Shown here piece by piece: positions 1-56,977 of a stretch of DNA of 56,977 nt. The position numbers and the translations under genes are program-made. Position 1 is the first letter of the stretch, and every line of letters starts with the position of its first letter. The notes under the pieces were generated by a model that was not told the origin of the DNA, did not search any database, and saw nothing but the letters and a program-made list of their open reading frames with translations. This DNA comes from Lachnospiraceae bacterium (GTDB lineage: Bacteria > Bacillota > Clostridia > Lachnospirales > Lachnospiraceae), in the NCBI GenBank assembly GCA_017622875.1, contig JAGAQG010000006.1, positions 1 to 56,977 on the forward strand. The letters are read 5' to 3'.

Positions 1-62
1 GTGATTTTTAGGGAATCTGTAGGATAAAATTTATTCAGGCTTAAATTTGCTTCTTCAATCAT
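1..62 (-). CDS. 5' end of an unidentified minus-strand gene (partial)
   Basis: The complement begins with ATG at 62-60 and stays open for 20 codons to the left edge; the protein starts MIEEANLSLN. An AGGAG ribosome binding site (complement of 70-74) lies 7 bases upstream and a TATACT -10-like hexamer is at the complement of 84-89. The first 20 residues match no family I can name. The clean start signals make a real gene likely, but function cannot be given. Confidence 0.55.
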   Translation of the reverse strand, partial: MIEEANLSLNKFYPTDSLKI

Positions 63-161
63 TTGTTGTCTCCTATGGTATTAAGTATACCATATCGGAT
101 GTATAAATGAAACACAAAAACGGATAATTGCGGAAGAACCAATTCACCCCGGAATACTCAC

Positions 162-844
162 CTTGCGGTATGTGAAGGTTTGTTGGATATAGGCCTGGAC
201 AGAGTAGGAGAAAATAAGAAACCTCTCTTTGCCCATCATTTACAAAGATGGGGAGAAAAGTATCCACATGCAGGATATGATGGACGATTTAGACATTGGT
301 TAAAACAGAATGATCCGCAGCCTTACGGAAGTTATGGAAACGGTTCTGTCATGCGTGTTTCTTCAGTTGCATGGCTCTGCAATTCACTTGAACGTGTCCG
401 GGAAGTTGCCCGTTTACCGCAGAGGTTACCCATAACCACCCGGAAGGTATCAAAGGTGCGGAAGCCACTGCAGCAGCAATCTATTTGGCTCGTACTGGTC
501 ATACGAAAACAGAAATCAAAGAATATATTTCTGAGAATTTTGCCTATGACTTGACCAGAACCTGTGATGAAATTCGTCCAAACTATTGTCATGTGGAAAG
601 CTGCCAGCAAACTGTCCCTGAAGCGATTACGGCTTTCTTAGAAGGTGAAGACTTTGAAGATGTCATTCGAACAGCAGTATCTCTGGGTGGCGATTGTGAT
701 ACGCTGACTGCCATTGCAGGAAGTATTGCGGAAGGCTTTTGCGGCGTGCCGGAACATTTAAAATGTGAATGCAGAAAAAGATTGCCATGGGATATGTTGA
801 ATATTTTAGATGCATTTGAGCGTGTGGCAAACCGTATTATCTGA
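162..844 (+). pseudogene. ADP-ribosylglycohydrolase (DraG family), N-truncated and frameshifted
   Basis: The family removes ADP-ribose from proteins or small molecules using a di-metal centre. Two overlapping reading frames together give the C-terminal two thirds of such an enzyme: LAVCEGLLDIG near 162, then GSYGNGSVMRV, then after a frame change THNHPEGIKGAEA and finally the metal-binding GGDCDTLTAIAGSIAEGF near 690-730. The frame change lies at 417-418, where two C bases stand between a TTA codon and the GCA that resumes the family sequence, so one base appears to be lost. The N-terminal part carrying the usual GD and TDDT motifs is missing upstream of about 160. A degraded gene is the best reading; a sequencing error could explain the frameshift but not the missing N-terminus. 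Confidence 0.75.
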
Positions 845-891
845 TATACTGTAAATGAAACAATTCGTTTTATAAATACGGAGATAAAACC

Positions 892-1914
892 ATGCCATTT
901 GAAATCGTAAGAAATAACATTGTAAATATGTACGTGGATGCCATCGTCAACACCGCCAACCCACACCCAGTCATTGGTTCTGGCATTGACTCTGCTATCC
1001 ACGAAAAAGCCGGAGCAAAATTATTAGAAGCCCGAAAAGCAATCGGCGACATTTCCGTAGGGGAAGCTAGAATGACTCCGGGCTTTAATCTGCCTGCAGA
1101 CTATGTTATTCATACGGTAGGTCCAGTCTGGAATGATGGGAATTCCGGTGAAACAGACCATCTGCGCGCCTGCTACCGCAACAGTCTGAAACTCGCCAGA
1201 GAAGCGAAATGTGATTCCGTCGCATTTCCACTCATTTCTACGGGAAATTATGGATTCCCTAAAGATCTTGCGCTCCAGATTGCCATTAGCGAAATCAGCA
1301 CATTTCTTTTAGAGCACGAAATGCAGATTTACCTTGTGGTGTTTGATAAAAAGTCCTATGCGCTTTCGGAAAAATTGTTTAAAGCGGTGGAAAGCTATAT
1401 TGATGAAAACTACGTGGAAGAAATTTTTCTCTGCGAATATGCAAAACCGACGGGACGCCGTCATGCCAGAGAAGAACGAATATTAGAATGTATGCCGATG
1501 GAGGCACCCATTCAGAAAAATATTCTGGCAGATGCAAAGCTGAAACGGAAACTGGAAGATCTGCTTGATGAAGTAGAGGATACATTTTCGGAAAGTCTGT
1601 TCCGTTGGCTCATCAAAAAGGATAAGACGAATCCGGAAGTTTATAAAAAGGCAAATATGGATCGGAAATTGTTTTCCAAAATTCTGAACAATAAGGATTA
1701 CAAGCCGAGTAAAACCAATGCCATTGCCTTGGCGATCGCGCTTGAGCTGAATCTGGATGAGACGAAGGATTTTATCGGACGTGCAGGCTATGCGTTGACT
1801 CACAGCAGTAAATTTGACATCATCATTGAATGGTTCATTTTGCAGGGCCAATATGATATTTTTAAGATTAACATGACTTTGTTTGAATTTGGACAGCCAA
1901 GTATTGGCGGTTAA
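892..1914 (+). CDS. macrodomain protein with HTH-like C-terminal extension
   Basis: 340 residues. Residues 1-175 are a macrodomain: a divergent VNTANPHPVIGSGID segment replaces the usual NAAN/GGG loop (Asn20 and Asn23 kept), followed by [10 protein letters not shown] and FPLISTGNYGFP. Macrodomains bind or hydrolyse ADP-ribose, its O-acetyl ester, or mono-ADP-ribosyl groups. Residues about 205-340 are a separate module: a charged linker, then a helical segment (KANMDRKLFSKILN, SKTNAIALAIALELNLDE, FIGRAGYALTHSSKFDIII) resembling an XRE-like HTH domain I have seen in stand-alone clostridial proteins. The ATG has a GGAG at 881-884. It follows the broken DraG gene by 47 bases and precedes a VWA gene. 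Macrodomain call is firm; DNA or RNA binding by the C-terminus is inference. Confidence 0.85.
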   Translation: MPFEIVRNNIVNMYVDAIVNTANPHPVIGSGIDSAIHEKAGAKLLEARKAIGDISVGEARMTPGFNLPADYVIHTVGPVWNDGNSGETDHLRACYRNSLKLAREAKCDSVAFPLISTGNYGFPKDLALQIAISEISTFLLEHEMQIYLVVFDKKSYALSEKLFKAVESYIDENYVEEIFLCEYAKPTGRRHAREERILECMPMEAPIQKNILADAKLKRKLEDLLDEVEDTFSESLFRWLIKKDKTNPEVYKKANMDRKLFSKILNNKDYKPSKTNAIALAIALELNLDETKDFIGRAGYALTHSSKFDIIIEWFILQGQYDIFKINMTLFEFGQPSIGG

Positions 1915-1939
1915 ATGTCGCTTCGTATGCGACCATAGA

Positions 1940-1990
1940 CCTCCCTCTTTTTTGTATGATTTAGGTACAAAAGAGAAGGAGGTTTTATTT
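1940..1990 (+). promoter_or_regulatory. hairpin pairing the VWA gene's ribosome binding site (possible terminator)
   Basis: Bases 1940-1956 pair with 1966-1982 in a 17-bp stem with one C/A mismatch and one G-U pair, around a 9-base loop. The right arm ends in AAGGAGG, which is the ribosome binding site for the ATG at 1991, so translation would be blocked while the hairpin is folded. The arm is followed by TTTTATTT, so the same structure could stop transcription after the macrodomain gene. Which role dominates cannot be told from sequence. Confidence 0.6.
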
Positions 1991-2632
1991 ATGAGTAAAT
2001 TTACAGAGATTGTTTTTATTTTAGACAGAAGCGGTTCGATGGCGGGACTGGAAGCGGACACAATAGGAGGATTTAATTCGCTAATTCAGAAACAGAAAAA
2101 GGAAGCAGGAAGAGCTGTAATATCCACATTATTATTTGATGACAAATGTGAAGTATTGCATGACCGCAAATTGCTGGAAGAAATCGCACCTTTGACAGAA
2201 AGGGATTATTATGTGCGAGGGTGTACAGCGCTTCTGGATGCCATTGGCGGAGCAATTCATCATATTGGAAATGTGCACAAGTATGCCAGAGCTGAGGACA
2301 GACCAGAAAAGACATTGTTCATAATTACGACAGACGGTATGGAGAATGCAAGTAAACAATATGGTTATGAGAAAGTAAAACGGATGATTGAGAGACAGAA
2401 AGAACGTTACGGCTGGGAATTTTTATTCCTCGGTGCCAATATGGATGCAATAAGTGTAGCAGGGCGATTCGGGATTGCGCCGGAGCGGGCAGTGAGGTTT
2501 CACAGTGATGAGAAAGGTACAGAAATTAACTACAGAGTGTTGAGCGAAACCATTGCGAAGGTAAGATGTGGGGCACCGATGCCAGTAAGTTGGAAGGAAG
2601 AGATTGAAGCGGATTACGAGGCAAGAAAGTAA
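1991..2632 (+). CDS. von Willebrand factor A domain protein
   Basis: 213 residues forming essentially one VWA domain. The metal-ion-dependent adhesion site is complete: D12-R-S14-G-S16, T79 in RGCTALLDA and D115 in TTDGMENAS. There is no signal peptide, so the protein is cytoplasmic. The start is the ATG at 1991 with AGAAGGAGG 8 bases upstream; the frame is open further upstream but that stretch is the hairpin. Small cytosolic VWA proteins (TerY-like) act as docking subunits in stress and signalling complexes. Neighbouring ADP-ribose genes hint at a shared pathway, but a partner is not visible in the sequence. Confidence 0.88.
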   Translation: MSKFTEIVFILDRSGSMAGLEADTIGGFNSLIQKQKKEAGRAVISTLLFDDKCEVLHDRKLLEEIAPLTERDYYVRGCTALLDAIGGAIHHIGNVHKYARAEDRPEKTLFIITTDGMENASKQYGYEKVKRMIERQKERYGWEFLFLGANMDAISVAGRFGIAPERAVRFHSDEKGTEINYRVLSETIAKVRCGAPMPVSWKEEIEADYEARK

Positions 2633-2707
2633 GGATTTTCAATGAGCTCCTAACAAAAGAAATGGTAGTAAAAAATGTGGGCGTCATAAAAAACAATAAA
2701 ACAGTGC

Positions 2708-2736
2708 TTGAAAATATGACAAAAGAATAATATAAT
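2708..2736 (+). promoter_or_regulatory. sigma-A-type promoter for the XRE-ImmA-PIN cassette
   Basis: TTGAAA at 2708-2713 and a perfect TATAAT at 2731-2736 are separated by 17 bases. The start codon of the first cassette gene lies 46 bases downstream of the -10. No clear inverted repeat for the XRE protein was found over it. Confidence 0.65.
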
Positions 2737-2781
2737 AAACATAGGCAGACACTGAGAGTGTTTTTAGAGGGGATTTAAAGC

Positions 2782-3114
2782 ATGATGGCAAGCACAAAGA
2801 ATATACGTTTAAAACAGTTAAGAAAAGAAAGTAAGATAACGCAAGAACAATTGGCAAAGTATTTAGATGTTGATCAGTCTATGATTACGAAATTAGAAAA
2901 TGGTACGAGAAGTTTGAATATTACCTTAATTGAAAAAATTTGCAGTTTGTTTGGTTGTTCGGAAGCATATTTGTTGGGAGAAGATGATGCATATATCCCA
3001 TTAAATTTTGCATTTCGCTCTAATGGTATCCAAACAGAAGATTTGGAAAGTATAGCGATGGTCAATAAAATTGTAATGAATATTCGTTATATGAACGAAA
3101 TGATAGGAGATTAA
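2782..3114 (+). CDS. XRE-family helix-turn-helix regulator
   Basis: 110 residues. An N-terminal Cro/CI-type HTH spans about residues 7-62 (LRKESKITQEQLAKYLDVDQSMITKLENG); the remaining 45 residues are a short acidic helical tail. GAGGGG lies about 10 bases before the ATG. It is the first gene of a three-gene unit: the ImmA/IrrE protease gene starts 5 bases after its stop. In this architecture the XRE protein usually represses its own operon and is inactivated by the neighbouring metalloprotease, as with ImmR/ImmA of ICEBs1; that role here is inferred from order, not shown. Confidence 0.85.
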   Translation: MMASTKNIRLKQLRKESKITQEQLAKYLDVDQSMITKLENGTRSLNITLIEKICSLFGCSEAYLLGEDDAYIPLNFAFRSNGIQTEDLESIAMVNKIVMNIRYMNEMIGD

Positions 3115-3119
3115 TAATT

Positions 3120-3872
3120 ATGAGAACACCTCAGGAATTAAACTCATTAGCATTAAAAACACGAAGAATGTGGAACGAGGATGGATATTCCCCAATCGAT
3201 ATTTTTGCGATTGTGAATGGCTGGAAAGATAAGAAAATTACCTTGGTTAAATATCCGATGTCTTCAAGAATCAGTGGTATGTGTACAAAAGAGAAAGATG
3301 ATATTATTATCTGCATTAATTCCACAACTTCCTATGGCAGACAAAGATTTACTTTAGCTCATGAATTATATCACGTGTTGTATGAAGAAAATATGCAGCG
3401 GGTAATTTGTGATATGAGTATGAATGGTGAAAAATCGGAATCAGAGTGTGAGGCAGATCAATTTGCAAGTTATTTGTTAATGCCTTACGACGCGCTTTTA
3501 CAATATGAAGACGAAAAATCAGAATGGACTCTTGAAAAAGTGATTGATGCAGAACAATTTTTTCAAGTAAGTCATCAGGCCATGCTTCATAGATTGGTGT
3601 GTGATAATCTGCTCAGCAGTTCTGTTGCTGATGAATATAAGGCGATTACCGTTTCTACTGTAGCCGCTAAGTTGGGATATGGAAAAGAATTATATTTTCC
3701 GACAGATAAAAGCAAACAGTATTTTACAACTGGAGAATATATTCGGAAAGTTGAAAAGATGGCAGAAAATGACCTTATCTCAAATGGAAAGAGAGAAGAA
3801 CTTTTGTTAGAAGCATATAGAGCAGATATCGTATACAATTTTGACGAGGAGGAAGCTAATCTGAATGACTGA
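3120..3872 (+). CDS. ImmA/IrrE-family metallo-endopeptidase
   Basis: 250 residues. The zinc-protease motif HELYH (His81, Glu82, His85) sits in RFTLAHELYHVLYEE, and the downstream ESECEADQFASYLLMP is the family's third-ligand helix (COG2856). The C-terminal 100 residues are helical and unassigned. A ribosome binding site AGGAGA lies inside the end of the preceding XRE gene. Family members cleave or destabilise partner XRE repressors. The last 8 bases overlap the PIN-like gene, so the two are translationally coupled. Confidence 0.9.
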   Translation: MRTPQELNSLALKTRRMWNEDGYSPIDIFAIVNGWKDKKITLVKYPMSSRISGMCTKEKDDIIICINSTTSYGRQRFTLAHELYHVLYEENMQRVICDMSMNGEKSESECEADQFASYLLMPYDALLQYEDEKSEWTLEKVIDAEQFFQVSHQAMLHRLVCDNLLSSSVADEYKAITVSTVAAKLGYGKELYFPTDKSKQYFTTGEYIRKVEKMAENDLISNGKREELLLEAYRADIVYNFDEEEANLND

Positions 3873-4404
3873 CAATTTATTTTTTGACACAGATTGTCTA
3901 TCTGCTTTCTTGTGGGTTAATGAGACTAACATATTGCATGAGCTTTATGGAGGCAAAATTGTTTTACCAGAACCTGTCTATCAAGAACTTTCTAATCCAT
4001 GTATTCCGCATATTAAACAACGTGCAGATATATTGATTAGTAGTAAGGATATATCAGTAAAGGCAATTGAGGCTGGTACAGAAGAGTACAGATTATATTC
4101 AATGCTTGTACGGGGAGAAAAAGGGAAAAAGAGTATCGGGCGTGGTGAAGCTGGTGGAATTGCATTAGCAAAAACCTACAATGGAGTTCTTGCAAGTAAT
4201 AATTATAGAGATATTGCACCATATGTTGAGGAATACGGTCTTCAACACATTGATACCGGACAAATTTTGGTAGAAGCGTTGGACAAGGGTCTGATAAACG
4301 AAGAAGAGGGCAATAAAATTTGGAGAGAAATGTTAGCGAAAAAAAGAAAGCTGCCGGCAAATACTTTTTCGGAGTATTTGCTAAATAGGAATAAGGATGT
4401 ATAA
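3865..4404 (+). CDS. PIN-like putative ribonuclease
   Basis: 179 residues. The start FFDTDCLSAFL (Asp8, Asp10), Glu41 in VYQEL, Glu95 in GRGEAGGIALA and SNNYRDI (Asn112, Asp116) follow the spacing of acidic residues in PIN/VapC nucleases, which cut RNA with divalent metal. The fourth acidic site is less canonical than in VapC because asparagines replace aspartates. The ATG overlaps the protease gene by 8 bases. As the last gene after an XRE regulator and its protease it is the probable effector. Assignment rests on motif spacing, so moderately sure. Confidence 0.7.
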   Translation: MTDNLFFDTDCLSAFLWVNETNILHELYGGKIVLPEPVYQELSNPCIPHIKQRADILISSKDISVKAIEAGTEEYRLYSMLVRGEKGKKSIGRGEAGGIALAKTYNGVLASNNYRDIAPYVEEYGLQHIDTGQILVEALDKGLINEEEGNKIWREMLAKKRKLPANTFSEYLLNRNKDV

Positions 4405-4427
4405 GAGAAAACTCTTTACATAGAAAA

Positions 4428-4452
4428 ACTGCCAAGCGGCTAACTTGGCAGT
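4428..4452. terminator. perfect 9-bp hairpin with a T-run only on the minus strand
   Basis: ACTGCCAAG (4428-4436) pairs perfectly with CTTGGCAGT (4444-4452) around a 7-base loop. On the plus strand it is followed by GAGTCAAAG, without a T-run. On the minus strand the stem is followed by TTTTTC, so as an intrinsic terminator it faces left. It still separates the PIN gene from the small peptide gene. Confidence 0.5.
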
Positions 4453-4553
4453 GAGTCAAAGAAAAGTTCCTTGACGTATTTATTCTGACAATTTAAATAT
4501 AACAAAAGAGCTTTTCTTTGACAAGAAATATCTTGCAAAGGAGGTTGAAGCAT

Positions 4554-4679
4554 ATGGCAGTGCACCATGGAGGAAAAGTTGGAAAAGCTGGAAAAACTTT
4601 AGCGAGTAACTCTTCTGGCAAAAGTGCAAAGAGTAAGGCTGGAAAGACATTAGCAAATCATAAAGCAAAATGCCATTAG
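4554..4679 (+). CDS. 41-residue lysine-rich repeat peptide
   Basis: ATG at 4554 follows a perfect AAAGGAGG at 4538-4545 with 8 bases between; the frame runs to TAG at 4677. The peptide is strongly basic, rich in Lys, Gly, Ser and Ala, and contains the segment KAGKTLA twice (residues 11-17 and 28-34, the latter followed by NHKAKCH), plus GKVG and SGKSAKS stretches. There is no signal peptide or membrane helix. It could be a nucleic-acid-binding peptide, a toxin or a regulator. A weak TTGACG (4471-4476) with TAAATA 17 bases later may be its promoter. Coding status is well supported by the ribosome binding site and internal repeat; function is unknown. Confidence 0.7.
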   Translation: MAVHHGGKVGKAGKTLASNSSGKSAKSKAGKTLANHKAKCH

Positions 4680-4772
4680 AAGGGAATGGGCGCTTGTAAA
4701 GGTGCATATCTTCCGATGCAGTTGTTGCTGACATCGTAACTTTCAAAAGAGTCAAATTTCTGATTAAGGAAT

Positions 4773-5090
4773 TTGACGAATAATTTGAAGGAATATCGAG
4801 AAGTAGATGAATTAGTAACAGAATATGAAAAGCATAGGCAGAATGATTTATACAAAGCTATGATGAACATTATCATTCGTGCAAACGAAACATTGTTTGA
4901 GGAGGTTAAAGGGAACGATATGTGTGAAGCGTTAAGGGAACTTTTTCATGATGAGTTAGAAGCGGCAAGAAATGAAGGTGAGAGCAGAGCATTTTTACAG
5001 TTGTTGCGTGAAGGAATTCTCACTGTGGCTGATGTTGCAGTACGTTTAAATATAACAGAAGCAGAAGTAAAAGAAATGCTTGCGAACTAA
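4773..5090 (+). pseudogene. C-terminal remnant of an Rpn/PD-(D/E)XK-type nuclease-transposase
   Basis: About 105 codons. The segment VKGNDMCEALRELFHDELEAARNEGESRAF and the short helical end LTVADVAVRLNITEAEVKEML resemble the C-terminal tail of the Rpn / PD-(D/E)XK-family putative transposases common in gut Clostridia, normally about 280-330 residues. The catalytic N-terminal domain is absent; a stop codon closes the frame just upstream at 4761. A possible TTG start at 4773 lacks a well-spaced ribosome binding site. It is most simply a decayed mobile-element gene. Confidence 0.6.
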
Positions 5091-5102
5091 ATAAAAGACT
5101 TA

Positions 5103-5129
5103 AAAAAGGGCTGTTTTACAGCCCTTTTT
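5103..5129 (+). terminator. intrinsic terminator
   Basis: AAAAAGGGCTG pairs perfectly with CAGCCCTTTTT around a TTTTA-type loop, ending in a T-run. It lies 13 bases after the stop of the Rpn remnant and 27 bases before the next gene. Confidence 0.85.
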
Positions 5130-5155
5130 GCAAATGTTCAAGGAGGATAAGTTAA

Positions 5156-5671
5156 ATGAATACAAAAATTACATTCGATATTGGAGATATCACAAAATTA
5201 GACGTCGACTGCATCGTCAATGCAGCCAACAAAAGCCTCCTCGGTGGCGGAGGCGTAGACGGAGCCATTCATCGGGCTGCAGGTCCGGATCTCCTTGCAG
5301 AATGCAGGACACTGCATGGCTGCAACACTGGCGAAGCCAAAATAACCAAAGGATACCGCCTAAAGGCAAGATATGTTATTCACACAGTGGGCCCAATTTA
5401 TTCTGGAAAATCATCTGATAAACAGGATTTACGCAATTGTTATTACAATTCACTGGAACTTGCAAAAGCCAATGATATCCATAGGATTGCATTTCCAGCA
5501 ATCTCTACAGGTGTGTATGGATATCCAGCCTATGAAGCAGCAGAAATTGCCCTTACAACAATTCAGGAATGGCTGCAAGAAAACGAAAACTATTCAATGC
5601 AGGTAATTATGTCCTGCTTCAGTGAATCGATGTATAAAGTATACATGGATGTTTTAGCAAATAAAGGATGA
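5156..5671 (+). CDS. macrodomain protein, O-acetyl-ADP-ribose deacetylase-like (YmdB/MacroD type)
   Basis: 171 residues, one complete macrodomain. The canonical ADP-ribose-binding motif [20 protein letters not shown] (Asn22, Asn25, Gly30-33, Asp35) is intact, as are [10 protein letters not shown] and [12 protein letters not shown]. MacroD-type enzymes hydrolyse O-acetyl-ADP-ribose and remove mono-ADP-ribose from acidic residues. AAGGAGG lies 9 bases before the ATG. It sits between two terminators, so it is probably expressed alone. It differs from the macrodomain at 892-1914 by having the classical loop and no extension. Confidence 0.93.
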
Positions 5672-5696
5672 AGTTTATACCAAACCCATAAAATGT

Positions 5697-5724
5697 AAAA
5701 GAGGTTGCCAAGGCAACCTCTTTT
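5697..5724. terminator. bidirectional terminator between convergent genes
   Basis: AAAAGAGGTTGCC (5697-5709) pairs perfectly with GGCAACCTCTTTT (5712-5724). A/T tracts on both sides let it work for the macrodomain gene on the plus strand and the peroxiredoxin gene on the minus strand. Confidence 0.88.
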
Positions 5725-5742
5725 CATTCTCATATCCCTAAC

Positions 5743-6204
5743 TTAAATCTCCATCAAAATATCCAGCATCTGCTGTGGATTATCTGCAGCCTTCACCTTA
5801 TCAGAAGCCTTAATAATAATCCCCTGTTCATCAATCAAATAAGTCGTGCGTACAATTCCCATATAAGTCCGTCCCGCCATTTTCTTCTCATGCCAAACAT
5901 CATAAGCCTGAATAGTCTCCAATTCAGGATCAGACAGCAGCGGAAAAGCGAGTCCATACTTTGTCTCGAACTTTTTATGAGAAGCCACGCTGTCCTTATT
6001 TATCCCAAGAACAACAGCTCCCTGTTCTGTAAATTGTGGGTAGCGTTCTGAAAACCCACATGCCTGTTTGCCGCATCCGGCAGTATTATCCTTTGGATAG
6101 AAGTAAAGAATGACCTTCTTCCCAAGATATTGCTCCAAAGTGTGAATCGTGCCATTCTGATCTGGCAAAGAAAATGCAGGTGCCTTAGTTCCAACTGCTA
6201 ACAT
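5743..6204 (-). CDS. bcp: thiol peroxidase, Bcp-type peroxiredoxin
   Basis: 153 residues, AhpC/TSA fold. The peroxidatic cysteine is Cys44 in KDNTAGCGKQACGF, with the likely resolving Cys49 five residues later as in atypical 2-Cys Bcp enzymes. It reduces hydrogen and organic peroxides in the cytoplasm using thioredoxin. The start is the ATG at 6204-6202 with AGGAGG (complement of 6211-6216) upstream. It is last in a minus-strand run, 24 bases after the MATE gene. NTAGC instead of the common NTPGC is a small departure. Confidence 0.93.
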   Translation of the reverse strand: MLAVGTKAPAFSLPDQNGTIHTLEQYLGKKVILYFYPKDNTAGCGKQACGFSERYPQFTEQGAVVLGINKDSVASHKKFETKYGLAFPLLSDPELETIQAYDVWHEKKMAGRTYMGIVRTTYLIDEQGIIIKASDKVKAADNPQQMLDILMEI

Positions 6205-6228
6205 AATAATCCTCCTAACCAAACTGCT

Positions 6229-7575
6229 CTATACAAGAGTTTTTGTCTGATCCTTGTAAATTTTAACAAAATAAATAATCTCCACAATCGCTGTAATAGT
6301 CCATGAGAAAACATACAGCAAATAAAGTGATGTAATCGTCTCAAAATATTCAAAAATCGTATAAATCCAAATCAATCGGAAAACACAAGATCCCATAATC
6401 ACGATAAACGCAGGAACAACGCTCTTACCAAGTCCTCTGGAAGCACAAATGGTATTATCCATAAATGCGGAAATCGGATAAGAAAATCCCATAATCGTTA
6501 GTCGATACATCCCGGCCTCAATAACAGTCGGATCTGTCGTAAAAATGCCAAGGAAATTTCTTCCGCAAGCCAAAATACCAAGCCCAATCACAGCACCAAT
6601 CCCAAAAGAATATATCAAACTGATAAAATAGCTCTTCAAAATACGGTCCTTTTTGCCAGCCCCGTAGTTCTGTCCAATAAAGCAGGCGCAAGCAGTATAA
6701 AGTGCCGCCATTGTCTCATACACAAGCCCGTCCGCATTCGCAGCAGCAGAATTTCCGGAAACGACTGTTGCACTGAAACGGTTGACCGATCTTTGCACAA
6801 ACAGGTTTGCAATCTGAAATACCGCATTCTGTGCTCCGCTGGGAAGACCAAGCGCTAAAATAGCCTTTGCATGTCGCGCCTGAAATTTTAAATCACTGAA
6901 TCGAAGTGCAAAACTGTCCTGACTTTTAACAAGGGCCCTCAACACTAAAAATGCTGAAAGATACTGAGAAATAATACTGGCAATCGCAACTCCGGCCACA
7001 TCCAGATGAAAAACAATTACCAAAATCAGGTTTAAGACCACATTCAAAACTCCTGAAATAGAAAGATATTTCAGCGGACGCTTCGTATCTCCCGCAGCAC
7101 TTAAAACAGCATTACCAAAATTGTAAAGCATCATTGCCGGCATTCCTAAAAAGTAAATTTGAACATAAATAACAGCTCCGTCAATCAGCTCCGGTTTTGT
7201 ATTCAACAGTTCCAAAATAGGACGTCCAAAAACAAGTCCGATCAGAAGTGTGATCACACCAATGATGACGCTCAAAATAGCGGAGTTATGTACCAGCTCA
7301 TTCGTCTCCTGTGGACGATTCGCTCCTAAAGACTGGGCAATCAGCACATTCATACCACCGGAAATTCCGATCAGCGCAGTCGTAAACAATGTGACAAAAA
7401 TCGTTGTAGACCCTACAGAGCCCAGCGCATTGGCTCCCGCAAACTGTCCCACAACCGCCACATCAGCCATATTAAAAAGTACCTGTAGTAAATTGGAAAA
7501 GATCAAAGGCAGGCTGAATTTGATCATCTGTACCCAGAGATTTCCCTGAGTAAAATCCTGTACATGTTTTTTCAT
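6229..7575 (-). CDS. MATE-family multidrug/cation exporter
   Basis: 448 residues with about 12 hydrophobic helices arranged as two related halves, the usual size for MATE proteins. The start MKKHVQDFTQGNLWVQMIKFSLPLIFSNLLQ and PAMMLYNFGNAVLSAAGDTKRPL are typical of the clostridial DinF/NorM-like branch. It exports cationic compounds against a Na+ or H+ gradient. GAGGAAAT precedes the ATG. It is 30 bases after the DUF6320-like gene and probably in the same transcript; substrate cannot be inferred. Confidence 0.93.
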   Translation of the reverse strand: MKKHVQDFTQGNLWVQMIKFSLPLIFSNLLQVLFNMADVAVVGQFAGANALGSVGSTTIFVTLFTTALIGISGGMNVLIAQSLGANRPQETNELVHNSAILSVIIGVITLLIGLVFGRPILELLNTKPELIDGAVIYVQIYFLGMPAMMLYNFGNAVLSAAGDTKRPLKYLSISGVLNVVLNLILVIVFHLDVAGVAIASIISQYLSAFLVLRALVKSQDSFALRFSDLKFQARHAKAILALGLPSGAQNAVFQIANLFVQRSVNRFSATVVSGNSAAANADGLVYETMAALYTACACFIGQNYGAGKKDRILKSYFISLIYSFGIGAVIGLGILACGRNFLGIFTTDPTVIEAGMYRLTIMGFSYPISAFMDNTICASRGLGKSVVPAFIVIMGSCVFRLIWIYTIFEYFETITSLYLLYVFSWTITAIVEIIYFVKIYKDQTKTLV

Positions 7576-7605
7576 AAATTTCCTCTAGTTGTAAAAAAAT
7601 TCCGT

Positions 7606-8310
7606 CTAAAAATGCATTCTTCTTCGAATCTCTGCGCGAAGCCCCTCCTGCAAATAGATAGTCATCAAAATAATATCAATGACCACACAGCAGGTCAGTA
7701 CGATGGCAGACCAGCGAAGATAAAAATATCCTCTCAAATGCAGATCAATCACCATTTCTGTAGCAACACAAATGACAGCGATCGCAGCCATGGAAACCGC
7801 CGCTTTCACAATCATAGAACTCTTAAGCATAAATACAAATATAAAAATAATCTCCAATAAAAGTGTTCCTAAAATAACAATCGGCAGTGCAATGTGCTCA
7901 TACCAGTTGTTGTTTGGGTGCAGCCAGGAAACAAGCGCCAGAAACAGTGCGATGCTTAGCCCATTCAGTGCCAGATTTGTATAAATACTGGTCTTTTCAG
8001 GGAAAAACAGCGGGATAAAAAACACCCACAACATAGCACAGATTCCCACCACGTAAAGTGACCATCGGCCGATCTGAATCGTAAAAACATTCAAAAGAAC
8101 ACATACAACAGCAGTAGTCAGCAAAATAATTGTCATCAAAATAGTAAATTCTTTTGCCTTGACCGGTTCCACAGCTCCCTTCACCGTAGGATAAGGTGTT
8201 GGCACCTCTGTTGCCACCGGCTGATTCGGATTATAAACTTTTGTATTACACAAAGGGCAGGCAGCAGCTGTTGCATCCAGCTCTACGCCGCAGTTCACAC
8301 AATATGACAT
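7606..8310 (-). CDS. zinc-ribbon membrane protein (DUF6320-like)
   Basis: 234 residues. A short zinc ribbon at the N-terminus (Cys4, Cys7, Cys18, Cys21 in MSYCVNCG...CPLC) is followed by a Pro-rich linker and five to six hydrophobic helices from about residue 58 to 225. The start is the ATG at 8310-8308, preceded by GAGGAATG and lying 1 base from the stop of the upstream acyltransferase gene, so the two are coupled. I associate this pairing with the family called DUF6320, found beside an alcohol-acyltransferase-like gene and an alpha/beta hydrolase. Molecular function is unknown. Confidence 0.75.
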   Translation of the reverse strand: MSYCVNCGVELDATAAACPLCNTKVYNPNQPVATEVPTPYPTVKGAVEPVKAKEFTILMTIILLTTAVVCVLLNVFTIQIGRWSLYVVGICAMLWVFFIPLFFPEKTSIYTNLALNGLSIALFLALVSWLHPNNNWYEHIALPIVILGTLLLEIIFIFVFMLKSSMIVKAAVSMAAIAVICVATEMVIDLHLRGYFYLRWSAIVLTCCVVIDIILMTIYLQEGLRAEIRRRMHF

Positions 8311-8311
8311 A

Positions 8312-9616
8312 TCATTCCTCCATTTTTCGGTTCGTTTCAATCTTTACCGGAATGCCATCCTGAACAAGCTTTCTGAAAAAGTAGCGTTCAATATCAGTTT
8401 CCTTGATACTGCTGGTAAAGTTGACTGTAAGAATATTTTGATAACTGACGATCGCACAGTTGGTACGTGCAGAAAAAGGCTGCCCCATCAGAACATCAAA
8501 TCGTTCCACGAAAGGTCCCATTTCTTTTGGCAGTTTAATAAGCCCCACATTGGTAAGCCCGGCACTAGACTGTCCGTCCTGTACATGGGTATAAAATCTG
8601 CGCACCGTAAAATCCTTTAAAAACAGCGGAACAATGCGGATAAAAGGATTCTGCTGTACCGATGCATTGGTCACAATGTCGGCATTCAAAAATTTTGGAT
8701 TAATGTAATAGCGCATGTAGTTATGTACATGCTGCAATATTTCTTCAAAAGTATAGTCGCCCATGCGGGGATCGATACTCGGATAAACCATGGAAATGAA
8801 ATTTCGCAAAGTCTCTGACGGGAAAAAGCTGCGCAAATTTACCGGCATAGCGAGCGTTACAGGTCTTTCATGAAAAGGTCTTTCCGATTTCTGCTTTTGC
8901 AGAAGTGCATAAAGCAGTACCGCGTTCAGATATTCCGTAATCGTTACACCATAACCCTTCGAAACCACACGAATCTTATCCACAGGAATGACACCGCAGA
9001 TAATATTCAATGTATAGAAAGGTTCCTTAGTGCCTCTGACACGATAAGCATTTCCCTGACTTCGTGGTCTTCCGATTTTGGAAGATGCGTAACGCAGATA
9101 AGCGTCCTCCAGCTCCTCTGGTTTTGGAGTTTCCGTAATATCCAGAACGCCTTCTCCGTTTGGAATTTCATGCCCGAGCAGACGAAGATAAACCGCTGTC
9201 ATGGTCTTTAGAAAATATAACGCTCCGGTTCCGTCCGAAAGTGAGTGGAAGACTTCCAGAGAAATTCGTTTTTCATAATAATAAATTCGAATCAAATATC
9301 GATTATTTGCTTTAAAATGCATTGGCATACATGGGTTTCCAATATCCGGCTGAACATACGGCCCCGGACGGTGGTTCGGTTCTAAGTAACGCCAAAAAAG
9401 CCCTTTTCGAATCGCTACCTGAAAGGTAGGAAATCGACAGAGCGTCATATCCAAAGCCTTCTGTAAAACCTCCGGATGGATGGTTTCCTTCAGACTTAAT
9501 GAAATTCGGTATACATTGGAAAAATTTTTTCGCTGCAAGGTAGGATATACATTTGCGGAAAGATCCAGTTTATACCATGTTTGAGATTTTTTTGATTGAT
9601 TTTTTTGCATATTCAT
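8312..9616 (-). CDS. condensation-superfamily acyltransferase (alcohol acetyltransferase-like)
   Basis: 434 residues. The HxxxDG motif of the chloramphenicol-acetyltransferase/condensation superfamily is present as His124-SLS-Asp128-Gly129 in EVFHSLSDGTG, and a DFxxR-like region follows in the second half (NLRSFFPSETLRNF). Such enzymes join an acyl-CoA or carrier-bound acyl group to an alcohol or amine. The only in-frame starts (9616 and 9610) have no visible Shine-Dalgarno, while TATAAT lies at the complement of 9624-9629, only 8 bases upstream, so the message may be leaderless. Together with a divergent esterase it suggests ester or lipid chemistry; substrate unknown. Confidence 0.75.
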   Translation of the reverse strand: MNMQKNQSKKSQTWYKLDLSANVYPTLQRKNFSNVYRISLSLKETIHPEVLQKALDMTLCRFPTFQVAIRKGLFWRYLEPNHRPGPYVQPDIGNPCMPMHFKANNRYLIRIYYYEKRISLEVFHSLSDGTGALYFLKTMTAVYLRLLGHEIPNGEGVLDITETPKPEELEDAYLRYASSKIGRPRSQGNAYRVRGTKEPFYTLNIICGVIPVDKIRVVSKGYGVTITEYLNAVLLYALLQKQKSERPFHERPVTLAMPVNLRSFFPSETLRNFISMVYPSIDPRMGDYTFEEILQHVHNYMRYYINPKFLNADIVTNASVQQNPFIRIVPLFLKDFTVRRFYTHVQDGQSSAGLTNVGLIKLPKEMGPFVERFDVLMGQPFSARTNCAIVSYQNILTVNFTSSIKETDIERYFFRKLVQDGIPVKIETNRKMEE

Positions 9617-9670
9617 ATAAATTATTATAAAAGCTATTCAATAGATAAGCAAGATAGACGAAGCAATTTG

Positions 9671-9694
9671 ATTGTGATAAAATGTTTTCACAAT
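9671..9694. promoter_or_regulatory. inverted repeat between divergent genes, possible operator
   Basis: ATTGTGA (9671-9677) and TCACAAT (9688-9694) form a perfect 7-bp inverted repeat with a 10-base spacer, midway between the divergent acyltransferase and esterase starts. The half-sites resemble Crp or Bacillus Rex half-sites but the spacer is 4 bases too long for those (6 expected), so the binding protein is unknown. Confidence 0.4.
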
Positions 9695-9710
9695 TGACAA
9701 AGAGGTGAGA

Positions 9711-10610
9711 ATGATCGAACATAATTTAGAAACCAATCCGAAAATGATCAAAGCGATCAAAAAAATGCATGCGGTAATGGAAACGCCGGACATAGAAAAA
9801 CAGAGAGCAGCCCAGGAAAATTTTGGCGGAATCTTATCAAAAAGCCGCGAGCTTACCTATCAGAATTTTGAACTGGGAGGAATCCCTGCGGAATGGAGCT
9901 GTGTGGAACGAAGCCACATGAAAAAATATGTGATTCTCTATTGTCATGGCGGTGGTTACACCAGCGGAAGCTTTCGCTATGCAAGGAGCATCACCAATAA
10001 ACTGGCAAGCTCTACTTCTATGGATGTTTTGAGCTTTGACTACAGACTGGCACCGGAAAATCCATATCCGGCAGCCCTTGAGGATGCCATGAACGTCTGG
10101 GACCATCTGATGTACCATGGCTATGGGGCAAGAGATATCATTATTGCCGGAGATTCTGCCGGAGGAAATCTGGCACTGGCATTGACGTTAAAATTAAAAG
10201 AGCAGGGAAGGCTTCTTCCGAGAGGACTCGTCCTGTTTTCCCCATGGACAGATCTTACCATGAGCGGAAAGTCTCATAAAGAAAAGGCAGAGCTTGATCC
10301 AATCCTGTCCGCAGAATATTTACAGCGCTGCAGGGAAAGCTATGCACCGGAAATGGAATTGAAAAATCCACTGATTTCTCCTGTATTTGGGGACTTTACA
10401 GGATTTCCGCCGACCTATATTCAGGTAGGGACCAATGAAATCCTTCTTTCAGATTCCACGAAGCTGCAAAGACAGCTGCAAAAATATCATGTGCCTGTAA
10501 AAATGGAGTATTATCCGGGAATGTGGCATGTATTTCAAATGTCACCATTGAAGAATGCTTACAGTGCTATGGATCAGGTGGCGGAATTTATTTTCGATAT
10601 CTGCAGATAA
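9711..10610 (+). CDS. alpha/beta hydrolase, HSL-type esterase/lipase
   Basis: 299 residues. The hormone-sensitive-lipase signature is complete: oxyanion-hole motif H79-GGG, nucleophile Ser149 in GDSAGGN, acid Asp248 in LLSDST and His273 in GMWHVF. It should hydrolyse short-chain carboxylic esters in the cytoplasm; no signal peptide is seen. ATG at 9711 follows AGAGGTGA closely; a GTG at 9705 overlapping that site is an alternative. It diverges from the acyltransferase-like gene, so the two may make and break the same type of ester. Confidence 0.92.
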   Translation: MIEHNLETNPKMIKAIKKMHAVMETPDIEKQRAAQENFGGILSKSRELTYQNFELGGIPAEWSCVERSHMKKYVILYCHGGGYTSGSFRYARSITNKLASSTSMDVLSFDYRLAPENPYPAALEDAMNVWDHLMYHGYGARDIIIAGDSAGGNLALALTLKLKEQGRLLPRGLVLFSPWTDLTMSGKSHKEKAELDPILSAEYLQRCRESYAPEMELKNPLISPVFGDFTGFPPTYIQVGTNEILLSDSTKLQRQLQKYHVPVKMEYYPGMWHVFQMSPLKNAYSAMDQVAEFIFDICR

Positions 10611-10632
10611 AAAAGTAAACATAATATGGAAC

Positions 10633-10670
10633 AAAATGTCAGCCAAATTCTTCAGAGGCTGGCATTTTTT
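10633..10670 (+). terminator. intrinsic terminator after the esterase gene
   Basis: AAAATGTCAGCC (10633-10644) pairs with GGCTGGCATTTT from 10657, one G-U pair, with a T-run to 10670. It opens the 341-base stretch without genes (10611-10951). The rest of that stretch holds two Rex-like sites and two promoter-like elements; short open frames there have no ribosome binding site. Confidence 0.8.
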
Positions 10671-10835
10671 GTCTGAAATATACAGATTTGAGGTGCTATG
10701 TGGGCGAAAGAGAGAATTGGAAAAACAATCCAGTAGAAAATTATCAAATTTGTGCTATAAATGAACAGGAATCCACAGAAAAAATGATTGTTTATTTCTG
10801 GTTACATAAAAATGATAAAAAAATAACAAAATGTA

Positions 10836-10864
10836 TTGACAAAATTTTAACGATACGATATAGT
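10836..10864 (+). promoter_or_regulatory. adhE promoter P1 with embedded Rex-like site
   Basis: A perfect -35 TTGACA (10836-10841) and -10 TATAGT (10859-10864) are 17 bases apart. The -35 is part of TTGACAA-AATT-TTAACGA (10836-10853), which matches 11 of 14 informative positions of the clostridial Rex consensus TTGTTAA-N4-TTAACAA. Rex is the NADH-sensing repressor of fermentative alcohol dehydrogenases, so this site would block P1 directly. Confidence 0.6.
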
Positions 10865-10881
10865 GCAAAACAAGAAAAAGA

Positions 10882-10921
10882 TTGTCAAATATTTAACGTT
10901 AATTAAATAACGAAATATAAT
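10882..10921 (+). promoter_or_regulatory. second Rex-like site and promoter P2 for adhE
   Basis: TTGTCAA-ATAT-TTAACGT (10882-10899) again matches 11 of 14 informative positions of the Rex consensus. Its right half overlaps a weak -35 TTAACG (10893-10898), which is 17 bases from a perfect TATAAT (10916-10921). The adhE start is 30 bases downstream. Confidence 0.55.
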
Positions 10922-10951
10922 ACAATATAAAGGAATCCAGGAGGACTAATT

Positions 10952-13555
10952 ATGGAAGCAAACTTAACTTACAACATCGTGGACACACCGGAAGCATTGG
11001 CAGAAAAAATGGCTGCCATGAAAAAAGCACAGGAAATTTTTGCAACCTACTCACAGGAACAGGTAGATAAAATTTTTAAAGCAGCAGCAACAGCAGCTGA
11101 CAAAATGAGAATTCCTTTAGCAAAAATGGCTGTAGAAGAAACAGGCATGGGCGTTATGGAAGATAAGGTCATCAAAAATCATTATGCATCAGAATATATC
11201 TACAACGCCTACAAGAACACAAAGACTTGCGGCATTTTAGAAGAAGATAAGGTTTATGGAATCAGAAAAATCGCAGAGCCAATCGGCCTGGTTGCAGCAG
11301 TTATTCCAACAACAAACCCGACATCTACAGCAATTTTCAAAACATTATTAGCGTTAAAGACACGTAATGCAATCATCATCAGCCCACATCCACGTGCAAA
11401 GGGCTGCACAATCGAAGCAGCAAAAGTTGTATTGGAAGCCGCTGTGAAAGCCGGAGCACCAGAAGGAATCATCGGCTGGATCGACGTTCCAAGCCTTGAC
11501 CTTACAAATCAGGTCATGAGAGATGCAGATATCATCCTCGCAACAGGCGGTCCTGGTATGGTAAAAGCAGCATACTCTTCAGGAAAGCCAGCTCTCGGCG
11601 TTGGCGCTGGTAACACACCAGTCATCATTGATGACTCTGCAGATGTACGTATGGCAGTAAACTCTATCATCCATTCCAAAACATTTGACAATGGTATGAT
11701 CTGTGCATCTGAACAGTCCGTAACTGTATTAGACAGCATTTACGATCAGGTAAAAGCAGAATTTTTATACAGAGGCTGCTACTTCTTAAACGAAGAAGAA
11801 ACAGAAAAAGTACGTAAAACAATCTTAATTAACGGTGCATTAAATGCAAAAATCGTAGGACAGAAGGCAGCAACTATTGCAGCAATGGCTGGCGTGGAAG
11901 TACCGGAAACTACAAAGATCTTAATCGGTGAAGTAGAATCTGTAGAACTGGAAGAAGAATTTGCTCACGAAAAACTCTCACCAGTACTTGCAATGTACAG
12001 AGCAGCTACTTTCGATGAAGCAGTAGCAAAGGCAGAAAGATTAGTTGCAGATGGCGGTTATGGCCATACAGCTTCCCTCTACATCAATACATTGGAAAAA
12101 GAAAAGATGAACAAATTTGAAGCAGCCATGAAGACTTGCCGAATCCTGATCAACACACCATCTTCTCAGGGCGGTATCGGTGACCTTTACAACTTCAAAT
12201 TAGCACCATCATTGACTCTTGGATGTGGTTCCTGGGGCGGAAACTCTGTATCTGAAAACGTAGGCGTGAAGCATTTAATCAACATCAAGACCGTAGCTGA
12301 AAGGAGAGAAAACATGCTTTGGATGAGAACACCGGAAAAGGTTTACTTTAAGAAAGGATGTACACCTGTAGCGTTAGACGAACTTGGCACAATTATGGGC
12401 AAGAAACGTGCGTTCATCGTAACAGACTCTTTCCTTTACAAAAATGGCTATACAAAAAATATTGAAGATAAATTAGACCAGATGGGCATTGTACACACAT
12501 GCTTCTATGACGTAGCGCCAGACCCATCTTTAGCATCTGCAAAGGCCGGTGCAGCAGCAATGCGTGCATTTGAACCAGACTGTATCATCGCACTTGGCGG
12601 CGGTTCTGCAATGGATGCTGGAAAGATTATGTGGGTCCTCTACGAAAATCCGGATGCAAACTTTGAAGATATGTCTATGGACTTCATGGATATCAGAAAG
12701 AGAATTTACGAATTCCCGAAAATGGGTAAAAAGGCTTACTTTGTAGCAATCCCAACATCTTCAGGTACAGGTTCTGAAGTAACTCCATTCGCAATCATTA
12801 CAGATCAGGACACAGGCGTGAAGTGGCCATTAGCTGACTATGAATTAATGCCGGATATGGCAATCGTAGACACTGACAATATGATGAGCCAGCCAAGAGG
12901 ATTAACATGTGCATCAGGTATCGACGTTATGACACATGCCATCGAAGCTTATGTATCTATCATGGCTTCTGACTACACAGACAGCCTTGCGTTAAAGGCA
13001 ATCAAACTTGTATTTGATTATCTTCCAAGAGCATACAAGAATGGTAATGATGTAGAAGCAAGAGATCACATGGCAAACGCTTCCTGCATGGCAGGTATGG
13101 CATTCGCCAATGCATTCCTTGGAATCAACCACTCCCTTGCTCATAAGCTTGGTGCATTCCATCACCTTCCACACGGAATTGCAAATGCACTTGTTTTAAC
13201 AGACGTTATGAAATACAACAGTGCAGAAGTTCCTACAAAGATGGGTACATTCTCCCAGTATCAGTATCCACACGCATTAGCACGTTACGCTGAAATCGGA
13301 CGTTTCGTAGGATGCACAGGAAAAACTGATCAGGAAGTATTTGATAAATTAATTAAGAAGTTAGAAGATTTAAAGAAAGAAATCGAAATCAAAGACAGCA
13401 TCAAAGAATATGGCGTTGATGAAAACTACTTCTTAGAAACATTGGATGAAATGTCTGAACAGGCATTCAATGACCAGTGTACAGGTGCGAACCCAAGATA
13501 TCCGCTTGTAAGTGAATTAAAAGAACTCTACTTAAAAGCATACTATGGTAAATAA
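10952..13555 (+). CDS. adhE: bifunctional acetaldehyde-CoA / alcohol dehydrogenase
   Basis: 867 residues, full length for AdhE. Residues 1 to about 440 form the CoA-acylating aldehyde dehydrogenase, with catalytic Cys251 in [11 protein letters not shown] and the [10 protein letters not shown] nucleotide region. The rest is an iron-dependent alcohol dehydrogenase with [22 protein letters not shown] and the His-rich metal ligands in [18 protein letters not shown]. It reduces acetyl-CoA to acetaldehyde and then ethanol, reoxidising two NADH per turn, and usually forms spirosomes. AGGAGG lies 9 bases before the ATG. Codon use is strongly biased, as expected of a highly expressed fermentation enzyme. 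It is monocistronic between a Rex-like-controlled promoter and a strong terminator. Confidence 0.98.
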
Positions 13556-13587
13556 TTCCTATATAATATAGAAGAAACTCCTGCTTT

Positions 13588-13618
13588 AAAAGCCCGCGTA
13601 AGATAAGCGCGGGCTTTT
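13588..13618. terminator. bidirectional terminator after adhE
   Basis: AAAAGCCCGCG (13588-13598) pairs perfectly with CGCGGGCTTTT (13608-13618). It lies between convergent adhE and the response-regulator gene and has A/T flanks on both sides. Confidence 0.9.
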
Positions 13619-13623
13619 GTATA

Positions 13624-14397
13624 TCAGGATTTTGTCGTATTTAAGTATGTCTTAATAGAGCAGCCAATGTATTTTTTAAATACAAAATTAAAATATTTGT
13701 ATTCCCCGATACCGCATTCCCATCCGATTTCAGAAAGAGGCATTGTTCCGTCTTTCAAAAGCTCCAGAGCCTTTTGCATGCGATAACGGTTCAGATATTC
13801 AATAACCGTGGTATTTAAAGCACGCTGAAATTTCTGACTGATATATCGTTCTGAATAATGAAACTCTTCTGCCAGGTCAGATAACGAGATTTTCTTTTTA
13901 TAATTTTGTGTAATATAGGTCAAAATGCTGTTTACCAGAGCATCGCTGCTGGTCTTCACGTCATCAATTAAATGAATGTCCTCCAACTCCGGGGTCTTCT
14001 GATTGATCTGGCGAAGACGATAAATGTTTTGGGATTCTAGAATTGCTTGTTCCAGAGCTTCTTTCATTTCCTTCATATTGAGCGGCTTTAACACATAGCT
14101 GGAGATTCCGAGGCGGATTGCTTCTCTTGCATATTCAAATTCTGAATATCCGGTTAAAATAATGGCTGCATAATCAGAAATAAATTTTGTTTCGGCAAGC
14201 ATGGTCAGTCCGTCTTTTACCGGCATATCAATATCTGTAATGACAATGTCTGGCTTTAAAGACTCTATGAGGATTTTGCCTTCTTCTCCATTTTCTGCTT
14301 CCCCAATGACATGACAGTTGAATTCTTCCCATGGAATCGATAAGATGATTCCCTTTCGAATGATTTCTTCATCCTCTACTACCAGTACGTTGTACAT
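13624..14397 (-). CDS. YesN-type response regulator with AraC DNA-binding domain
   Basis: 257 residues. The receiver domain (1-120) carries VVEDEE, the phosphorylation site Asp55 in ITDIDMP and the Lys of YVLKPLN. A linker leads to an AraC-type double HTH at about 155-255 (SLSDLAEEFHYSERYISQKFQ and LSEIGWECGIGEYKYFNFVFKKY). The start is the ATG at 14397-14395, which shares a base with the stop of the kinase gene (TAATG) and follows GGAGGGCAG. It pairs with the kinase directly upstream and probably activates the divergent transporter operon. Confidence 0.95.
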   Translation of the reverse strand: MYNVLVVEDEEIIRKGIILSIPWEEFNCHVIGEAENGEEGKILIESLKPDIVITDIDMPVKDGLTMLAETKFISDYAAIILTGYSEFEYAREAIRLGISSYVLKPLNMKEMKEALEQAILESQNIYRLRQINQKTPELEDIHLIDDVKTSSDALVNSILTYITQNYKKKISLSDLAEEFHYSERYISQKFQRALNTTVIEYLNRYRMQKALELLKDGTMPLSEIGWECGIGEYKYFNFVFKKYIGCSIKTYLNTTKS

Positions 14398-16082
14398 TAA
14401 AACTGCCCTCCAATCCATAGTTTAAGAGTAACAATAAAATATTCTCCCTCTTCACTTTCAATACTTAGACCGCTTTCCTGCCCGTATTCTAAAATGACCC
14501 GGCGGTTAATATTTTGCAGTCCGTTATGTACGGTATTGATCTCATTAGAGCGAAGAAGGTTTCTAATAGATTCTAAAATAATTCTTGGCTGTCCAGGACC
14601 ATCATCAGCAATCTGCAGGAACATATAGTGATCTTTGATCCATCCGCGAATAGATACGGAAATATTTGCTTTCTTTTTAAAACCGTATTTCAGACTGTTT
14701 TCAATCAGGGGCTGCATAAGCAGCTTGGGAATTACAATCCGTTCACATTCCGGAGCAATGTCAATCTCATATTCAAACCGCTTACCAAATCGTGTTTTCT
14801 GAATGAACAGGTAATCTTCAATATACTCCATATCTTCCTGGAGCGTAACACTATGCTTGGTATTGTTAATGCTGTAGCGCAGAATATGAGTGAAGTGTTC
14901 AATCAGCGCATCTGCTTTCTGTGCGTTTACGACAATGAGATAACGGATATTTTCCAGGGTGTTGTAAATAAAATGAGGATTGATCTGGGCCTGAAGATTC
15001 TGCATTTCCATTCGGTTGTTAATCTGTAAAAGATCCAGATTCTTTTGATTTAACTCGTTGATATTTGCAACCATTTTATTGATCTGATCCGCAATTTCCT
15101 CAATTTCATCACCGGTATTGAGTACGATTACGTGATTTGGAGATCCCTTTCTGATAATACGTATTTCCTCTACCAGCTTCTGAACGGATTCGGAGGTCTT
15201 GCTGGCCATCATTTGTAATAAACGAAAGAACAGAAAGGCCCAAATGATTCCAAGTCCGAAAATGATCACCGTACCAATCAGCATATAGCTGTAGTTTACC
15301 GGAGAATAGATATAGGAATAAATGTAGATTCCCGGTTCTTCCAGATAGCGTGTTCCGGTCAGGTAACGATTTCCGTTGATCCACTGATAAACGTGCTTTC
15401 CGTCAGGGCGGTATTTATTAATCGTATGTTCAGATAAAAGGCTTGTGTTGGAGCAATAAATAATGTTGGAATTTGAGGCGGTAATAATCGTGTCATATTG
15501 GTACTTTAGAAAGCTGCGACCCCAGTCTCCTTCCTTTAAATAGGCAGAAACACTTCCGACATATTCCTGTGCGCGAAAAAGTGGATATACGATGACATAT
15601 TCAGAGGTGTCTCCGGAAAAATAGTAAACTGTGCTGTATAAATGGGGCGAGTTCTTTTGGGCATTTTTTAATGCAAGCCGGTTAAATTCTAAACGGTGCA
15701 GGTTTAAATCTTCCTTAGAAAAACTGGAGAATGTAAGCTCACCCTGTGCATTTGTGATCAAAAGATGGATTCCCACAGGAGCATCTAAATTAAAACGGCT
15801 AAGCAGATATTGAAGCTCGTCAGAGGAGACGTTTTTGGATGCATTATTTATGAAAAGTTCTGTGTTGTCTTTGTCCGTGATATAATCTGCAATAGAATCA
15901 TAGGTTCCGCGGAAGGTAGAAGCCACAGAGTCCAAATGCCTTTGCTTTTTCAGATATTGATCCGCAGTGGAAATGACCACGATCGCCGCACAGAAGAACA
16001 GGCATCCGATTAGTATGCTTGCCAGAATTCGTTTGGTAGCAAGCTGTTCTAAGTCCTTTTGAAATTTACTCTTTTCGTTCAT
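14397..16082 (-). CDS. YesM-type sensor histidine kinase
   Basis: 561 residues. Helix at 19-39, an extracellular sensor of about 225 residues, second helix at 264-288, HAMP region (about 290-345), then the His_kinase domain with the phospho-accepting His370 in QINPHFIYNTLENIRYL and an ATPase domain with IPKLLMQPLIENSLKYG and DDGPGQP. This is the lineage that commonly senses nutrients and controls adjacent ABC transporters. It is the first gene of the kinase-regulator pair, divergent from the binding-protein gene with 205 bases between. A GGGGA/TCCCC hairpin lies in its leader at about 16111-16127. Confidence 0.95.
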   Translation of the reverse strand: MNEKSKFQKDLEQLATKRILASILIGCLFFCAAIVVISTADQYLKKQRHLDSVASTFRGTYDSIADYITDKDNTELFINNASKNVSSDELQYLLSRFNLDAPVGIHLLITNAQGELTFSSFSKEDLNLHRLEFNRLALKNAQKNSPHLYSTVYYFSGDTSEYVIVYPLFRAQEYVGSVSAYLKEGDWGRSFLKYQYDTIITASNSNIIYCSNTSLLSEHTINKYRPDGKHVYQWINGNRYLTGTRYLEEPGIYIYSYIYSPVNYSYMLIGTVIIFGLGIIWAFLFFRLLQMMASKTSESVQKLVEEIRIIRKGSPNHVIVLNTGDEIEEIADQINKMVANINELNQKNLDLLQINNRMEMQNLQAQINPHFIYNTLENIRYLIVVNAQKADALIEHFTHILRYSINNTKHSVTLQEDMEYIEDYLFIQKTRFGKRFEYEIDIAPECERIVIPKLLMQPLIENSLKYGFKKKANISVSIRGWIKDHYMFLQIADDGPGQPRIILESIRNLLRSNEINTVHNGLQNINRRVILEYGQESGLSIESEEGEYFIVTLKLWIGGQF

Positions 16083-16287
16083 TTTTATTACTCCAATATT
16101 CCAAAATGGGGATATTTCCTCCCCAACATATTTTCAAAATGGATTATAACATAGAAGGTTTCTTTTGATTTTAAAGAACTTCAATTTGTTCTCTTTTTTT
16201 TCCTTTTGTTCCGAAAATCGGGTATCAAAAAGCAAAAAATCAAAATAAAATAAAGATATCAAATTATTCATGATAAAAGGAGGATTC

Positions 16288-17373
16288 ATGATGAAAAAGA
16301 GAATATTTGCATTAGCACTTGCAGCAACGATGGTTTTAAGTGCAGTAGGATGCGGACAGACAGCAGAGGAAACAAATGATTCTGCAGCAGCAGCTTCTGA
16401 AACAGCAGAAGAAGTGACAGAAGAAACTACAGAAGGCGGTGGAGAACTGGTTATTTACTCACCGAACTCAGAAGGTCTGATTAATGCTACAATTCCATTA
16501 TTTGAAGAAAAATACGGAATTGATGTAGAAATTATTCAGGCTGGTACTGGAGAACTTGTTAAGAGAATTCAGTCAGAAAAAAATGATCCATATGCAGACG
16601 TTTTATTTGGTGGTTCATGGTCATTAATGTATGACAATGAAGACCTTTGGGAACCGTATGTATCTCCAAACAATGAAAACGTAATCGATGCATACAAAAA
16701 TGAATGTGGATTTATTACAAGCAACGTATTGGACGGAAGTGTATTACTTGTAAACAAAGATCTGATCGGTGATATTGAAATCAAAGGCTACGAAGATTTG
16801 TTAAATCCTGAATTAAAAGGAAAGATCGCAACAGCAGATCCAGCAAACTCTTCTTCAGCATTTGCACATTTAACAAATATGCTGCTTGCAATGGGCGGAT
16901 ATGAAGACGAAGCAGCATGGCAGTATGTTCATGATTTATTTGAAAATATTGACGGAAAAATCTGCGAAGGTTCTTCTGTTGTTTACAAAGGGGTAGCTGA
17001 TGGCGAATATGTAGTAGGTCTTTCATGGGAAGATCCATGCGCTCAGCTTGTAAAAGATGGTGCTCCAGTAGAAATCGTATATCCTGAAGAAGGAACTGTA
17101 TTCCTTCCAGCATCTGCTACAATCATCAAGGGTGCTAAAAATATGGATAATGCGAAGCTTTTCATCGACTTTATCTTAAGCGAAGAAGTTCAGAATATCT
17201 GGGGAAGCACATTGACAAACCGTCCGGTTATGAAGGATGCAGCAACAAGCGAATCTATGATTCCAATGTCTGAAATCAATATTATTGAAGAAGATATTCC
17301 ATATGTAAGTACACATAAACAGGAAATCGTTGATCGATACACAGAAATCTTTACAGATCTTATGAGCAGATAA
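16288..17373 (+). CDS. ABC transporter substrate-binding lipoprotein (ferric iron/thiamine-like class)
   Basis: 361 residues. A lipoprotein signal ends at Cys22 in LSAVGCGQ, followed by a low-complexity Glu/Thr/Ala linker and a type-2 periplasmic-binding fold (ELVIYSPNSEGLINATIPLFEEKYGIDVEII), close to the AfuA/FbpA ferric-binding and 2-aminoethylphosphonate-binding class. The ATG at 16288 (or 16291) follows AAAGGAGG; an earlier in-frame ATG at 16270 precedes that site and is less likely. With the downstream ATPase and permease it forms a complete importer. Ligand is uncertain: Fe(III), phosphonate or a small organic ligand are all compatible. Confidence 0.9.
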   Translation: MMKKRIFALALAATMVLSAVGCGQTAEETNDSAAAASETAEEVTEETTEGGGELVIYSPNSEGLINATIPLFEEKYGIDVEIIQAGTGELVKRIQSEKNDPYADVLFGGSWSLMYDNEDLWEPYVSPNNENVIDAYKNECGFITSNVLDGSVLLVNKDLIGDIEIKGYEDLLNPELKGKIATADPANSSSAFAHLTNMLLAMGGYEDEAAWQYVHDLFENIDGKICEGSSVVYKGVADGEYVVGLSWEDPCAQLVKDGAPVEIVYPEEGTVFLPASATIIKGAKNMDNAKLFIDFILSEEVQNIWGSTLTNRPVMKDAATSESMIPMSEINIIEEDIPYVSTHKQEIVDRYTEIFTDLMSR

Positions 17374-17403
17374 AAATAGAGAACGGCAGTTTTTGGAGGA
17401 AAC

Positions 17404-18489
17404 ATGAGTGGAATTTCAATTAAAAATGTAGTAAAGAAATACGGGGATAATGTTGTTATTCCAGATCTGAGCGTTGAAATTGAAGAAGGAGAATTATTTA
17501 CGCTTTTGGGACCATCTGGCTGCGGAAAAACAACATTGCTGCGAATGATTGCCGGATTCAATTCCATTGAAGGCGGAGATATTTATTTCAACGAAGAAAG
17601 AATTAATGATAAGGATCCAAGCAAGAGAAATATTGGTATGGTTTTCCAGAACTATGCAATTTTTCCACATCTGTCTGTAAGGGATAATGTAGCATTTGGA
17701 TTAAAGAACCGAAAGCTTGATAAACAGACAATTCAGGAAAAAACGGACGAATATCTGGACCTGATGCAGATTATGGAATATGCAGACCGCATGCCAAGTC
17801 AGCTCTCCGGCGGACAGCAGCAGCGTATCGCGCTGGCTCGTGCCCTGGTCATTACACCAGATGTACTGCTGATGGATGAACCATTATCGAATCTGGATGC
17901 CAAGCTCCGTCTGGAAATGCGTACGGTAATTCGTCATACACAAAAGAATGTAGGTATTACAACCGTCTATGTAACCCATGATCAGGAAGAGGCGATGGCA
18001 ATCAGTGATAAGATTGCGGTCATGAAAGACGGCGTAATCCAGCACGTAGGAAAACCGAAGGATATCTATCAGAGACCGAAGAATGTATTTGTTGCGACCT
18101 TTATTGGAAGAACCAATATTATTCCAGCGAAGATCTGCGATGGAAATCTGGTGTTTGCGGGCGGTTATCAGGAAAATCTGGAAGCCTTGAGAGGCCAGAA
18201 AGATCAGGAAGTACTTTGCTCAATCCGTCCTGAAGAATTTATTATTTGTCAGGAAAACGAAGATGGTATTCGTGGAATTGTGAAGGAGTATACCTATCTT
18301 GGATTACATACACATTATTTCATCGAGCTGGAAGGCGGAGAAAACGTTGAAATCATAGAAGAATCTTCATTGGATGAAAAGCTTACAGAGGGTCAGGAGG
18401 TTGTCCTGAAGATTAAAAAAGAAAAGATCAATGTGTTTGATCAGTCAGGAGATACCAACCTGGTAAGAGGTGAGGCTTATGAAAAATAA
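17404..18489 (+). CDS. ABC transporter ATP-binding protein (FbpC/PotA-like)
   Basis: 361 residues. Walker A is GPSGCGKTT (36-44), the signature is LSGGQQQR (134-141), Walker B is VLLMDEP (154-160) and the switch His lies in VTHDQEEA. Residues about 235-355 form the TOBE/OB regulatory domain typical of ferric, polyamine and maltose importers. TTTGGAGG precedes the ATG. It lies 30 bases after the binding-protein gene and its last 11 bases overlap the permease gene. Confidence 0.95.
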   Translation: MSGISIKNVVKKYGDNVVIPDLSVEIEEGELFTLLGPSGCGKTTLLRMIAGFNSIEGGDIYFNEERINDKDPSKRNIGMVFQNYAIFPHLSVRDNVAFGLKNRKLDKQTIQEKTDEYLDLMQIMEYADRMPSQLSGGQQQRIALARALVITPDVLLMDEPLSNLDAKLRLEMRTVIRHTQKNVGITTVYVTHDQEEAMAISDKIAVMKDGVIQHVGKPKDIYQRPKNVFVATFIGRTNIIPAKICDGNLVFAGGYQENLEALRGQKDQEVLCSIRPEEFIICQENEDGIRGIVKEYTYLGLHTHYFIELEGGENVEIIEESSLDEKLTEGQEVVLKIKKEKINVFDQSGDTNLVRGEAYEK

Positions 18490-20134
18490 CAACAAATTTC
18501 GTCTGGATGTATGGGGCTTTATCACACTGATGGTCATTCTTTTGTACATCGTGTTTATGATCTATCCGATGGCTTATCTGATTCGTCAGTCGGTATATGA
18601 TGTAGAAACGGGAACATTTACCTTACAGTTCTTTCAGAAGTTTTTTTCAAAAAGCTATTATTTTGATACCTTGTTTAACAGCTTTAAGATTTCGATTGCG
18701 GCAACCCTGCTGTCACTGGTTTTGGGAACACCGTTAGCATATCTTTTTGCAATCTATAAAATCAAGGGAAAATCTCTGTTGAGCGTACTGATTATCGTGG
18801 CATCAATGTCAGCACCGTTTATCGGAGCATATTCATGGATTCTTCTGCTTGGAAGAAGCGGTGTAGTTACTACCTTTTTAAAGGGGCTTGGAATTATCAT
18901 TCCTGATATTTATGGCTTTGGCGGTATTGTGCTGGTAATGACCTTACAGCTCTTTCCACTGGTATTTCTCTATGTCAGAGGAGCTTTAAAAAATATTGAT
19001 AACTCGTTGATTGAAGCGGCAGGAAATCTCGGATGCTCTGGCTTGAAATGCTTTTTTAAAGTGGTAATTCCGCTGGTTATGCCAACTCTTCTGGCGGCAG
19101 CACTGCTTGTTTTCATGCGTGCATTTGCAGATTTTGGTACTCCGATGCTGATCGGTGAAGGATATCGAACATTTCCGGTAATCCTTTATACAGAGTTTAT
19201 TAATGAAGTAGGAGGAAATGATGGTTTTGCTGCAGCGATTGCGGTCATTGCAATTGTAATTACAACGATTGTATTTCTTGTACAGAAATATATTTCTAAT
19301 AAGAAATCATTTTCCTTAAATGCATTGCATCCGATGGAAGAAAAAGAACCGAAGGGCATTGTAAAAGTGCTGGTGTATATTTTCTCCTATCTTTTGGTGG
19401 GAATTGCAGTACTTCCGCAGTGCTATGTAATGTATACTTCTTTCAAAAGTACAGAAGGAAAGATCTTTGTACCGGGCTATTCTTTAGAAAGCTATGTGAC
19501 TGCTTTCGGAAAGCTTGGAAAGAGTATTCAGAATACGATCATCATTCCTTTGATTGCTCTGGTTGTGATCGTTCTGCTTGCAATTTTAATTGCGTATCTG
19601 GTAGTACGCAGAAGAAATATGCTGACCAATGTAGTGGACATCTTATCCATGATTCCGTATATTGTACCAGGTACTGTATTAGGTATTGCTTTGTTAATTG
19701 GTTTTAACAAGCCGCCATTGCTGATCAGTGGAACAATGCTGATTATGGTCATCGCGCTAGTCATCCGAAGACTACCATATACGATTCGATCTTCTGTAGC
19801 AATTTTACAGCAGATTCCAATGAGTATAGAAGAAGCTGCAATCTCTCTTGGTGCCACAAAAATGAAATCATTTTTTAAGATCACGGTGCCAATGATGACT
19901 GCGGGAATTGTCTCTGGAGCGATCCTTAGCTGGGTTACAATGATCAGTGAGCTTTCTACAGCGATCATTTTGTATACTGGGCAGACAAAGACATTGACAA
20001 TTGCTGTTTATACGGAAGTAATCCGAGGAAATTATGGAACTGCAGCTGCGTTGTCTACAATTTTAACAGTTTTAACAGTTCTTTCCCTGTTAGCATTTAA
20101 TAAAATAAATGGTGGAAAAGATTTGAGCTTATAA
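18479..20134 (+). CDS. ABC transporter permease, two fused transmembrane halves (FbpB-like)
   Basis: 551 residues with about 12 transmembrane helices. Each half carries the coupling EAA loop: NSLIEAAGNLGCSGLKCFFKVVIP in the first and MSIEEAAISLGATKMKSFFKITVP in the second. This fused layout is characteristic of iron(III) and related importers, so one polypeptide forms the whole channel. ATG at 18479 overlaps the ATPase gene by 11 bases; a GTG at 18470 is an alternative. It ends the transporter operon just before a terminator. Confidence 0.93.
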   Translation: MKNNNKFRLDVWGFITLMVILLYIVFMIYPMAYLIRQSVYDVETGTFTLQFFQKFFSKSYYFDTLFNSFKISIAATLLSLVLGTPLAYLFAIYKIKGKSLLSVLIIVASMSAPFIGAYSWILLLGRSGVVTTFLKGLGIIIPDIYGFGGIVLVMTLQLFPLVFLYVRGALKNIDNSLIEAAGNLGCSGLKCFFKVVIPLVMPTLLAAALLVFMRAFADFGTPMLIGEGYRTFPVILYTEFINEVGGNDGFAAAIAVIAIVITTIVFLVQKYISNKKSFSLNALHPMEEKEPKGIVKVLVYIFSYLLVGIAVLPQCYVMYTSFKSTEGKIFVPGYSLESYVTAFGKLGKSIQNTIIIPLIALVVIVLLAILIAYLVVRRRNMLTNVVDILSMIPYIVPGTVLGIALLIGFNKPPLLISGTMLIMVIALVIRRLPYTIRSSVAILQQIPMSIEEAAISLGATKMKSFFKITVPMMTAGIVSGAILSWVTMISELSTAIILYTGQTKTLTIAVYTEVIRGNYGTAAALSTILTVLTVLSLLAFNKINGGKDLSL

Positions 20135-20153
20135 TCTCGTTCCTTCTAATCTT

Positions 20154-20197
20154 AAACTGCTGCCTGGCAGGCGCTGACCTGCAAGGCAGCAGTTTTT
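20154..20197 (+). terminator. intrinsic terminator of the ABC operon
   Basis: AAACTGCTGCC with inner CAGG pairs with CCTG and GGCAGCAGTTT, ending in TTTTTG. It lies 20 bases after the permease stop. Confidence 0.85.
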
Positions 20198-20213
20198 GTA
20201 TGCGAAAAAATAC

Positions 20214-20269
20214 TTGACAAAAGTTGATTTTGTAAATAGTATACGTTGTGAACTATTTACAAAGTCAAC
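20214..20269 (+). promoter_or_regulatory. marR-degV promoter overlapped by a long palindromic operator
   Basis: TTGACA (20214-20219) and TAGTAT (20237-20242) are 17 bases apart. An inverted repeat covers the core promoter and start site: GTTGATTTTGTAAATAGT (20223-20240) against ACTATTTACAAAGTCAAC (20252-20269), 17 of 18 positions complementary, with an 11-base centre. The arrangement fits autorepression by the MarR protein encoded immediately downstream. Confidence 0.75.
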
Positions 20270-20285
20270 ACTTAAAGAGGTAATT

Positions 20286-20726
20286 ATGCAGAACATGAAT
20301 GAAAAAGTTCTGAACGCATGGCTGCGGCTTTCCACAACGATCTGCAACGAAAGAATTGTTTCGGAAATGCCCTACAATGAATCTCTCATTTGCGGAATCC
20401 TGCATCACAATGCATTGGCCCACCCGGAAAAGAAGATTACAGCCACAGAGCTTTGCGAGAAAACCAATATACAGAAATCGCAAATGAACCGTACATTAAA
20501 TAGTATGGAAGAAAAAGGTCTGATTTTCAGAAAACGTTCTGAAAAGGACAAGCGTCGGGTATTTGTATCCATCAATATGGAAAATGCCGAGGTTTATGAG
20601 CGCCAGCACAAAAATGTTCTGAATTTTGTGGATCAGGTGCTTGAAAAAGTGGGAAACGATAAGGCTGAAGAAATCATTCAGCTATTCACATTAATATCTA
20701 ATAAAGCGAAAGAGGTAATGGATTAA
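20286..20726 (+). CDS. MarR-family transcriptional regulator
   Basis: 146 residues. A winged HTH lies at about 45-115 (KITATELCEKTNIQKSQMNRTLNSMEEKGLIFRKRSEKDKRRVFVSI), including the MarR wing with DKRR. The ATG at 20286 follows AAAGAGG. The frame is open upstream but that region is the operator. Its stop overlaps the degV start (TAATG), so expression is coupled. MarR proteins beside DegV-type fatty-acid-binding proteins recall FabT-style control of lipid genes, but the ligand here is not known. Confidence 0.92.
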   Translation: MQNMNEKVLNAWLRLSTTICNERIVSEMPYNESLICGILHHNALAHPEKKITATELCEKTNIQKSQMNRTLNSMEEKGLIFRKRSEKDKRRVFVSINMENAEVYERQHKNVLNFVDQVLEKVGNDKAEEIIQLFTLISNKAKEVMD

Positions 20727-21559
20727 TGATCAGATTATTAGTAGACACATCATCAGATTATACAGTAGAAGAAGTAAAAGCAAAGGGGATGGAGCTTGTA
20801 CCGCTTCACATCACACTTGGCGAAGCTGACTACAGAGATGCTTACGATTTAAGCAAAGACCGTTTTTATGAATTATTGATTTCTAATGAAGAATTTCCAA
20901 AAACATCTCAGCCAACACCGCAGGATTTTGTGGACATTTTTGAAGATGTACAGAAATCCGGTGACGAGCTTATCTGCATCCTTCTTTCTTCAAAATTAAG
21001 CGGCACTTACCAGAGTGCAACACTTGCAAAAAATATCGTAGAATATGATAAGATTCATCTGGTAGATTCTCTTGGTGCAACTCATATGATTCGTATCATG
21101 GCAGACCATGCGAAAGAGCTTGCAAACGAAGGAAAGAGCGCAGAAGAAATCGTTTCAGTTTTAGAAGGAATGAAGTCTAAGATCAAAGTTCTCGCAGTTG
21201 TAGATACATTAGAATATCTTTGCAAGGGCGGTCGTGTAAGCAAAACAACTGCTGCAATCGGTGAAATGGCAAAAGTGAAACCAATGATTACAGTAGCAGA
21301 AGGTGAAGTTGCAGTGATCGGAAAGAGCCTTGGAAAGAATAAAGCGATTGGCAGCATTTTAAAAGCATTAGCCGAATGTGAAGTAGACGAAAGATTCCCG
21401 ATTTATTCCGTATCTACTTTAGGAGAAGAAAACTGTGAAGCTTTTGAAAATCGTCTGACAGCTGCAGGATATCAGTTCAAAGATCGCCTTCAGATTGGTG
21501 CTACCATCGGTACTCATGTAGGACCTGGTGTATTCGGTATGATTTTTGTAGAAAAATAA
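20726..21559 (+). CDS. DegV-family fatty-acid-binding protein (FakB-like)
   Basis: 277 residues, the normal DegV length. It starts IRLLVDTSSDYT, with the family's TSQPTP motif (about 60-65), SSKLSGTYQSA and CKGGRVSK. DegV/FakB proteins hold a fatty acid in a buried pocket and present it to the kinase FakA for phosphorylation and use in phospholipids. No FakA or DAK gene is in the window, so this copy may work with one elsewhere. It is the second gene of the MarR operon. Confidence 0.94.
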   Translation: MIRLLVDTSSDYTVEEVKAKGMELVPLHITLGEADYRDAYDLSKDRFYELLISNEEFPKTSQPTPQDFVDIFEDVQKSGDELICILLSSKLSGTYQSATLAKNIVEYDKIHLVDSLGATHMIRIMADHAKELANEGKSAEEIVSVLEGMKSKIKVLAVVDTLEYLCKGGRVSKTTAAIGEMAKVKPMITVAEGEVAVIGKSLGKNKAIGSILKALAECEVDERFPIYSVSTLGEENCEAFENRLTAAGYQFKDRLQIGATIGTHVGPGVFGMIFVEK

Positions 21560-21601
21560 TAAAAAATAGTAATTATTATTAAAATAAAATATTTCCAAAT
21601 G

Positions 21602-21660
21602 AAAACTCATATGCTATACTATAATAAACGAATGTTTTGAGAGGTAAGCATATGAGTTTT
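21602..21660. promoter_or_regulatory. 14-bp inverted repeat around the ZIP gene promoter and start codon
   Basis: AAAACTCATATGCT (21602-21615) is perfectly complementary to AGCATATGAGTTTT (21647-21660), separated by 31 bases. The right arm contains the ATG of the ZIP gene; between the arms lie TATACT/TATAAT -10-like hexamers (21615-21625) and the GAGAGG ribosome binding site. It could be an operator pair or, in read-through transcripts from degV, a hairpin hiding the start codon. Confidence 0.5.
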
Positions 21661-22431
21661 GAAGTTTTAGGGGGATTATTATTACCGTTTTTAGGAACAA
21701 CTCTGGGTGCGGGCTGTGTATTTTTTATGAAAAAGGGAATGCACCCGACGGTGCAGAGAATTTTGACAGGCTTTGCGGCTGGTGTCATGGTGGCGGCTTC
21801 TGTCTGGAGTCTGATCATTCCGGCACTGGAACAGTCGGAAAGCTTAGAAAAATGGTCATTTATTCCAGCAGTTGTAGGATTCTGGTTAGGAATTTTAATG
21901 CTTCTAGCGCTTGACCGTTTGATTCCACATATGCATATGAACAGGCAATGCGAGGGACCGCATTGTAAACTGCAAAAATCCACGATGCTGGTATTTGCAG
22001 TTGCATTACATAACCTGCCGGAAGGGATGGCAGTCGGTGTGGTATTTGCGGGCTGGTTAGCCGGAAATGCAGAGATGTCCCTGGCTGGCGCAATGATTCT
22101 GGCCCTTGGAATTGCTATCCAGAACTTCCCGGAAGGAGCTATTATTTCCATGCCGCTTGCTTCGGAAGGGGTCAGTAAGAAAAGAGCCTTTGTGTATGGT
22201 GTTCTATCAGGAATCGTAGAACCGCTTGGTGCATTGATCACTATTTTGGCAGCAGATTTCTTTACGCCAATTCTGCCATATTGTTTAAGTCTGGCAGCGG
22301 GAGCGATGTTCTACGTAGTTGTGGAAGAACTGATTCCGGAAATGTCAGAAGGAGAGCATTCCAATATTGGAACCATCGCGTTTTCTGTGGGATTTACGTT
22401 GATGATGATCTTAGACGTAGCCTTGGGATGA
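21652..22431 (+). CDS. ZIP-family divalent metal transporter
   Basis: 259 residues with about eight helices. The metal-binding helices are intact: HNLPEG (His120, Glu124) and QNFPEG (Gln157, Glu161). A His/Cys-rich loop, HMHMNRQCEGPHC, lies at 93-105 between helices 3 and 4, as usual for ZIP proteins. It should move zinc or a similar divalent metal into the cytoplasm. The ATG at 21652 follows GAGAGGTAAGC. It is monocistronic and convergent with the nitroreductase gene. Confidence 0.95.
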   Translation: MSFEVLGGLLLPFLGTTLGAGCVFFMKKGMHPTVQRILTGFAAGVMVAASVWSLIIPALEQSESLEKWSFIPAVVGFWLGILMLLALDRLIPHMHMNRQCEGPHCKLQKSTMLVFAVALHNLPEGMAVGVVFAGWLAGNAEMSLAGAMILALGIAIQNFPEGAIISMPLASEGVSKKRAFVYGVLSGIVEPLGALITILAADFFTPILPYCLSLAAGAMFYVVVEELIPEMSEGEHSNIGTIAFSVGFTLMMILDVALG

Positions 22432-22473
22432 GGGAAAGAAATATATTTTGATACGTTGGTATGAGAGAAAAAT

Positions 22474-22548
22474 CCTCCATGCAGTCCTATAAAAACAAGG
22501 CGAGGTTAAGCGCAGCCTCGAGCCGGTTTTTGTAGGACTGTGTGGAGG
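22474..22548. terminator. 75-base long hairpin between convergent genes
   Basis: Two arms of about 32 bases pair with a few mismatches and a bulge: CCTCCATGCAGTCCTATAAA from 22474 against the sequence ending GGACTGTGTGGAGG at 22548, with GAGG/CCTC closing the inner loop. This is far longer than the other terminators in the window and could be a palindromic repeat element serving as a bidirectional terminator. Confidence 0.6.
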
Positions 22549-22559
22549 TCTTATTGTTA

Positions 22560-23105
22560 TTATTCATAACGTGTCAAAATAATATCTGCCCCTTTACGTG
22601 CAGGAGCTTCCGGTGTTTCGTCAGGATATCCGGCAGCAATCACCGCCCCCACAATCTGATTTTCTGGTAAATTTAAGACTTCTGCAATTTTAGCATCGTC
22701 AAAAATTCCCATAATGCAGGTTCCTACACCTTTTTCATGAGCTGCAAGACAGAAGGTCTGAGCTGCAATTCCGGCATTGAACATTTCCCAACGATCGCCC
22801 TTGGAAGTGGTAAAGGAACCGTCTCTTTCATAGCCGCAGCGTTTTGTAACGTAAGTTACGATTACAATAGCTGGAGCATGTAAAAGTGTTTTTGTGTTAA
22901 AGGTAAAATCGCATACACAATCATTTGCAATTTTTTTCTTCATTTCAGTATTTGTAACTACATGGTAACGTGCAATCTGTGTATTTTTCCAGCTTGGTGC
23001 GTATTTTGCAGTTTCTACGATTTCATTTAAAACATCCACAGGGATGGCATCTGATTTATACTTTCTGATACTTCTTCTTGTTTCAAGACATTCTTTTGCG
23101 TTCAT
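22560..23105 (-). CDS. nitroreductase-family FMN oxidoreductase
   Basis: 181 residues. The family's FMN-binding start LETRRSIRKYKSDAIPVDVLNEIVETAKYAPSWKN is present, with GIAAQTFCLAAHEKGVGTCIMG in the middle. Such enzymes reduce nitro compounds, quinones or enones with NAD(P)H; true substrates vary widely. The ATG at 23105-23103 follows AGGAGAGAG. It lies 89 bases after bioY with TATACT upstream, so it may have its own promoter. Confidence 0.92.
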   Translation of the reverse strand: MNAKECLETRRSIRKYKSDAIPVDVLNEIVETAKYAPSWKNTQIARYHVVTNTEMKKKIANDCVCDFTFNTKTLLHAPAIVIVTYVTKRCGYERDGSFTTSKGDRWEMFNAGIAAQTFCLAAHEKGVGTCIMGIFDDAKIAEVLNLPENQIVGAVIAAGYPDETPEAPARKGADIILTRYE

Positions 23106-23194
23106 AGACTCTCTCCTTGGTAAATATTGTATCCAGTATAACATAACTTTTGTAGGAAAACATTAACTTTTCGGCAAACCGTGTTTTTGAGAAC

Positions 23195-23737
23195 TTAGGA
23201 CCAGATCTTTAAAAGCGGTCTGATACGCCTGCTCACCAGATAAGCAAACCATAATTTGATGAGATCCGGAATGATAAATGGAAAAACACACATGGTAAGC
23301 ACAGTCATCAATTCGTAAGTTCCATCGGAATTCATGGAAATATTCATAAACCAGAAGGTTCCAAATGCATAGCAGAACAGAAGACCGAGCAGCATCGACA
23401 AGATTTGCAGAATTGTCTTTTGAGGAAAGAATTTTTCAAAAAGCCATGTAGTCAGTCCAATAAAAAGAAATCCAATGGCATATCCGCCGGTATTGCCAAG
23501 CAGTACTCCAAGTCCGGCCCCGAAATTGGAAAAGACAGGAATTCCAATGACACCCAGCAGCAGGAAAATAGAGATTGCAATGGTTCCAAGCCTTCCCCCG
23601 AGGATGAAAAGTGCTGAAAATACACCAAAAGTCTGTAAAGTAAAAGGAATCACAGTAGGAATCGAGATCCAGGAACAGATTGCTAAAAGAACCGCAAAAA
23701 TTGCAGCATAAACAAGCTCATAAGTACGACTTCTCAT
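23195..23737 (-). CDS. bioY: biotin transporter substrate-binding component BioY
   Basis: 180 residues, six hydrophobic helices, full family length. It has the conserved IPFTLQTFGVFSALFILGGRLG and GNTGGYAIGF segments that line the biotin site. BioY is the S-component of ECF importers and uses a shared EcfAA'T module, not encoded in the window. GGGGAATC precedes the ATG. Its own promoter with a palindrome lies just upstream. Confidence 0.95.
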   Translation of the reverse strand: MRSRTYELVYAAIFAVLLAICSWISIPTVIPFTLQTFGVFSALFILGGRLGTIAISIFLLLGVIGIPVFSNFGAGLGVLLGNTGGYAIGFLFIGLTTWLFEKFFPQKTILQILSMLLGLLFCYAFGTFWFMNISMNSDGTYELMTVLTMCVFPFIIPDLIKLWFAYLVSRRIRPLLKIWS

Positions 23738-23768
23738 ATCTGATTCCCCTTTCCCTAAAATCGCCTGA

Positions 23769-23801
23769 ATTATAGCATTTCGAAGGATTGACTGTCAATC
23801 C
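23769..23801 (-). promoter_or_regulatory. bioY promoter with a perfect palindrome over the -35
   Basis: On the minus strand TTGACA (complement of 23793-23798) and TATAAT (complement of 23769-23774) are 18 bases apart. The -35 lies inside GGATTGAC-A-GTCAATCC (23785-23801), a perfect 8+1+8 palindrome. It does not look like the GTTTACAA-type BirA box I would expect for biotin genes, so the repressor is unidentified. Confidence 0.65.
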
Positions 23802-23912
23802 GGGGGAATTTGTTTATAGATTTTTCAGGATTCCATGATTGCGGTATCATGGGAAATATGATTTAATGGAAACAGATAAAATCATAAGCAATTATGAGAA
23901 TGGAGGCGTTTT

Positions 23913-24356
23913 ATGGCATTTTTTGAAGATTTAGGAAAAAAACTGACAAAGGTTGGGGAAGCAGCTGCTGAAAAAACAAAGGAAGTAGCAGAATTTACAA
24001 AGGTAAATGCGAAGATTTTAGACGTTCAGAACAAACTGGATAAAGCATATATTGAAGTAGGAAAAAAATATTTAGAGCTTCATCCGGCAAACGATGAAGA
24101 AGATATGAAAGCTGTTGTAGATGCAGTGTATGGATTAGAAGACCAGTTAAAAGAACTTCAGAAACAGTTACAGGATTTAAAAGGAACTGTGAAATGTGAC
24201 GGATGTGGAGCTGAATGTGATGCAGATGCAACTTTCTGCAGCAAATGCGGTGCAGAACTGAAAAAAGAAGAAATTATCGTAGATGGAGAAGCTGTAGACG
24301 TGGAAGAAGCGGAAGTAGAAGTTGCTCCGGAAGACATTGAGGAAACAGTAGAATAA
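23913..24356 (+). CDS. coiled-coil zinc-ribbon protein
   Basis: 147 residues: a Lys/Glu-rich helical N-terminus (1-35), a predicted coiled coil (36-90, DQLKELQKQLQDLKG), a zinc ribbon with Cys95, Cys98, Cys109 and Cys112 (CDGCGAECDADATFCSKCG), and a very acidic tail. No signal peptide or membrane helix. AATGGAGG precedes the ATG. The architecture is common in small conserved clostridial proteins but no function is established that I can name. It stands alone before its own terminator. Confidence 0.85.
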   Translation: MAFFEDLGKKLTKVGEAAAEKTKEVAEFTKVNAKILDVQNKLDKAYIEVGKKYLELHPANDEEDMKAVVDAVYGLEDQLKELQKQLQDLKGTVKCDGCGAECDADATFCSKCGAELKKEEIIVDGEAVDVEEAEVEVAPEDIEETVE

Positions 24357-24367
24357 TTCATAACAGT

Positions 24368-24400
24368 GAAAGGGGATTGGAAAAAAGCCAATCCCCTTTC
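24368..24400 (+). terminator. intrinsic terminator
   Basis: GAAAGGGGATTGG (24368-24380) pairs perfectly with CCAATCCCCTTTC (24388-24400). It lies between the convergent zinc-ribbon and PTS IIC genes; the T-run after the stem is short. Confidence 0.75.
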
Positions 24401-24431
24401 TGGTTGAAGAAATAAAATAGAAACTTTATTT

Positions 24432-25493
24432 TTAGTCTGCTAATTTCAGATCGCCATCTTTGATCCAGCCGATTTTCTTTAACGCCATTGTGAAGAGCGG
24501 GCAAAGGATTGCCGGAAGCACAAAACAGATAAGAATCAGTCCGGTCCAGTCAAAAGCAGTGATTGCTGCTTTCGTACCGGCAGCAATATCATTGATCCAT
24601 CCGGTGTAAACACCGATCTGTCCAACCAGACCACAGGTTCCCATACCAGAGGAAACTGCCGCACCGTTCATTTCCAATTTGAAAATACAGGTTGCGATAG
24701 GACCTGTGATTGCGGAAGTTAAAATTGCCGGAATCCAGATACGTGGGTTCTTTATAATATTTCCCATCTGCAGCATAGAAGTTCCCAGTCCCTGAGAGAT
24801 AAGACCGCCTACTTTGTTTTCAGGATAACTCATAACTGCGAAACCAATCATCTGTGCACAGCAGCCTGCAACAGCGGCACCGCCTGCAAGACCTGTTAAA
24901 GAAAGCGCAGCACAGATTGCAGCACTGGAAATTGGAAGTGTCAGTGCAATACCTACGATGACAGAAACTAAAACACCCATAATAAATGGCTGCTGTTCTG
25001 TAGCCCACATAATGATCTGACCAACAGCACTTGCTGCCTGTCCGATTGCGGGAGCCCATAAAGCAGAAAGGCTGACACCGACAAAAATGGTAACCAGTGG
25101 AGTAATTAAGATATCAATTTTTGTTTCCTTTGAAACTGCTTTACCAAATTCTGCAGCAATAATTGCAATGATCAAAACAGCCAGAGGGCCGCCTGCGCCG
25201 CCAAGGCCGTTTGCTGCATTCCCTACTGCAATGAGAGAGAAAAGTACCAGTGGAGGACAATGCAGTGCGTATCCGATGGCTACAGCCATGGCAGGGCCGG
25301 ACATTGCGGTAGCATAGCCGCCGACTGTATTTAAATAAGGAATGTTTAACTGGGTTCCAAGGGTGTTGATGATGGTACCGATTAACAGGGAACAGAAAAG
25401 TCCCTGCGCCATAGCACCTAATGCATCAATTCCATAACGTTTTGCAGAGATCTCAATATCTTTGCGTTTCATAAATGATTTCAATTTTTCCAT
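24432..25493 (-). CDS. standalone PTS sugar transporter subunit IIC (PTS_EIIC_2 type)
   Basis: 353 residues, about ten hydrophobic helices, very rich in Gly, Ala and Ile. It starts with a cytoplasmic KSFMKRKDIEISAKRYGIDALGAMAQGLF segment and contains NAANGLGGAGGPLAV and PISSAAICAALSLTGLAGGAAVAGCCAQMIGF, features of the IIC-like family without attached IIA or IIB domains. No PTS partners are nearby, so it may be a facilitator or depend on distant subunits. Substrate is unknown. GAGGTATAC precedes the ATG. Confidence 0.85.
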   Translation of the reverse strand: MEKLKSFMKRKDIEISAKRYGIDALGAMAQGLFCSLLIGTIINTLGTQLNIPYLNTVGGYATAMSGPAMAVAIGYALHCPPLVLFSLIAVGNAANGLGGAGGPLAVLIIAIIAAEFGKAVSKETKIDILITPLVTIFVGVSLSALWAPAIGQAASAVGQIIMWATEQQPFIMGVLVSVIVGIALTLPISSAAICAALSLTGLAGGAAVAGCCAQMIGFAVMSYPENKVGGLISQGLGTSMLQMGNIIKNPRIWIPAILTSAITGPIATCIFKLEMNGAAVSSGMGTCGLVGQIGVYTGWINDIAAGTKAAITAFDWTGLILICFVLPAILCPLFTMALKKIGWIKDGDLKLAD

Positions 25494-25638
25494 ATGTATA
25501 CCTCATAGATTTCAAAATATGTACAGTGTTTACAGCTGTCTTGTCAGCTGGGGCCTTACACAGTTTATTATCTTGAAGCTCTCTTGTCAAGTGTGGTATA
25601 CTCTAAATTAATGAAAAAATGTATTGGAGATATTTTTA

Positions 25639-26376
25639 ATGAAGAAAAAAATAATTGCAATATTCCTTGTATGTATGGCTATAATGACAGGCTGTCAGGG
25701 AAAAGAAGAGGCGAAAGTGCCAAGTGAGGAGCAGAAAGTGGCTGAACAGGCAGAAAATGATGAGGATAAAGCAGCAGCTTTGGAAGAGGCTCTGGGGGAT
25801 TACATCATTGAGCCGAACGATGCATTGAAAAGTGTATTTTCAAGAACATGGAATGTGACAGGAACAGAGGATGTCTATGTGCTGGAAATCGATGGTACAG
25901 GCATGAAAAATGAGGAAGCATTGACCTATGAATGCGGCTTCGATGAAGATAATCAGATTATTTTGAAATTCATTATGGACGGGGAAACGGAAGGAATCAC
26001 TTATATAGCAGCTGCAGATGCGACAGGCTATGGCCTTGATCTGACACCGGCAGCAGAGGGCACTGCTATGAATCTCTTCCCATCTAATATGACTCTTCTG
26101 GAAGTATCGGATGAGAAAGCAAAGGGTCTTGTGGGCTGTTGGAAAGATGAAAATGCAAATGAATATGTATTTGAAGAAAACGGTGAACTGATCATCAAAG
26201 GAAAAGAGACTGATACTCCGGGAAGCTGGTGTGCAGTGGAGAAAGACGGAGTTCTACACGTGAACCTTCTCGTAGAAGGCGGCAGTCTGGAATTTGAATA
26301 TGAAATTCAGGAAGAAGGCAAAACACTGGCTCTTTATAACCGCAGTGCGGAGAGCTGGTATTATTGGTATAAATAA
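25639..26376 (+). CDS. unidentified lipoprotein
   Basis: 245 residues. Signal peptide KKKIIAIFLVCMAIMTGC with lipidation Cys19, then an acidic Ala/Glu-rich linker and a beta-rich extracytoplasmic domain ending in LYNRSAESWYYWYK. The repeated pattern of short beta strands (GCWKDENANEYVFEENGELIIKG) recalls lipocalin-like DUF lipoproteins of Firmicutes. ATG at 25639 follows TTGGAG; a TTG at 25624 is within that site. TTGAAG and TATACT 18 bases apart upstream (about 25574-25603) form a plausible promoter. Its stop shares a base with the trmO start. Confidence 0.8.
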   Translation: MKKKIIAIFLVCMAIMTGCQGKEEAKVPSEEQKVAEQAENDEDKAAALEEALGDYIIEPNDALKSVFSRTWNVTGTEDVYVLEIDGTGMKNEEALTYECGFDEDNQIILKFIMDGETEGITYIAAADATGYGLDLTPAAEGTAMNLFPSNMTLLEVSDEKAKGLVGCWKDENANEYVFEENGELIIKGKETDTPGSWCAVEKDGVLHVNLLVEGGSLEFEYEIQEEGKTLALYNRSAESWYYWYK

Positions 26377-27062
26377 TGAAAATCATTGGATACATTCACA
26401 CGGATTTTCCAAGTAAATTTGGAATTCCAAGACAAAGCGGCCTGGTAGAAGAATTAAAAGGAACCATTACCTTTGAACCAGAATACCGTAATCCGGAAGC
26501 TTTTCGGGGATTAGAAGAATTCTCTCACGTCTGGCTTCTGTGGAAGTTTTCAAAATCAGAAAAAGAACATTGGTCAGCCACGGTAAAGCCGCCCCGCCTG
26601 GGGGGAAAGAAGCGGATGGGCGTATTTGCGACCCGCTCGCCGTACCGGCCAAATGATATCGGTCTTTCTTCGGTAAGATTAGAAATGATTACCTATGATT
26701 CAAAAACAGGACCAGTCCTTCATGTGGCAGGAGCTGATTTGATGGATGGGACACCGATTTACGATATCAAGCCGTATATTGCGTATGCGGACAGTCATCC
26801 GGAAGCTACGGAAGGCTTTGCAGGGACTGTAAAGGAAAAAGAATTAATGGTAGATTTTCCGGAAGAGCTCTTAAAGAAATATCCGGAAGAAAAACGTTCT
26901 GCCATCGTGGGAGTACTAGCGCAGGATCCGCGTCCGGCCTATGATACAGATGAGACTCGTATCTATGGCGTGGAGTTTGCGGGTTTTGATGTAAGATTTA
27001 CTGTGACAGGAGATCTGCTGACAGTGAAAGAACTGGTAAAACTAGAGAAAAAGGAGAAATAA
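26376..27062 (+). CDS. trmO: tRNA m6t6A37 methyltransferase TrmO
   Basis: 228 residues. The N-terminal TrmO/TsaA beta-barrel has GIPRQSGL, FSHVWLLW and the hallmark FATRSPYRPNDIGLS; the C-terminal domain has VGVLAQDPRPAYD. It methylates N6-threonylcarbamoyladenosine at position 37 of ANN-decoding tRNAs using SAM. The ATG overlaps the lipoprotein stop (TAATG), so it is coupled to that gene although no functional link is obvious. Confidence 0.93.
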   Translation: MKIIGYIHTDFPSKFGIPRQSGLVEELKGTITFEPEYRNPEAFRGLEEFSHVWLLWKFSKSEKEHWSATVKPPRLGGKKRMGVFATRSPYRPNDIGLSSVRLEMITYDSKTGPVLHVAGADLMDGTPIYDIKPYIAYADSHPEATEGFAGTVKEKELMVDFPEELLKKYPEEKRSAIVGVLAQDPRPAYDTDETRIYGVEFAGFDVRFTVTGDLLTVKELVKLEKKEK

Positions 27063-27065
27063 GTT

Positions 27066-27299
27066 ATGGCAATGAATCCAGCAGCATTATTTAAAGTGAA
27101 AAAATCATGGGATACTTTTTGCGGAAATCATCCGAGATTCCCGGCATTTTTGCAGGCAGTACAGAATGCAGGAATCAAAGAAGGAACAATTATTGAGGTT
27201 ACTGTGACAACACTGGAAGGAAAAAGCATGACCACGAATGTAAGAATTACAGCCAGTGATATGCAGGCATTTGAAGATATCAAGGGACTGAACGGTTAG
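27066..27299 (+). CDS. conserved hypothetical small protein
   Basis: 77 residues starting 3 bases after trmO, with AGAAATAAGTT upstream of ATG. Sequence: an N-terminal helix (FKVKKSWDTFCGNHPRFPAFLQAVQ) followed by beta strands (GTIIEVTVTTLEGKSMTTNVRI) and a final acidic helix. No signal peptide. It has the look of the small Clostridia-specific helix-plus-sheet proteins, but I cannot name the family. Tight spacing on both sides supports it as a real operon member. Confidence 0.8.
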   Translation: MAMNPAALFKVKKSWDTFCGNHPRFPAFLQAVQNAGIKEGTIIEVTVTTLEGKSMTTNVRITASDMQAFEDIKGLNG

Positions 27300-27308
27300 G
27301 AGAATGAA

Positions 27309-27854
27309 ATGAAACTGATGATTGCATCTGATATCCATGGTTCCGCATATTATTGCGAAAAGCTTTTAGAAGCATGGAAAAAGGAACAGCCGGACAAGCT
27401 GTTATTGCTGGGCGACATCTTATATCATGGCCCACGAAATGATCTGCCAAAGGAGTATGCACCAAAGCAGGTGATTGCAATGTTGAATGAAATCAAAGAC
27501 GAGATTTTGTGTGTCCGTGGAAATTGTGAAGCAGAGGTAGACCAGATGGTACTTAACTTCCCTGTCCTTGCAGATTACTGCATTTTATATGAAGAAGGAC
27601 ATATGATTTTTGCAACTCATGGACATGTGCATAATGAAAAGAATGTACCGCCGCTGAAAAAGGGAGACATCCTGCTTCATGGACATACTCATATCCCGAA
27701 ATGTACAGAGCACGAAACTTATACCTATATAAATCCGGGTTCTGTATCTATTCCGAAGGAAAACAGTGCGCATGGCTATATGATGATGGAAAATGGCACA
27801 TTTTCATGGAAAAACCTGGATGGAGAAATCTATCGCACCTATAAACTTGATTAA
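27309..27854 (+). CDS. yfcE: YfcE-type metallophosphoesterase
   Basis: 181 residues, complete calcineurin-like site: D10-x-H12 in SDIHGSAYY, GDILYHGP, GNCE, HGH and the final GHTHIPK. YfcE enzymes hydrolyse phosphodiesters such as bis-pNPP in vitro with Mn2+; a physiological substrate is not established. GGAG lies 6 bases upstream. It follows the 77-residue gene by 9 bases in the same operon. Confidence 0.92.
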   Translation: MKLMIASDIHGSAYYCEKLLEAWKKEQPDKLLLLGDILYHGPRNDLPKEYAPKQVIAMLNEIKDEILCVRGNCEAEVDQMVLNFPVLADYCILYEEGHMIFATHGHVHNEKNVPPLKKGDILLHGHTHIPKCTEHETYTYINPGSVSIPKENSAHGYMMMENGTFSWKNLDGEIYRTYKLD

Positions 27855-27910
27855 GGATGTATAAAACTTCCAAAGAAAGGGAATGATGTCTTTCAAAAGG
27901 AGGTTTTAGC

Positions 27911-28114
27911 ATGAATCGTATGCTTGATTATGTAGCATTGACGCTTACCATTGTAGGGGCAATTAACTGGGGCCTGATAGGATTCCTTGAACTGGATCTG
28001 GTGGCATGGCTGTTTGGAAATCTTACATGGATATCAAGAATCGTCTATGCACTGGTAGGAATCTGTGGGCTTTATTGCCTTACATTCTTCGGACGCATCA
28101 GAGATGGCGAATAA
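27911..28114 (+). CDS. DUF378 small membrane protein
   Basis: 67 residues with two transmembrane helices (9-31 and 41-58). The ALTLTIVGAINWGLIGFLELDLVAWLFG segment is the DUF378 signature. AAAGGAGG lies 9 bases upstream of the ATG. Role unknown. It is followed by a strong terminator. Confidence 0.93.
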   Translation: MNRMLDYVALTLTIVGAINWGLIGFLELDLVAWLFGNLTWISRIVYALVGICGLYCLTFFGRIRDGE

Positions 28115-28162
28115 TTTGCGCTGATCGAAGTGCGGATATTTTCTGGAAATATAAGCAGAGCT

Positions 28163-28195
28163 AATGAGAGACTATTAGAAAGTCTCTCATTTTTT
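28163..28195 (+). terminator. intrinsic terminator
   Basis: AATGAGAGACT (28163-28173) pairs perfectly with AGTCTCTCATT (28181-28191) and is followed by a T-run. Confidence 0.88.
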
Positions 28196-28219
28196 ATGAA
28201 AAAAATTGCAAATTAGTAC

Positions 28220-28248
28220 TTTACTACTGCGAAGTGTGGTTGTATAAT
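28220..28248 (+). promoter_or_regulatory. gdhA promoter
   Basis: TTTACT (28220-28225) and a perfect TATAAT (28243-28248) are 17 bases apart, 55 bases before the gdhA start codon. Confidence 0.6.
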
Positions 28249-28290
28249 TGTATACAAATTTGTTGTGCAGCCCAGACAGGGCGGAAGTAG

Positions 28291-29637
<1,347 letters not shown>

Positions 29638-29676
29638 GCTTATACAATGTAAAACGAAATAAAGAAAAATAAGAGG

Positions 29677-29711
29677 ACTGCAAACAGGCGTATGCTTGTT
29701 TGCAGTTTTTT
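29677..29711 (+). terminator. intrinsic terminator of gdhA
   Basis: ACTGCAAACAGGC pairs with GCTTGTTTGCAGT (one G-U) around a short loop and is followed by TTTTTTC. Confidence 0.88.
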
Positions 29712-29845
29712 CGCAAAAACCGGTGATTGATTTAGTAGTGTTGAAATCCAATTGATAAGCAAAAAGACATTTACTTATAGTAAATATTACGCTATATTAT
29801 AAGTGCGTGGATTGTATACAAAGTCATCAAAATATAGGAGGGTAT

Positions 29846-30475
29846 ATGCCAACAAAGCCACTGAACAGACAGGATTTTGACGTATTATTGGATGAAACGA
29901 TCTCCTTGATGGATCGTGCAATTATTTTTGCGACCCGTGCACATTCGGGCACTTATCGAAAGGGGACGAGCATTCCTTATATCGTGCATCCCATCGAAGC
30001 AGCAGCCATCGTATCTACCATGACAGATGATCCGGATATGATTGCAGCAGCAGTATTACATGATGTGGTAGAAGATACAGATGCTACGGTGGAAGAAATC
30101 AGGTTTTTCTTCAACGATCACATTGCAAGGTTGGTAGAAGCGGAAAGCGAGAATAAGAGAAAAGACCTGCCGCCTCAGGAAACCTGGATGATCCGGAAAA
30201 TGGAGACCTTGAATTTTTTAAGAAATGATGCAGATCGGGAAGCGAAGATTCTGGCATTGGCAGACAAACTTTCTAATATACGTGCCATTCACAGGGATCA
30301 GAACACGGTGGGTGATAAGCTCTGGGAGCGTTTTAATGAAAAACGCAAAGACAAGCATGGCTGGATGTATCGCCAGGTAGCAGAGGCATTGTCAGAGCTT
30401 CAAGATACCTTTGCGTGGCAGGAATATGATGATCTGGTTCGAAAGACATTTGAGGAGAAGAACATAAAGTGTTAA
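29846..30475 (+). CDS. HD-domain hydrolase, MESH1-like
   Basis: 209 residues with only the HD_4 domain of RelA/SpoT: RAHSGTYRKGTSIPYIVHPIEAA (His33, His48), HDVVEDT (His72, Asp73) and LALADKLSNI. There is no synthetase, TGS or ACT domain. Stand-alone proteins of this type hydrolyse (p)ppGpp to GDP/GTP or, in animal MESH1, dephosphorylate NADPH. ATG at 29846 follows TAGGAGGG; an upstream in-frame TTG or ATG is not needed. It is 49 bases before uppP. Confidence 0.88.
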   Translation: MPTKPLNRQDFDVLLDETISLMDRAIIFATRAHSGTYRKGTSIPYIVHPIEAAAIVSTMTDDPDMIAAAVLHDVVEDTDATVEEIRFFFNDHIARLVEAESENKRKDLPPQETWMIRKMETLNFLRNDADREAKILALADKLSNIRAIHRDQNTVGDKLWERFNEKRKDKHGWMYRQVAEALSELQDTFAWQEYDDLVRKTFEEKNIKC

Positions 30476-30524
30476 AATAACACATAAAAATATGAAAAAA
30501 CAGTAGTGAAAGAAGGAATAATAA

Positions 30525-31346
30525 GTGATTATAGAAATTTTAAAAACAATACTGATCGGTATTGTGGAGGGAATCACAGAGTGGCTTCCGGTCAGCAGTA
30601 CCGGACATATGATTCTTTTAGAAGAATTTGTAAAGCTGAATATGACAGAAGAATTTATGGAAATGTTCAACGTAGTGATTCAGCTTGGCGCGATTTTTGC
30701 GGTTATCGTATTATTTTTCCCGAAGTTATGGCCGTTTACGACCAGGGAAAAGGGATGGATTAAAAAAGATACCTGGATGATGTGGTTTAAAGTTATCGTT
30801 GCGGTGCTTCCAGCAGCAGTTCTGGGTATTTTATTTGATGATATACTGGATGAAATGTTTTATAATTACCAGACAGTAGCAGTGATGCTGATCGTTTACG
30901 GTGTCCTTTTCATTCTTGTGGAAAACTGGAATAAAGGAAGAAGACCTCGGATCAGAAAAATAGAGGATCTGTCTTTTAAAACAGCATTTTTGATTGGTAT
31001 GTTTCAGGTGCTTTCCCTGATTCCGGGAACTTCCCGTTCAGGTGCAACGATTCTTGGAGCATTGATCTTAGGATGTTCCAGATATATTGGTGCAGAATTT
31101 AGCTTTTTCCTTGCAATTCCAGTGATGTTCGGAGCAAGTTTATTGAAAATGCTGAAATTCGGTTTTGCCTTAACAGGTGCTGAAATTGTTATCCTGCTGG
31201 TAGGTATGGTATCTGCTTTTGTAGTATCTATGATATCGATTAAGTTTTTGATGGGTTATGTGAAGAAGCACGACTTTAAATTTTTTGGATATTACCGAAT
31301 CGTGCTTGGTATCATTGTATTGGCATACTTTCTGATTTTTGGGTAG
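30525..31346 (+). CDS. uppP: undecaprenyl-diphosphatase
   Basis: 273 residues, about eight helices. The active-site motifs are [14 protein letters not shown] (Glu15, Glu19, His28) and [10 protein letters not shown]. UppP recycles the lipid carrier undecaprenyl pyrophosphate for peptidoglycan synthesis and gives bacitracin resistance when abundant. The start is GTG with GAAGGAAT upstream. It precedes galK by 53 bases. Confidence 0.96.
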
Positions 31347-31399
31347 GCATAAGCAAAGCTGAAGATAAATGAAATTTGGGATTAGGACGGAAACTGTAT

Positions 31400-32566
31400 A
31401 TGAAGGAAGAGTTACTGAAGAAGTTCGAAGAAATTTACGGTTCCAGCGAGGGAGCCAAGGTATATTTTGCACCGGGAAGAGTAAATTTGATTGGAGAACA
31501 TACGGATTATAATGGGGGTCATGTATTACCTTGTGCATTGACCATCGGAACTTATGTTGTAGTAAAAAAGAGAACTGATAAAAAGCTTCGTTTTTATTCT
31601 ATGAACTATCCGGAATGTGGAATGACAGAAGGTGCACTGGGCGATTTAAAATACCGTCGCAGTAATGGATGGACCAACTATCCGATTGGAATTTTGTGGA
31701 CTTACCAGAAAAAAGGATATCGTATTCCAAACGGCTTTGATCTTTTGATCTATGGAGATATTCCAAGCGGTGCTGGTCTCGGAACAAGTGCTTCCATCGG
31801 TGTTGCATTGGGACTTATGATCCGTGAGATGTTTGGGTTTGAAGATATTACCAATGTGGACATTGCCCTTTTCGGACAGTATGCAGAAAATGAATTTCAT
31901 GGAATCAACTGTGGAATCATGGATCAGTTTGCAAGTGCTATGGGAAAAAAAGATCATGCAATCTTTCTTGACACCAGTGATCTGCGCTATGAATATGCGC
32001 CGATTGATATATCAGAGTATGCACTGGTAATTATTAACAGTCACAAAGCGCGCGGTGCTTTTGATGCAAAATATAATGAGCGCCGTTATGAATGTGAGCG
32101 TGCGTTAGCACAGCTTCAGAGTATTGCGGCGATTCAGTCTCTTGGAGAGCTGACACCGGAATGTTATGAACAGATCAAAGAAGTAATTGCAGAGCCGGTG
32201 TTAGTCAGACGTGCTGCTCATGCGGTCTATGAAAATCAGAGAACCATGGACGCAATCGAAGCGTTAAAAAGAGCGGATGCAGTAAGATTTGGGAAACTGA
32301 TGACAGAATCTCATAATTCTTTAAGAGACAACTATGAAGTAAGCGGAAAAGAACTGGATGTACTGGTGGAGGAAGCTTTGAAGGTTCCGGGAGTCTTGGG
32401 TTCCAGAATGACCGGAGGAGGTTTTGGCGGATGTACTGTCAGTCTGATGAGAAGAGAAGCGCTGGAAATGTTTACGATTGAGGTTGGAAAGAACTATACC
32501 GAAAGAACCGGATATTATGCAGACTTCTATAATGTAGAAGTGGGCGATGGTGCAAGAGCACTTTAA
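31400..32566 (+). CDS. galK: galactokinase
   Basis: 388 residues, GHMP kinase. The galactokinase signature GRVNLIGEHTDYNGGHVLP lies at 26-44, the ATP loop is PSGAGLGTSASIGVA, and the C-terminal GGGFGGCT motif is present. It phosphorylates alpha-D-galactose at C1. Only a weak GGACGG lies upstream of the ATG at 31400. No galT, galE or galactose transporter is adjacent, which is unusual; those steps must be encoded elsewhere. Confidence 0.95.
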   Translation: MKEELLKKFEEIYGSSEGAKVYFAPGRVNLIGEHTDYNGGHVLPCALTIGTYVVVKKRTDKKLRFYSMNYPECGMTEGALGDLKYRRSNGWTNYPIGILWTYQKKGYRIPNGFDLLIYGDIPSGAGLGTSASIGVALGLMIREMFGFEDITNVDIALFGQYAENEFHGINCGIMDQFASAMGKKDHAIFLDTSDLRYEYAPIDISEYALVIINSHKARGAFDAKYNERRYECERALAQLQSIAAIQSLGELTPECYEQIKEVIAEPVLVRRAAHAVYENQRTMDAIEALKRADAVRFGKLMTESHNSLRDNYEVSGKELDVLVEEALKVPGVLGSRMTGGGFGGCTVSLMRREALEMFTIEVGKNYTERTGYYADFYNVEVGDGARAL

Positions 32567-32587
32567 GAAAAATTATTGGAGGTTTTC

Positions 32588-33097
32588 ATGACAGAAGAAA
32601 AGAAAGCAAAGATCAGAAAAGGAATTTTGGCAGCGGAAATATTATTGGCGGCAGTGCTGCTTGGTTATATTGTATTTGGACTTGTCACAAAGAATCCAAA
32701 TCAGAAGGTGTTCAATATTTTGGCAGTGATCCTTGTAGTAGGATTTGTGGTATTGAACGATTTCTTAGAGCCATATCTTACAAAAGCCTTTGAAGAAATG
32801 GACAGTTATCGTATGGAAGCATATAAAAAGTATCTTCTGTGGGATATCGCTGCTATGGCGGGACTTTTGATTTTTGTGTTTAATATTTCCAATACGGATG
32901 ATTCAACATTATTCATTGTCGGTATTGCACTTTATTTTATCGGTACAAAACAGAAACGTACTTATCAGTCCGTTTATCTGGGAGAAGTAACAAAAGATGA
33001 TGTGGAAGCTGCAAAAGCAGCGGTGGTAGATGCAGAAACAGTGAAAATTGACAATACAGAAGAAGTACAGGAAGCATCAGAAGCTGTAGAGGAATAA
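32588..33097 (+). CDS. small membrane protein of unknown function
   Basis: 169 residues with four hydrophobic segments (about 10-33, 41-58, 82-100 and 105-121) between a short Lys-rich start and an acidic C-terminal tail rich in Val, Glu and Ala. TTGGAGG lies upstream of the ATG at 32588. It sits 21 bases after galK and 1 base before rarA. I do not recognise a family. Confidence 0.8.
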   Translation: MTEEKKAKIRKGILAAEILLAAVLLGYIVFGLVTKNPNQKVFNILAVILVVGFVVLNDFLEPYLTKAFEEMDSYRMEAYKKYLLWDIAAMAGLLIFVFNISNTDDSTLFIVGIALYFIGTKQKRTYQSVYLGEVTKDDVEAAKAAVVDAETVKIDNTEEVQEASEAVEE

Positions 33098-33098
33098 G

Positions 33099-34418
33099 AT
33101 GGATTTATTTGATTATATGAGAGAACAGAAGATGGAGGGGGAATCGCCGCTGGCATCCCGCCTTCGTCCAACCGTTCTGGAAGAGGTTGTAGGACAACGA
33201 CATATTATCGGAGAAGATAAGCTGCTCTATCGTGCCATCAAGGCGGATAAACTGGGCAGCGTTATTTTTTATGGTCCTCCGGGGACTGGAAAGACCACAC
33301 TTGCAAAGGTCATTGCCAATACTACCAGTGCAGAATTTACTCAGTTAAATGCCACGGTTGCGGGAAAAAAAGATATGGAGGAAATCGTCAAAGGTGCAAA
33401 AGACCGCCTTGGAATGTATGGAAAAAAGACCATTCTTTTTGTGGACGAAATTCATCGCTTCAATAAGGGGCAGCAGGATTATCTTCTGCCATTCGTGGAA
33501 GATGGGACATTGATCCTGATTGGGGCCACTACAGAAAATCCTTATTTTGAAGTCAATGGAGCTTTAATTTCCCGTTCTTTGATTTTCGAATTAAAACCGC
33601 TGGAAAAAGAGGATATCAAGATCTTATTAAGGCGTGCTGTATATGATAAAAACAAAGGGATGGGGTCTTTTCATGCAGAAATTGAGGAAGATGCACTGGA
33701 CTTTCTGGCGGATATTTCCGGTGGAGATGCAAGAAATGCTTTGAATGCCATCGAGCTTGGTATCCTGACAACGAAACGCAGTGATGATGGAAAGATTCAT
33801 ATTACGCTGGAAGTTGCATCAGAATGTATTCAAAAGCGTGTGGTTCGCTATGATAAGAGCGGAGATAATCATTATGATACGATTTCAGCATTTATTAAGA
33901 GTATGAGAGGATCTGATCCGGATGCAGCGGTGTACTATCTTGCAAAGATGCTCTATGCAGGGGAAGACGTGAAATTTATTGCCAGAAGAATTATGATCTG
34001 TGCATCAGAAGACGTGGGAAATGCGGATCCAATGGCTTTGACCGTGGCAGTGAGCGCGGCACAGGCTGTAGAACGCATCGGTATGCCGGAGTCTCAGATC
34101 ATTTTATCACAGGCAGCTTCCTATGTGGCATGTGCACCGAAGAGCAATTCTGCATGCAATGCAATATTTGCGGCGATGGAGAGTGTGAAAAGCACGAAAA
34201 CGACAGTTCCGGTACATTTACAGGATGCCCATTACAGAGGGCATGAAAGTCTCGGACATGGCATTGGTTATAAATATGCCCACGATTATCCAAATCATTA
34301 TGTGGAACAGCAGTATCTGCCGGATGAGATTAAAGATGAAAAATTCTATATTCCGTCAGAGAATGGGTATGAAAAGAATATCAGAGAACATTTTAAGAAA
34401 ATCAAAGGTCACGAGTAA
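33099..34418 (+). CDS. rarA: replication-associated recombination protein A (MgsA/RarA AAA+ ATPase)
   Basis: 439 residues. Walker A GPPGTGKTT (59-67), Walker B ILFVDEIHRF, sensor and lid domains, then the C-terminal tetramerisation region ending in the typical DAHYRGHESLGHGIGYKYAHDYPNHYV. RarA acts at stalled replication forks, interacting with SSB. It starts 1 base after the previous stop, with GAGGAATAAG overlapping that gene. Its stop codon lies inside a terminator stem. Confidence 0.96.
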   Translation: MDLFDYMREQKMEGESPLASRLRPTVLEEVVGQRHIIGEDKLLYRAIKADKLGSVIFYGPPGTGKTTLAKVIANTTSAEFTQLNATVAGKKDMEEIVKGAKDRLGMYGKKTILFVDEIHRFNKGQQDYLLPFVEDGTLILIGATTENPYFEVNGALISRSLIFELKPLEKEDIKILLRRAVYDKNKGMGSFHAEIEEDALDFLADISGGDARNALNAIELGILTTKRSDDGKIHITLEVASECIQKRVVRYDKSGDNHYDTISAFIKSMRGSDPDAAVYYLAKMLYAGEDVKFIARRIMICASEDVGNADPMALTVAVSAAQAVERIGMPESQIILSQAASYVACAPKSNSACNAIFAAMESVKSTKTTVPVHLQDAHYRGHESLGHGIGYKYAHDYPNHYVEQQYLPDEIKDEKFYIPSENGYEKNIREHFKKIKGHE

Positions 34419-34435
34419 CAGCCCGTGACCTTTTT
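34404..34435. terminator. terminator overlapping the rarA stop codon
   Basis: AAAGGTCACG (34404-34413) pairs with CGTGACCTTT (34424-34433) and is followed by further T. It separates convergent rarA and the HTH-type gene. Confidence 0.85.
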
Positions 34436-34445
34436 GCGGTGAAAA

Positions 34446-35027
34446 CTAGATTAAAATCGGTTCCTGATAATCGGCCCCTAAAATCTGTTTTTTGCTTGTC
34501 TGGAATTCCCAGAAATAATCTTCATTTACATCGATCCATTCATGAGTGGACCGGTCATAGACCTGCAGGTAATTTTCCATTTCAGGATGCCGGCGGACAG
34601 TGTTAGTTAAGTATTCCTGTCCGGTAAGTGGATTAATTTCTCCAATGACAGGTTCTTTCTTTAATAATTTTGGAATCTGTATCGTACTTCCGTCCGCTGT
34701 AGTAACCTTTTGTGCAGCAGATGCTTTTGAAAATGCTGGCGGTTGTGAAATTTCAGAAACCGTGCTCTGAGCAGGTATGCTACTGGAAATTTGAGAAATT
34801 TCCGGAGCAGAAATCGGTGTTAACTGAATAGAAACCTGAAAACCTAACATGGCAGCAATGGCATGCATGTCCTGTTCCTGAAAATTGTCTCTTCGAAGAC
34901 GCTGACTTAAATTCTGTCTGGTCATTTTCAAACCGGTCTGTGCAGTATAAAGTTCTGCCAGATCCTGTATCGTCATATTTTTTCTCTTTAAAATAATCTT
35001 GATCTGTTCTCCAAATGAAAGTTCCAT
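34446..35027 (-). CDS. probable helix-turn-helix protein
   Basis: 193 residues. Residues 1-70 look like a lambda-repressor-type HTH (FGEQIKIILKRKNMTIQDLAELYTAQTGLKMTRQNLSQRLRRDNFQEQDMHAIAAMLGF). A Ser/Pro/Gln-rich linker (75-115) joins a C-terminal domain with PKLLKKEPVIGEINPLTGQEYLTN and EWIDVNEDYFWEFQ. GAGGGAGTC precedes the ATG. The N-terminal call is by pattern; the C-terminal domain is not one I can name. It is monocistronic. Confidence 0.75.
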   Translation of the reverse strand: MELSFGEQIKIILKRKNMTIQDLAELYTAQTGLKMTRQNLSQRLRRDNFQEQDMHAIAAMLGFQVSIQLTPISAPEISQISSSIPAQSTVSEISQPPAFSKASAAQKVTTADGSTIQIPKLLKKEPVIGEINPLTGQEYLTNTVRRHPEMENYLQVYDRSTHEWIDVNEDYFWEFQTSKKQILGADYQEPILI

Positions 35028-35172
35028 AAAGACTCCCTCTTCTGTAAAATATTGAAAAATATATCCCTAAAGTATCAATTGTATACGATGAATAGTAAAC
35101 TAAAAAGTTTCTTTTGTAAATAGAAAATTTGGAGAAAATATGGAAAAACCCTTGAAAGTAAGGGAAAAAACG

Positions 35173-35202
35173 CTTACATGAAAAAAATTTTAATGCTATA
35201 AT
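35173..35202 (+). promoter_or_regulatory. promoter of the CarD-like gene
   Basis: CTTACA (35173-35178) and TATAAT (35197-35202) lie 18 bases apart, 48 bases upstream of the TTG start. Confidence 0.5.
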
Positions 35203-35249
35203 ATAAATAGAAAGAATTGTTTCAGCATGAGAAAAGGAAGTGATAAGAA

Positions 35250-35756
35250 TTGTTTCAAGTAAATGACGTAGTAATCTACGGACATCATGGCGTTTGTGAG
35301 ATTACAAATGTAGGTACTTTGAAAATGCCGATGGCAGATCAGGAAAAATTATACTATACCTTGAGACCTGTTTATCACAAAGAGTCATCGGTGTATGCGC
35401 CAGTCGAAAATCGAAAAATTGTGATGCGTTCTGTAATTACAAAAGAAGAGGCAGAAAATCTGATTCAGAATATTCCGCGGATTGAGACCGTATGGATTGT
35501 CAATGAAAAGGCCAGAGAGGTACAGTTTAAAGAAGCAATGCAGACCTGCGACTGTGAAGAACTGGTGAAGATCATTAAGACTTTATATCTAAGAAAGCAG
35601 CAGCGTCTGGAAAGCGGCAAAAAGGTAACTGTAGTGGATGAAAAATATTTTCGCCAGGCAGAGGATAAATTATACGAGGAGCTTGCTTATGCATTGGGCA
35701 TGGAGAAAAAGCAGGTAGGAACATATATTTCGCAGCATATGGAAGAGAAGGTTTAG
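35250..35756 (+). CDS. CarD-family transcriptional regulator
   Basis: 168 residues. The N-terminal CarD/TRCF-RID domain starts FQVNDVVIYGHHGVCEITNVG and binds the RNA polymerase beta subunit; the C-terminal part is helical (residues 80-165, with LRKQQRLESGKKVTVVDEKYFRQAEDKLYEELAYALG). CarD proteins stabilise open complexes, notably at rRNA promoters. The start is TTG at 35250, preceded by AAAGGAAG; no ATG lies closer. Monocistronic. Confidence 0.93.
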   Translation: MFQVNDVVIYGHHGVCEITNVGTLKMPMADQEKLYYTLRPVYHKESSVYAPVENRKIVMRSVITKEEAENLIQNIPRIETVWIVNEKAREVQFKEAMQTCDCEELVKIIKTLYLRKQQRLESGKKVTVVDEKYFRQAEDKLYEELAYALGMEKKQVGTYISQHMEEKV

Positions 35757-35896
35757 TGCCTTCTCTTTATTTTGGGCAGTTTTTTGTGAAGTTAAAGAAA
35801 TATTAAGAAATTTCGAGCATTTCTTTCACATTTTTTCCATGAAATCATGTTATGATAGGTGCTGTAATAGGAAAAACAATTGAATGAGGATAAATT

Positions 35897-37468
35897 ATGA
35901 AAAAAAGAATGAAGCAGTTAATGGCGCTTGGCCTTACAGGGATGCTTGTATTTACAGGCTGTACAGGAAAGGTGGAAGAGCCGGTCATTGAAGAAACACC
36001 GGAAGTTGTGATTGAAGAGGTTACGGAACCGGAAGAAGTTGTGGAAGAAACAGTAGAAGAAATCGTTCCGCTCAGTATCAGAACAGAGACAAAACAGAAA
36101 ACTTATTACTTTGAAGATGGAGAAGATGCTTACCTGTATCTGCAGTATTGTGATGTATCTGTGGAAGGCGATGAATATCAGAAATTAAAGAGAAGTGTAG
36201 AAAACTGGTCTATGGAACGAAGCGAAGGACTTCGAAGCCTTTATGCTTCCTTTGAAGAATCGGCAGCAGAAGAAGTGGAGGAGAACGAAAATTTTTATGG
36301 CTATAGTCTGTATCAGACGGTAACTACTGCCAGGGCAGATGACAGAGTGTTAAGTCTTCTGGATGATACATATCAGTACGTTGGTGGAGAACATGGCATG
36401 TTTTACCGTGAGGGTATCAACTTTGATTCGCAAACCGGAAAAAGAGTTGCACTTTCCGATATTTTGTCGAATTATGATAATTTTATAGAAGAAGCCAAGG
36501 AACGCATAATCTATGAGCTTCGAGAAGATTATGGGGAAGAGCTGTTTGATGATTATGTTACGGTCATTGAGGAATTGTGGAAGGATGGTTCAGAGCCTCA
36601 GTGGTATCTGGATGCTTCCGGCATTGTAATCGTACTGCAGGAATATTCTGTAGGACCATACGCAATCGGTTCTCCGGAAATCCATCTTCCTTATACAGAA
36701 TTTAAACCATATATCAAAGAAGCTTATCTGCCGGGAGAAGAAACAGGAGTTGCTGCATTTTCAGCAAATCAGGAAGTGTTCTTGAGCATCCCAGGTCAGG
36801 CAGAAGAGATCTCTATGATGCTGATGAGCGAACAACAGGAAGAAGTCATGTACAATTCTTTGTGGTTTGGACAGACAGAACTGGAGCTTGGGGATTATCT
36901 TGTTTTAGAGAATGCGTATATTGTAAGAACTGAGACGGATATTTATTGTATGCTGGTGGTGGATGAAGTATCAGATGATTATGTGACTTACATCTATCGA
37001 CTGACAGGCGGAGCCATTGAGAAGGTAGATGAGCTGGCGGCAGCAATTGATGCGGGAAATATAAATCCTCAGGAAGTTCGCATGAAAACATGGGTCTATA
37101 TGCTGGGAACCTATGAAGGTGTGAAAAATTATCATTTTGATGAAAATGGGGAATTTATATCAGAGGATACAGAATACCAGCTTCCTAAAAATGAATATGT
37201 GCTGACGACAACTGTGGATCTGCCATGTATGGCTGAAAATGATGAGGGAGAGCTTTCAGAATGGAAGCTTCCGGCGGGCAGCCACATTATCTTAACTGCT
37301 GCGGATGATAACAGTTATGTAAGATTTTCAATTCAGGAGACTGGTCAGGAAGGAATCTTAAATGTACAGCGCAGTGAAGAGGAATATTATCATATTACAA
37401 TTGGCGGTATGGATGGAGAAACACTAGATGAAAACGATTGTTTTGAAGTTCTGCCGTATGCGGGGTAA
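35897..37468 (+). CDS. large lipoprotein with DUF4163/DUF3298 (RsiV/PdaC-like) domain
   Basis: 523 residues. Signal peptide with lipidation at Cys22 (LVFTGCTG), an acidic Val/Glu/Pro linker (25-58), then a domain at about 60-285 matching RsiV/PdaC extracellular modules: KTYYFEDGEDAYLYLQYCDVSVEG and QYVGGEHGMFYREGINFDSQTGKRVALSDIL. The remaining 230 residues are beta-rich and unassigned. In RsiV this module binds lysozyme, but RsiV is an anti-sigma factor and no sigma gene is present here. The next gene starts directly after its stop. Confidence 0.85.
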   Translation: MKKRMKQLMALGLTGMLVFTGCTGKVEEPVIEETPEVVIEEVTEPEEVVEETVEEIVPLSIRTETKQKTYYFEDGEDAYLYLQYCDVSVEGDEYQKLKRSVENWSMERSEGLRSLYASFEESAAEEVEENENFYGYSLYQTVTTARADDRVLSLLDDTYQYVGGEHGMFYREGINFDSQTGKRVALSDILSNYDNFIEEAKERIIYELREDYGEELFDDYVTVIEELWKDGSEPQWYLDASGIVIVLQEYSVGPYAIGSPEIHLPYTEFKPYIKEAYLPGEETGVAAFSANQEVFLSIPGQAEEISMMLMSEQQEEVMYNSLWFGQTELELGDYLVLENAYIVRTETDIYCMLVVDEVSDDYVTYIYRLTGGAIEKVDELAAAIDAGNINPQEVRMKTWVYMLGTYEGVKNYHFDENGEFISEDTEYQLPKNEYVLTTTVDLPCMAENDEGELSEWKLPAGSHIILTAADDNSYVRFSIQETGQEGILNVQRSEEEYYHITIGGMDGETLDENDCFEVLPYAG

Positions 37469-37903
37469 ATGGCAAGGGTAATCGTGCTGCTCCTATATGA
37501 TTATGCCCTTGTACGACTTGCAATAGAAGATTACAGGCATCAGAAAATAAAGAACGGTTATGTGAAAAGAATATTGCTGCTGTCAGCAGTATCATTAGCG
37601 GTGATGCCGAAAATTTCGCTGATTTCCAGAGTGTTTGGAATGTTTGCAGTCAGCCTGCCGATGCTGCTTTTGGGAATGTTTGTGCCTGGAAGCTTTGGCG
37701 GCGGAGATGTAAAGCTTGTCTTTGCGTGCGGTGTATTTCTTGGATGTGAATTGCTGCTGAAAGGGACGGCCATTGCTTTGTTTCTGGCAGGAATCTATAG
37801 TATTTGGCTGATATGCATAAAAAAAGAAAAAAGAAATGTACAGTTTGCACTAGGACCGTTTCTAAGTGTCGGCTATATTATTTCCGCATTTTTGATATTT
37901 TAA
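37469..37903 (+). CDS. A24-type prepilin peptidase-like protein
   Basis: 144 residues with about five helices. Both catalytic aspartates of type IV prepilin peptidases can be placed: Asp21 in IEDYRHQKIKNGY (family pattern D-x-R-x-x-x-I-P-N, with Lys for Pro) and Asp80 in SFGGGDVKL (GxGD). It lacks the N-terminal methylase domain, like CpaA/FlaK-type short members. The ATG is immediately after the lipoprotein stop with GGGG upstream. No pilin or secretion ATPase gene is nearby. Confidence 0.85.
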   Translation: MARVIVLLLYDYALVRLAIEDYRHQKIKNGYVKRILLLSAVSLAVMPKISLISRVFGMFAVSLPMLLLGMFVPGSFGGGDVKLVFACGVFLGCELLLKGTAIALFLAGIYSIWLICIKKEKRNVQFALGPFLSVGYIISAFLIF

Positions 37904-37919
37904 ATTTTATACAAAAATG

Positions 37920-37964
37920 AAGAATCTTTAGAAAATATTTAGAATTTTCTGAAGATTCTTTTTT
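37920..37964 (+). terminator. intrinsic terminator
   Basis: AAGAATCTTTAGAAAAT (37920-37936) pairs with ATTTTCTGAAGATTCTT (37944-37960), one G-U pair, with a T-run to 37964. Confidence 0.88.
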
Positions 37965-38020
37965 GTTTTCCCAATTATGATATACTCATACATGAAACAT
38001 GAGAGCAGGAGGAGAGACTT

Positions 38021-38734
38021 ATGAAGGAAATATATCATGTATTGGTCGTGGAGGATGACGAACAGATCCGTGACGGAATTGAAATCTATCTGAAAAGTCA
38101 GGGATATGAGGTATCCAAGGCGGCTGATGGAATCGAGGGACTGGCAGTCTTAAAGGAAAAGGAAATTCATCTGGCAATCATAGACGTCATGATGCCGAGA
38201 ATGGACGGAATCCATATGGTGATGCGCCTTCGAAAGGAATATGATTTTCCGGTCATTATGCTTTCTGCAAAATCAGAGGAAGTGGATAAGATCATGGGAC
38301 TGAATATGGGAGCGGACGATTACGTGACCAAACCGTTTCAGCCGCTGGAGCTGCTTGCGAGGGTTAATTCCCATCTGCGCCGCTACAAACGTTTTCTGGA
38401 AATGACCAGTCAGGGAAAGGAGGAGCCGGAAAATGTGTACCGTATCGGAGGTATTGAGTTAAACGAGGATACCAAAGAGGTACTGGTAGATGGCGAGACT
38501 GTCAAAATGACTCCCATGGAATTTAAGATTCTGGCACTTCTGATGAGAAGCCCGGGACGTGTATTTTCAGCCGAGGAGATTTACGAAAGAGTCTGGAATG
38601 AGCGTGCCATCAATACGGACACTGTCATGGTTCATGTAAGAAAGATTCGGGAGAAAATTGAATACAACCCGAAGGAACCAAAATATTTAAAGGTGGTGTG
38701 GGGCGTTGGATACAAAATTGAAAAAATCTCATAA
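38021..38734 (+). CDS. OmpR/PhoB-family response regulator
   Basis: 237 residues. Receiver domain with VVEDDEQ, phosphorylation site Asp55 in IIDVMMPRMDG and DDYVTKPF; C-terminal winged helix at about 140-235 (VKMTPMEFKILALLMRSPGRVFSAEEIYERVWNE). GCAGGAGG precedes the ATG and a TATACT -10-like hexamer lies about 40 bases upstream. Its end overlaps the kinase gene by 29 bases. Confidence 0.96.
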   Translation: MKEIYHVLVVEDDEQIRDGIEIYLKSQGYEVSKAADGIEGLAVLKEKEIHLAIIDVMMPRMDGIHMVMRLRKEYDFPVIMLSAKSEEVDKIMGLNMGADDYVTKPFQPLELLARVNSHLRRYKRFLEMTSQGKEEPENVYRIGGIELNEDTKEVLVDGETVKMTPMEFKILALLMRSPGRVFSAEEIYERVWNERAINTDTVMVHVRKIREKIEYNPKEPKYLKVVWGVGYKIEKIS

Positions 38735-41090
38735 ACTTACGAACTTGATTATTGCGCTGATCGTTCTGATTCCGGCACTGGTCTTGGTATGTCTTTATCC
38801 GACCATGGAAACAGCAATGCTGGATAAAAAGGAACAGTGGCTGTCTGAATGGGAACAGCGGAAAGAGGAATACCTGCTGGAGTCCACGGAGGTATCCTAT
38901 GCGGAAACGGTGTCGGAGCCGACGGAAGAACTAACGGAAGAAGTATGGGTAGAGGATACTTTCTATTTGCAGGATAATTTTGTTAATTACGCTGTAGAAG
39001 CAAGCTATTATCAATATGCCATGCTTTTGCAGGATGCAACCGGTGAAGAGGTATTTACAGATGTTCTGGAAAATTATGGATGGGTCAATGATTTCTATGA
39101 AATGACCGAAAATACCCAATGGTACGTGGAATATGTGATGCATCAGAGGGATGAAAACAGTGGTGCTGAATTGTATACTGCGGGAGAGTGGAGTGATTTA
39201 TCAGAAGAAGAAATGCAGTCTCTGCTTGCCGGTAACAGTCTGGAAACAGAGCGTGAAGAGGAGTTAAAGGCCAGCGGATTTCTTGGATATCTTACCATTG
39301 AATTTGATAGTTTCGGGAAGCTTTCGAATATCAGGATTCGTGTGGATGAAAATGTGGTATATAATGATCAGGTTTACCAGAGAGCAAAATCGTCCATTGA
39401 ACAGTATCGTAACAATGTAGAATATTATGAGGGAGAAACCGGGAATGTCTATGAACAGGAAGATATTGCCCTGGAGGTCTGCCCGAAAAATTTCCGAGCA
39501 GTTTATCTGATCTATGATAATAACGAACAGTTTATATATTCTGACATGGAAGGTTACTATAACGAATACGACTATGCCATGGATTACTACGAATATGAAC
39601 CGTTTTATGCTCCGGAAGAACTGTATTTCGCAACAGGGGCTTACTGGATCGTACTGGCGCTTGCAGTGTTTGTACTCTTTGCGGCGATGATTCTTCCGTT
39701 TTTCAAAAAGCTGGAGACAGGATGGGAAAAACTGTTCTGTATGCCGACAGAAATTGCGTTGTGTGTTGCGGGCGCGGGAATTGTGCTTGCATGCGGAATG
39801 TGTCTGCTCATGTCATGTACAACAATGAGCCACCTGAATGAATATATCATCACAAATAACCATCCAATTGAGCTTTTGGGGTATTCATTTACAGTGGAGC
39901 AGTGCTATTACATTTTGCTGGCAGTGAACTTTCTGGGATGGGCAGCAGCCTTCTTTATGGAATATATCTGTGCGGCACAGCTTCGTCAGTTCTTCTGCGG
40001 GCCAATGTATTATATCAAACACAGACTTCTGGGCGTAGTATTTGTGCGATGGATCTGGAAGCAGTGTAAACGTCTGTACCAGTATGTGACAGATATCGAT
40101 ATCAGCGAAAATATGCAAAAGAGTATTGTAAAGATCGTGCTTGCAAATGCGGTGATTGTGATACTTCTTTGCTGCTGTTGGTTTGTTGGTGCCGCAGGTG
40201 TGATTTTTTACTCCATTGCTTTGTATATTCTGCTGAAAAAATATGGTAATAAGTTACAAAAACAATATCAGAGTATTTTAAATGCCACAGGCCAGATGGC
40301 CGAAGGAGATCTTCATATCACACTGGATGAGGATCTTGGAATCTTTGAACCTCTGGGAAGAGAACTGGAAGGAGTTCAGCAGGGCTTTGCCAAAGCGGTA
40401 GCAGAGGAAGCAAAGAGCCAGAATATGAAGAGTGAGCTGATCACCAATGTATCTCATGATCTAAAAACTCCGCTGACATCCATCATTACTTATGTGGATC
40501 TTCTGAAAAATCCGGATGTTACAGAGGAAGAGCGAAAATCCTATATTGAAACGCTGGATTTAAAATCCCAGAGACTGAAAGTGCTGATTGAAGACCTGTT
40601 TGAAGTCAGTAAGGCGAATTCAGGGAATGTGAAGATGAATTTCATGGATGTGGATATCGTGAAGCTGATGAAAGAGGTCCGTGTGGAAATGTCCGATAAG
40701 ATCGAAGAGAGCAATCTGGACTTTCGGTGGAATCTGCCGGAGGAAAAAGTGATTCTTTCTCTGGATGGACAGAGGACCTACCGTATTTTTGAAAATCTTC
40801 TGAACAATGCGGTAAAATATGCGATGCCATTTACCAGAGTTTATGTGGATATTCTGAATCAGGAATCCGAAGTCGTGGTCATTTTCAAGAATATGTCTGC
40901 GCAGGAACTGAAAATGGACGCTGATTATCTGACAGAACGTTTTGTCAGAGGTGACAGCTCCAGAAAATCTGAAGGAAGCGGACTTGGACTTGCCATTGCA
41001 AAGAGTTTTACGGAACTTCAGCATGGAGAATTCAATATCAGTGTAGATGGAGATCTGTTTAAGGTAACAATCAGATTTCTCAAAAATTAA
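38706..41090 (+). CDS. large multi-spanning sensor histidine kinase
   Basis: 794 residues, far longer than typical partners. Helix at about 12-30; an acidic, Tyr/Glu-rich extracytoplasmic domain to about residue 310 (EDIALEVCPKNFRAVYLIYDNNEQFIYSDMEGYYNEYDYAM); roughly six helices between 313 and 515; a HAMP-like linker; HisKA with His584 in LITNVSHDLKTPLTSI; HATPase with IFENLLNNAVKYA and GSGLGLAIAKS. The start is the TTG at 38706 overlapping the regulator gene by 29 bases; G-rich sequence upstream serves as ribosome binding site. Ligand unknown. Confidence 0.93.
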   Translation: MDTKLKKSHKLTNLIIALIVLIPALVLVCLYPTMETAMLDKKEQWLSEWEQRKEEYLLESTEVSYAETVSEPTEELTEEVWVEDTFYLQDNFVNYAVEASYYQYAMLLQDATGEEVFTDVLENYGWVNDFYEMTENTQWYVEYVMHQRDENSGAELYTAGEWSDLSEEEMQSLLAGNSLETEREEELKASGFLGYLTIEFDSFGKLSNIRIRVDENVVYNDQVYQRAKSSIEQYRNNVEYYEGETGNVYEQEDIALEVCPKNFRAVYLIYDNNEQFIYSDMEGYYNEYDYAMDYYEYEPFYAPEELYFATGAYWIVLALAVFVLFAAMILPFFKKLETGWEKLFCMPTEIALCVAGAGIVLACGMCLLMSCTTMSHLNEYIITNNHPIELLGYSFTVEQCYYILLAVNFLGWAAAFFMEYICAAQLRQFFCGPMYYIKHRLLGVVFVRWIWKQCKRLYQYVTDIDISENMQKSIVKIVLANAVIVILLCCCWFVGAAGVIFYSIALYILLKKYGNKLQKQYQSILNATGQMAEGDLHITLDEDLGIFEPLGRELEGVQQGFAKAVAEEAKSQNMKSELITNVSHDLKTPLTSIITYVDLLKNPDVTEEERKSYIETLDLKSQRLKVLIEDLFEVSKANSGNVKMNFMDVDIVKLMKEVRVEMSDKIEESNLDFRWNLPEEKVILSLDGQRTYRIFENLLNNAVKYAMPFTRVYVDILNQESEVVVIFKNMSAQELKMDADYLTERFVRGDSSRKSEGSGLGLAIAKSFTELQHGEFNISVDGDLFKVTIRFLKN

Positions 41091-41095
41091 CAGCG

Positions 41096-41126
41096 AAAAA
41101 GCCCTTGATTTTCCGGGGGCTTTTTT
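41096..41126 (+). terminator. intrinsic terminator
   Basis: AAAAAGCCC (41096-41104) pairs with GGGCTTTTT (41117-41125) and ends in T. It closes the two-component operon. Confidence 0.85.
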
Positions 41127-41135
41127 GCGTTTACA

Positions 41136-41164
41136 TTGACGGAATATGGCGAAAATGTTATAAT
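41136..41164 (+). promoter_or_regulatory. promoter of the nucleoside operon
   Basis: TTGACG (41136-41141) and TATAAT (41159-41164) are separated by 17 bases, 87 bases upstream of the binding-protein start. The leader between shows no purine riboswitch core. Confidence 0.7.
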
Positions 41165-41250
41165 CGAATAGATTGGAGATTATGTCTTTTGACATCCGCA
41201 GACTCGGACAAAGGTTATAATTTCTAAAAAAACTCAAAAGGAGAAACAAA

Positions 41251-42333
41251 ATGAAAAAGAAACTTTTAGCAATTCTGATGGCTGCAACTATGGTACTTTC
41301 TTTAGTAGCATGTGGCGGCAGCGAAGAAACAGCAGAAACTCCTGCAGCAGAAAATGCAGGCGAAGAAGCAGCAGAAGAAGCAACAGTGGATGCTTCTGAC
41401 CTGAAAATCGGTCTTGTAACTGACTTAGGTGGTGTAGAAGACCAGTCCTTCAACCAGTCTTCATGGGAAGGCTTACAGAGAGCAGCAGCAGACTTTGGTG
41501 TAGAAGTTAACTACTTATCTTCTTCTACAGACGCTGACTACGCTCCAAACATTGAAACATTTGTTGATGAAGAATATGACCTCATCATCAGCGTTGGTTT
41601 CTTATTAGCAGATGCTACAAAAGCAGCAGCTGAAGCTAACCCAGACGTTAAATTTGCAATCATTGATGATTCTTCATGTGCAGATCTTCCAAACGTATCA
41701 TGCTTAACATTCAAGGCTGAACAGTCTTCTTACCTTGCAGGATATGTTGCAGGTCTTATGACAGAAAAGAACAACATCGGTTTCGTACTTGGTATGGCAA
41801 GTGATACAATGCACCCATTCGGATATGGATACTGCGCAGGTGCAATCGATGCGAACCCAGACGTAACAATCCAGATGGCAAATGCGAATGCATTTGGTGA
41901 CCCTGCTACAGGTTCTACTCTTACAACAAACTTTGTAACAAATGGTGCTGATGTTGTATTCCACGCAGCAGGTGCTACAGGTACAGGTGTAATTTCCGAA
42001 TGCCAGGCAAAAGGAATCATGGCTGTTGGTGTAGACTCTGACCAGAGCTACCTTGCTCCGGAAACAGTTATTACATCCGCTATGAAACGTGTTGATAACG
42101 CTGTATATGCGACAGTTGAAAGCCTTGTAAATGGTACACTTGAAGGCGGCTTAGCTGTATTCGATATCAACAACGGCGGTGTTGATATCGCTCCTACAAC
42201 AGATTTACTTTCTGAAGAAGTAATCGCAGCAGTTGAAGAAGTTAAAGCACAGATCAAATCTGGTGAAATCACAGTTCCAGCTACAAAAGATGAATTTGAA
42301 GCAAAATACGGTGATGTTTACACATTAGATTAA
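41251..42333 (+). CDS. BMP/PnrA-family nucleoside-binding lipoprotein
   Basis: 360 residues. Lipoprotein signal ending at Cys21 (LSLVACGG), Ala/Glu linker, then a BMP-family domain: KIGLVTDLGGVEDQSFNQSSWEGLQRA, NVSCLTFKAEQSSYLAGYVAGL, VVFHAAGATGTG and GVDSDQSYLAP. BMP lipoproteins such as PnrA and YufN capture purine or general nucleosides for an ABC importer. AAAAGGAG precedes the ATG. Very strong codon bias suggests high expression. The ATPase and permeases lie downstream after the glycyl-radical pair, so this is the operon's first gene. Confidence 0.95.
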   Translation: MKKKLLAILMAATMVLSLVACGGSEETAETPAAENAGEEAAEEATVDASDLKIGLVTDLGGVEDQSFNQSSWEGLQRAAADFGVEVNYLSSSTDADYAPNIETFVDEEYDLIISVGFLLADATKAAAEANPDVKFAIIDDSSCADLPNVSCLTFKAEQSSYLAGYVAGLMTEKNNIGFVLGMASDTMHPFGYGYCAGAIDANPDVTIQMANANAFGDPATGSTLTTNFVTNGADVVFHAAGATGTGVISECQAKGIMAVGVDSDQSYLAPETVITSAMKRVDNAVYATVESLVNGTLEGGLAVFDINNGGVDIAPTTDLLSEEVIAAVEEVKAQIKSGEITVPATKDEFEAKYGDVYTLD

Positions 42334-42357
42334 TAAAAACAAATATCTAAAGAATGA

Positions 42358-42390
42358 CCGCTGCCCCGTTTGCGGGGCGGCGGAAATTTT
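42358..42390 (+). terminator. GC-rich hairpin within the nucleoside operon
   Basis: CCGCTGCCCCG (42358-42368) pairs with CGGGGCGGCGG (42373-42383), one non-ideal pair, around a 4-base loop, then AAATTTT. The T-run is short, so it may be a partial terminator that lowers expression of downstream genes relative to the binding protein, or an RNA-stabilising end for the first message. Confidence 0.6.
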
Positions 42391-42409
42391 ATGGAGGAGA
42401 GGAGAAAAT

Positions 42410-43954
42410 ATGAGAGAAATTTCCATGGAACGCGTAAATAAAACAAGAGAGGCTATCCTTGAAACAATCAAAAGCCCAACACTGACACATGAACAGAAGG
42501 TATGCGCTGCCTCCGGTCTGGCGGATTCTCTGTTAGAGGTCTTAGATTTGCCGGAAGGACTTGATGAGCTTTTGAATGTTCCAATCGACCGTAAATGTAT
42601 CTGTGATTTAAATGAAGGCCATGCGCCGATGCGTCCAAGGTACATTATTCCGGATTATGAGAAGTTCATGAGGGAAGGAAGCGAGTTTTTACAGCTTGCA
42701 CCTCCAACAGACCTTTATGAAGCAATCAATAATCTTCTGATTTTCTATAAACATGTGCCAAGTATTACAAATTTCCCGGTATATTTAGGCCAGCTGGACG
42801 AATTGCTGGAACCGTTTATTGACACAGTGCCGGAAGAACAGGCGAAAAAACTGATCAAAATGTTTTTAATTCATGTAGACCGCACTGTATTGGACTCTTT
42901 CTCCCACGCAGATATTGGTCCAAAAGCTACAAAAGCAGGTTATATGCTTTTAGAAGCAGAAAAAGAATTAGAACAGGCTGTGCCAAACTTAAGTATGAAA
43001 TATGAAGAAGGCCTGACAGAGGATGAATTCGCACTGGCAGCAGTAGATTGTGCACTTCACAGCGCAAAACCAAGCTTTGCAAATCACAAAATGTTCAAAA
43101 AGGAACTGACAGAAGATTATGTGATTGCAAGCTGCTATAATGGACTTCGCGTAGGCGGAGGTTCTTACACTTTATCACGTTTGATTCTCGGAAACATTGC
43201 GAAGCGCGCAGAAAATATTCAGGACTTTAAGGAAAATCAGCTGCCATATGTAATGGATATCATGGCAAGATATATGGATGAGAGAATCCGTTTTGAAGTA
43301 GAAGAAAGCGGTTTCTTTGAAAATAATTTCCTTGCAAAAGAGGGATTCATCCACAGAGAAAAATTCACAGCTATGTTTGGTCTGGTAGGACTTGCAGACT
43401 GTGTGAATATTCTTCTTGAAAAAGAAGGAAAGAGCGGAAGATTCGGCGCAGACGTCCACGCAAATGATCTTGGTGTAGAAATCATGGACATTATTGATGA
43501 ATTTAATAAGAATCATAAAAATCCATACTGTGAAATTACAGACAATCACTTCCTGCTTCACGCACAGGTCGGTATTTCGGATGATATCGACGTAACACCA
43601 GGTACAAGAATTCCAATCGGAGAAGAGCCGGAAGAATTGATCGACCACTTGCTGGTACTTAGTCGATTCCACAAATACTTCCCATCTGGAACAGGAGATA
43701 TTTTCCCGATCGATGTGACAGTACATAAGAATCCGGAATTCGTACTTGATATCGTAAAGGGTTCTTTTGTAAAAGATTTAAGATATTTATCTTTCTATTC
43801 CAGTGACAGTGATGTGGTGAGAGTCACAGGATATCTCGCAAAGAAATCAGAGATTGAAAAGCTGCTGGCAGGCTCTGCAGTACTTCAGGATACAACAATG
43901 CTTGCGAAGGATGCCTTTAAAAATGCACACATTCCAGACAGAAAGGTACGTTAA
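42410..43954 (+). CDS. yjjI: YjjI-family glycyl-radical enzyme
   Basis: 514 residues, matching E. coli YjjI (about 516). The glycyl-radical motif RVTGY is at 471-475 with Gly474 as radical site, coded at 43829-43831. A candidate thiyl Cys242 lies in DYVIASCYNGLRVGG. It is shorter than pyruvate formate-lyase-type enzymes (about 750-850). The reaction catalysed by YjjI is not established to my knowledge. GGAGGAGAGG precedes the ATG. Its stop overlaps the activase start (TAATG). It lies in a nucleoside transport and salvage operon, recalling E. coli where yjjI-yjjW lie beside deoCABD, so a nucleoside- or deoxyribose-derived substrate is a reasonable inference. Confidence 0.92.
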   Translation: MREISMERVNKTREAILETIKSPTLTHEQKVCAASGLADSLLEVLDLPEGLDELLNVPIDRKCICDLNEGHAPMRPRYIIPDYEKFMREGSEFLQLAPPTDLYEAINNLLIFYKHVPSITNFPVYLGQLDELLEPFIDTVPEEQAKKLIKMFLIHVDRTVLDSFSHADIGPKATKAGYMLLEAEKELEQAVPNLSMKYEEGLTEDEFALAAVDCALHSAKPSFANHKMFKKELTEDYVIASCYNGLRVGGGSYTLSRLILGNIAKRAENIQDFKENQLPYVMDIMARYMDERIRFEVEESGFFENNFLAKEGFIHREKFTAMFGLVGLADCVNILLEKEGKSGRFGADVHANDLGVEIMDIIDEFNKNHKNPYCEITDNHFLLHAQVGISDDIDVTPGTRIPIGEEPEELIDHLLVLSRFHKYFPSGTGDIFPIDVTVHKNPEFVLDIVKGSFVKDLRYLSFYSSDSDVVRVTGYLAKKSEIEKLLAGSAVLQDTTMLAKDAFKNAHIPDRKVR

Positions 43955-44796
43955 TGCAGGCAGTTGTGAATAAGGTCATTCCATTCAGCAGCGTGGATGG
44001 ACCGGGAAACCGTACCGCGGTATTTTTACAGGGCTGCAATATCAACTGCAAATACTGCCATAACCCGGAGACACGTGCACTGTGTATCGAATGTGGTGTC
44101 TGTGTGGAACGGTGTCCGGAGGGCGCATTGGAAAGAGGTTCGGATGGAAAGATTATTTTCCACCCGGAAAAATGTATTCAGTGCGATACCTGCATTCACG
44201 TATGTCCAAATAACAGTTCTCCAAGAACTGCGGTAATGACACCAGAGGAATGTTACAAAAAAGTAAAAAAACAGATTCCATTTATCCGCGGACTGACAGT
44301 TTCCGGCGGAGAATGTATGCTAAGACCGGATTTTCTGGAAGCACTTTTCAAACTTGCGAAACAGGACGGGTTAAATACGATGATTGACAGCAATGGTACC
44401 ATTCCCTTCTGGGAATATCCCTCTCTTTTAGAGGTGACTGACGGAGTCATGCTGGACATCAAAGCGTTTAAAAATGAAGATCATGTAAGAGTGACCGATG
44501 AAAAAAATGAAATTGTTTTAAAAAATGCGGTTTATCTTGCAGAAAATAAGAAATTATATGAAGTAAGAGCAGTGATTGTTCCTGATCTGTACGATACGAA
44601 ATCAAGTATCACACAGATGGCACAATTTTTAGCACCTTATTTAGAAATTCAGGAATTCAGAATCAAACTGATTGCTTATAGACCTATGGGAGTTAGGGAA
44701 GAATACGCACATTACCAGGTGCCGAGCCAGAATTATCTTGAAGAGCTGGCCGACATTCTAAAGGCTTATGGGTTTAAAGAAATAATCATCATTTAA
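43954..44796 (+). CDS. yjjW: YjjW-family glycyl-radical enzyme activase
   Basis: 280 residues, radical SAM. The CX3CX2C cluster site is Cys28, Cys32 and Cys35 in LQGCNINCKYCHNPET. Two ferredoxin-type [4Fe-4S] motifs follow: CIECGVCVERC (44-54) and CIQCDTCIHVC (74-84). It uses SAM and reducing electrons to abstract hydrogen from the glycine of its partner. The ATG overlaps the yjjI stop, so they are made together. Eighteen bases separate it from the ABC ATPase gene. Confidence 0.94.
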   Translation: MQAVVNKVIPFSSVDGPGNRTAVFLQGCNINCKYCHNPETRALCIECGVCVERCPEGALERGSDGKIIFHPEKCIQCDTCIHVCPNNSSPRTAVMTPEECYKKVKKQIPFIRGLTVSGGECMLRPDFLEALFKLAKQDGLNTMIDSNGTIPFWEYPSLLEVTDGVMLDIKAFKNEDHVRVTDEKNEIVLKNAVYLAENKKLYEVRAVIVPDLYDTKSSITQMAQFLAPYLEIQEFRIKLIAYRPMGVREEYAHYQVPSQNYLEELADILKAYGFKEIIII

Positions 44797-44813
44797 CGAA
44801 GGAGGACGGAACA

Positions 44814-46355
44814 TTGGGAAGAGTGAGTCATATGGATGAGAGCACAGTTGTTATCGCAATGAAGGACATCGTAAAGAAATTCGGCGATTTTACTGCGAAT
44901 GATCACATTAACCTGACCGTACACAAAGGTGAAGTACACGCTATTTTAGGAGAGAATGGTGCCGGAAAAAGTACACTGATGAATGTACTTTGCGGATTGT
45001 ACAAGCCGACAAGCGGACAAATTCAATTAAATGGAAAGGATGTTACTTTTAACAGTCCAAAAGATGCGATTGATATGGGAATTGGTATGGTACATCAGCA
45101 CTTCATGCTGATTCAGCCGTTTACCGTAACTGACAATATCATTCTGGGCGTAGAACCTACAAAGGGTCTGACAGTAGACAAAAAGACAGCCAGAGAAAAG
45201 GTGTTGGAACTGTCTGAACGTTATAACATGAAAATTGATCCGGATGCAAAGATTGAAGATATTTCTGTAGGGATGCAGCAGCGAGTAGAAATCTTAAAGG
45301 TTTTATACCGCGGTGCTGATGTACTGATTCTTGATGAACCGACAGCTTCTCTGACACCACAGGAAATTGAAGGTCTGATGGAAATCATTCAGAATCTGAC
45401 TGCTGATGGAAAGAGCATCATCCTGATCACACATAAACTGAAAGAAATCACTGCATCTTCTGATCAGTGTACAATTATCCGTCAGGGTAAATATATTGAT
45501 ACTGTGAAAGTCGCAGAAGTTAACGAAAATGACCTGGCAGCCATGATGGTAGGACGTGATGTTAACTTTAAGGTGGAAAAGAAAGAACAGGAAGCGGGAG
45601 AAGTGGTACTGGATGTGAAAGGAATCCGTGCGAAAGATTACCGTGGTGTAGAAATCTTAAATGGTCTGAATCTGCAGGTTCGAAGAGGAGAAATCGTAGG
45701 GCTTGCGGGTGTCGATGGCAATGGTCAGACAGAATTAGTAGAAATTTTGACAGGTCTTCGTAAGGCTGAAGCAGGAGAAGTAAAGATTCTTGGAAAAGAT
45801 GTATTCAATGCAACTCCAAAGCAGACTTTTGAGGCTGGAATTTCAAGTATTCCGGCGGACCGTCAGAAACATGGTCTTGTATTAGAATTCTCTAATGAAG
45901 ACAATATGATCTTACAGCATTTTGAAGAAGCTCCATTTGCGAAGAAGGGCTTCCTTGACAGAAAAGCAATTCGCGAACATGCAGCAAAATTAATGGAAAA
46001 ATTCGATGTGCGTCCAAGAGGTACAGAAGGTGCCCCATCTGCTACCTTATCCGGTGGTAACCAGCAGAAGGTCATTATCGCTCGCGAAGTAACAAACGAC
46101 AAGGATTTACTCATTGCGGTAAACCCTACCCGTGGTCTGGACGTTGGTGCTATCGAATTCGTACACAAATATTTAGTAGAACAGCGTAACAAAAACCGTG
46201 CGGTGCTTCTCGTATCTTTCGAGCTTGACGAAATCATGAGCTTATCTGACAGAATCGAAGTTATCTTTGACGGCCAGATCACAGGAAGTGTTGCAGGTAA
46301 AGATGCGGATGAAAAAGAATTAGGATACTTAATGGCAGGAGGTAAACAGGCATGA
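44814..46355 (+). CDS. nucleoside ABC importer ATPase, duplicated domains
   Basis: 513 residues with two ABC cassettes, as in YufO/NupA and RbsA. First: LGENGAGKST Walker A, ISVGMQQRVEILK signature, LILDEPTASL Walker B. Second: GVDGNGQTE, ATLSGGNQQKVIIAREV and NPTRGLDVGA, a degenerate site. The likely start is TTG at 44814, as AAGGAGG lies 8 bases upstream; the ATG at 44832 has only GAGTGAG. Overlaps the first permease by 4 bases (ATGA). Confidence 0.95.
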   Translation: MGRVSHMDESTVVIAMKDIVKKFGDFTANDHINLTVHKGEVHAILGENGAGKSTLMNVLCGLYKPTSGQIQLNGKDVTFNSPKDAIDMGIGMVHQHFMLIQPFTVTDNIILGVEPTKGLTVDKKTAREKVLELSERYNMKIDPDAKIEDISVGMQQRVEILKVLYRGADVLILDEPTASLTPQEIEGLMEIIQNLTADGKSIILITHKLKEITASSDQCTIIRQGKYIDTVKVAEVNENDLAAMMVGRDVNFKVEKKEQEAGEVVLDVKGIRAKDYRGVEILNGLNLQVRRGEIVGLAGVDGNGQTELVEILTGLRKAEAGEVKILGKDVFNATPKQTFEAGISSIPADRQKHGLVLEFSNEDNMILQHFEEAPFAKKGFLDRKAIREHAAKLMEKFDVRPRGTEGAPSATLSGGNQQKVIIAREVTNDKDLLIAVNPTRGLDVGAIEFVHKYLVEQRNKNRAVLLVSFELDEIMSLSDRIEVIFDGQITGSVAGKDADEKELGYLMAGGKQA

Positions 46356-47413
46356 AAAAGAGAAGAATTTTAGAATCCAGCGTGCTTTATACAATCATTG
46401 CCATTGTTATCGGATTTGTCATCGGAGCACTTTTCCTGGCATCAGCAGGCATCAGTCCGGCAGTTGCTTACGGAAAGCTTATTGATGGCGTGTTTGGAAA
46501 ACCGAAATTCATGATTTGGACGCTGGTTTATGCCAGCCCATTGATCTTTACGGGTTTAAGCGTTGCATTCTCTTTACGTACAGGTGTATTTAATATCGGT
46601 GCAGAAGGTCAGTTTGTGGTTGGTGCCATGGCAGCTTGTGCATGTGGTATCATTCTGAAATTGCCGCCGGTAATCCATGCGATTGTATGTGTGCTTGTGG
46701 CAGCACTTGCCGGATTTATCTGGTCTTACCTTGTAGGAATTTTAAAAGTAAAACGTGGTATTCATGAAGTATTATCCTTCATTATGTTTAACTGGATCGC
46801 GTTCTACTTATCAAACTTTTTGGTAAATACAGAAACACTCCACAAGGAAGGAAGCGGTGAAGCTACCAAGAATGTACTTGATTCTGCCCGCCTTTTATTT
46901 CCGGAAGGAATCTTAAAAGCACTGAACTGTAATGGTGCGAACTGGGGATTTATCCTTGCCATTGTTGCAGCCATTGTTATGTGGATTATTATTGAAAAGA
47001 CAACTTTAGGTTATAAATTAAAAGCAGTAGGTTTTAATAAAGATGCAGCGACCTTCGGCGGCATCAATGCAGACAGATCGATTCTTACAGCCCTTGGTAT
47101 TTCTGGTGCGCTGGCAGGTATCGGCGGTGCTGTTCAGGTACTTGGTATGTCAGGGCGTATCAGCCAGTTTGCAGGTCAGGAAGGCTATGGCTTTGAGGGA
47201 ATCACAGTTGCCCTGATCGCAGGATCAAACCCGATTGGATGTATTTTTTCAGGTATCTTTTACGGTGCAATGAAGTATGGCGGTTCTAAGCTGACTATGG
47301 TAGGTGCTCCGGAAGAAGTTATCGATATCATTATGGGATGCGTAATTATCTTCATTGCTATTTCCAGTGTATTTAAAGAAATGTTCCTGAAAATTGGAAA
47401 GAAGAATCAGTAG
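46352..47413 (+). CDS. nucleoside ABC importer permease 1
   Basis: 353 residues, about nine helices, BPD_transp_2 family (YufP/NupB-like). It contains GLSVAFSLRTGVFNIGAEGQFVVGA and the EEVIDIIMGCVIIFIAIS end typical of the larger permease. The ATG overlaps the ATPase stop (ATGA). It pairs with the next permease to form the channel. Confidence 0.95.
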   Translation: MKKRRILESSVLYTIIAIVIGFVIGALFLASAGISPAVAYGKLIDGVFGKPKFMIWTLVYASPLIFTGLSVAFSLRTGVFNIGAEGQFVVGAMAACACGIILKLPPVIHAIVCVLVAALAGFIWSYLVGILKVKRGIHEVLSFIMFNWIAFYLSNFLVNTETLHKEGSGEATKNVLDSARLLFPEGILKALNCNGANWGFILAIVAAIVMWIIIEKTTLGYKLKAVGFNKDAATFGGINADRSILTALGISGALAGIGGAVQVLGMSGRISQFAGQEGYGFEGITVALIAGSNPIGCIFSGIFYGAMKYGGSKLTMVGAPEEVIDIIMGCVIIFIAISSVFKEMFLKIGKKNQ

Positions 47414-47426
47414 GAGGTAAAAAGAA

Positions 47427-48359
47427 ATGGATGCTTTTATCAGTAATTTAGGACTTTTAATTAATGCAACCTTAGTTGCTACACCTCCACTGTTACTTGC
47501 AGCTTTAGGCTCCTGTTTTTCAGAACGAAGCGGTGTAATCAACCTGGGTATTGAAGGAATGATGACCATTGGTGCATTTGTAGGTGCAGCAGTTGGTCTT
47601 GTAGTAAACAATGGATGGATTGCTTTTTTGGCAGGCGGTCTTGCGGGTGCAGTAATGGCAGCGATTCATGCGGTGGTATGTATTCAGTTCCATGCAGATC
47701 AGACAATCGCTGGTACAGCTATGAATTTTATCGGACCTGGTCTTGCGTTATTCTTATGTAAGGCAATCTTTGGTTCTACAGATACACCGCCATTGTCAAT
47801 CAGCGACAAATTACCAAAACTGTTCGAAGGCGTTTTTGAAGCAGGTTCCTTCCTTGGAAACGTATTAAATGTTTACACGGTTGCCTATCTTGTATTCGTT
47901 TTTGCAGCAATTGCGGTATTTGTATTCTACAAAACAAAATTTGGTACCCATTTAAGAGCAGTAGGTGAACATCCGGAAGCATGTGAATCTTTAGGTATTA
48001 GCGTATACAGAGTACGTTATATCTGCGTTATCATTTCAGGTTTCATGGCTGGTCTGGGCGGCGCGTTTGTAACAACTGCGACTATTAACCAGTTCCGTCC
48101 AAGCGTTATCGTAGGACAGGGCTTCATCGCAATCGCAGCAGTTATTTTCGGAAAATTCTCACCGGGCGGTGCAGCAAAGGCATGTCTGCTTTTCGGCTTC
48201 TGCAGCGGTGTAAAATCAATTTTGAGCATGAGCAGTGTGGTTGACCCGAACCTCATTTCCATGATTCCATATATTGTGACAATTGTCGCATTAGTATTGT
48301 TTGTTGGTAAGGCTCACACACCAGCAGCAAACGGTAAACCATTCGTAAAATCTAAATAA
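47427..48359 (+). CDS. nucleoside ABC importer permease 2
   Basis: 310 residues, about nine helices, BPD_transp_2 family (YufQ/NupC-like). It has LGSCFSERSGVINLGIEGMMTIGA near the start and GQGFIAIAAVIFGKFSPGGA, hallmarks of the smaller permease. AGTAGGAGG lies 9 bases upstream of the ATG. Thirteen bases separate it from permease 1. Confidence 0.95.
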   Translation: MDAFISNLGLLINATLVATPPLLLAALGSCFSERSGVINLGIEGMMTIGAFVGAAVGLVVNNGWIAFLAGGLAGAVMAAIHAVVCIQFHADQTIAGTAMNFIGPGLALFLCKAIFGSTDTPPLSISDKLPKLFEGVFEAGSFLGNVLNVYTVAYLVFVFAAIAVFVFYKTKFGTHLRAVGEHPEACESLGISVYRVRYICVIISGFMAGLGGAFVTTATINQFRPSVIVGQGFIAIAAVIFGKFSPGGAAKACLLFGFCSGVKSILSMSSVVDPNLISMIPYIVTIVALVLFVGKAHTPAANGKPFVKSK

Positions 48360-48368
48360 TATGACCGG

Positions 48369-48403
48369 ACGGTATTCGCGTATAGTTTACAGGCGGATAC
48401 CGT
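48369..48403 (+). promoter_or_regulatory. hairpin between permease 2 and deoD
   Basis: ACGGTATTCGC (48369-48379) pairs with GCGGATACCGT (48393-48403), one G-U pair, followed by TCTTTG. It may be an attenuator or mRNA-processing structure; the T-run is too weak for a confident terminator call. Confidence 0.5.
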
Positions 48404-48438
48404 TCTTTGTAAAAAATAGAAAACAGGAGGAAATAGAT

Positions 48439-49146
48439 ATGGCAATTCCAACACCGCACATTGGTGCACAGAAAGGTGATTTTGCAAAAACAGTATTGAT
48501 GCCGGGAGATCCACTCCGTGCAAAGTACATTGCAGAGACTTATTTAGAAAATCCAAGATTAGTGACTTCTGTCAGAAATATGTTAGGATATACAGGAACT
48601 TATAAAGGAAAAGAAATTTCCGTTATGGGCGGCGGTATGGGTATTCCTTCAATTGGCATCTACTCTTACGAATTATTTAATTTCTATGATGTTGACCAGA
48701 TTATCCGTATCGGTTCTGCAGGTGCATTACAGGATGATATGGAAATGATGGATGTTGTTATCGGTATGGGCGCATGTACAGATTCCAATTTTGTAAAACA
48801 GTATAATCTTCCGGGATATTATGCTCCGATTGCAGATTATGAGCTGATGAACCGTGCTATTGAAACAGCAAAGGCTCAGGGAACGAAGGTCAGAGTGGGT
48901 AATGTTCTTTCTTCTGACGTATTCTACAGTGCAGATGAAACCGTAAACCAGAGATGGAGAGACATGGGGGTTCTCTGTGTGGAAATGGAAGCAGCAGCCC
49001 TTTATATGAACGCAGTTAAAGCGAAAAAGAAAGCCCTTTGTATCCTGACAATTTCTGATCACATTTTCAAAAATGTTGCATTAAGCGCAGAAGAACGTCA
49101 GGTGGGATTTGGCAAGATGATGGAAATTGCACTGGAACTTGCATAA
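48439..49146 (+). CDS. deoD: purine nucleoside phosphorylase, DeoD type
   Basis: 235 residues, full length. It shows the DeoD pattern MPGDPLRAKYIAE, phosphate-binding RNMLGYTGTYKG, GSAGALQDDMEMMDVVIG and VCVEMEAAALY, with SDH near the end. It splits purine (deoxy)ribonucleosides with phosphate into base and (deoxy)ribose 1-phosphate. The start is the ATG at 48439 behind CAGGAGG; the frame is open upstream through the hairpin. The sugar phosphate feeds DeoB downstream. Confidence 0.97.
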   Translation: MAIPTPHIGAQKGDFAKTVLMPGDPLRAKYIAETYLENPRLVTSVRNMLGYTGTYKGKEISVMGGGMGIPSIGIYSYELFNFYDVDQIIRIGSAGALQDDMEMMDVVIGMGACTDSNFVKQYNLPGYYAPIADYELMNRAIETAKAQGTKVRVGNVLSSDVFYSADETVNQRWRDMGVLCVEMEAAALYMNAVKAKKKALCILTISDHIFKNVALSAEERQVGFGKMMEIALELA

Positions 49147-49177
49147 GAAATTTTGGAGTGCCGGGAGGACATAGAGA

Positions 49178-49600
49178 ATGCTTGATAAAAAAATCATCGA
49201 AGAAATGATTGAAACAGCCATTGAAATGACAAAAATGTCTTATACACCATACTCTAATTTTAAAGTAGGTGCGGCATTGCTTGCAAAGAATGGACAGATT
49301 TTCAAAGGCTGCAACATTGAAAATGCAGGATATACACCGTCTAACTGTGCAGAACGCACAGCATTCTTTAAAGCAGTCAGTGAAGGTGTGAAGGAATTTG
49401 AGGCAATCGCAGTGGTAGGCGGTCAGAACGGAGTTCTTACAGAGCTTGCAGCACCATGCGGTGTATGCCGACAGGTCATGATGGAATTCTGTGAACCAAA
49501 GGAATTTAAGATCATCATGGCAACTGATAAAGAAAATTATAAGATCATGACTTTGGAAGAATTACTTCCAATGGGCTTTGGTCCTGCCAATTTGGCTTAA
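49178..49600 (+). CDS. cdd: cytidine deaminase
   Basis: 140 residues, homotetrameric short type. Zinc site CAERTAFF (Cys57, Glu59) and PCGVCRQ (Cys94, Cys97), with substrate motif YTPYSNFKVGAALL. It converts cytidine and deoxycytidine to uridine and deoxyuridine. GGGAGGACA precedes the ATG. It lies between deoD and deoB in the salvage operon. Confidence 0.97.
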   Translation: MLDKKIIEEMIETAIEMTKMSYTPYSNFKVGAALLAKNGQIFKGCNIENAGYTPSNCAERTAFFKAVSEGVKEFEAIAVVGGQNGVLTELAAPCGVCRQVMMEFCEPKEFKIIMATDKENYKIMTLEELLPMGFGPANLA

Positions 49601-49630
49601 GTAATTAATCAGGAAAGGATTCGTGATTAA

Positions 49631-50821
49631 ATGCAGAAAATTAATCGTGTATTTGTTGTCGTTATGGACTCTCTGGGAGTTGGAGCCATGGTAGATTCTC
49701 CAGAATATGGAGATGTGGGAGTCAATACCCTGGGACATATTTCAGAAGCAGTAGAGAACTTTGAAATTCCAAATTTACAGAAGCTGGGAATGGCCAATAT
49801 TATTCCATTAAAGCAGGTAGAAGCAGTGGAAAAACCTTATGGCTATTACGGAAAGATGAATGAAAGAAGCCTCGGAAAGGATACCATGACCGGTCATTGG
49901 GAAATGATGGGCCTTCATGTAACAACACCGTTTAAGACCTTTACAGAAACAGGATTTCCGAAGGAATTAATCGACGAGCTGGAAAAAAGAACCGGTCGCA
50001 AGGCTATTGGTAATAAGAGTGCCAGCGGTACGGAAATTCTTGACGAATTGGCAGAGGAAGAAATCAAATATGGTCATATGATCGTGTATACTTCTGCGGA
50101 TTCCGTTCTTCAGATTTGCGGACATGAAGAAGTAACAGGTCTTGATAATTTATATAAATGGTGTGAAATTGCAAGAGATATCACCATGAAGGATGAATGG
50201 AAAGTAGGCCGTGTCATTGCCAGACCGTATGTTGGTATGAAAAAAGGAGAATTTAAGCGTACCAGCAATCGTCATGATTATGCACTGAAGCCATATGGAA
50301 AGACAGCCATGGATTCTTTAAAAGAGGCAGGACTGGATGTGATTTCTGTAGGTAAGATCAATGATATCTTTGACGGAGAAGGTGTTACGGAAGCACATAA
50401 GTCAAAATCCTCTGTTCATGGAATGGAACAGACCATAGAAATTGCTAAAAAAGATTTTAAGGGCTTATGTTTTGTAAATCTGGTAGATTTTGATGCACTC
50501 TGGGGACACCGCAGGAATCCTCAGGGCTATGCAGAGGAAATCGAAAAGTTTGACAGGAACTTAGGTGTTTTAATGGAAACTTTAAGAGAGGATGATCTGT
50601 TGATCATCACAGCGGACCATGGAAATGATCCGACTTATACAGGCACAGATCATACAAGAGAAAAAGTACCATTTTTGGCGTACTCTAAATCCATGGAACA
50701 ATGTGGGGAGCTGCCGGAGACAGATACTTTTGCGGTAATCGGTGCAACTGTGGCAGATATTTTTGGCGTAAAGATGCCGGAAGGGACCATCGGAAGTTCC
50801 ATACTTGACAGCTTAAAATAA
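49631..50821 (+). CDS. deoB: phosphopentomutase
   Basis: 396 residues. It starts [15 protein letters not shown] (metal ligand Asp13), has the phosphorylated threonine Thr85 in [14 protein letters not shown], and the C-terminal metal site [18 protein letters not shown]. It interconverts (deoxy)ribose 1- and 5-phosphate, linking DeoD to the pentose-phosphate or deoxyribose-phosphate aldolase routes. AGGAAAGG lies upstream. Notably no deoC aldolase is in this operon. Confidence 0.97.
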
Positions 50822-50844
50822 GAAGAAACAATAGGGATAAAACA

Positions 50845-51462
50845 ATGAAAAGTATCATTATCGGAATTGCCGGTGGAACCGGTTCAGGAAAATCAACTTT
50901 TACAAATCGATTAAAGGACGAATTCAAAGATGATGTAGCAGTTATTTATCACGACAATTACTATCGAGATCAGAGCCATATCACATTTGAAGAGCGTGTA
51001 AAAACAAACTATGACCATCCGGATTCTATTGAAACTGAACTTTTGATTCAGCATTTGGAAGAACTTAAAAAAGGCAATGCGATTCAGTGCCCGGTATATG
51101 ATTACTCACAGCATAATCGCTCTGATCAGGTGACAACGGTAGAACCGAAAAAAGTAATCTTGCTGGAAGGCATTTTAGTGCTTGCAGATGAACGTTTAAG
51201 AGATTTGATTGATATCAAGGTTTATGTGGAAGCAGATGCGGATGAGCGCATTTTGAGAAGAGTGATTCGTGACGTAAAAGAACGTGGGCGTGATATTGAA
51301 GGTGTTGTAGAGCAGTATTTGACAACGGTAAAACCAATGCATTATCTTTATGTAGAGCCGACCAGAAGTACAGCGGATATTGTGATCAACAGCGGTAAAA
51401 ACCCGATTGCTTTTGAGTTAGTAAGAAACAGTATTAAGAAAATCCTTGAAACAGAAGAATAA
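50845..51462 (+). CDS. udk: uridine kinase
   Basis: 205 residues. P-loop GGTGSGKST (10-18), substrate motif HDNYYRDQSHI, and the lid RVIRDVKERGRDIEGVVEQYL. It phosphorylates uridine and cytidine. Last gene of the nucleoside operon, 23 bases after deoB, followed by a terminator. With Cdd it channels pyrimidine nucleosides to UMP. Confidence 0.97.
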   Translation: MKSIIIGIAGGTGSGKSTFTNRLKDEFKDDVAVIYHDNYYRDQSHITFEERVKTNYDHPDSIETELLIQHLEELKKGNAIQCPVYDYSQHNRSDQVTTVEPKKVILLEGILVLADERLRDLIDIKVYVEADADERILRRVIRDVKERGRDIEGVVEQYLTTVKPMHYLYVEPTRSTADIVINSGKNPIAFELVRNSIKKILETEE

Positions 51463-51472
51463 AAGCAAAAAG

Positions 51473-51518
51473 AATTCCCTCGCATGGACGTGAAGTCATG
51501 CGGGGGAATTTTATATTT
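51473..51518. terminator. bidirectional terminator of the nucleoside operon
   Basis: AATTCCCTCGCATG (51473-51486) pairs with CATGCGGGGGAATT (51497-51510), one G-U pair. T-runs follow on both strands, fitting convergent udk and symporter genes. Confidence 0.9.
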
Positions 51519-51534
51519 CTGAATATATGAGATT

Positions 51535-52764
51535 TTATAAATCGATAGAAATATTTTGCTGTTCGATATTGTGTTTTCTTACATATCCGGAAAGAATCAG
51601 TGTAAGAGCACCATCACCTGTTACGTTGCAGGCTGTACCGAAGCTGTCCTGGAGAGCGAATACTGTCAGCATTAAAGCTGTACCTGTTGCGTCAAATCCA
51701 AGAACACCTGTGATCAGACCTAAGGAAGCCATAACTGTACCACCTGGAACACCAGGAGCCCCAATCGCAAAGATACCAAGGAGGAGACAGAAGATAACCA
51801 TTGTACCTGCGGATGGAATTGTACCGTATAATACTTTCGATACTGTCATAACGAAGAACACTTCTGTTAATACAGAACCGCAAAGGTGAATGTTTGCAAA
51901 TAATGGAATACCGAAGTCTACCATATCGCTGCGGAGTGTTGGTTCGGATTTCTTTGCACAACGAAGAGCAACTGCTAAAGTAGCTGCGGAAGACATTGTA
52001 CCAACAGCTGTAATGTAGGCTGGACCATAGTTTTTAATAACATCAAATGGATTCTTTCCTGAGTAAGTACCAGCGATTCCGTAAAGAACTGCCATCCAGA
52101 TGTAATGACCAACCATAACGATCAGTACGACTGCGATAAATACAGGGAGCTGTTTTGTGATTGTTCCTTCATATGCAAGACCGCAGAAAGTAAGTGCGAT
52201 AAAGATTGGAAGGATTGGAATAACAACTCTTGTTACAATTTCAAGAACGATTTTCTGGAATTCATCTAATACGGCTGTAATCGTTTTTGCTTTTGTCCAC
52301 GTAGCTGCAAGACCAAGGAGTACGGAGAACACAAGGGCACTCATAACTGACATGATCTGTGGAATGTCTAACTGGAAGACTGCATCTGGAAGGGCTTTTA
52401 AACCTTCTACTTCAGATACGATAGACAGGTTTGGAATAATTGCATAACCTGCGAACATAGAAAGGAATGCAGCACCGATAGAAGAAATATAAGCAATTGC
52501 GATTGCAATTCCCAGCATTCGGGATGCATTGTTTCCGAGTTTGGTAATAGATGGTGCAATAAAGCCGATAACAATCAATGGAACACAAAATGTGATTACT
52601 TGTCCAAGAATGTATTTTGCTGATACGATTACGTTTAATAAGCCAGCTGCCAGGCCGGCTGCAGTACCTGTATCTTCGGCAGCACTTAAGGCAAGGCCAA
52701 TCACGATACCTAAAATTACGCCTACCAGGAGTTTGAATGGAAGGCTTTTTACAATTTTTTTCAT
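51535..52764 (-). CDS. dicarboxylate/amino-acid:cation symporter (DAACS family)
   Basis: 409 residues, about eight helices plus re-entrant loops. The family's serine/threonine-rich loop and helix appear as GTMSSAATLAVALRCAKK and GAPGVPGGTVMAS, followed by QDSFGTACNVTGDGALTLILSGY with the conserved NVTGD. Such carriers import dicarboxylates, serine or threonine with Na+ or H+. The ATG lies 5 bases after the desulfidase-family gene stop, so they form one operon and the substrate is probably an amino acid used by that enzyme. Confidence 0.94.
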   Translation of the reverse strand: MKKIVKSLPFKLLVGVILGIVIGLALSAAEDTGTAAGLAAGLLNVIVSAKYILGQVITFCVPLIVIGFIAPSITKLGNNASRMLGIAIAIAYISSIGAAFLSMFAGYAIIPNLSIVSEVEGLKALPDAVFQLDIPQIMSVMSALVFSVLLGLAATWTKAKTITAVLDEFQKIVLEIVTRVVIPILPIFIALTFCGLAYEGTITKQLPVFIAVVLIVMVGHYIWMAVLYGIAGTYSGKNPFDVIKNYGPAYITAVGTMSSAATLAVALRCAKKSEPTLRSDMVDFGIPLFANIHLCGSVLTEVFFVMTVSKVLYGTIPSAGTMVIFCLLLGIFAIGAPGVPGGTVMASLGLITGVLGFDATGTALMLTVFALQDSFGTACNVTGDGALTLILSGYVRKHNIEQQNISIDL

Positions 52765-52769
52765 CCTAA

Positions 52770-54047
52770 TTATTCTCCAATCATTATTTTAATAACTTCC
52801 TCGTTGGTTTCTCTCATGCCTTCTTTGCCAAGGCGGCCAACGTTGGAAATGGTTGCTTCTACGCCCTTTGTTACGATTCCGTCACCTGCGTAGAACTGCT
52901 GACCATTTAAATACATATGATATCCTAAAATACCTGCATCTACGGAAGCAGCAATTTTTGCTGCACAGGATGCTTTTGCACCGTCACAGATCATACCGGA
53001 GACGATAGCCAGAGCGTTTACCACGGTATGAACAACTTCTTTATATCCACCGCCGCACAGATAAGCGATTCCAGCTCCTGCAGCAGCACCGGCAGTCACC
53101 GCACCGCAGTAGGCCGAAAGACGGCCGATTCCTGTTTTTTGGTGGATGGCGATCAGGTTAGACAGCGCAAGGGCACGATAGAGCTTATCCTCGGGAATCT
53201 GATATTCTTTCGCGTACTCCAGAAGCGGGAGGGAACAGGTGATACCCTGATTGCCGGACCCTGCGTTAATAATGACTGGAAGTTCACATCCATTCATTCT
53301 GGCATCGGAGCCTGCTGCGGCCATAGCTTTCGCACGGGTACGCACATCATAGCCATAAGTCTTTAGTAGGACTTTTCCTATGTTTGCACCGTAGTCATTT
53401 CGAAGTCCTTCTTCGGCGATTGCAGTATTGCAGTCAATCTGGCGTTTGAGCAGATCATGAATATCATCAATGTCAACAGTAGTGATAAAATCCCAGATAC
53501 TTTCTACATCCAAAAGGGAGCGGTCTGTTAAACCTTCTTCAGAATCATCTTCCACGGGAATGTCTAAAAGAATCTCACCATTTTTTTCAATATGTACAAT
53601 ATTGGTATGAAAGTTGGCGATTCTTACCTTCGCATGATCACTGTCTTTCCATACATCAACAATGATGTCAAAAGTAATGCCGTTGTCTACATGATTTACC
53701 GTAATCTGGGCGGAGTCGAGAAACGTTTTCATCTGTTCAATCTGTTCTTTCGAAACTTCTGAAATCACTTCCAGTGCTTTTTCTGCTTTCCCAGCTACGA
53801 TTCCGGCAGTAGCAGCTGCAGGGATTCCGCGAAGCTGGTCAGTGTTTGGCACGATGACGCTTTTGACATTTTTGATAATGCTTCCACTGGCATCAATGTG
53901 AACCTTATCCGGCAGACAACCTAAAACTTCACGTGCTTTTGCGGCAGCGTAAGCCAGGGCAATAGGTTCTGTACATCCCATAGCAGGAATCAGCTCTTCT
54001 TTTAAAATCTGGATGTAAGACTGATATTTGATATTGGACTTTTCCAC
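52770..54047 (-). CDS. UPF0597/CyuA-family L-cysteine desulfidase or L-serine ammonia-lyase-like enzyme
   Basis: 425 residues. The iron-sulfur cysteines of the family are visible: Cys25 in MGCTEPIALAYA and the pair in GMICDGAKASCAAKIA; SGNQGITCSLP and GVEATISNVGRLGKEGM are further conserved segments. E. coli CyuA (YhaM) degrades L-cysteine anaerobically to pyruvate, ammonia and sulfide with a [4Fe-4S] cluster. The start is GTG at 54047-54045 with AAAGGAGG upstream. Coupled with the symporter gene, it suggests uptake and deamination of cysteine or serine; which is uncertain. Confidence 0.9.
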   Translation of the reverse strand: MEKSNIKYQSYIQILKEELIPAMGCTEPIALAYAAAKAREVLGCLPDKVHIDASGSIIKNVKSVIVPNTDQLRGIPAAATAGIVAGKAEKALEVISEVSKEQIEQMKTFLDSAQITVNHVDNGITFDIIVDVWKDSDHAKVRIANFHTNIVHIEKNGEILLDIPVEDDSEEGLTDRSLLDVESIWDFITTVDIDDIHDLLKRQIDCNTAIAEEGLRNDYGANIGKVLLKTYGYDVRTRAKAMAAAGSDARMNGCELPVIINAGSGNQGITCSLPLLEYAKEYQIPEDKLYRALALSNLIAIHQKTGIGRLSAYCGAVTAGAAAGAGIAYLCGGGYKEVVHTVVNALAIVSGMICDGAKASCAAKIAASVDAGILGYHMYLNGQQFYAGDGIVTKGVEATISNVGRLGKEGMRETNEEVIKIMIGE

Positions 54048-54177
54048 TGTAATCCTCCTTTCCTAATAAATTATTACTACAGTTTACGTGAAATATATAA
54101 GATTTTCAAGTGAGAAAAACAGGATATGAGGAATCCTGCGTTGATTTTATTACGGAAAGATAGTAATCTACCTTTTG

Positions 54178-54213
54178 TCTTAACCAATTCTTAACCGTGG
54201 CGCATGATATACT
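54178..54213 (+). promoter_or_regulatory. KdpDE-like operon promoter with 11-bp direct repeats
   Basis: TCTTAACC occurs at 54178-54185 and again at 54189-54196, an exact repeat with 11-base period (TTAACC-N5-TTAACC). The second copy ends 11 bases before TATACT (54208-54213), and there is no good -35. This is the layout of OmpR/PhoB-class activator sites (compare Bacillus PhoP TTAACA-N5-TTAACA), suggesting autoactivation by the response regulator downstream. Confidence 0.6.
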
Positions 54214-54234
54214 AAAACAGATTGGGGGATTAGG

Positions 54235-55296
54235 ATGAAAAAAAGAACAATATTAAAAGATACCGTATTTACGATGCTCATATTATGTATTGCGTTTGTG
54301 GTCAGTCTTGTGATCATGCAGACATTTGACCTTTACACAACGATTCCAGCAATCTTTACGCTGGCAGTGTTTCTGATTTCGCGATACACAGAAAGTTACG
54401 TTTATGGAGTCATCGGCTCTTTGGTGGGAATGTTTGCGGTAAATTTCGCATTTACCTTTCCTTATTTTAAATTTAACTTCATTATTGTGGAAAACCTGGT
54501 TTCTGCCATTGTAATGCTTATAATTTCTATTATGACGAGTGTTCTGACAACAGAATTAAAAAGACAGGAACGAATCAGAGTGGAAACGGAAAAGGAGAAG
54601 ATGCGTGCAAATCTTCTGCGTGCGATCTCTCATGACCTGCGTACCCCACTGACTACGATTTATGGTTCCAGCTCTGCTATGGTAGAGAATGCAAAGGATC
54701 TTTCCAAGGAACAGATGGTGGAACTGGCAGCTGGAATCAGCCAGGATTCCCAGTGGCTCATTGGAATGGTGGAAAATCTGCTGTCCGTTACAAAGATTGA
54801 CAGTGGGGATATGAAACTGATCAAAACACCGGTAGTTTTAGAGGAACTGATCGATTCTGTGCTTGTGAGATTTAAAAAGAGATATCCAAAGCAGGAGGTT
54901 CAGATTGAGATTCCGGATGAGTTTATCAATATCCCTATGGATGCAGTGCTGATGACTCAGGTCATTGTCAATATGCTGGAAAATGCAGTGCAGCACGCTG
55001 TAGGCATGGAAACATTGATTCTGCGTGTGTCTACCGAAGGAGAAAATGCGATTTTTGAAATCATAGATGATGGATGCGGAATTCCTAAAGAAAAAATGGA
55101 CCGTATTTTTACAGGCTATTTTGAGACAGGGAATTTGCCTGCGGATAATCAGAAAAGAAATATGGGAATCGGCTTGTCCGTATGTGCATCGATTATCAAG
55201 GCCCATGAAGGGGATATCATAGTTGAGAATCTGAAAGAAGGCGGATGCTGTTTTAGATTTACGTTAAAAATGGAGGAAATGCTGGATGAACAGTAA
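54235..55296 (+). CDS. KdpD-like sensor histidine kinase lacking the KdpD N-terminus
   Basis: 353 residues. Four transmembrane helices in about 90 residues form a DUF4118-type module (ESYVYGVIGSLVGMFAVNFAFTFPYFKFN is typical of KdpD), then HisKA with His133 in LLRAISHDLRTPLTTIYGSSSAM and HATPase with NMLENAVQHA, DDGCGIPKEK and GIGLSVCASIIKAHEG. The cytosolic KdpD sensor and USP domains are absent and no kdpFABC is nearby. GGGGGATTAGG precedes the ATG. Overlaps the regulator by 11 bases. Signal unknown; potassium is not implied. Confidence 0.92.
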   Translation: MKKRTILKDTVFTMLILCIAFVVSLVIMQTFDLYTTIPAIFTLAVFLISRYTESYVYGVIGSLVGMFAVNFAFTFPYFKFNFIIVENLVSAIVMLIISIMTSVLTTELKRQERIRVETEKEKMRANLLRAISHDLRTPLTTIYGSSSAMVENAKDLSKEQMVELAAGISQDSQWLIGMVENLLSVTKIDSGDMKLIKTPVVLEELIDSVLVRFKKRYPKQEVQIEIPDEFINIPMDAVLMTQVIVNMLENAVQHAVGMETLILRVSTEGENAIFEIIDDGCGIPKEKMDRIFTGYFETGNLPADNQKRNMGIGLSVCASIIKAHEGDIIVENLKEGGCCFRFTLKMEEMLDEQ

Positions 55297-55996
55297 TAAA
55301 TATAAAGTACTGATTATTGAAGATGAGGGCAACATCAGACATTTTGTGAAAACCATTCTTGCTACTAACGGATATCAGGTTGTGGAAGCTAAGACTGCGG
55401 CGGAAGGGAAAATGGCATTTATGTCTCATTCTCCGGATGCAGTAATCTTAGACCTTGGACTTCCGGATGGCGATGGAATGGATTTTTTGCGACTGATCAG
55501 GCTGGATTTTTCAACACCAATCATTGTTCTCTCAGCAAGAACAGATGAAAAGGATAAAGTTGCGGCGCTGGATGCGGGCGCAAATGATTATATTACAAAA
55601 CCGTTTGGCACTGCGGAGCTTCAGGCCAGAGTCAGAGCAGCCCTTCGAATTCATCAGCAGAATATGAATCGAAGTCTTGGCGGAAACAAAAACTTTCAGG
55701 TAGGAGATCTGATCATTGATTATGATACGAGACATGTGCTGATCAAAGGGGAGGATATTAAGCTGACTCAGACAGAGTACAATATCGTAGCGCTCCTTGC
55801 AGCCCATGCAGGGAAGGTCATGACTTATTCTGAGATCATTAAGGAAATCTGGAAATGGTCTGATGCTGGAAGTGTGAAAAAGCTTCAGGTAAATATGGCA
55901 AATATCCGAAAAAAAATGGGAATCAGGCCGGGAGATAACCAGTATATTATCAATGAACTGGGTGTGGGCTATCGCATGAATGTAGATATGGAATAG
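55286..55996 (+). CDS. KdpE-like OmpR-family response regulator
   Basis: 236 residues. Receiver with IIEDEGNIRHFV, phosphorylation site Asp56 in VILDLGLPDGDGMDF and NDYITKPFG; winged helix at about 140-232 (IKLTQTEYNIVALLAAHAGKVMTYSEIIKEIWK). GGAGGAAAT precedes the ATG inside the kinase gene. Likely controls its own operon and possibly the TRAP gene downstream, both preceded by 11-base-period TTA repeats. Confidence 0.94.
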   Translation: MNSNKYKVLIIEDEGNIRHFVKTILATNGYQVVEAKTAAEGKMAFMSHSPDAVILDLGLPDGDGMDFLRLIRLDFSTPIIVLSARTDEKDKVAALDAGANDYITKPFGTAELQARVRAALRIHQQNMNRSLGGNKNFQVGDLIIDYDTRHVLIKGEDIKLTQTEYNIVALLAAHAGKVMTYSEIIKEIWKWSDAGSVKKLQVNMANIRKKMGIRPGDNQYIINELGVGYRMNVDME

Positions 55997-56049
55997 AATA
56001 ACAAATAAAATGACAATTATATGCCGAAATTTCGGTAGCACAATATTAA

Positions 56050-56087
56050 GGGGAATAGTAATTTTGTACTATTCCCTATATTTTTTT
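56050..56087 (+). terminator. intrinsic terminator
   Basis: AGGGAATAGTA (56050-56060) pairs perfectly with TACTATTCCCT (56067-56077), followed by ATATTTTTTT. Ends the two-component operon. Confidence 0.88.
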
Positions 56088-56127
56088 GACTTTTTGTTTG
56101 TTGAAAAGAGATATTCTTTGCTGGTTC

Positions 56128-56181
56128 TTAGGTGGCAGAAACGGGAACTTTACCAGTTCTTAAGTTACTCTTTGATAGAAT
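56128..56181 (+). promoter_or_regulatory. candidate activator repeats and promoter of the TRAP gene
   Basis: TTTACC (56149-56154) and TTAAGT (56160-56165) have an 11-base period, with a further TTAGGT at 56128-56133 about three helical turns upstream of the last. TAGAAT (56176-56181) lies 10 bases after the last repeat. The geometry copies that at 54178-54213 but the hexamers match less well. Confidence 0.35.
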
Positions 56182-56209
56182 GATATGTGGAAAGGGAGGG
56201 ATATGCTCT

Positions 56210-56977
56210 ATGAAGAACAAAAAAATGAAAGTTCTGATGCTCGTCATGGCAGTCTTAATCTTAGCTTTCACAGGCTGCGGAAGTTCAGAACAAAAGCGAA
56301 TCGTCCGTATTGGACACAACCAGTCTACTAGCCATCCTAGCCACTTAGGGTTAGTAGCATTCCAGGAATTCATTAATGAAAAACTGGGCGACAAATATGT
56401 GGTAGAAGTATATCCAAGTGAATTACTTGGATCCCAGACTGAAATGGTTCAGTTAACACAGACAGGTGCGATTGACTTCGTTATCGCATCTAATGCGATT
56501 CTTGAAACATTCAGTTCAAACTACGGTATCTTTAACTTACCGTATCTTTTCTCCAGCGCAGAAGCATACCATGCAGCGATGGAAGATCCAACTGTAACAG
56601 ACCCGATTTTCCTTGCAACCGAAGATGCAGGTTTTATCGCGGTGACATGGCTCGATGCTGGTACACGTAACTTCTATACTGTTGATACACCAATCAACAG
56701 CCCGGCAGACTTAAAAGGTCTGAAGATCCGTGTACAGCAGTCTCCTACAAACATTAAGATGATGGACCTTTTAGGCGGTTCTGCAACTCCTATGGGATTT
56801 GGTGAAGTTTATACAGCTCTTCAGTCAAATATCATTGATGGTGCTGAAAACAACGAAATGGCTCTGACAGATAATGGTCACGGTGACGTATGTAAATACT
56901 ACTCCTACGATATGCACCAGATGGTACCGGATATTCTCCTTGGAAACTATGCATTCCTTGAAGGCTTATCAGAAGAA
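56210..56977 (+). CDS. TRAP transporter substrate-binding lipoprotein DctP (partial)
   Basis: At least 256 residues, running off the right edge. Lipoprotein signal ending at Cys23 (LAFTGCGS), then the DctP fold: IVRIGHNQSTSHPSHLGLVAFQEFINEKLG, YPSELLGSQTEMVQLTQTGAIDF, the family Arg in LKGLKIRVQQSP and GFGEVYTALQSNIIDGAENN. It binds carboxylic acids for a DctQ/DctM permease expected just beyond the window. GGGAGGG lies 9 bases upstream of the ATG. Codon bias rises sharply after the signal peptide. Confidence 0.93.
   Translation, partial: MKNKKMKVLMLVMAVLILAFTGCGSSEQKRIVRIGHNQSTSHPSHLGLVAFQEFINEKLGDKYVVEVYPSELLGSQTEMVQLTQTGAIDFVIASNAILETFSSNYGIFNLPYLFSSAEAYHAAMEDPTVTDPIFLATEDAGFIAVTWLDAGTRNFYTVDTPINSPADLKGLKIRVQQSPTNIKMMDLLGGSATPMGFGEVYTALQSNIIDGAENNEMALTDNGHGDVCKYYSYDMHQMVPDILLGNYAFLEGLSEE

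Follow-up and report, generated by a model that had tools for sequence, protein, structure and literature searches.

A glycyl radical enzyme of the YjjI family and its radical-SAM activase YjjW are encoded, as an intact pair, within a nucleoside import and salvage operon of a Lachnospiraceae bacterium, as is evident from family scores, sequence motifs and gene order; the initial annotation of this DNA was right on the point. The YjjI family, its radical motif and its likeness to the class III ribonucleotide reductase (RNR) NrdD were known before. The additions made here are the recurrence of the linkage to a nucleoside importer, established against control loci, and the apparent absence from YjjI of the cysteine that serves as the reductant in RNR. 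Tentatively, and at a little under an even chance, we take YjjI and YjjW to be an oxygen-sensitive glycyl radical enzyme (GRE) and its activase serving the anaerobic breakdown of nucleosides by sugar-centred, redox-neutral chemistry. In a more specific and rather unlikely form of this reading, with YjjI as an RNR-type enzyme stripped of its reducing parts, the pair would represent a new anaerobic entry to nucleoside-sugar breakdown in Lachnospiraceae, Oscillospiraceae and probably E. coli.

Organization of the operon

The window, i.e., the whole stretch of 56,977 nucleotides analysed here, carries ten genes on the forward strand in a run spanning 41251–51462 in the order BMP-yjjI-yjjW-ATPase-permease-permease-deoD-cdd-deoB-udk. 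This order, read from the list of open reading frames (ORFs), is borne out by NCBIfam and Pfam matches, as previously proposed. The first gene, bmp (41251–42333), codes for a BMP/PnrA-type nucleoside-binding lipoprotein (PF02608, 262.3 bits). It is followed by a 76-nt gap (fold energy −30.5 kcal/mol) with a GC-rich hairpin on the same strand (42358–42383), which, judging from its sequence and fold energy, probably reduces the expression of the downstream genes relative to bmp. Next come yjjI (42410–43954; 514 residues) and yjjW (43954–44796; 280 residues), whose ORFs share a single base and have exactly the boundaries given earlier.

The remainder of the importer comprises an ATPase with two ABC domains (44814–46355) and two permeases (46352–47413 and 47427–48359), identified by matches to several ABC models which, in the rows listed, all lie below the cut-offs of those models. 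The salvage genes are deoD for purine-nucleoside phosphorylase (48361–49146; TIGR00107, 316.4 bits, match from residue 33), cdd for cytidine deaminase (49178–49600; TIGR01354, 149 bits), deoB for phosphopentomutase (49631–50821; TIGR01696, 553.3 bits) and, as the last gene, udk for uridine kinase (50845–51462; TIGR00235, 254 bits). Family matches of deoD begin only at residues 31–33 of the listed ORF; the start at 48361 is probably too early, and the true one would be internal, near 48439. An inverted repeat was seen by eye 3′ of udk; both the Rfam scan and the tRNA scan of the window were empty.

The lipoprotein, the double-domain ATPase and the two permeases are the usual parts of BMP/PnrA nucleoside ABC importers, from which the present operon differs by the radical enzyme and activase inserted behind the binding-protein gene. 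The best solved relative of the binding protein is Lbp of C. thermocellum (7x0r, 403.8 bits), and a passage of the paper describing the Lbp crystal states that, according to its authors, the density was well fitted by guanosine (PMC9601137). From this relationship and from the operon around it, the importer is credibly of the nucleoside type.

The family assignment of the pair is firm: with TIGR04040, YjjI reaches 680.4 bits (cut-off 498.3; residues 15–514) and with PF11230 (formerly DUF3029) 734.1 bits, and YjjW, encoded directly after it, reaches 366.5 bits with TIGR04041 (cut-off 250.2). With NCBIfam at E up to 0.001, TIGR04040 was the sole match of YjjI, and no NrdD model appeared. All the motifs noted in the initial annotation are present. 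The radical motif RVTGY occupies residues 471–475 of YjjI with Gly474 in it, and the finger-loop Cys242 lies in ASCYNG; Gly474 and the stretch Ser241-Cys242-Tyr243-Asn244 are invariant in 123 of 123 YjjI sequences (those longer than 470 residues, on which all residue counts below are based). In YjjW, the radical-SAM motif CNINCKYC supplies Cys28, Cys32 and Cys35 (CxxxCxxC), and eight ferredoxin-type cysteines at positions 44–84 form two 4Fe-4S motifs.

Abstracts and passages of open papers dealing with YjjI contained no demonstrated function, and a literature search for a GRE acting on sugar phosphates returned no paper. A phmmer search of solved structures with YjjI found no relative, its single match (to a crystallin, E 0.15) being dismissed as noise, a profile search gave only matches at E ≥ 0.05, including NrdD and other GREs, and a search of viral contigs with the one protein confirmed no relative.

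Recurrence of the nucleoside neighbourhood

Nucleoside markers, defined as phmmer matches to proteins of the window, E. coli or the neighbouring genes, were counted within 10 kb of yjjI. Of the 18 loci sampled from the family of the window, itself included, 15 had at least one marker (several contigs stop near yjjI, and L154 and L163, two of the three family loci without a link, are of this kind). The same was true of 8 of 25 loci of a phylum sample (24 genes exceeding the family cut-off plus a fragment, L063, at 307 bits) and of 57 of 80 named loci, these being the best 80 of 582, chosen by similarity and skewed to Lachnospiraceae. One of six loci from a plasmid collection was positive; the other five belong to Haliovirga, Chloroflexota, Aeromonas, Proteus and Vibrio. 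The controls, 20 loci of nrdD, another anaerobic glycyl radical gene, taken from the same genome and the phylum sample (seven of them from YjjI-bearing genomes), yielded none, and chance neighbourhood was rejected on this ground. When xpt and psuKG were left out of the markers, the counts became 15/18, 5/25, 50/80 (best 80 of 582), 1/6 and 0/20. Differences between locus sets were compared by Fisher tests; four duplicate pairs were kept in the marker, tree and Fisher counts and removed for the set of 125 distinct loci considered below.

Among these 125 loci, with genes called by a simple script and contiguity judged on same-strand genes, disregarding those on the opposite strand, yjjI (with or without yjjW) lies directly between the BMP and ATPase genes in 44. 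Other contiguous importer layouts occur in 11, and the importer is near but not contiguous in 12. In the remaining 58, the stretch contains no gene for a BMP-type transporter on the strand of yjjI. In a tree of 124 sequences of at least 470 residues, 67 rows are labelled as having the importer within 10 kb; this label requires 13 changes compared with 41 in shuffles, and at least 11 of the changes are forced by well-supported branches. Thus, importer linkage is clustered on the tree and has arisen or disappeared on many occasions.

The initial annotation had described the link as kept across phyla and named a count of neighbours as a way to check it. The association with nucleoside and BMP genes did emerge against the nrdD controls, but it is not universal, considering the 58 loci devoid of a same-strand transporter and the five of six plasmid-collection loci lacking a marker. 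Given these gaps and the forced label changes, it is better read as a repeated, independent association. The cross-phylum evidence comes from uneven sampling, i.e., the six plasmid-collection loci, the E. coli genomes and, from the Spirochaetes, L121 and L125, neither of which has the importer. Recurrence within importer operons narrows the search for the substrate to nucleosides and pentose phosphates and renders this search directly testable.

At the level of whole genomes, the BMP family is represented in all 41 YjjI-bearing genomes and in 29 of 41 YjjI-lacking ones (p 0.0002). For deoC, the counts are 40 of 41 and 33 of 41, respectively (p 0.03). The lacking genomes are a non-random set, taken from the rows listed. 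The genome of the window (87.7% complete, with one BMP gene at E ≤ 1e-20) has its deoC on contig C42, beside genes read as Udp-like and Tdk-like. The earlier remark that deoC is missing from the operon is true, but its absence there carries no weight, since deoC is nearly always present in YjjI-bearing genomes and, at 19 of 125 distinct loci, is found close to yjjI with the same orientation. The idea that YjjI replaces a missing DeoC was rejected on the presence of deoC in the genome of the window and in 40 of 41 YjjI-bearing genomes.

The Escherichia coli pair and anaerobic regulation

In E. coli K-12, the yjjI-yjjW pair is divergent from deoC of the deoCABD operon, which confirms the placement beside deo genes pointed out previously. 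The window YjjI, 40% identical to its E. coli counterpart, is a full-length member of this family that shares the radical motif and the partner. The difference is in the setting: the window pair resides inside a BMP-type importer operon, and the E. coli pair is a separate unit carrying an FNR-activated mark in a table of PMC2634741. A table of PMC3688515 lists yjjI among FNR-bound operons, and a passage of PMC3228777 reports its co-clustering by expression with nitrate-respiration genes and a predicted role in nitrogen metabolism.

These FNR, HU and co-expression data, which connect E. coli yjjI with anaerobic and nitrate-related genes (PMC3688515, PMC2634741, PMC3228777), would fit a general anaerobic or nitrate-linked role, with the place in the operon reflecting shared regulation or mobility and the substrate not being shared. 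The loci without a same-strand transporter fit this explanation, and so do genes read as Crp/FNR-like regulators near yjjI. Such genes occur at 8 of the 18 family loci, at 3 of the 25 from the phylum sample and at 11 of the 80 named ones (best 80 of 582) as compared to 1 of 20 controls, with a profile built from five such proteins, three of them from the family loci. However, shared anaerobic control by itself does not account for yjjI residing inside importer operons in several layouts and lineages, and nrdD, the anaerobic control gene, has nucleoside markers nearby at 0 of 20 loci. A general role is therefore considered doubtful, if worth keeping in mind.

Which nucleosides?

The named loci (best 80 of 582) include cdd in 25, ada in 19, deoD and deoC in 17 each and deoB in 11; the single representative of the recurring adenosine deaminase that was scanned matches TIGR01430. 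Recurring neighbours also include deoA and udk. At one locus (L157), a nucleoside hydrolase resembling RihA is encoded together with Rpe, and transketolase halves were read there by eye. What these neighbourhoods have in common is nucleosides with their pentose phosphates, not any one base.

Two loci point to a special nucleoside or sugar instead of the common ones, e.g., derivatives of 5′-deoxyadenosine or methylthioadenosine. In L053, mtnA and genes for class II aldolase-like and DeoR-like proteins stand, in this order, between yjjW and the BMP importer, an arrangement which we take to resemble the DHAP shunt; in L159, a protein encoded between yjjW and the importer has 5′-deoxyadenosine deaminase as its best match (294.5 bits; the cut-off of 522 is not reached). 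Each arrangement was seen at one locus, and genes for ordinary nucleosides are far commoner among the best 80 of 582 named loci, which makes a special substrate improbable.

A substrate among the bases or other small breakdown products, e.g., one derived from acetaldehyde or glyceraldehyde, would agree with Xpt directly 3′ of yjjW in three loci of one family (one of the three was scanned) and with the recurrence of cdd and ada. On the other hand, base-specific genes vary among loci, the importer being the more constant part, and a barrel of the RNR type (see below) favours a sugar; such a substrate is quite improbable.

Genes resembling psuK-psuG were read by eye near yjjI in six loci (five of Clostridium and one Bacillota MAG) and were downgraded as candidates: the psuK-like kinase is below the pseudouridine kinase cut-off, the psuG-like protein has no NCBIfam match at E 1e-10, and in the two such loci inspected, FolA-like, hydrolase-like and GNAT-like genes lie between or beside them, so that they do not form one operon-like unit.

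Fold and active-site residues

In the predicted model of YjjI, Cys242 is situated between the fifth and sixth strands of a ten-stranded alpha/beta barrel (strands at residues 78, 125, 166, 193 and 222, then 250, 319, 382, 430 and 459). The closest fold is that of NrdD: the top 21 structural matches of the model in the VIA second look are all class III RNRs, although families absent from that list may still match. The predicted barrel, the finger-loop cysteine and the C-terminal glycine of the radical motif are shared with class III RNR; this fold is common to other GREs as well.

The residue pattern differs from each of the better-known relatives. YjjI is shorter than the NrdD used here (514 vs. 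733 residues). All 20 NrdD sequences have five cysteines in common, and the window YjjI has a counterpart only for the finger-loop one. The C-terminal group of NrdD (Cys668, Cys679 and Cys682, present in 20/20), which we take to be the zinc site ahead of the glycine loop, is absent, and the window YjjI has no cysteine beyond residue 374. The reducing cysteine of NrdD (Cys186 in L164, conserved in 20/20, presumably corresponding to T4 Cys79) is paired in the global profile alignment with Tyr78, invariant in 123/123 YjjI sequences. Pyruvate formate-lyase (PFL) has adjacent cysteines where YjjI has Ser241-Cys242. Glycyl radical eliminases (diol and hydroxyproline dehydratases, CutC, PflD, YbiW) carry Cys-x-Glu in the finger loop, as was observed in L185, L202 and L206, whereas YjjI has Cys-Tyr-Asn in 123/123.

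The proposed replacement of the reducing cysteine by Tyr78 is the weakest link of the mechanistic argument, the alignment being poor in the N-terminal part: residues 1–150 match the NrdD profile (20 of 20 control proteins) at a probability score of 1.2 and the PFL/eliminase set at 62.0, the latter set consisting of 14 of 23 loci and E. coli PflB (the other nine loci gave no usable ORF) and its division into PFL and “eliminase” by the ACC motif being crude. For residues 150–260, too, the match to PFL-like GREs is better than that to NrdD. The second-best Pfam family of YjjI is PFL-like (29.0 bits, above the cut-off of 24.3), a model that also covers eliminases; its overall E is 5.8e-7, but none of the individual stretches is within the E limit. 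NRDD follows behind it at 18.7 bits, below its cut-off of 26.2. Moreover, a Thermotoga NrdD devoid of a suitably placed cysteine is described in a passage of PMC4390871, so cysteine patterns alone cannot exclude RNR-type chemistry.

That YjjI is the class III RNR of its own genome was rejected, a canonical NrdD being encoded on contig C6 (L003; NF005497, 1056.9 bits). A catabolic reductase, converting a ribo form into 2-deoxyribose (phosphate) or a 2′-deoxynucleoside as RNR does, with DeoC then splitting the product into glyceraldehyde 3-phosphate and acetaldehyde as an electron sink, would suit the NrdD-like fold, the frequency of deoC and Cys65, the second most conserved cysteine of YjjI (114/123), but is very improbable in view of that separate NrdD, the invariant Tyr78, the missing C-terminal cysteines and the replacement of Cys65 by Asn or Phe in the importer-linked loci L156–L160.

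Proposed mechanism

The favoured reading, i.e., redox-neutral chemistry on the sugar of a nucleoside, can be laid out as follows. Using SAM, YjjW would place a radical on Gly474, from which it would pass to Cys242, located at the finger-loop tip inside the barrel; radical transfer of this kind from glycine to cysteine is established for the glycyl radical superfamily. The barrel being of the class III RNR type, the thiyl radical of Cys242 may then attack a sugar ring and remove a hydrogen from it, the sugar being that of a nucleoside or its (deoxy)ribose 1- or 5-phosphate, which are the compounds that the importer, DeoD, DeoB and Udk would deal with. A nucleoside or pentose phosphate is a plausible substrate, as the initial annotation surmised, and the predicted fold lends this some support. 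Eight polar residues kept in at least 122 of 123 sequences (R77, Y78, H166, N193, N225, R257, H384 and Q386) lie on or beside the barrel strands of the predicted model and are likely candidates for binding the sugar or phosphate.

As the reducing cysteine is seemingly replaced by an invariant tyrosine and a second invariant cysteine is lacking, the intermediate would collapse unreduced, by elimination or bond cleavage, with a dehydratase- or lyase-type outcome and with the hydrogen given back by Cys242 at the end of the cycle. In variants of RNR that lack the reducing cysteines, the nucleotide substrate decomposes. A fold resembling that of NrdD, apparently with no reducing cysteine, suggests that RNR-type chemistry serves catabolism here and involves no reduction; in its specific form, an RNR-type enzyme stripped of its reducing parts in which a ribose intermediate loses water, base or phosphate, this suggestion is rather unlikely.

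Position among glycyl radical enzymes and occurrence

In a comparison of sequence profiles, the NrdD and PFL branches missed each other directly, and YjjI joined both, which bears on the relation of RNR and PFL. If the specific form of the proposal given above is true, YjjI would constitute a sequence bridge between the two branches of GREs. The gene is near-ubiquitous in E. coli (5372 of 5426 complete genomes) and occurs in about one in nine Lachnospiraceae genera (17 of the 150 sampled). The synonymous divergence (dS) between yjjI of the window and that of L065 is saturated.

Salvage Genes Joined to yjjI-yjjW and Atypical Loci

Further salvage genes are joined to the pair encoding the glycyl radical enzyme YjjI and its radical-SAM activase YjjW in relatives. 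One whole locus (L053) forms a single run, yjjI-yjjW-mtnA-class II aldolase-like-DeoR-like-BMP importer, which resembles a 5-deoxyribose or methylthioribose shunt, coupled here to a nucleoside importer. At three loci of one family (L054, L056 and L059), a xanthine phosphoribosyltransferase gene lies immediately 3' of yjjW, the protein of L056 being the one scanned of the three.

Unusual copies and arrangements were also encountered. One genome (G437) carries two yjjI copies (L153 and L158), each with a BMP importer nearby; in the L158 copy, Asn replaces Cys65 (window YjjI numbering), the second most conserved cysteine of YjjI. Elsewhere, yjjI and yjjW are separated by deoD, deoB and a Crp/FNR-like gene (L069), or yjjI appears as two neighboring ORFs (L098), owing to a frameshift or else to a fault in the assembly.

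YjjW is just 238–254 aa long at nine loci (L046–L050, L052, L055, L057 and L060). In the sample of yjjI loci from the phylum, 9 of 23 YjjW proteins are shorter than 262 aa and 14 of 23 retain the ferredoxin-type motif, and hence the extra clusters of YjjW seem to be dispensable.

Features of the Window Operon and Its Flanks

The gap between bmp, the nucleoside-binding lipoprotein gene, and yjjI harbors a strong GC-rich hairpin (42358–42383). Read by eye, the corresponding gap of many relatives holds a hairpin as well, with a T run after it in some of them, which would fit partial termination of transcription 3' of the binding protein gene. Since the deoD family matches in the family-model search begin only at residues 31–33 of the listed ORF (start at 48361), the true deoD start is probably near 48439, making that ORF approximately 26 codons too long at its 5' end (48361–48438).

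According to Pfam family matches, the operon is flanked upstream by a paired response regulator and histidine kinase (38021–41090) and downstream, on the opposite strand, by a sodium:dicarboxylate symporter gene (51535–52764).
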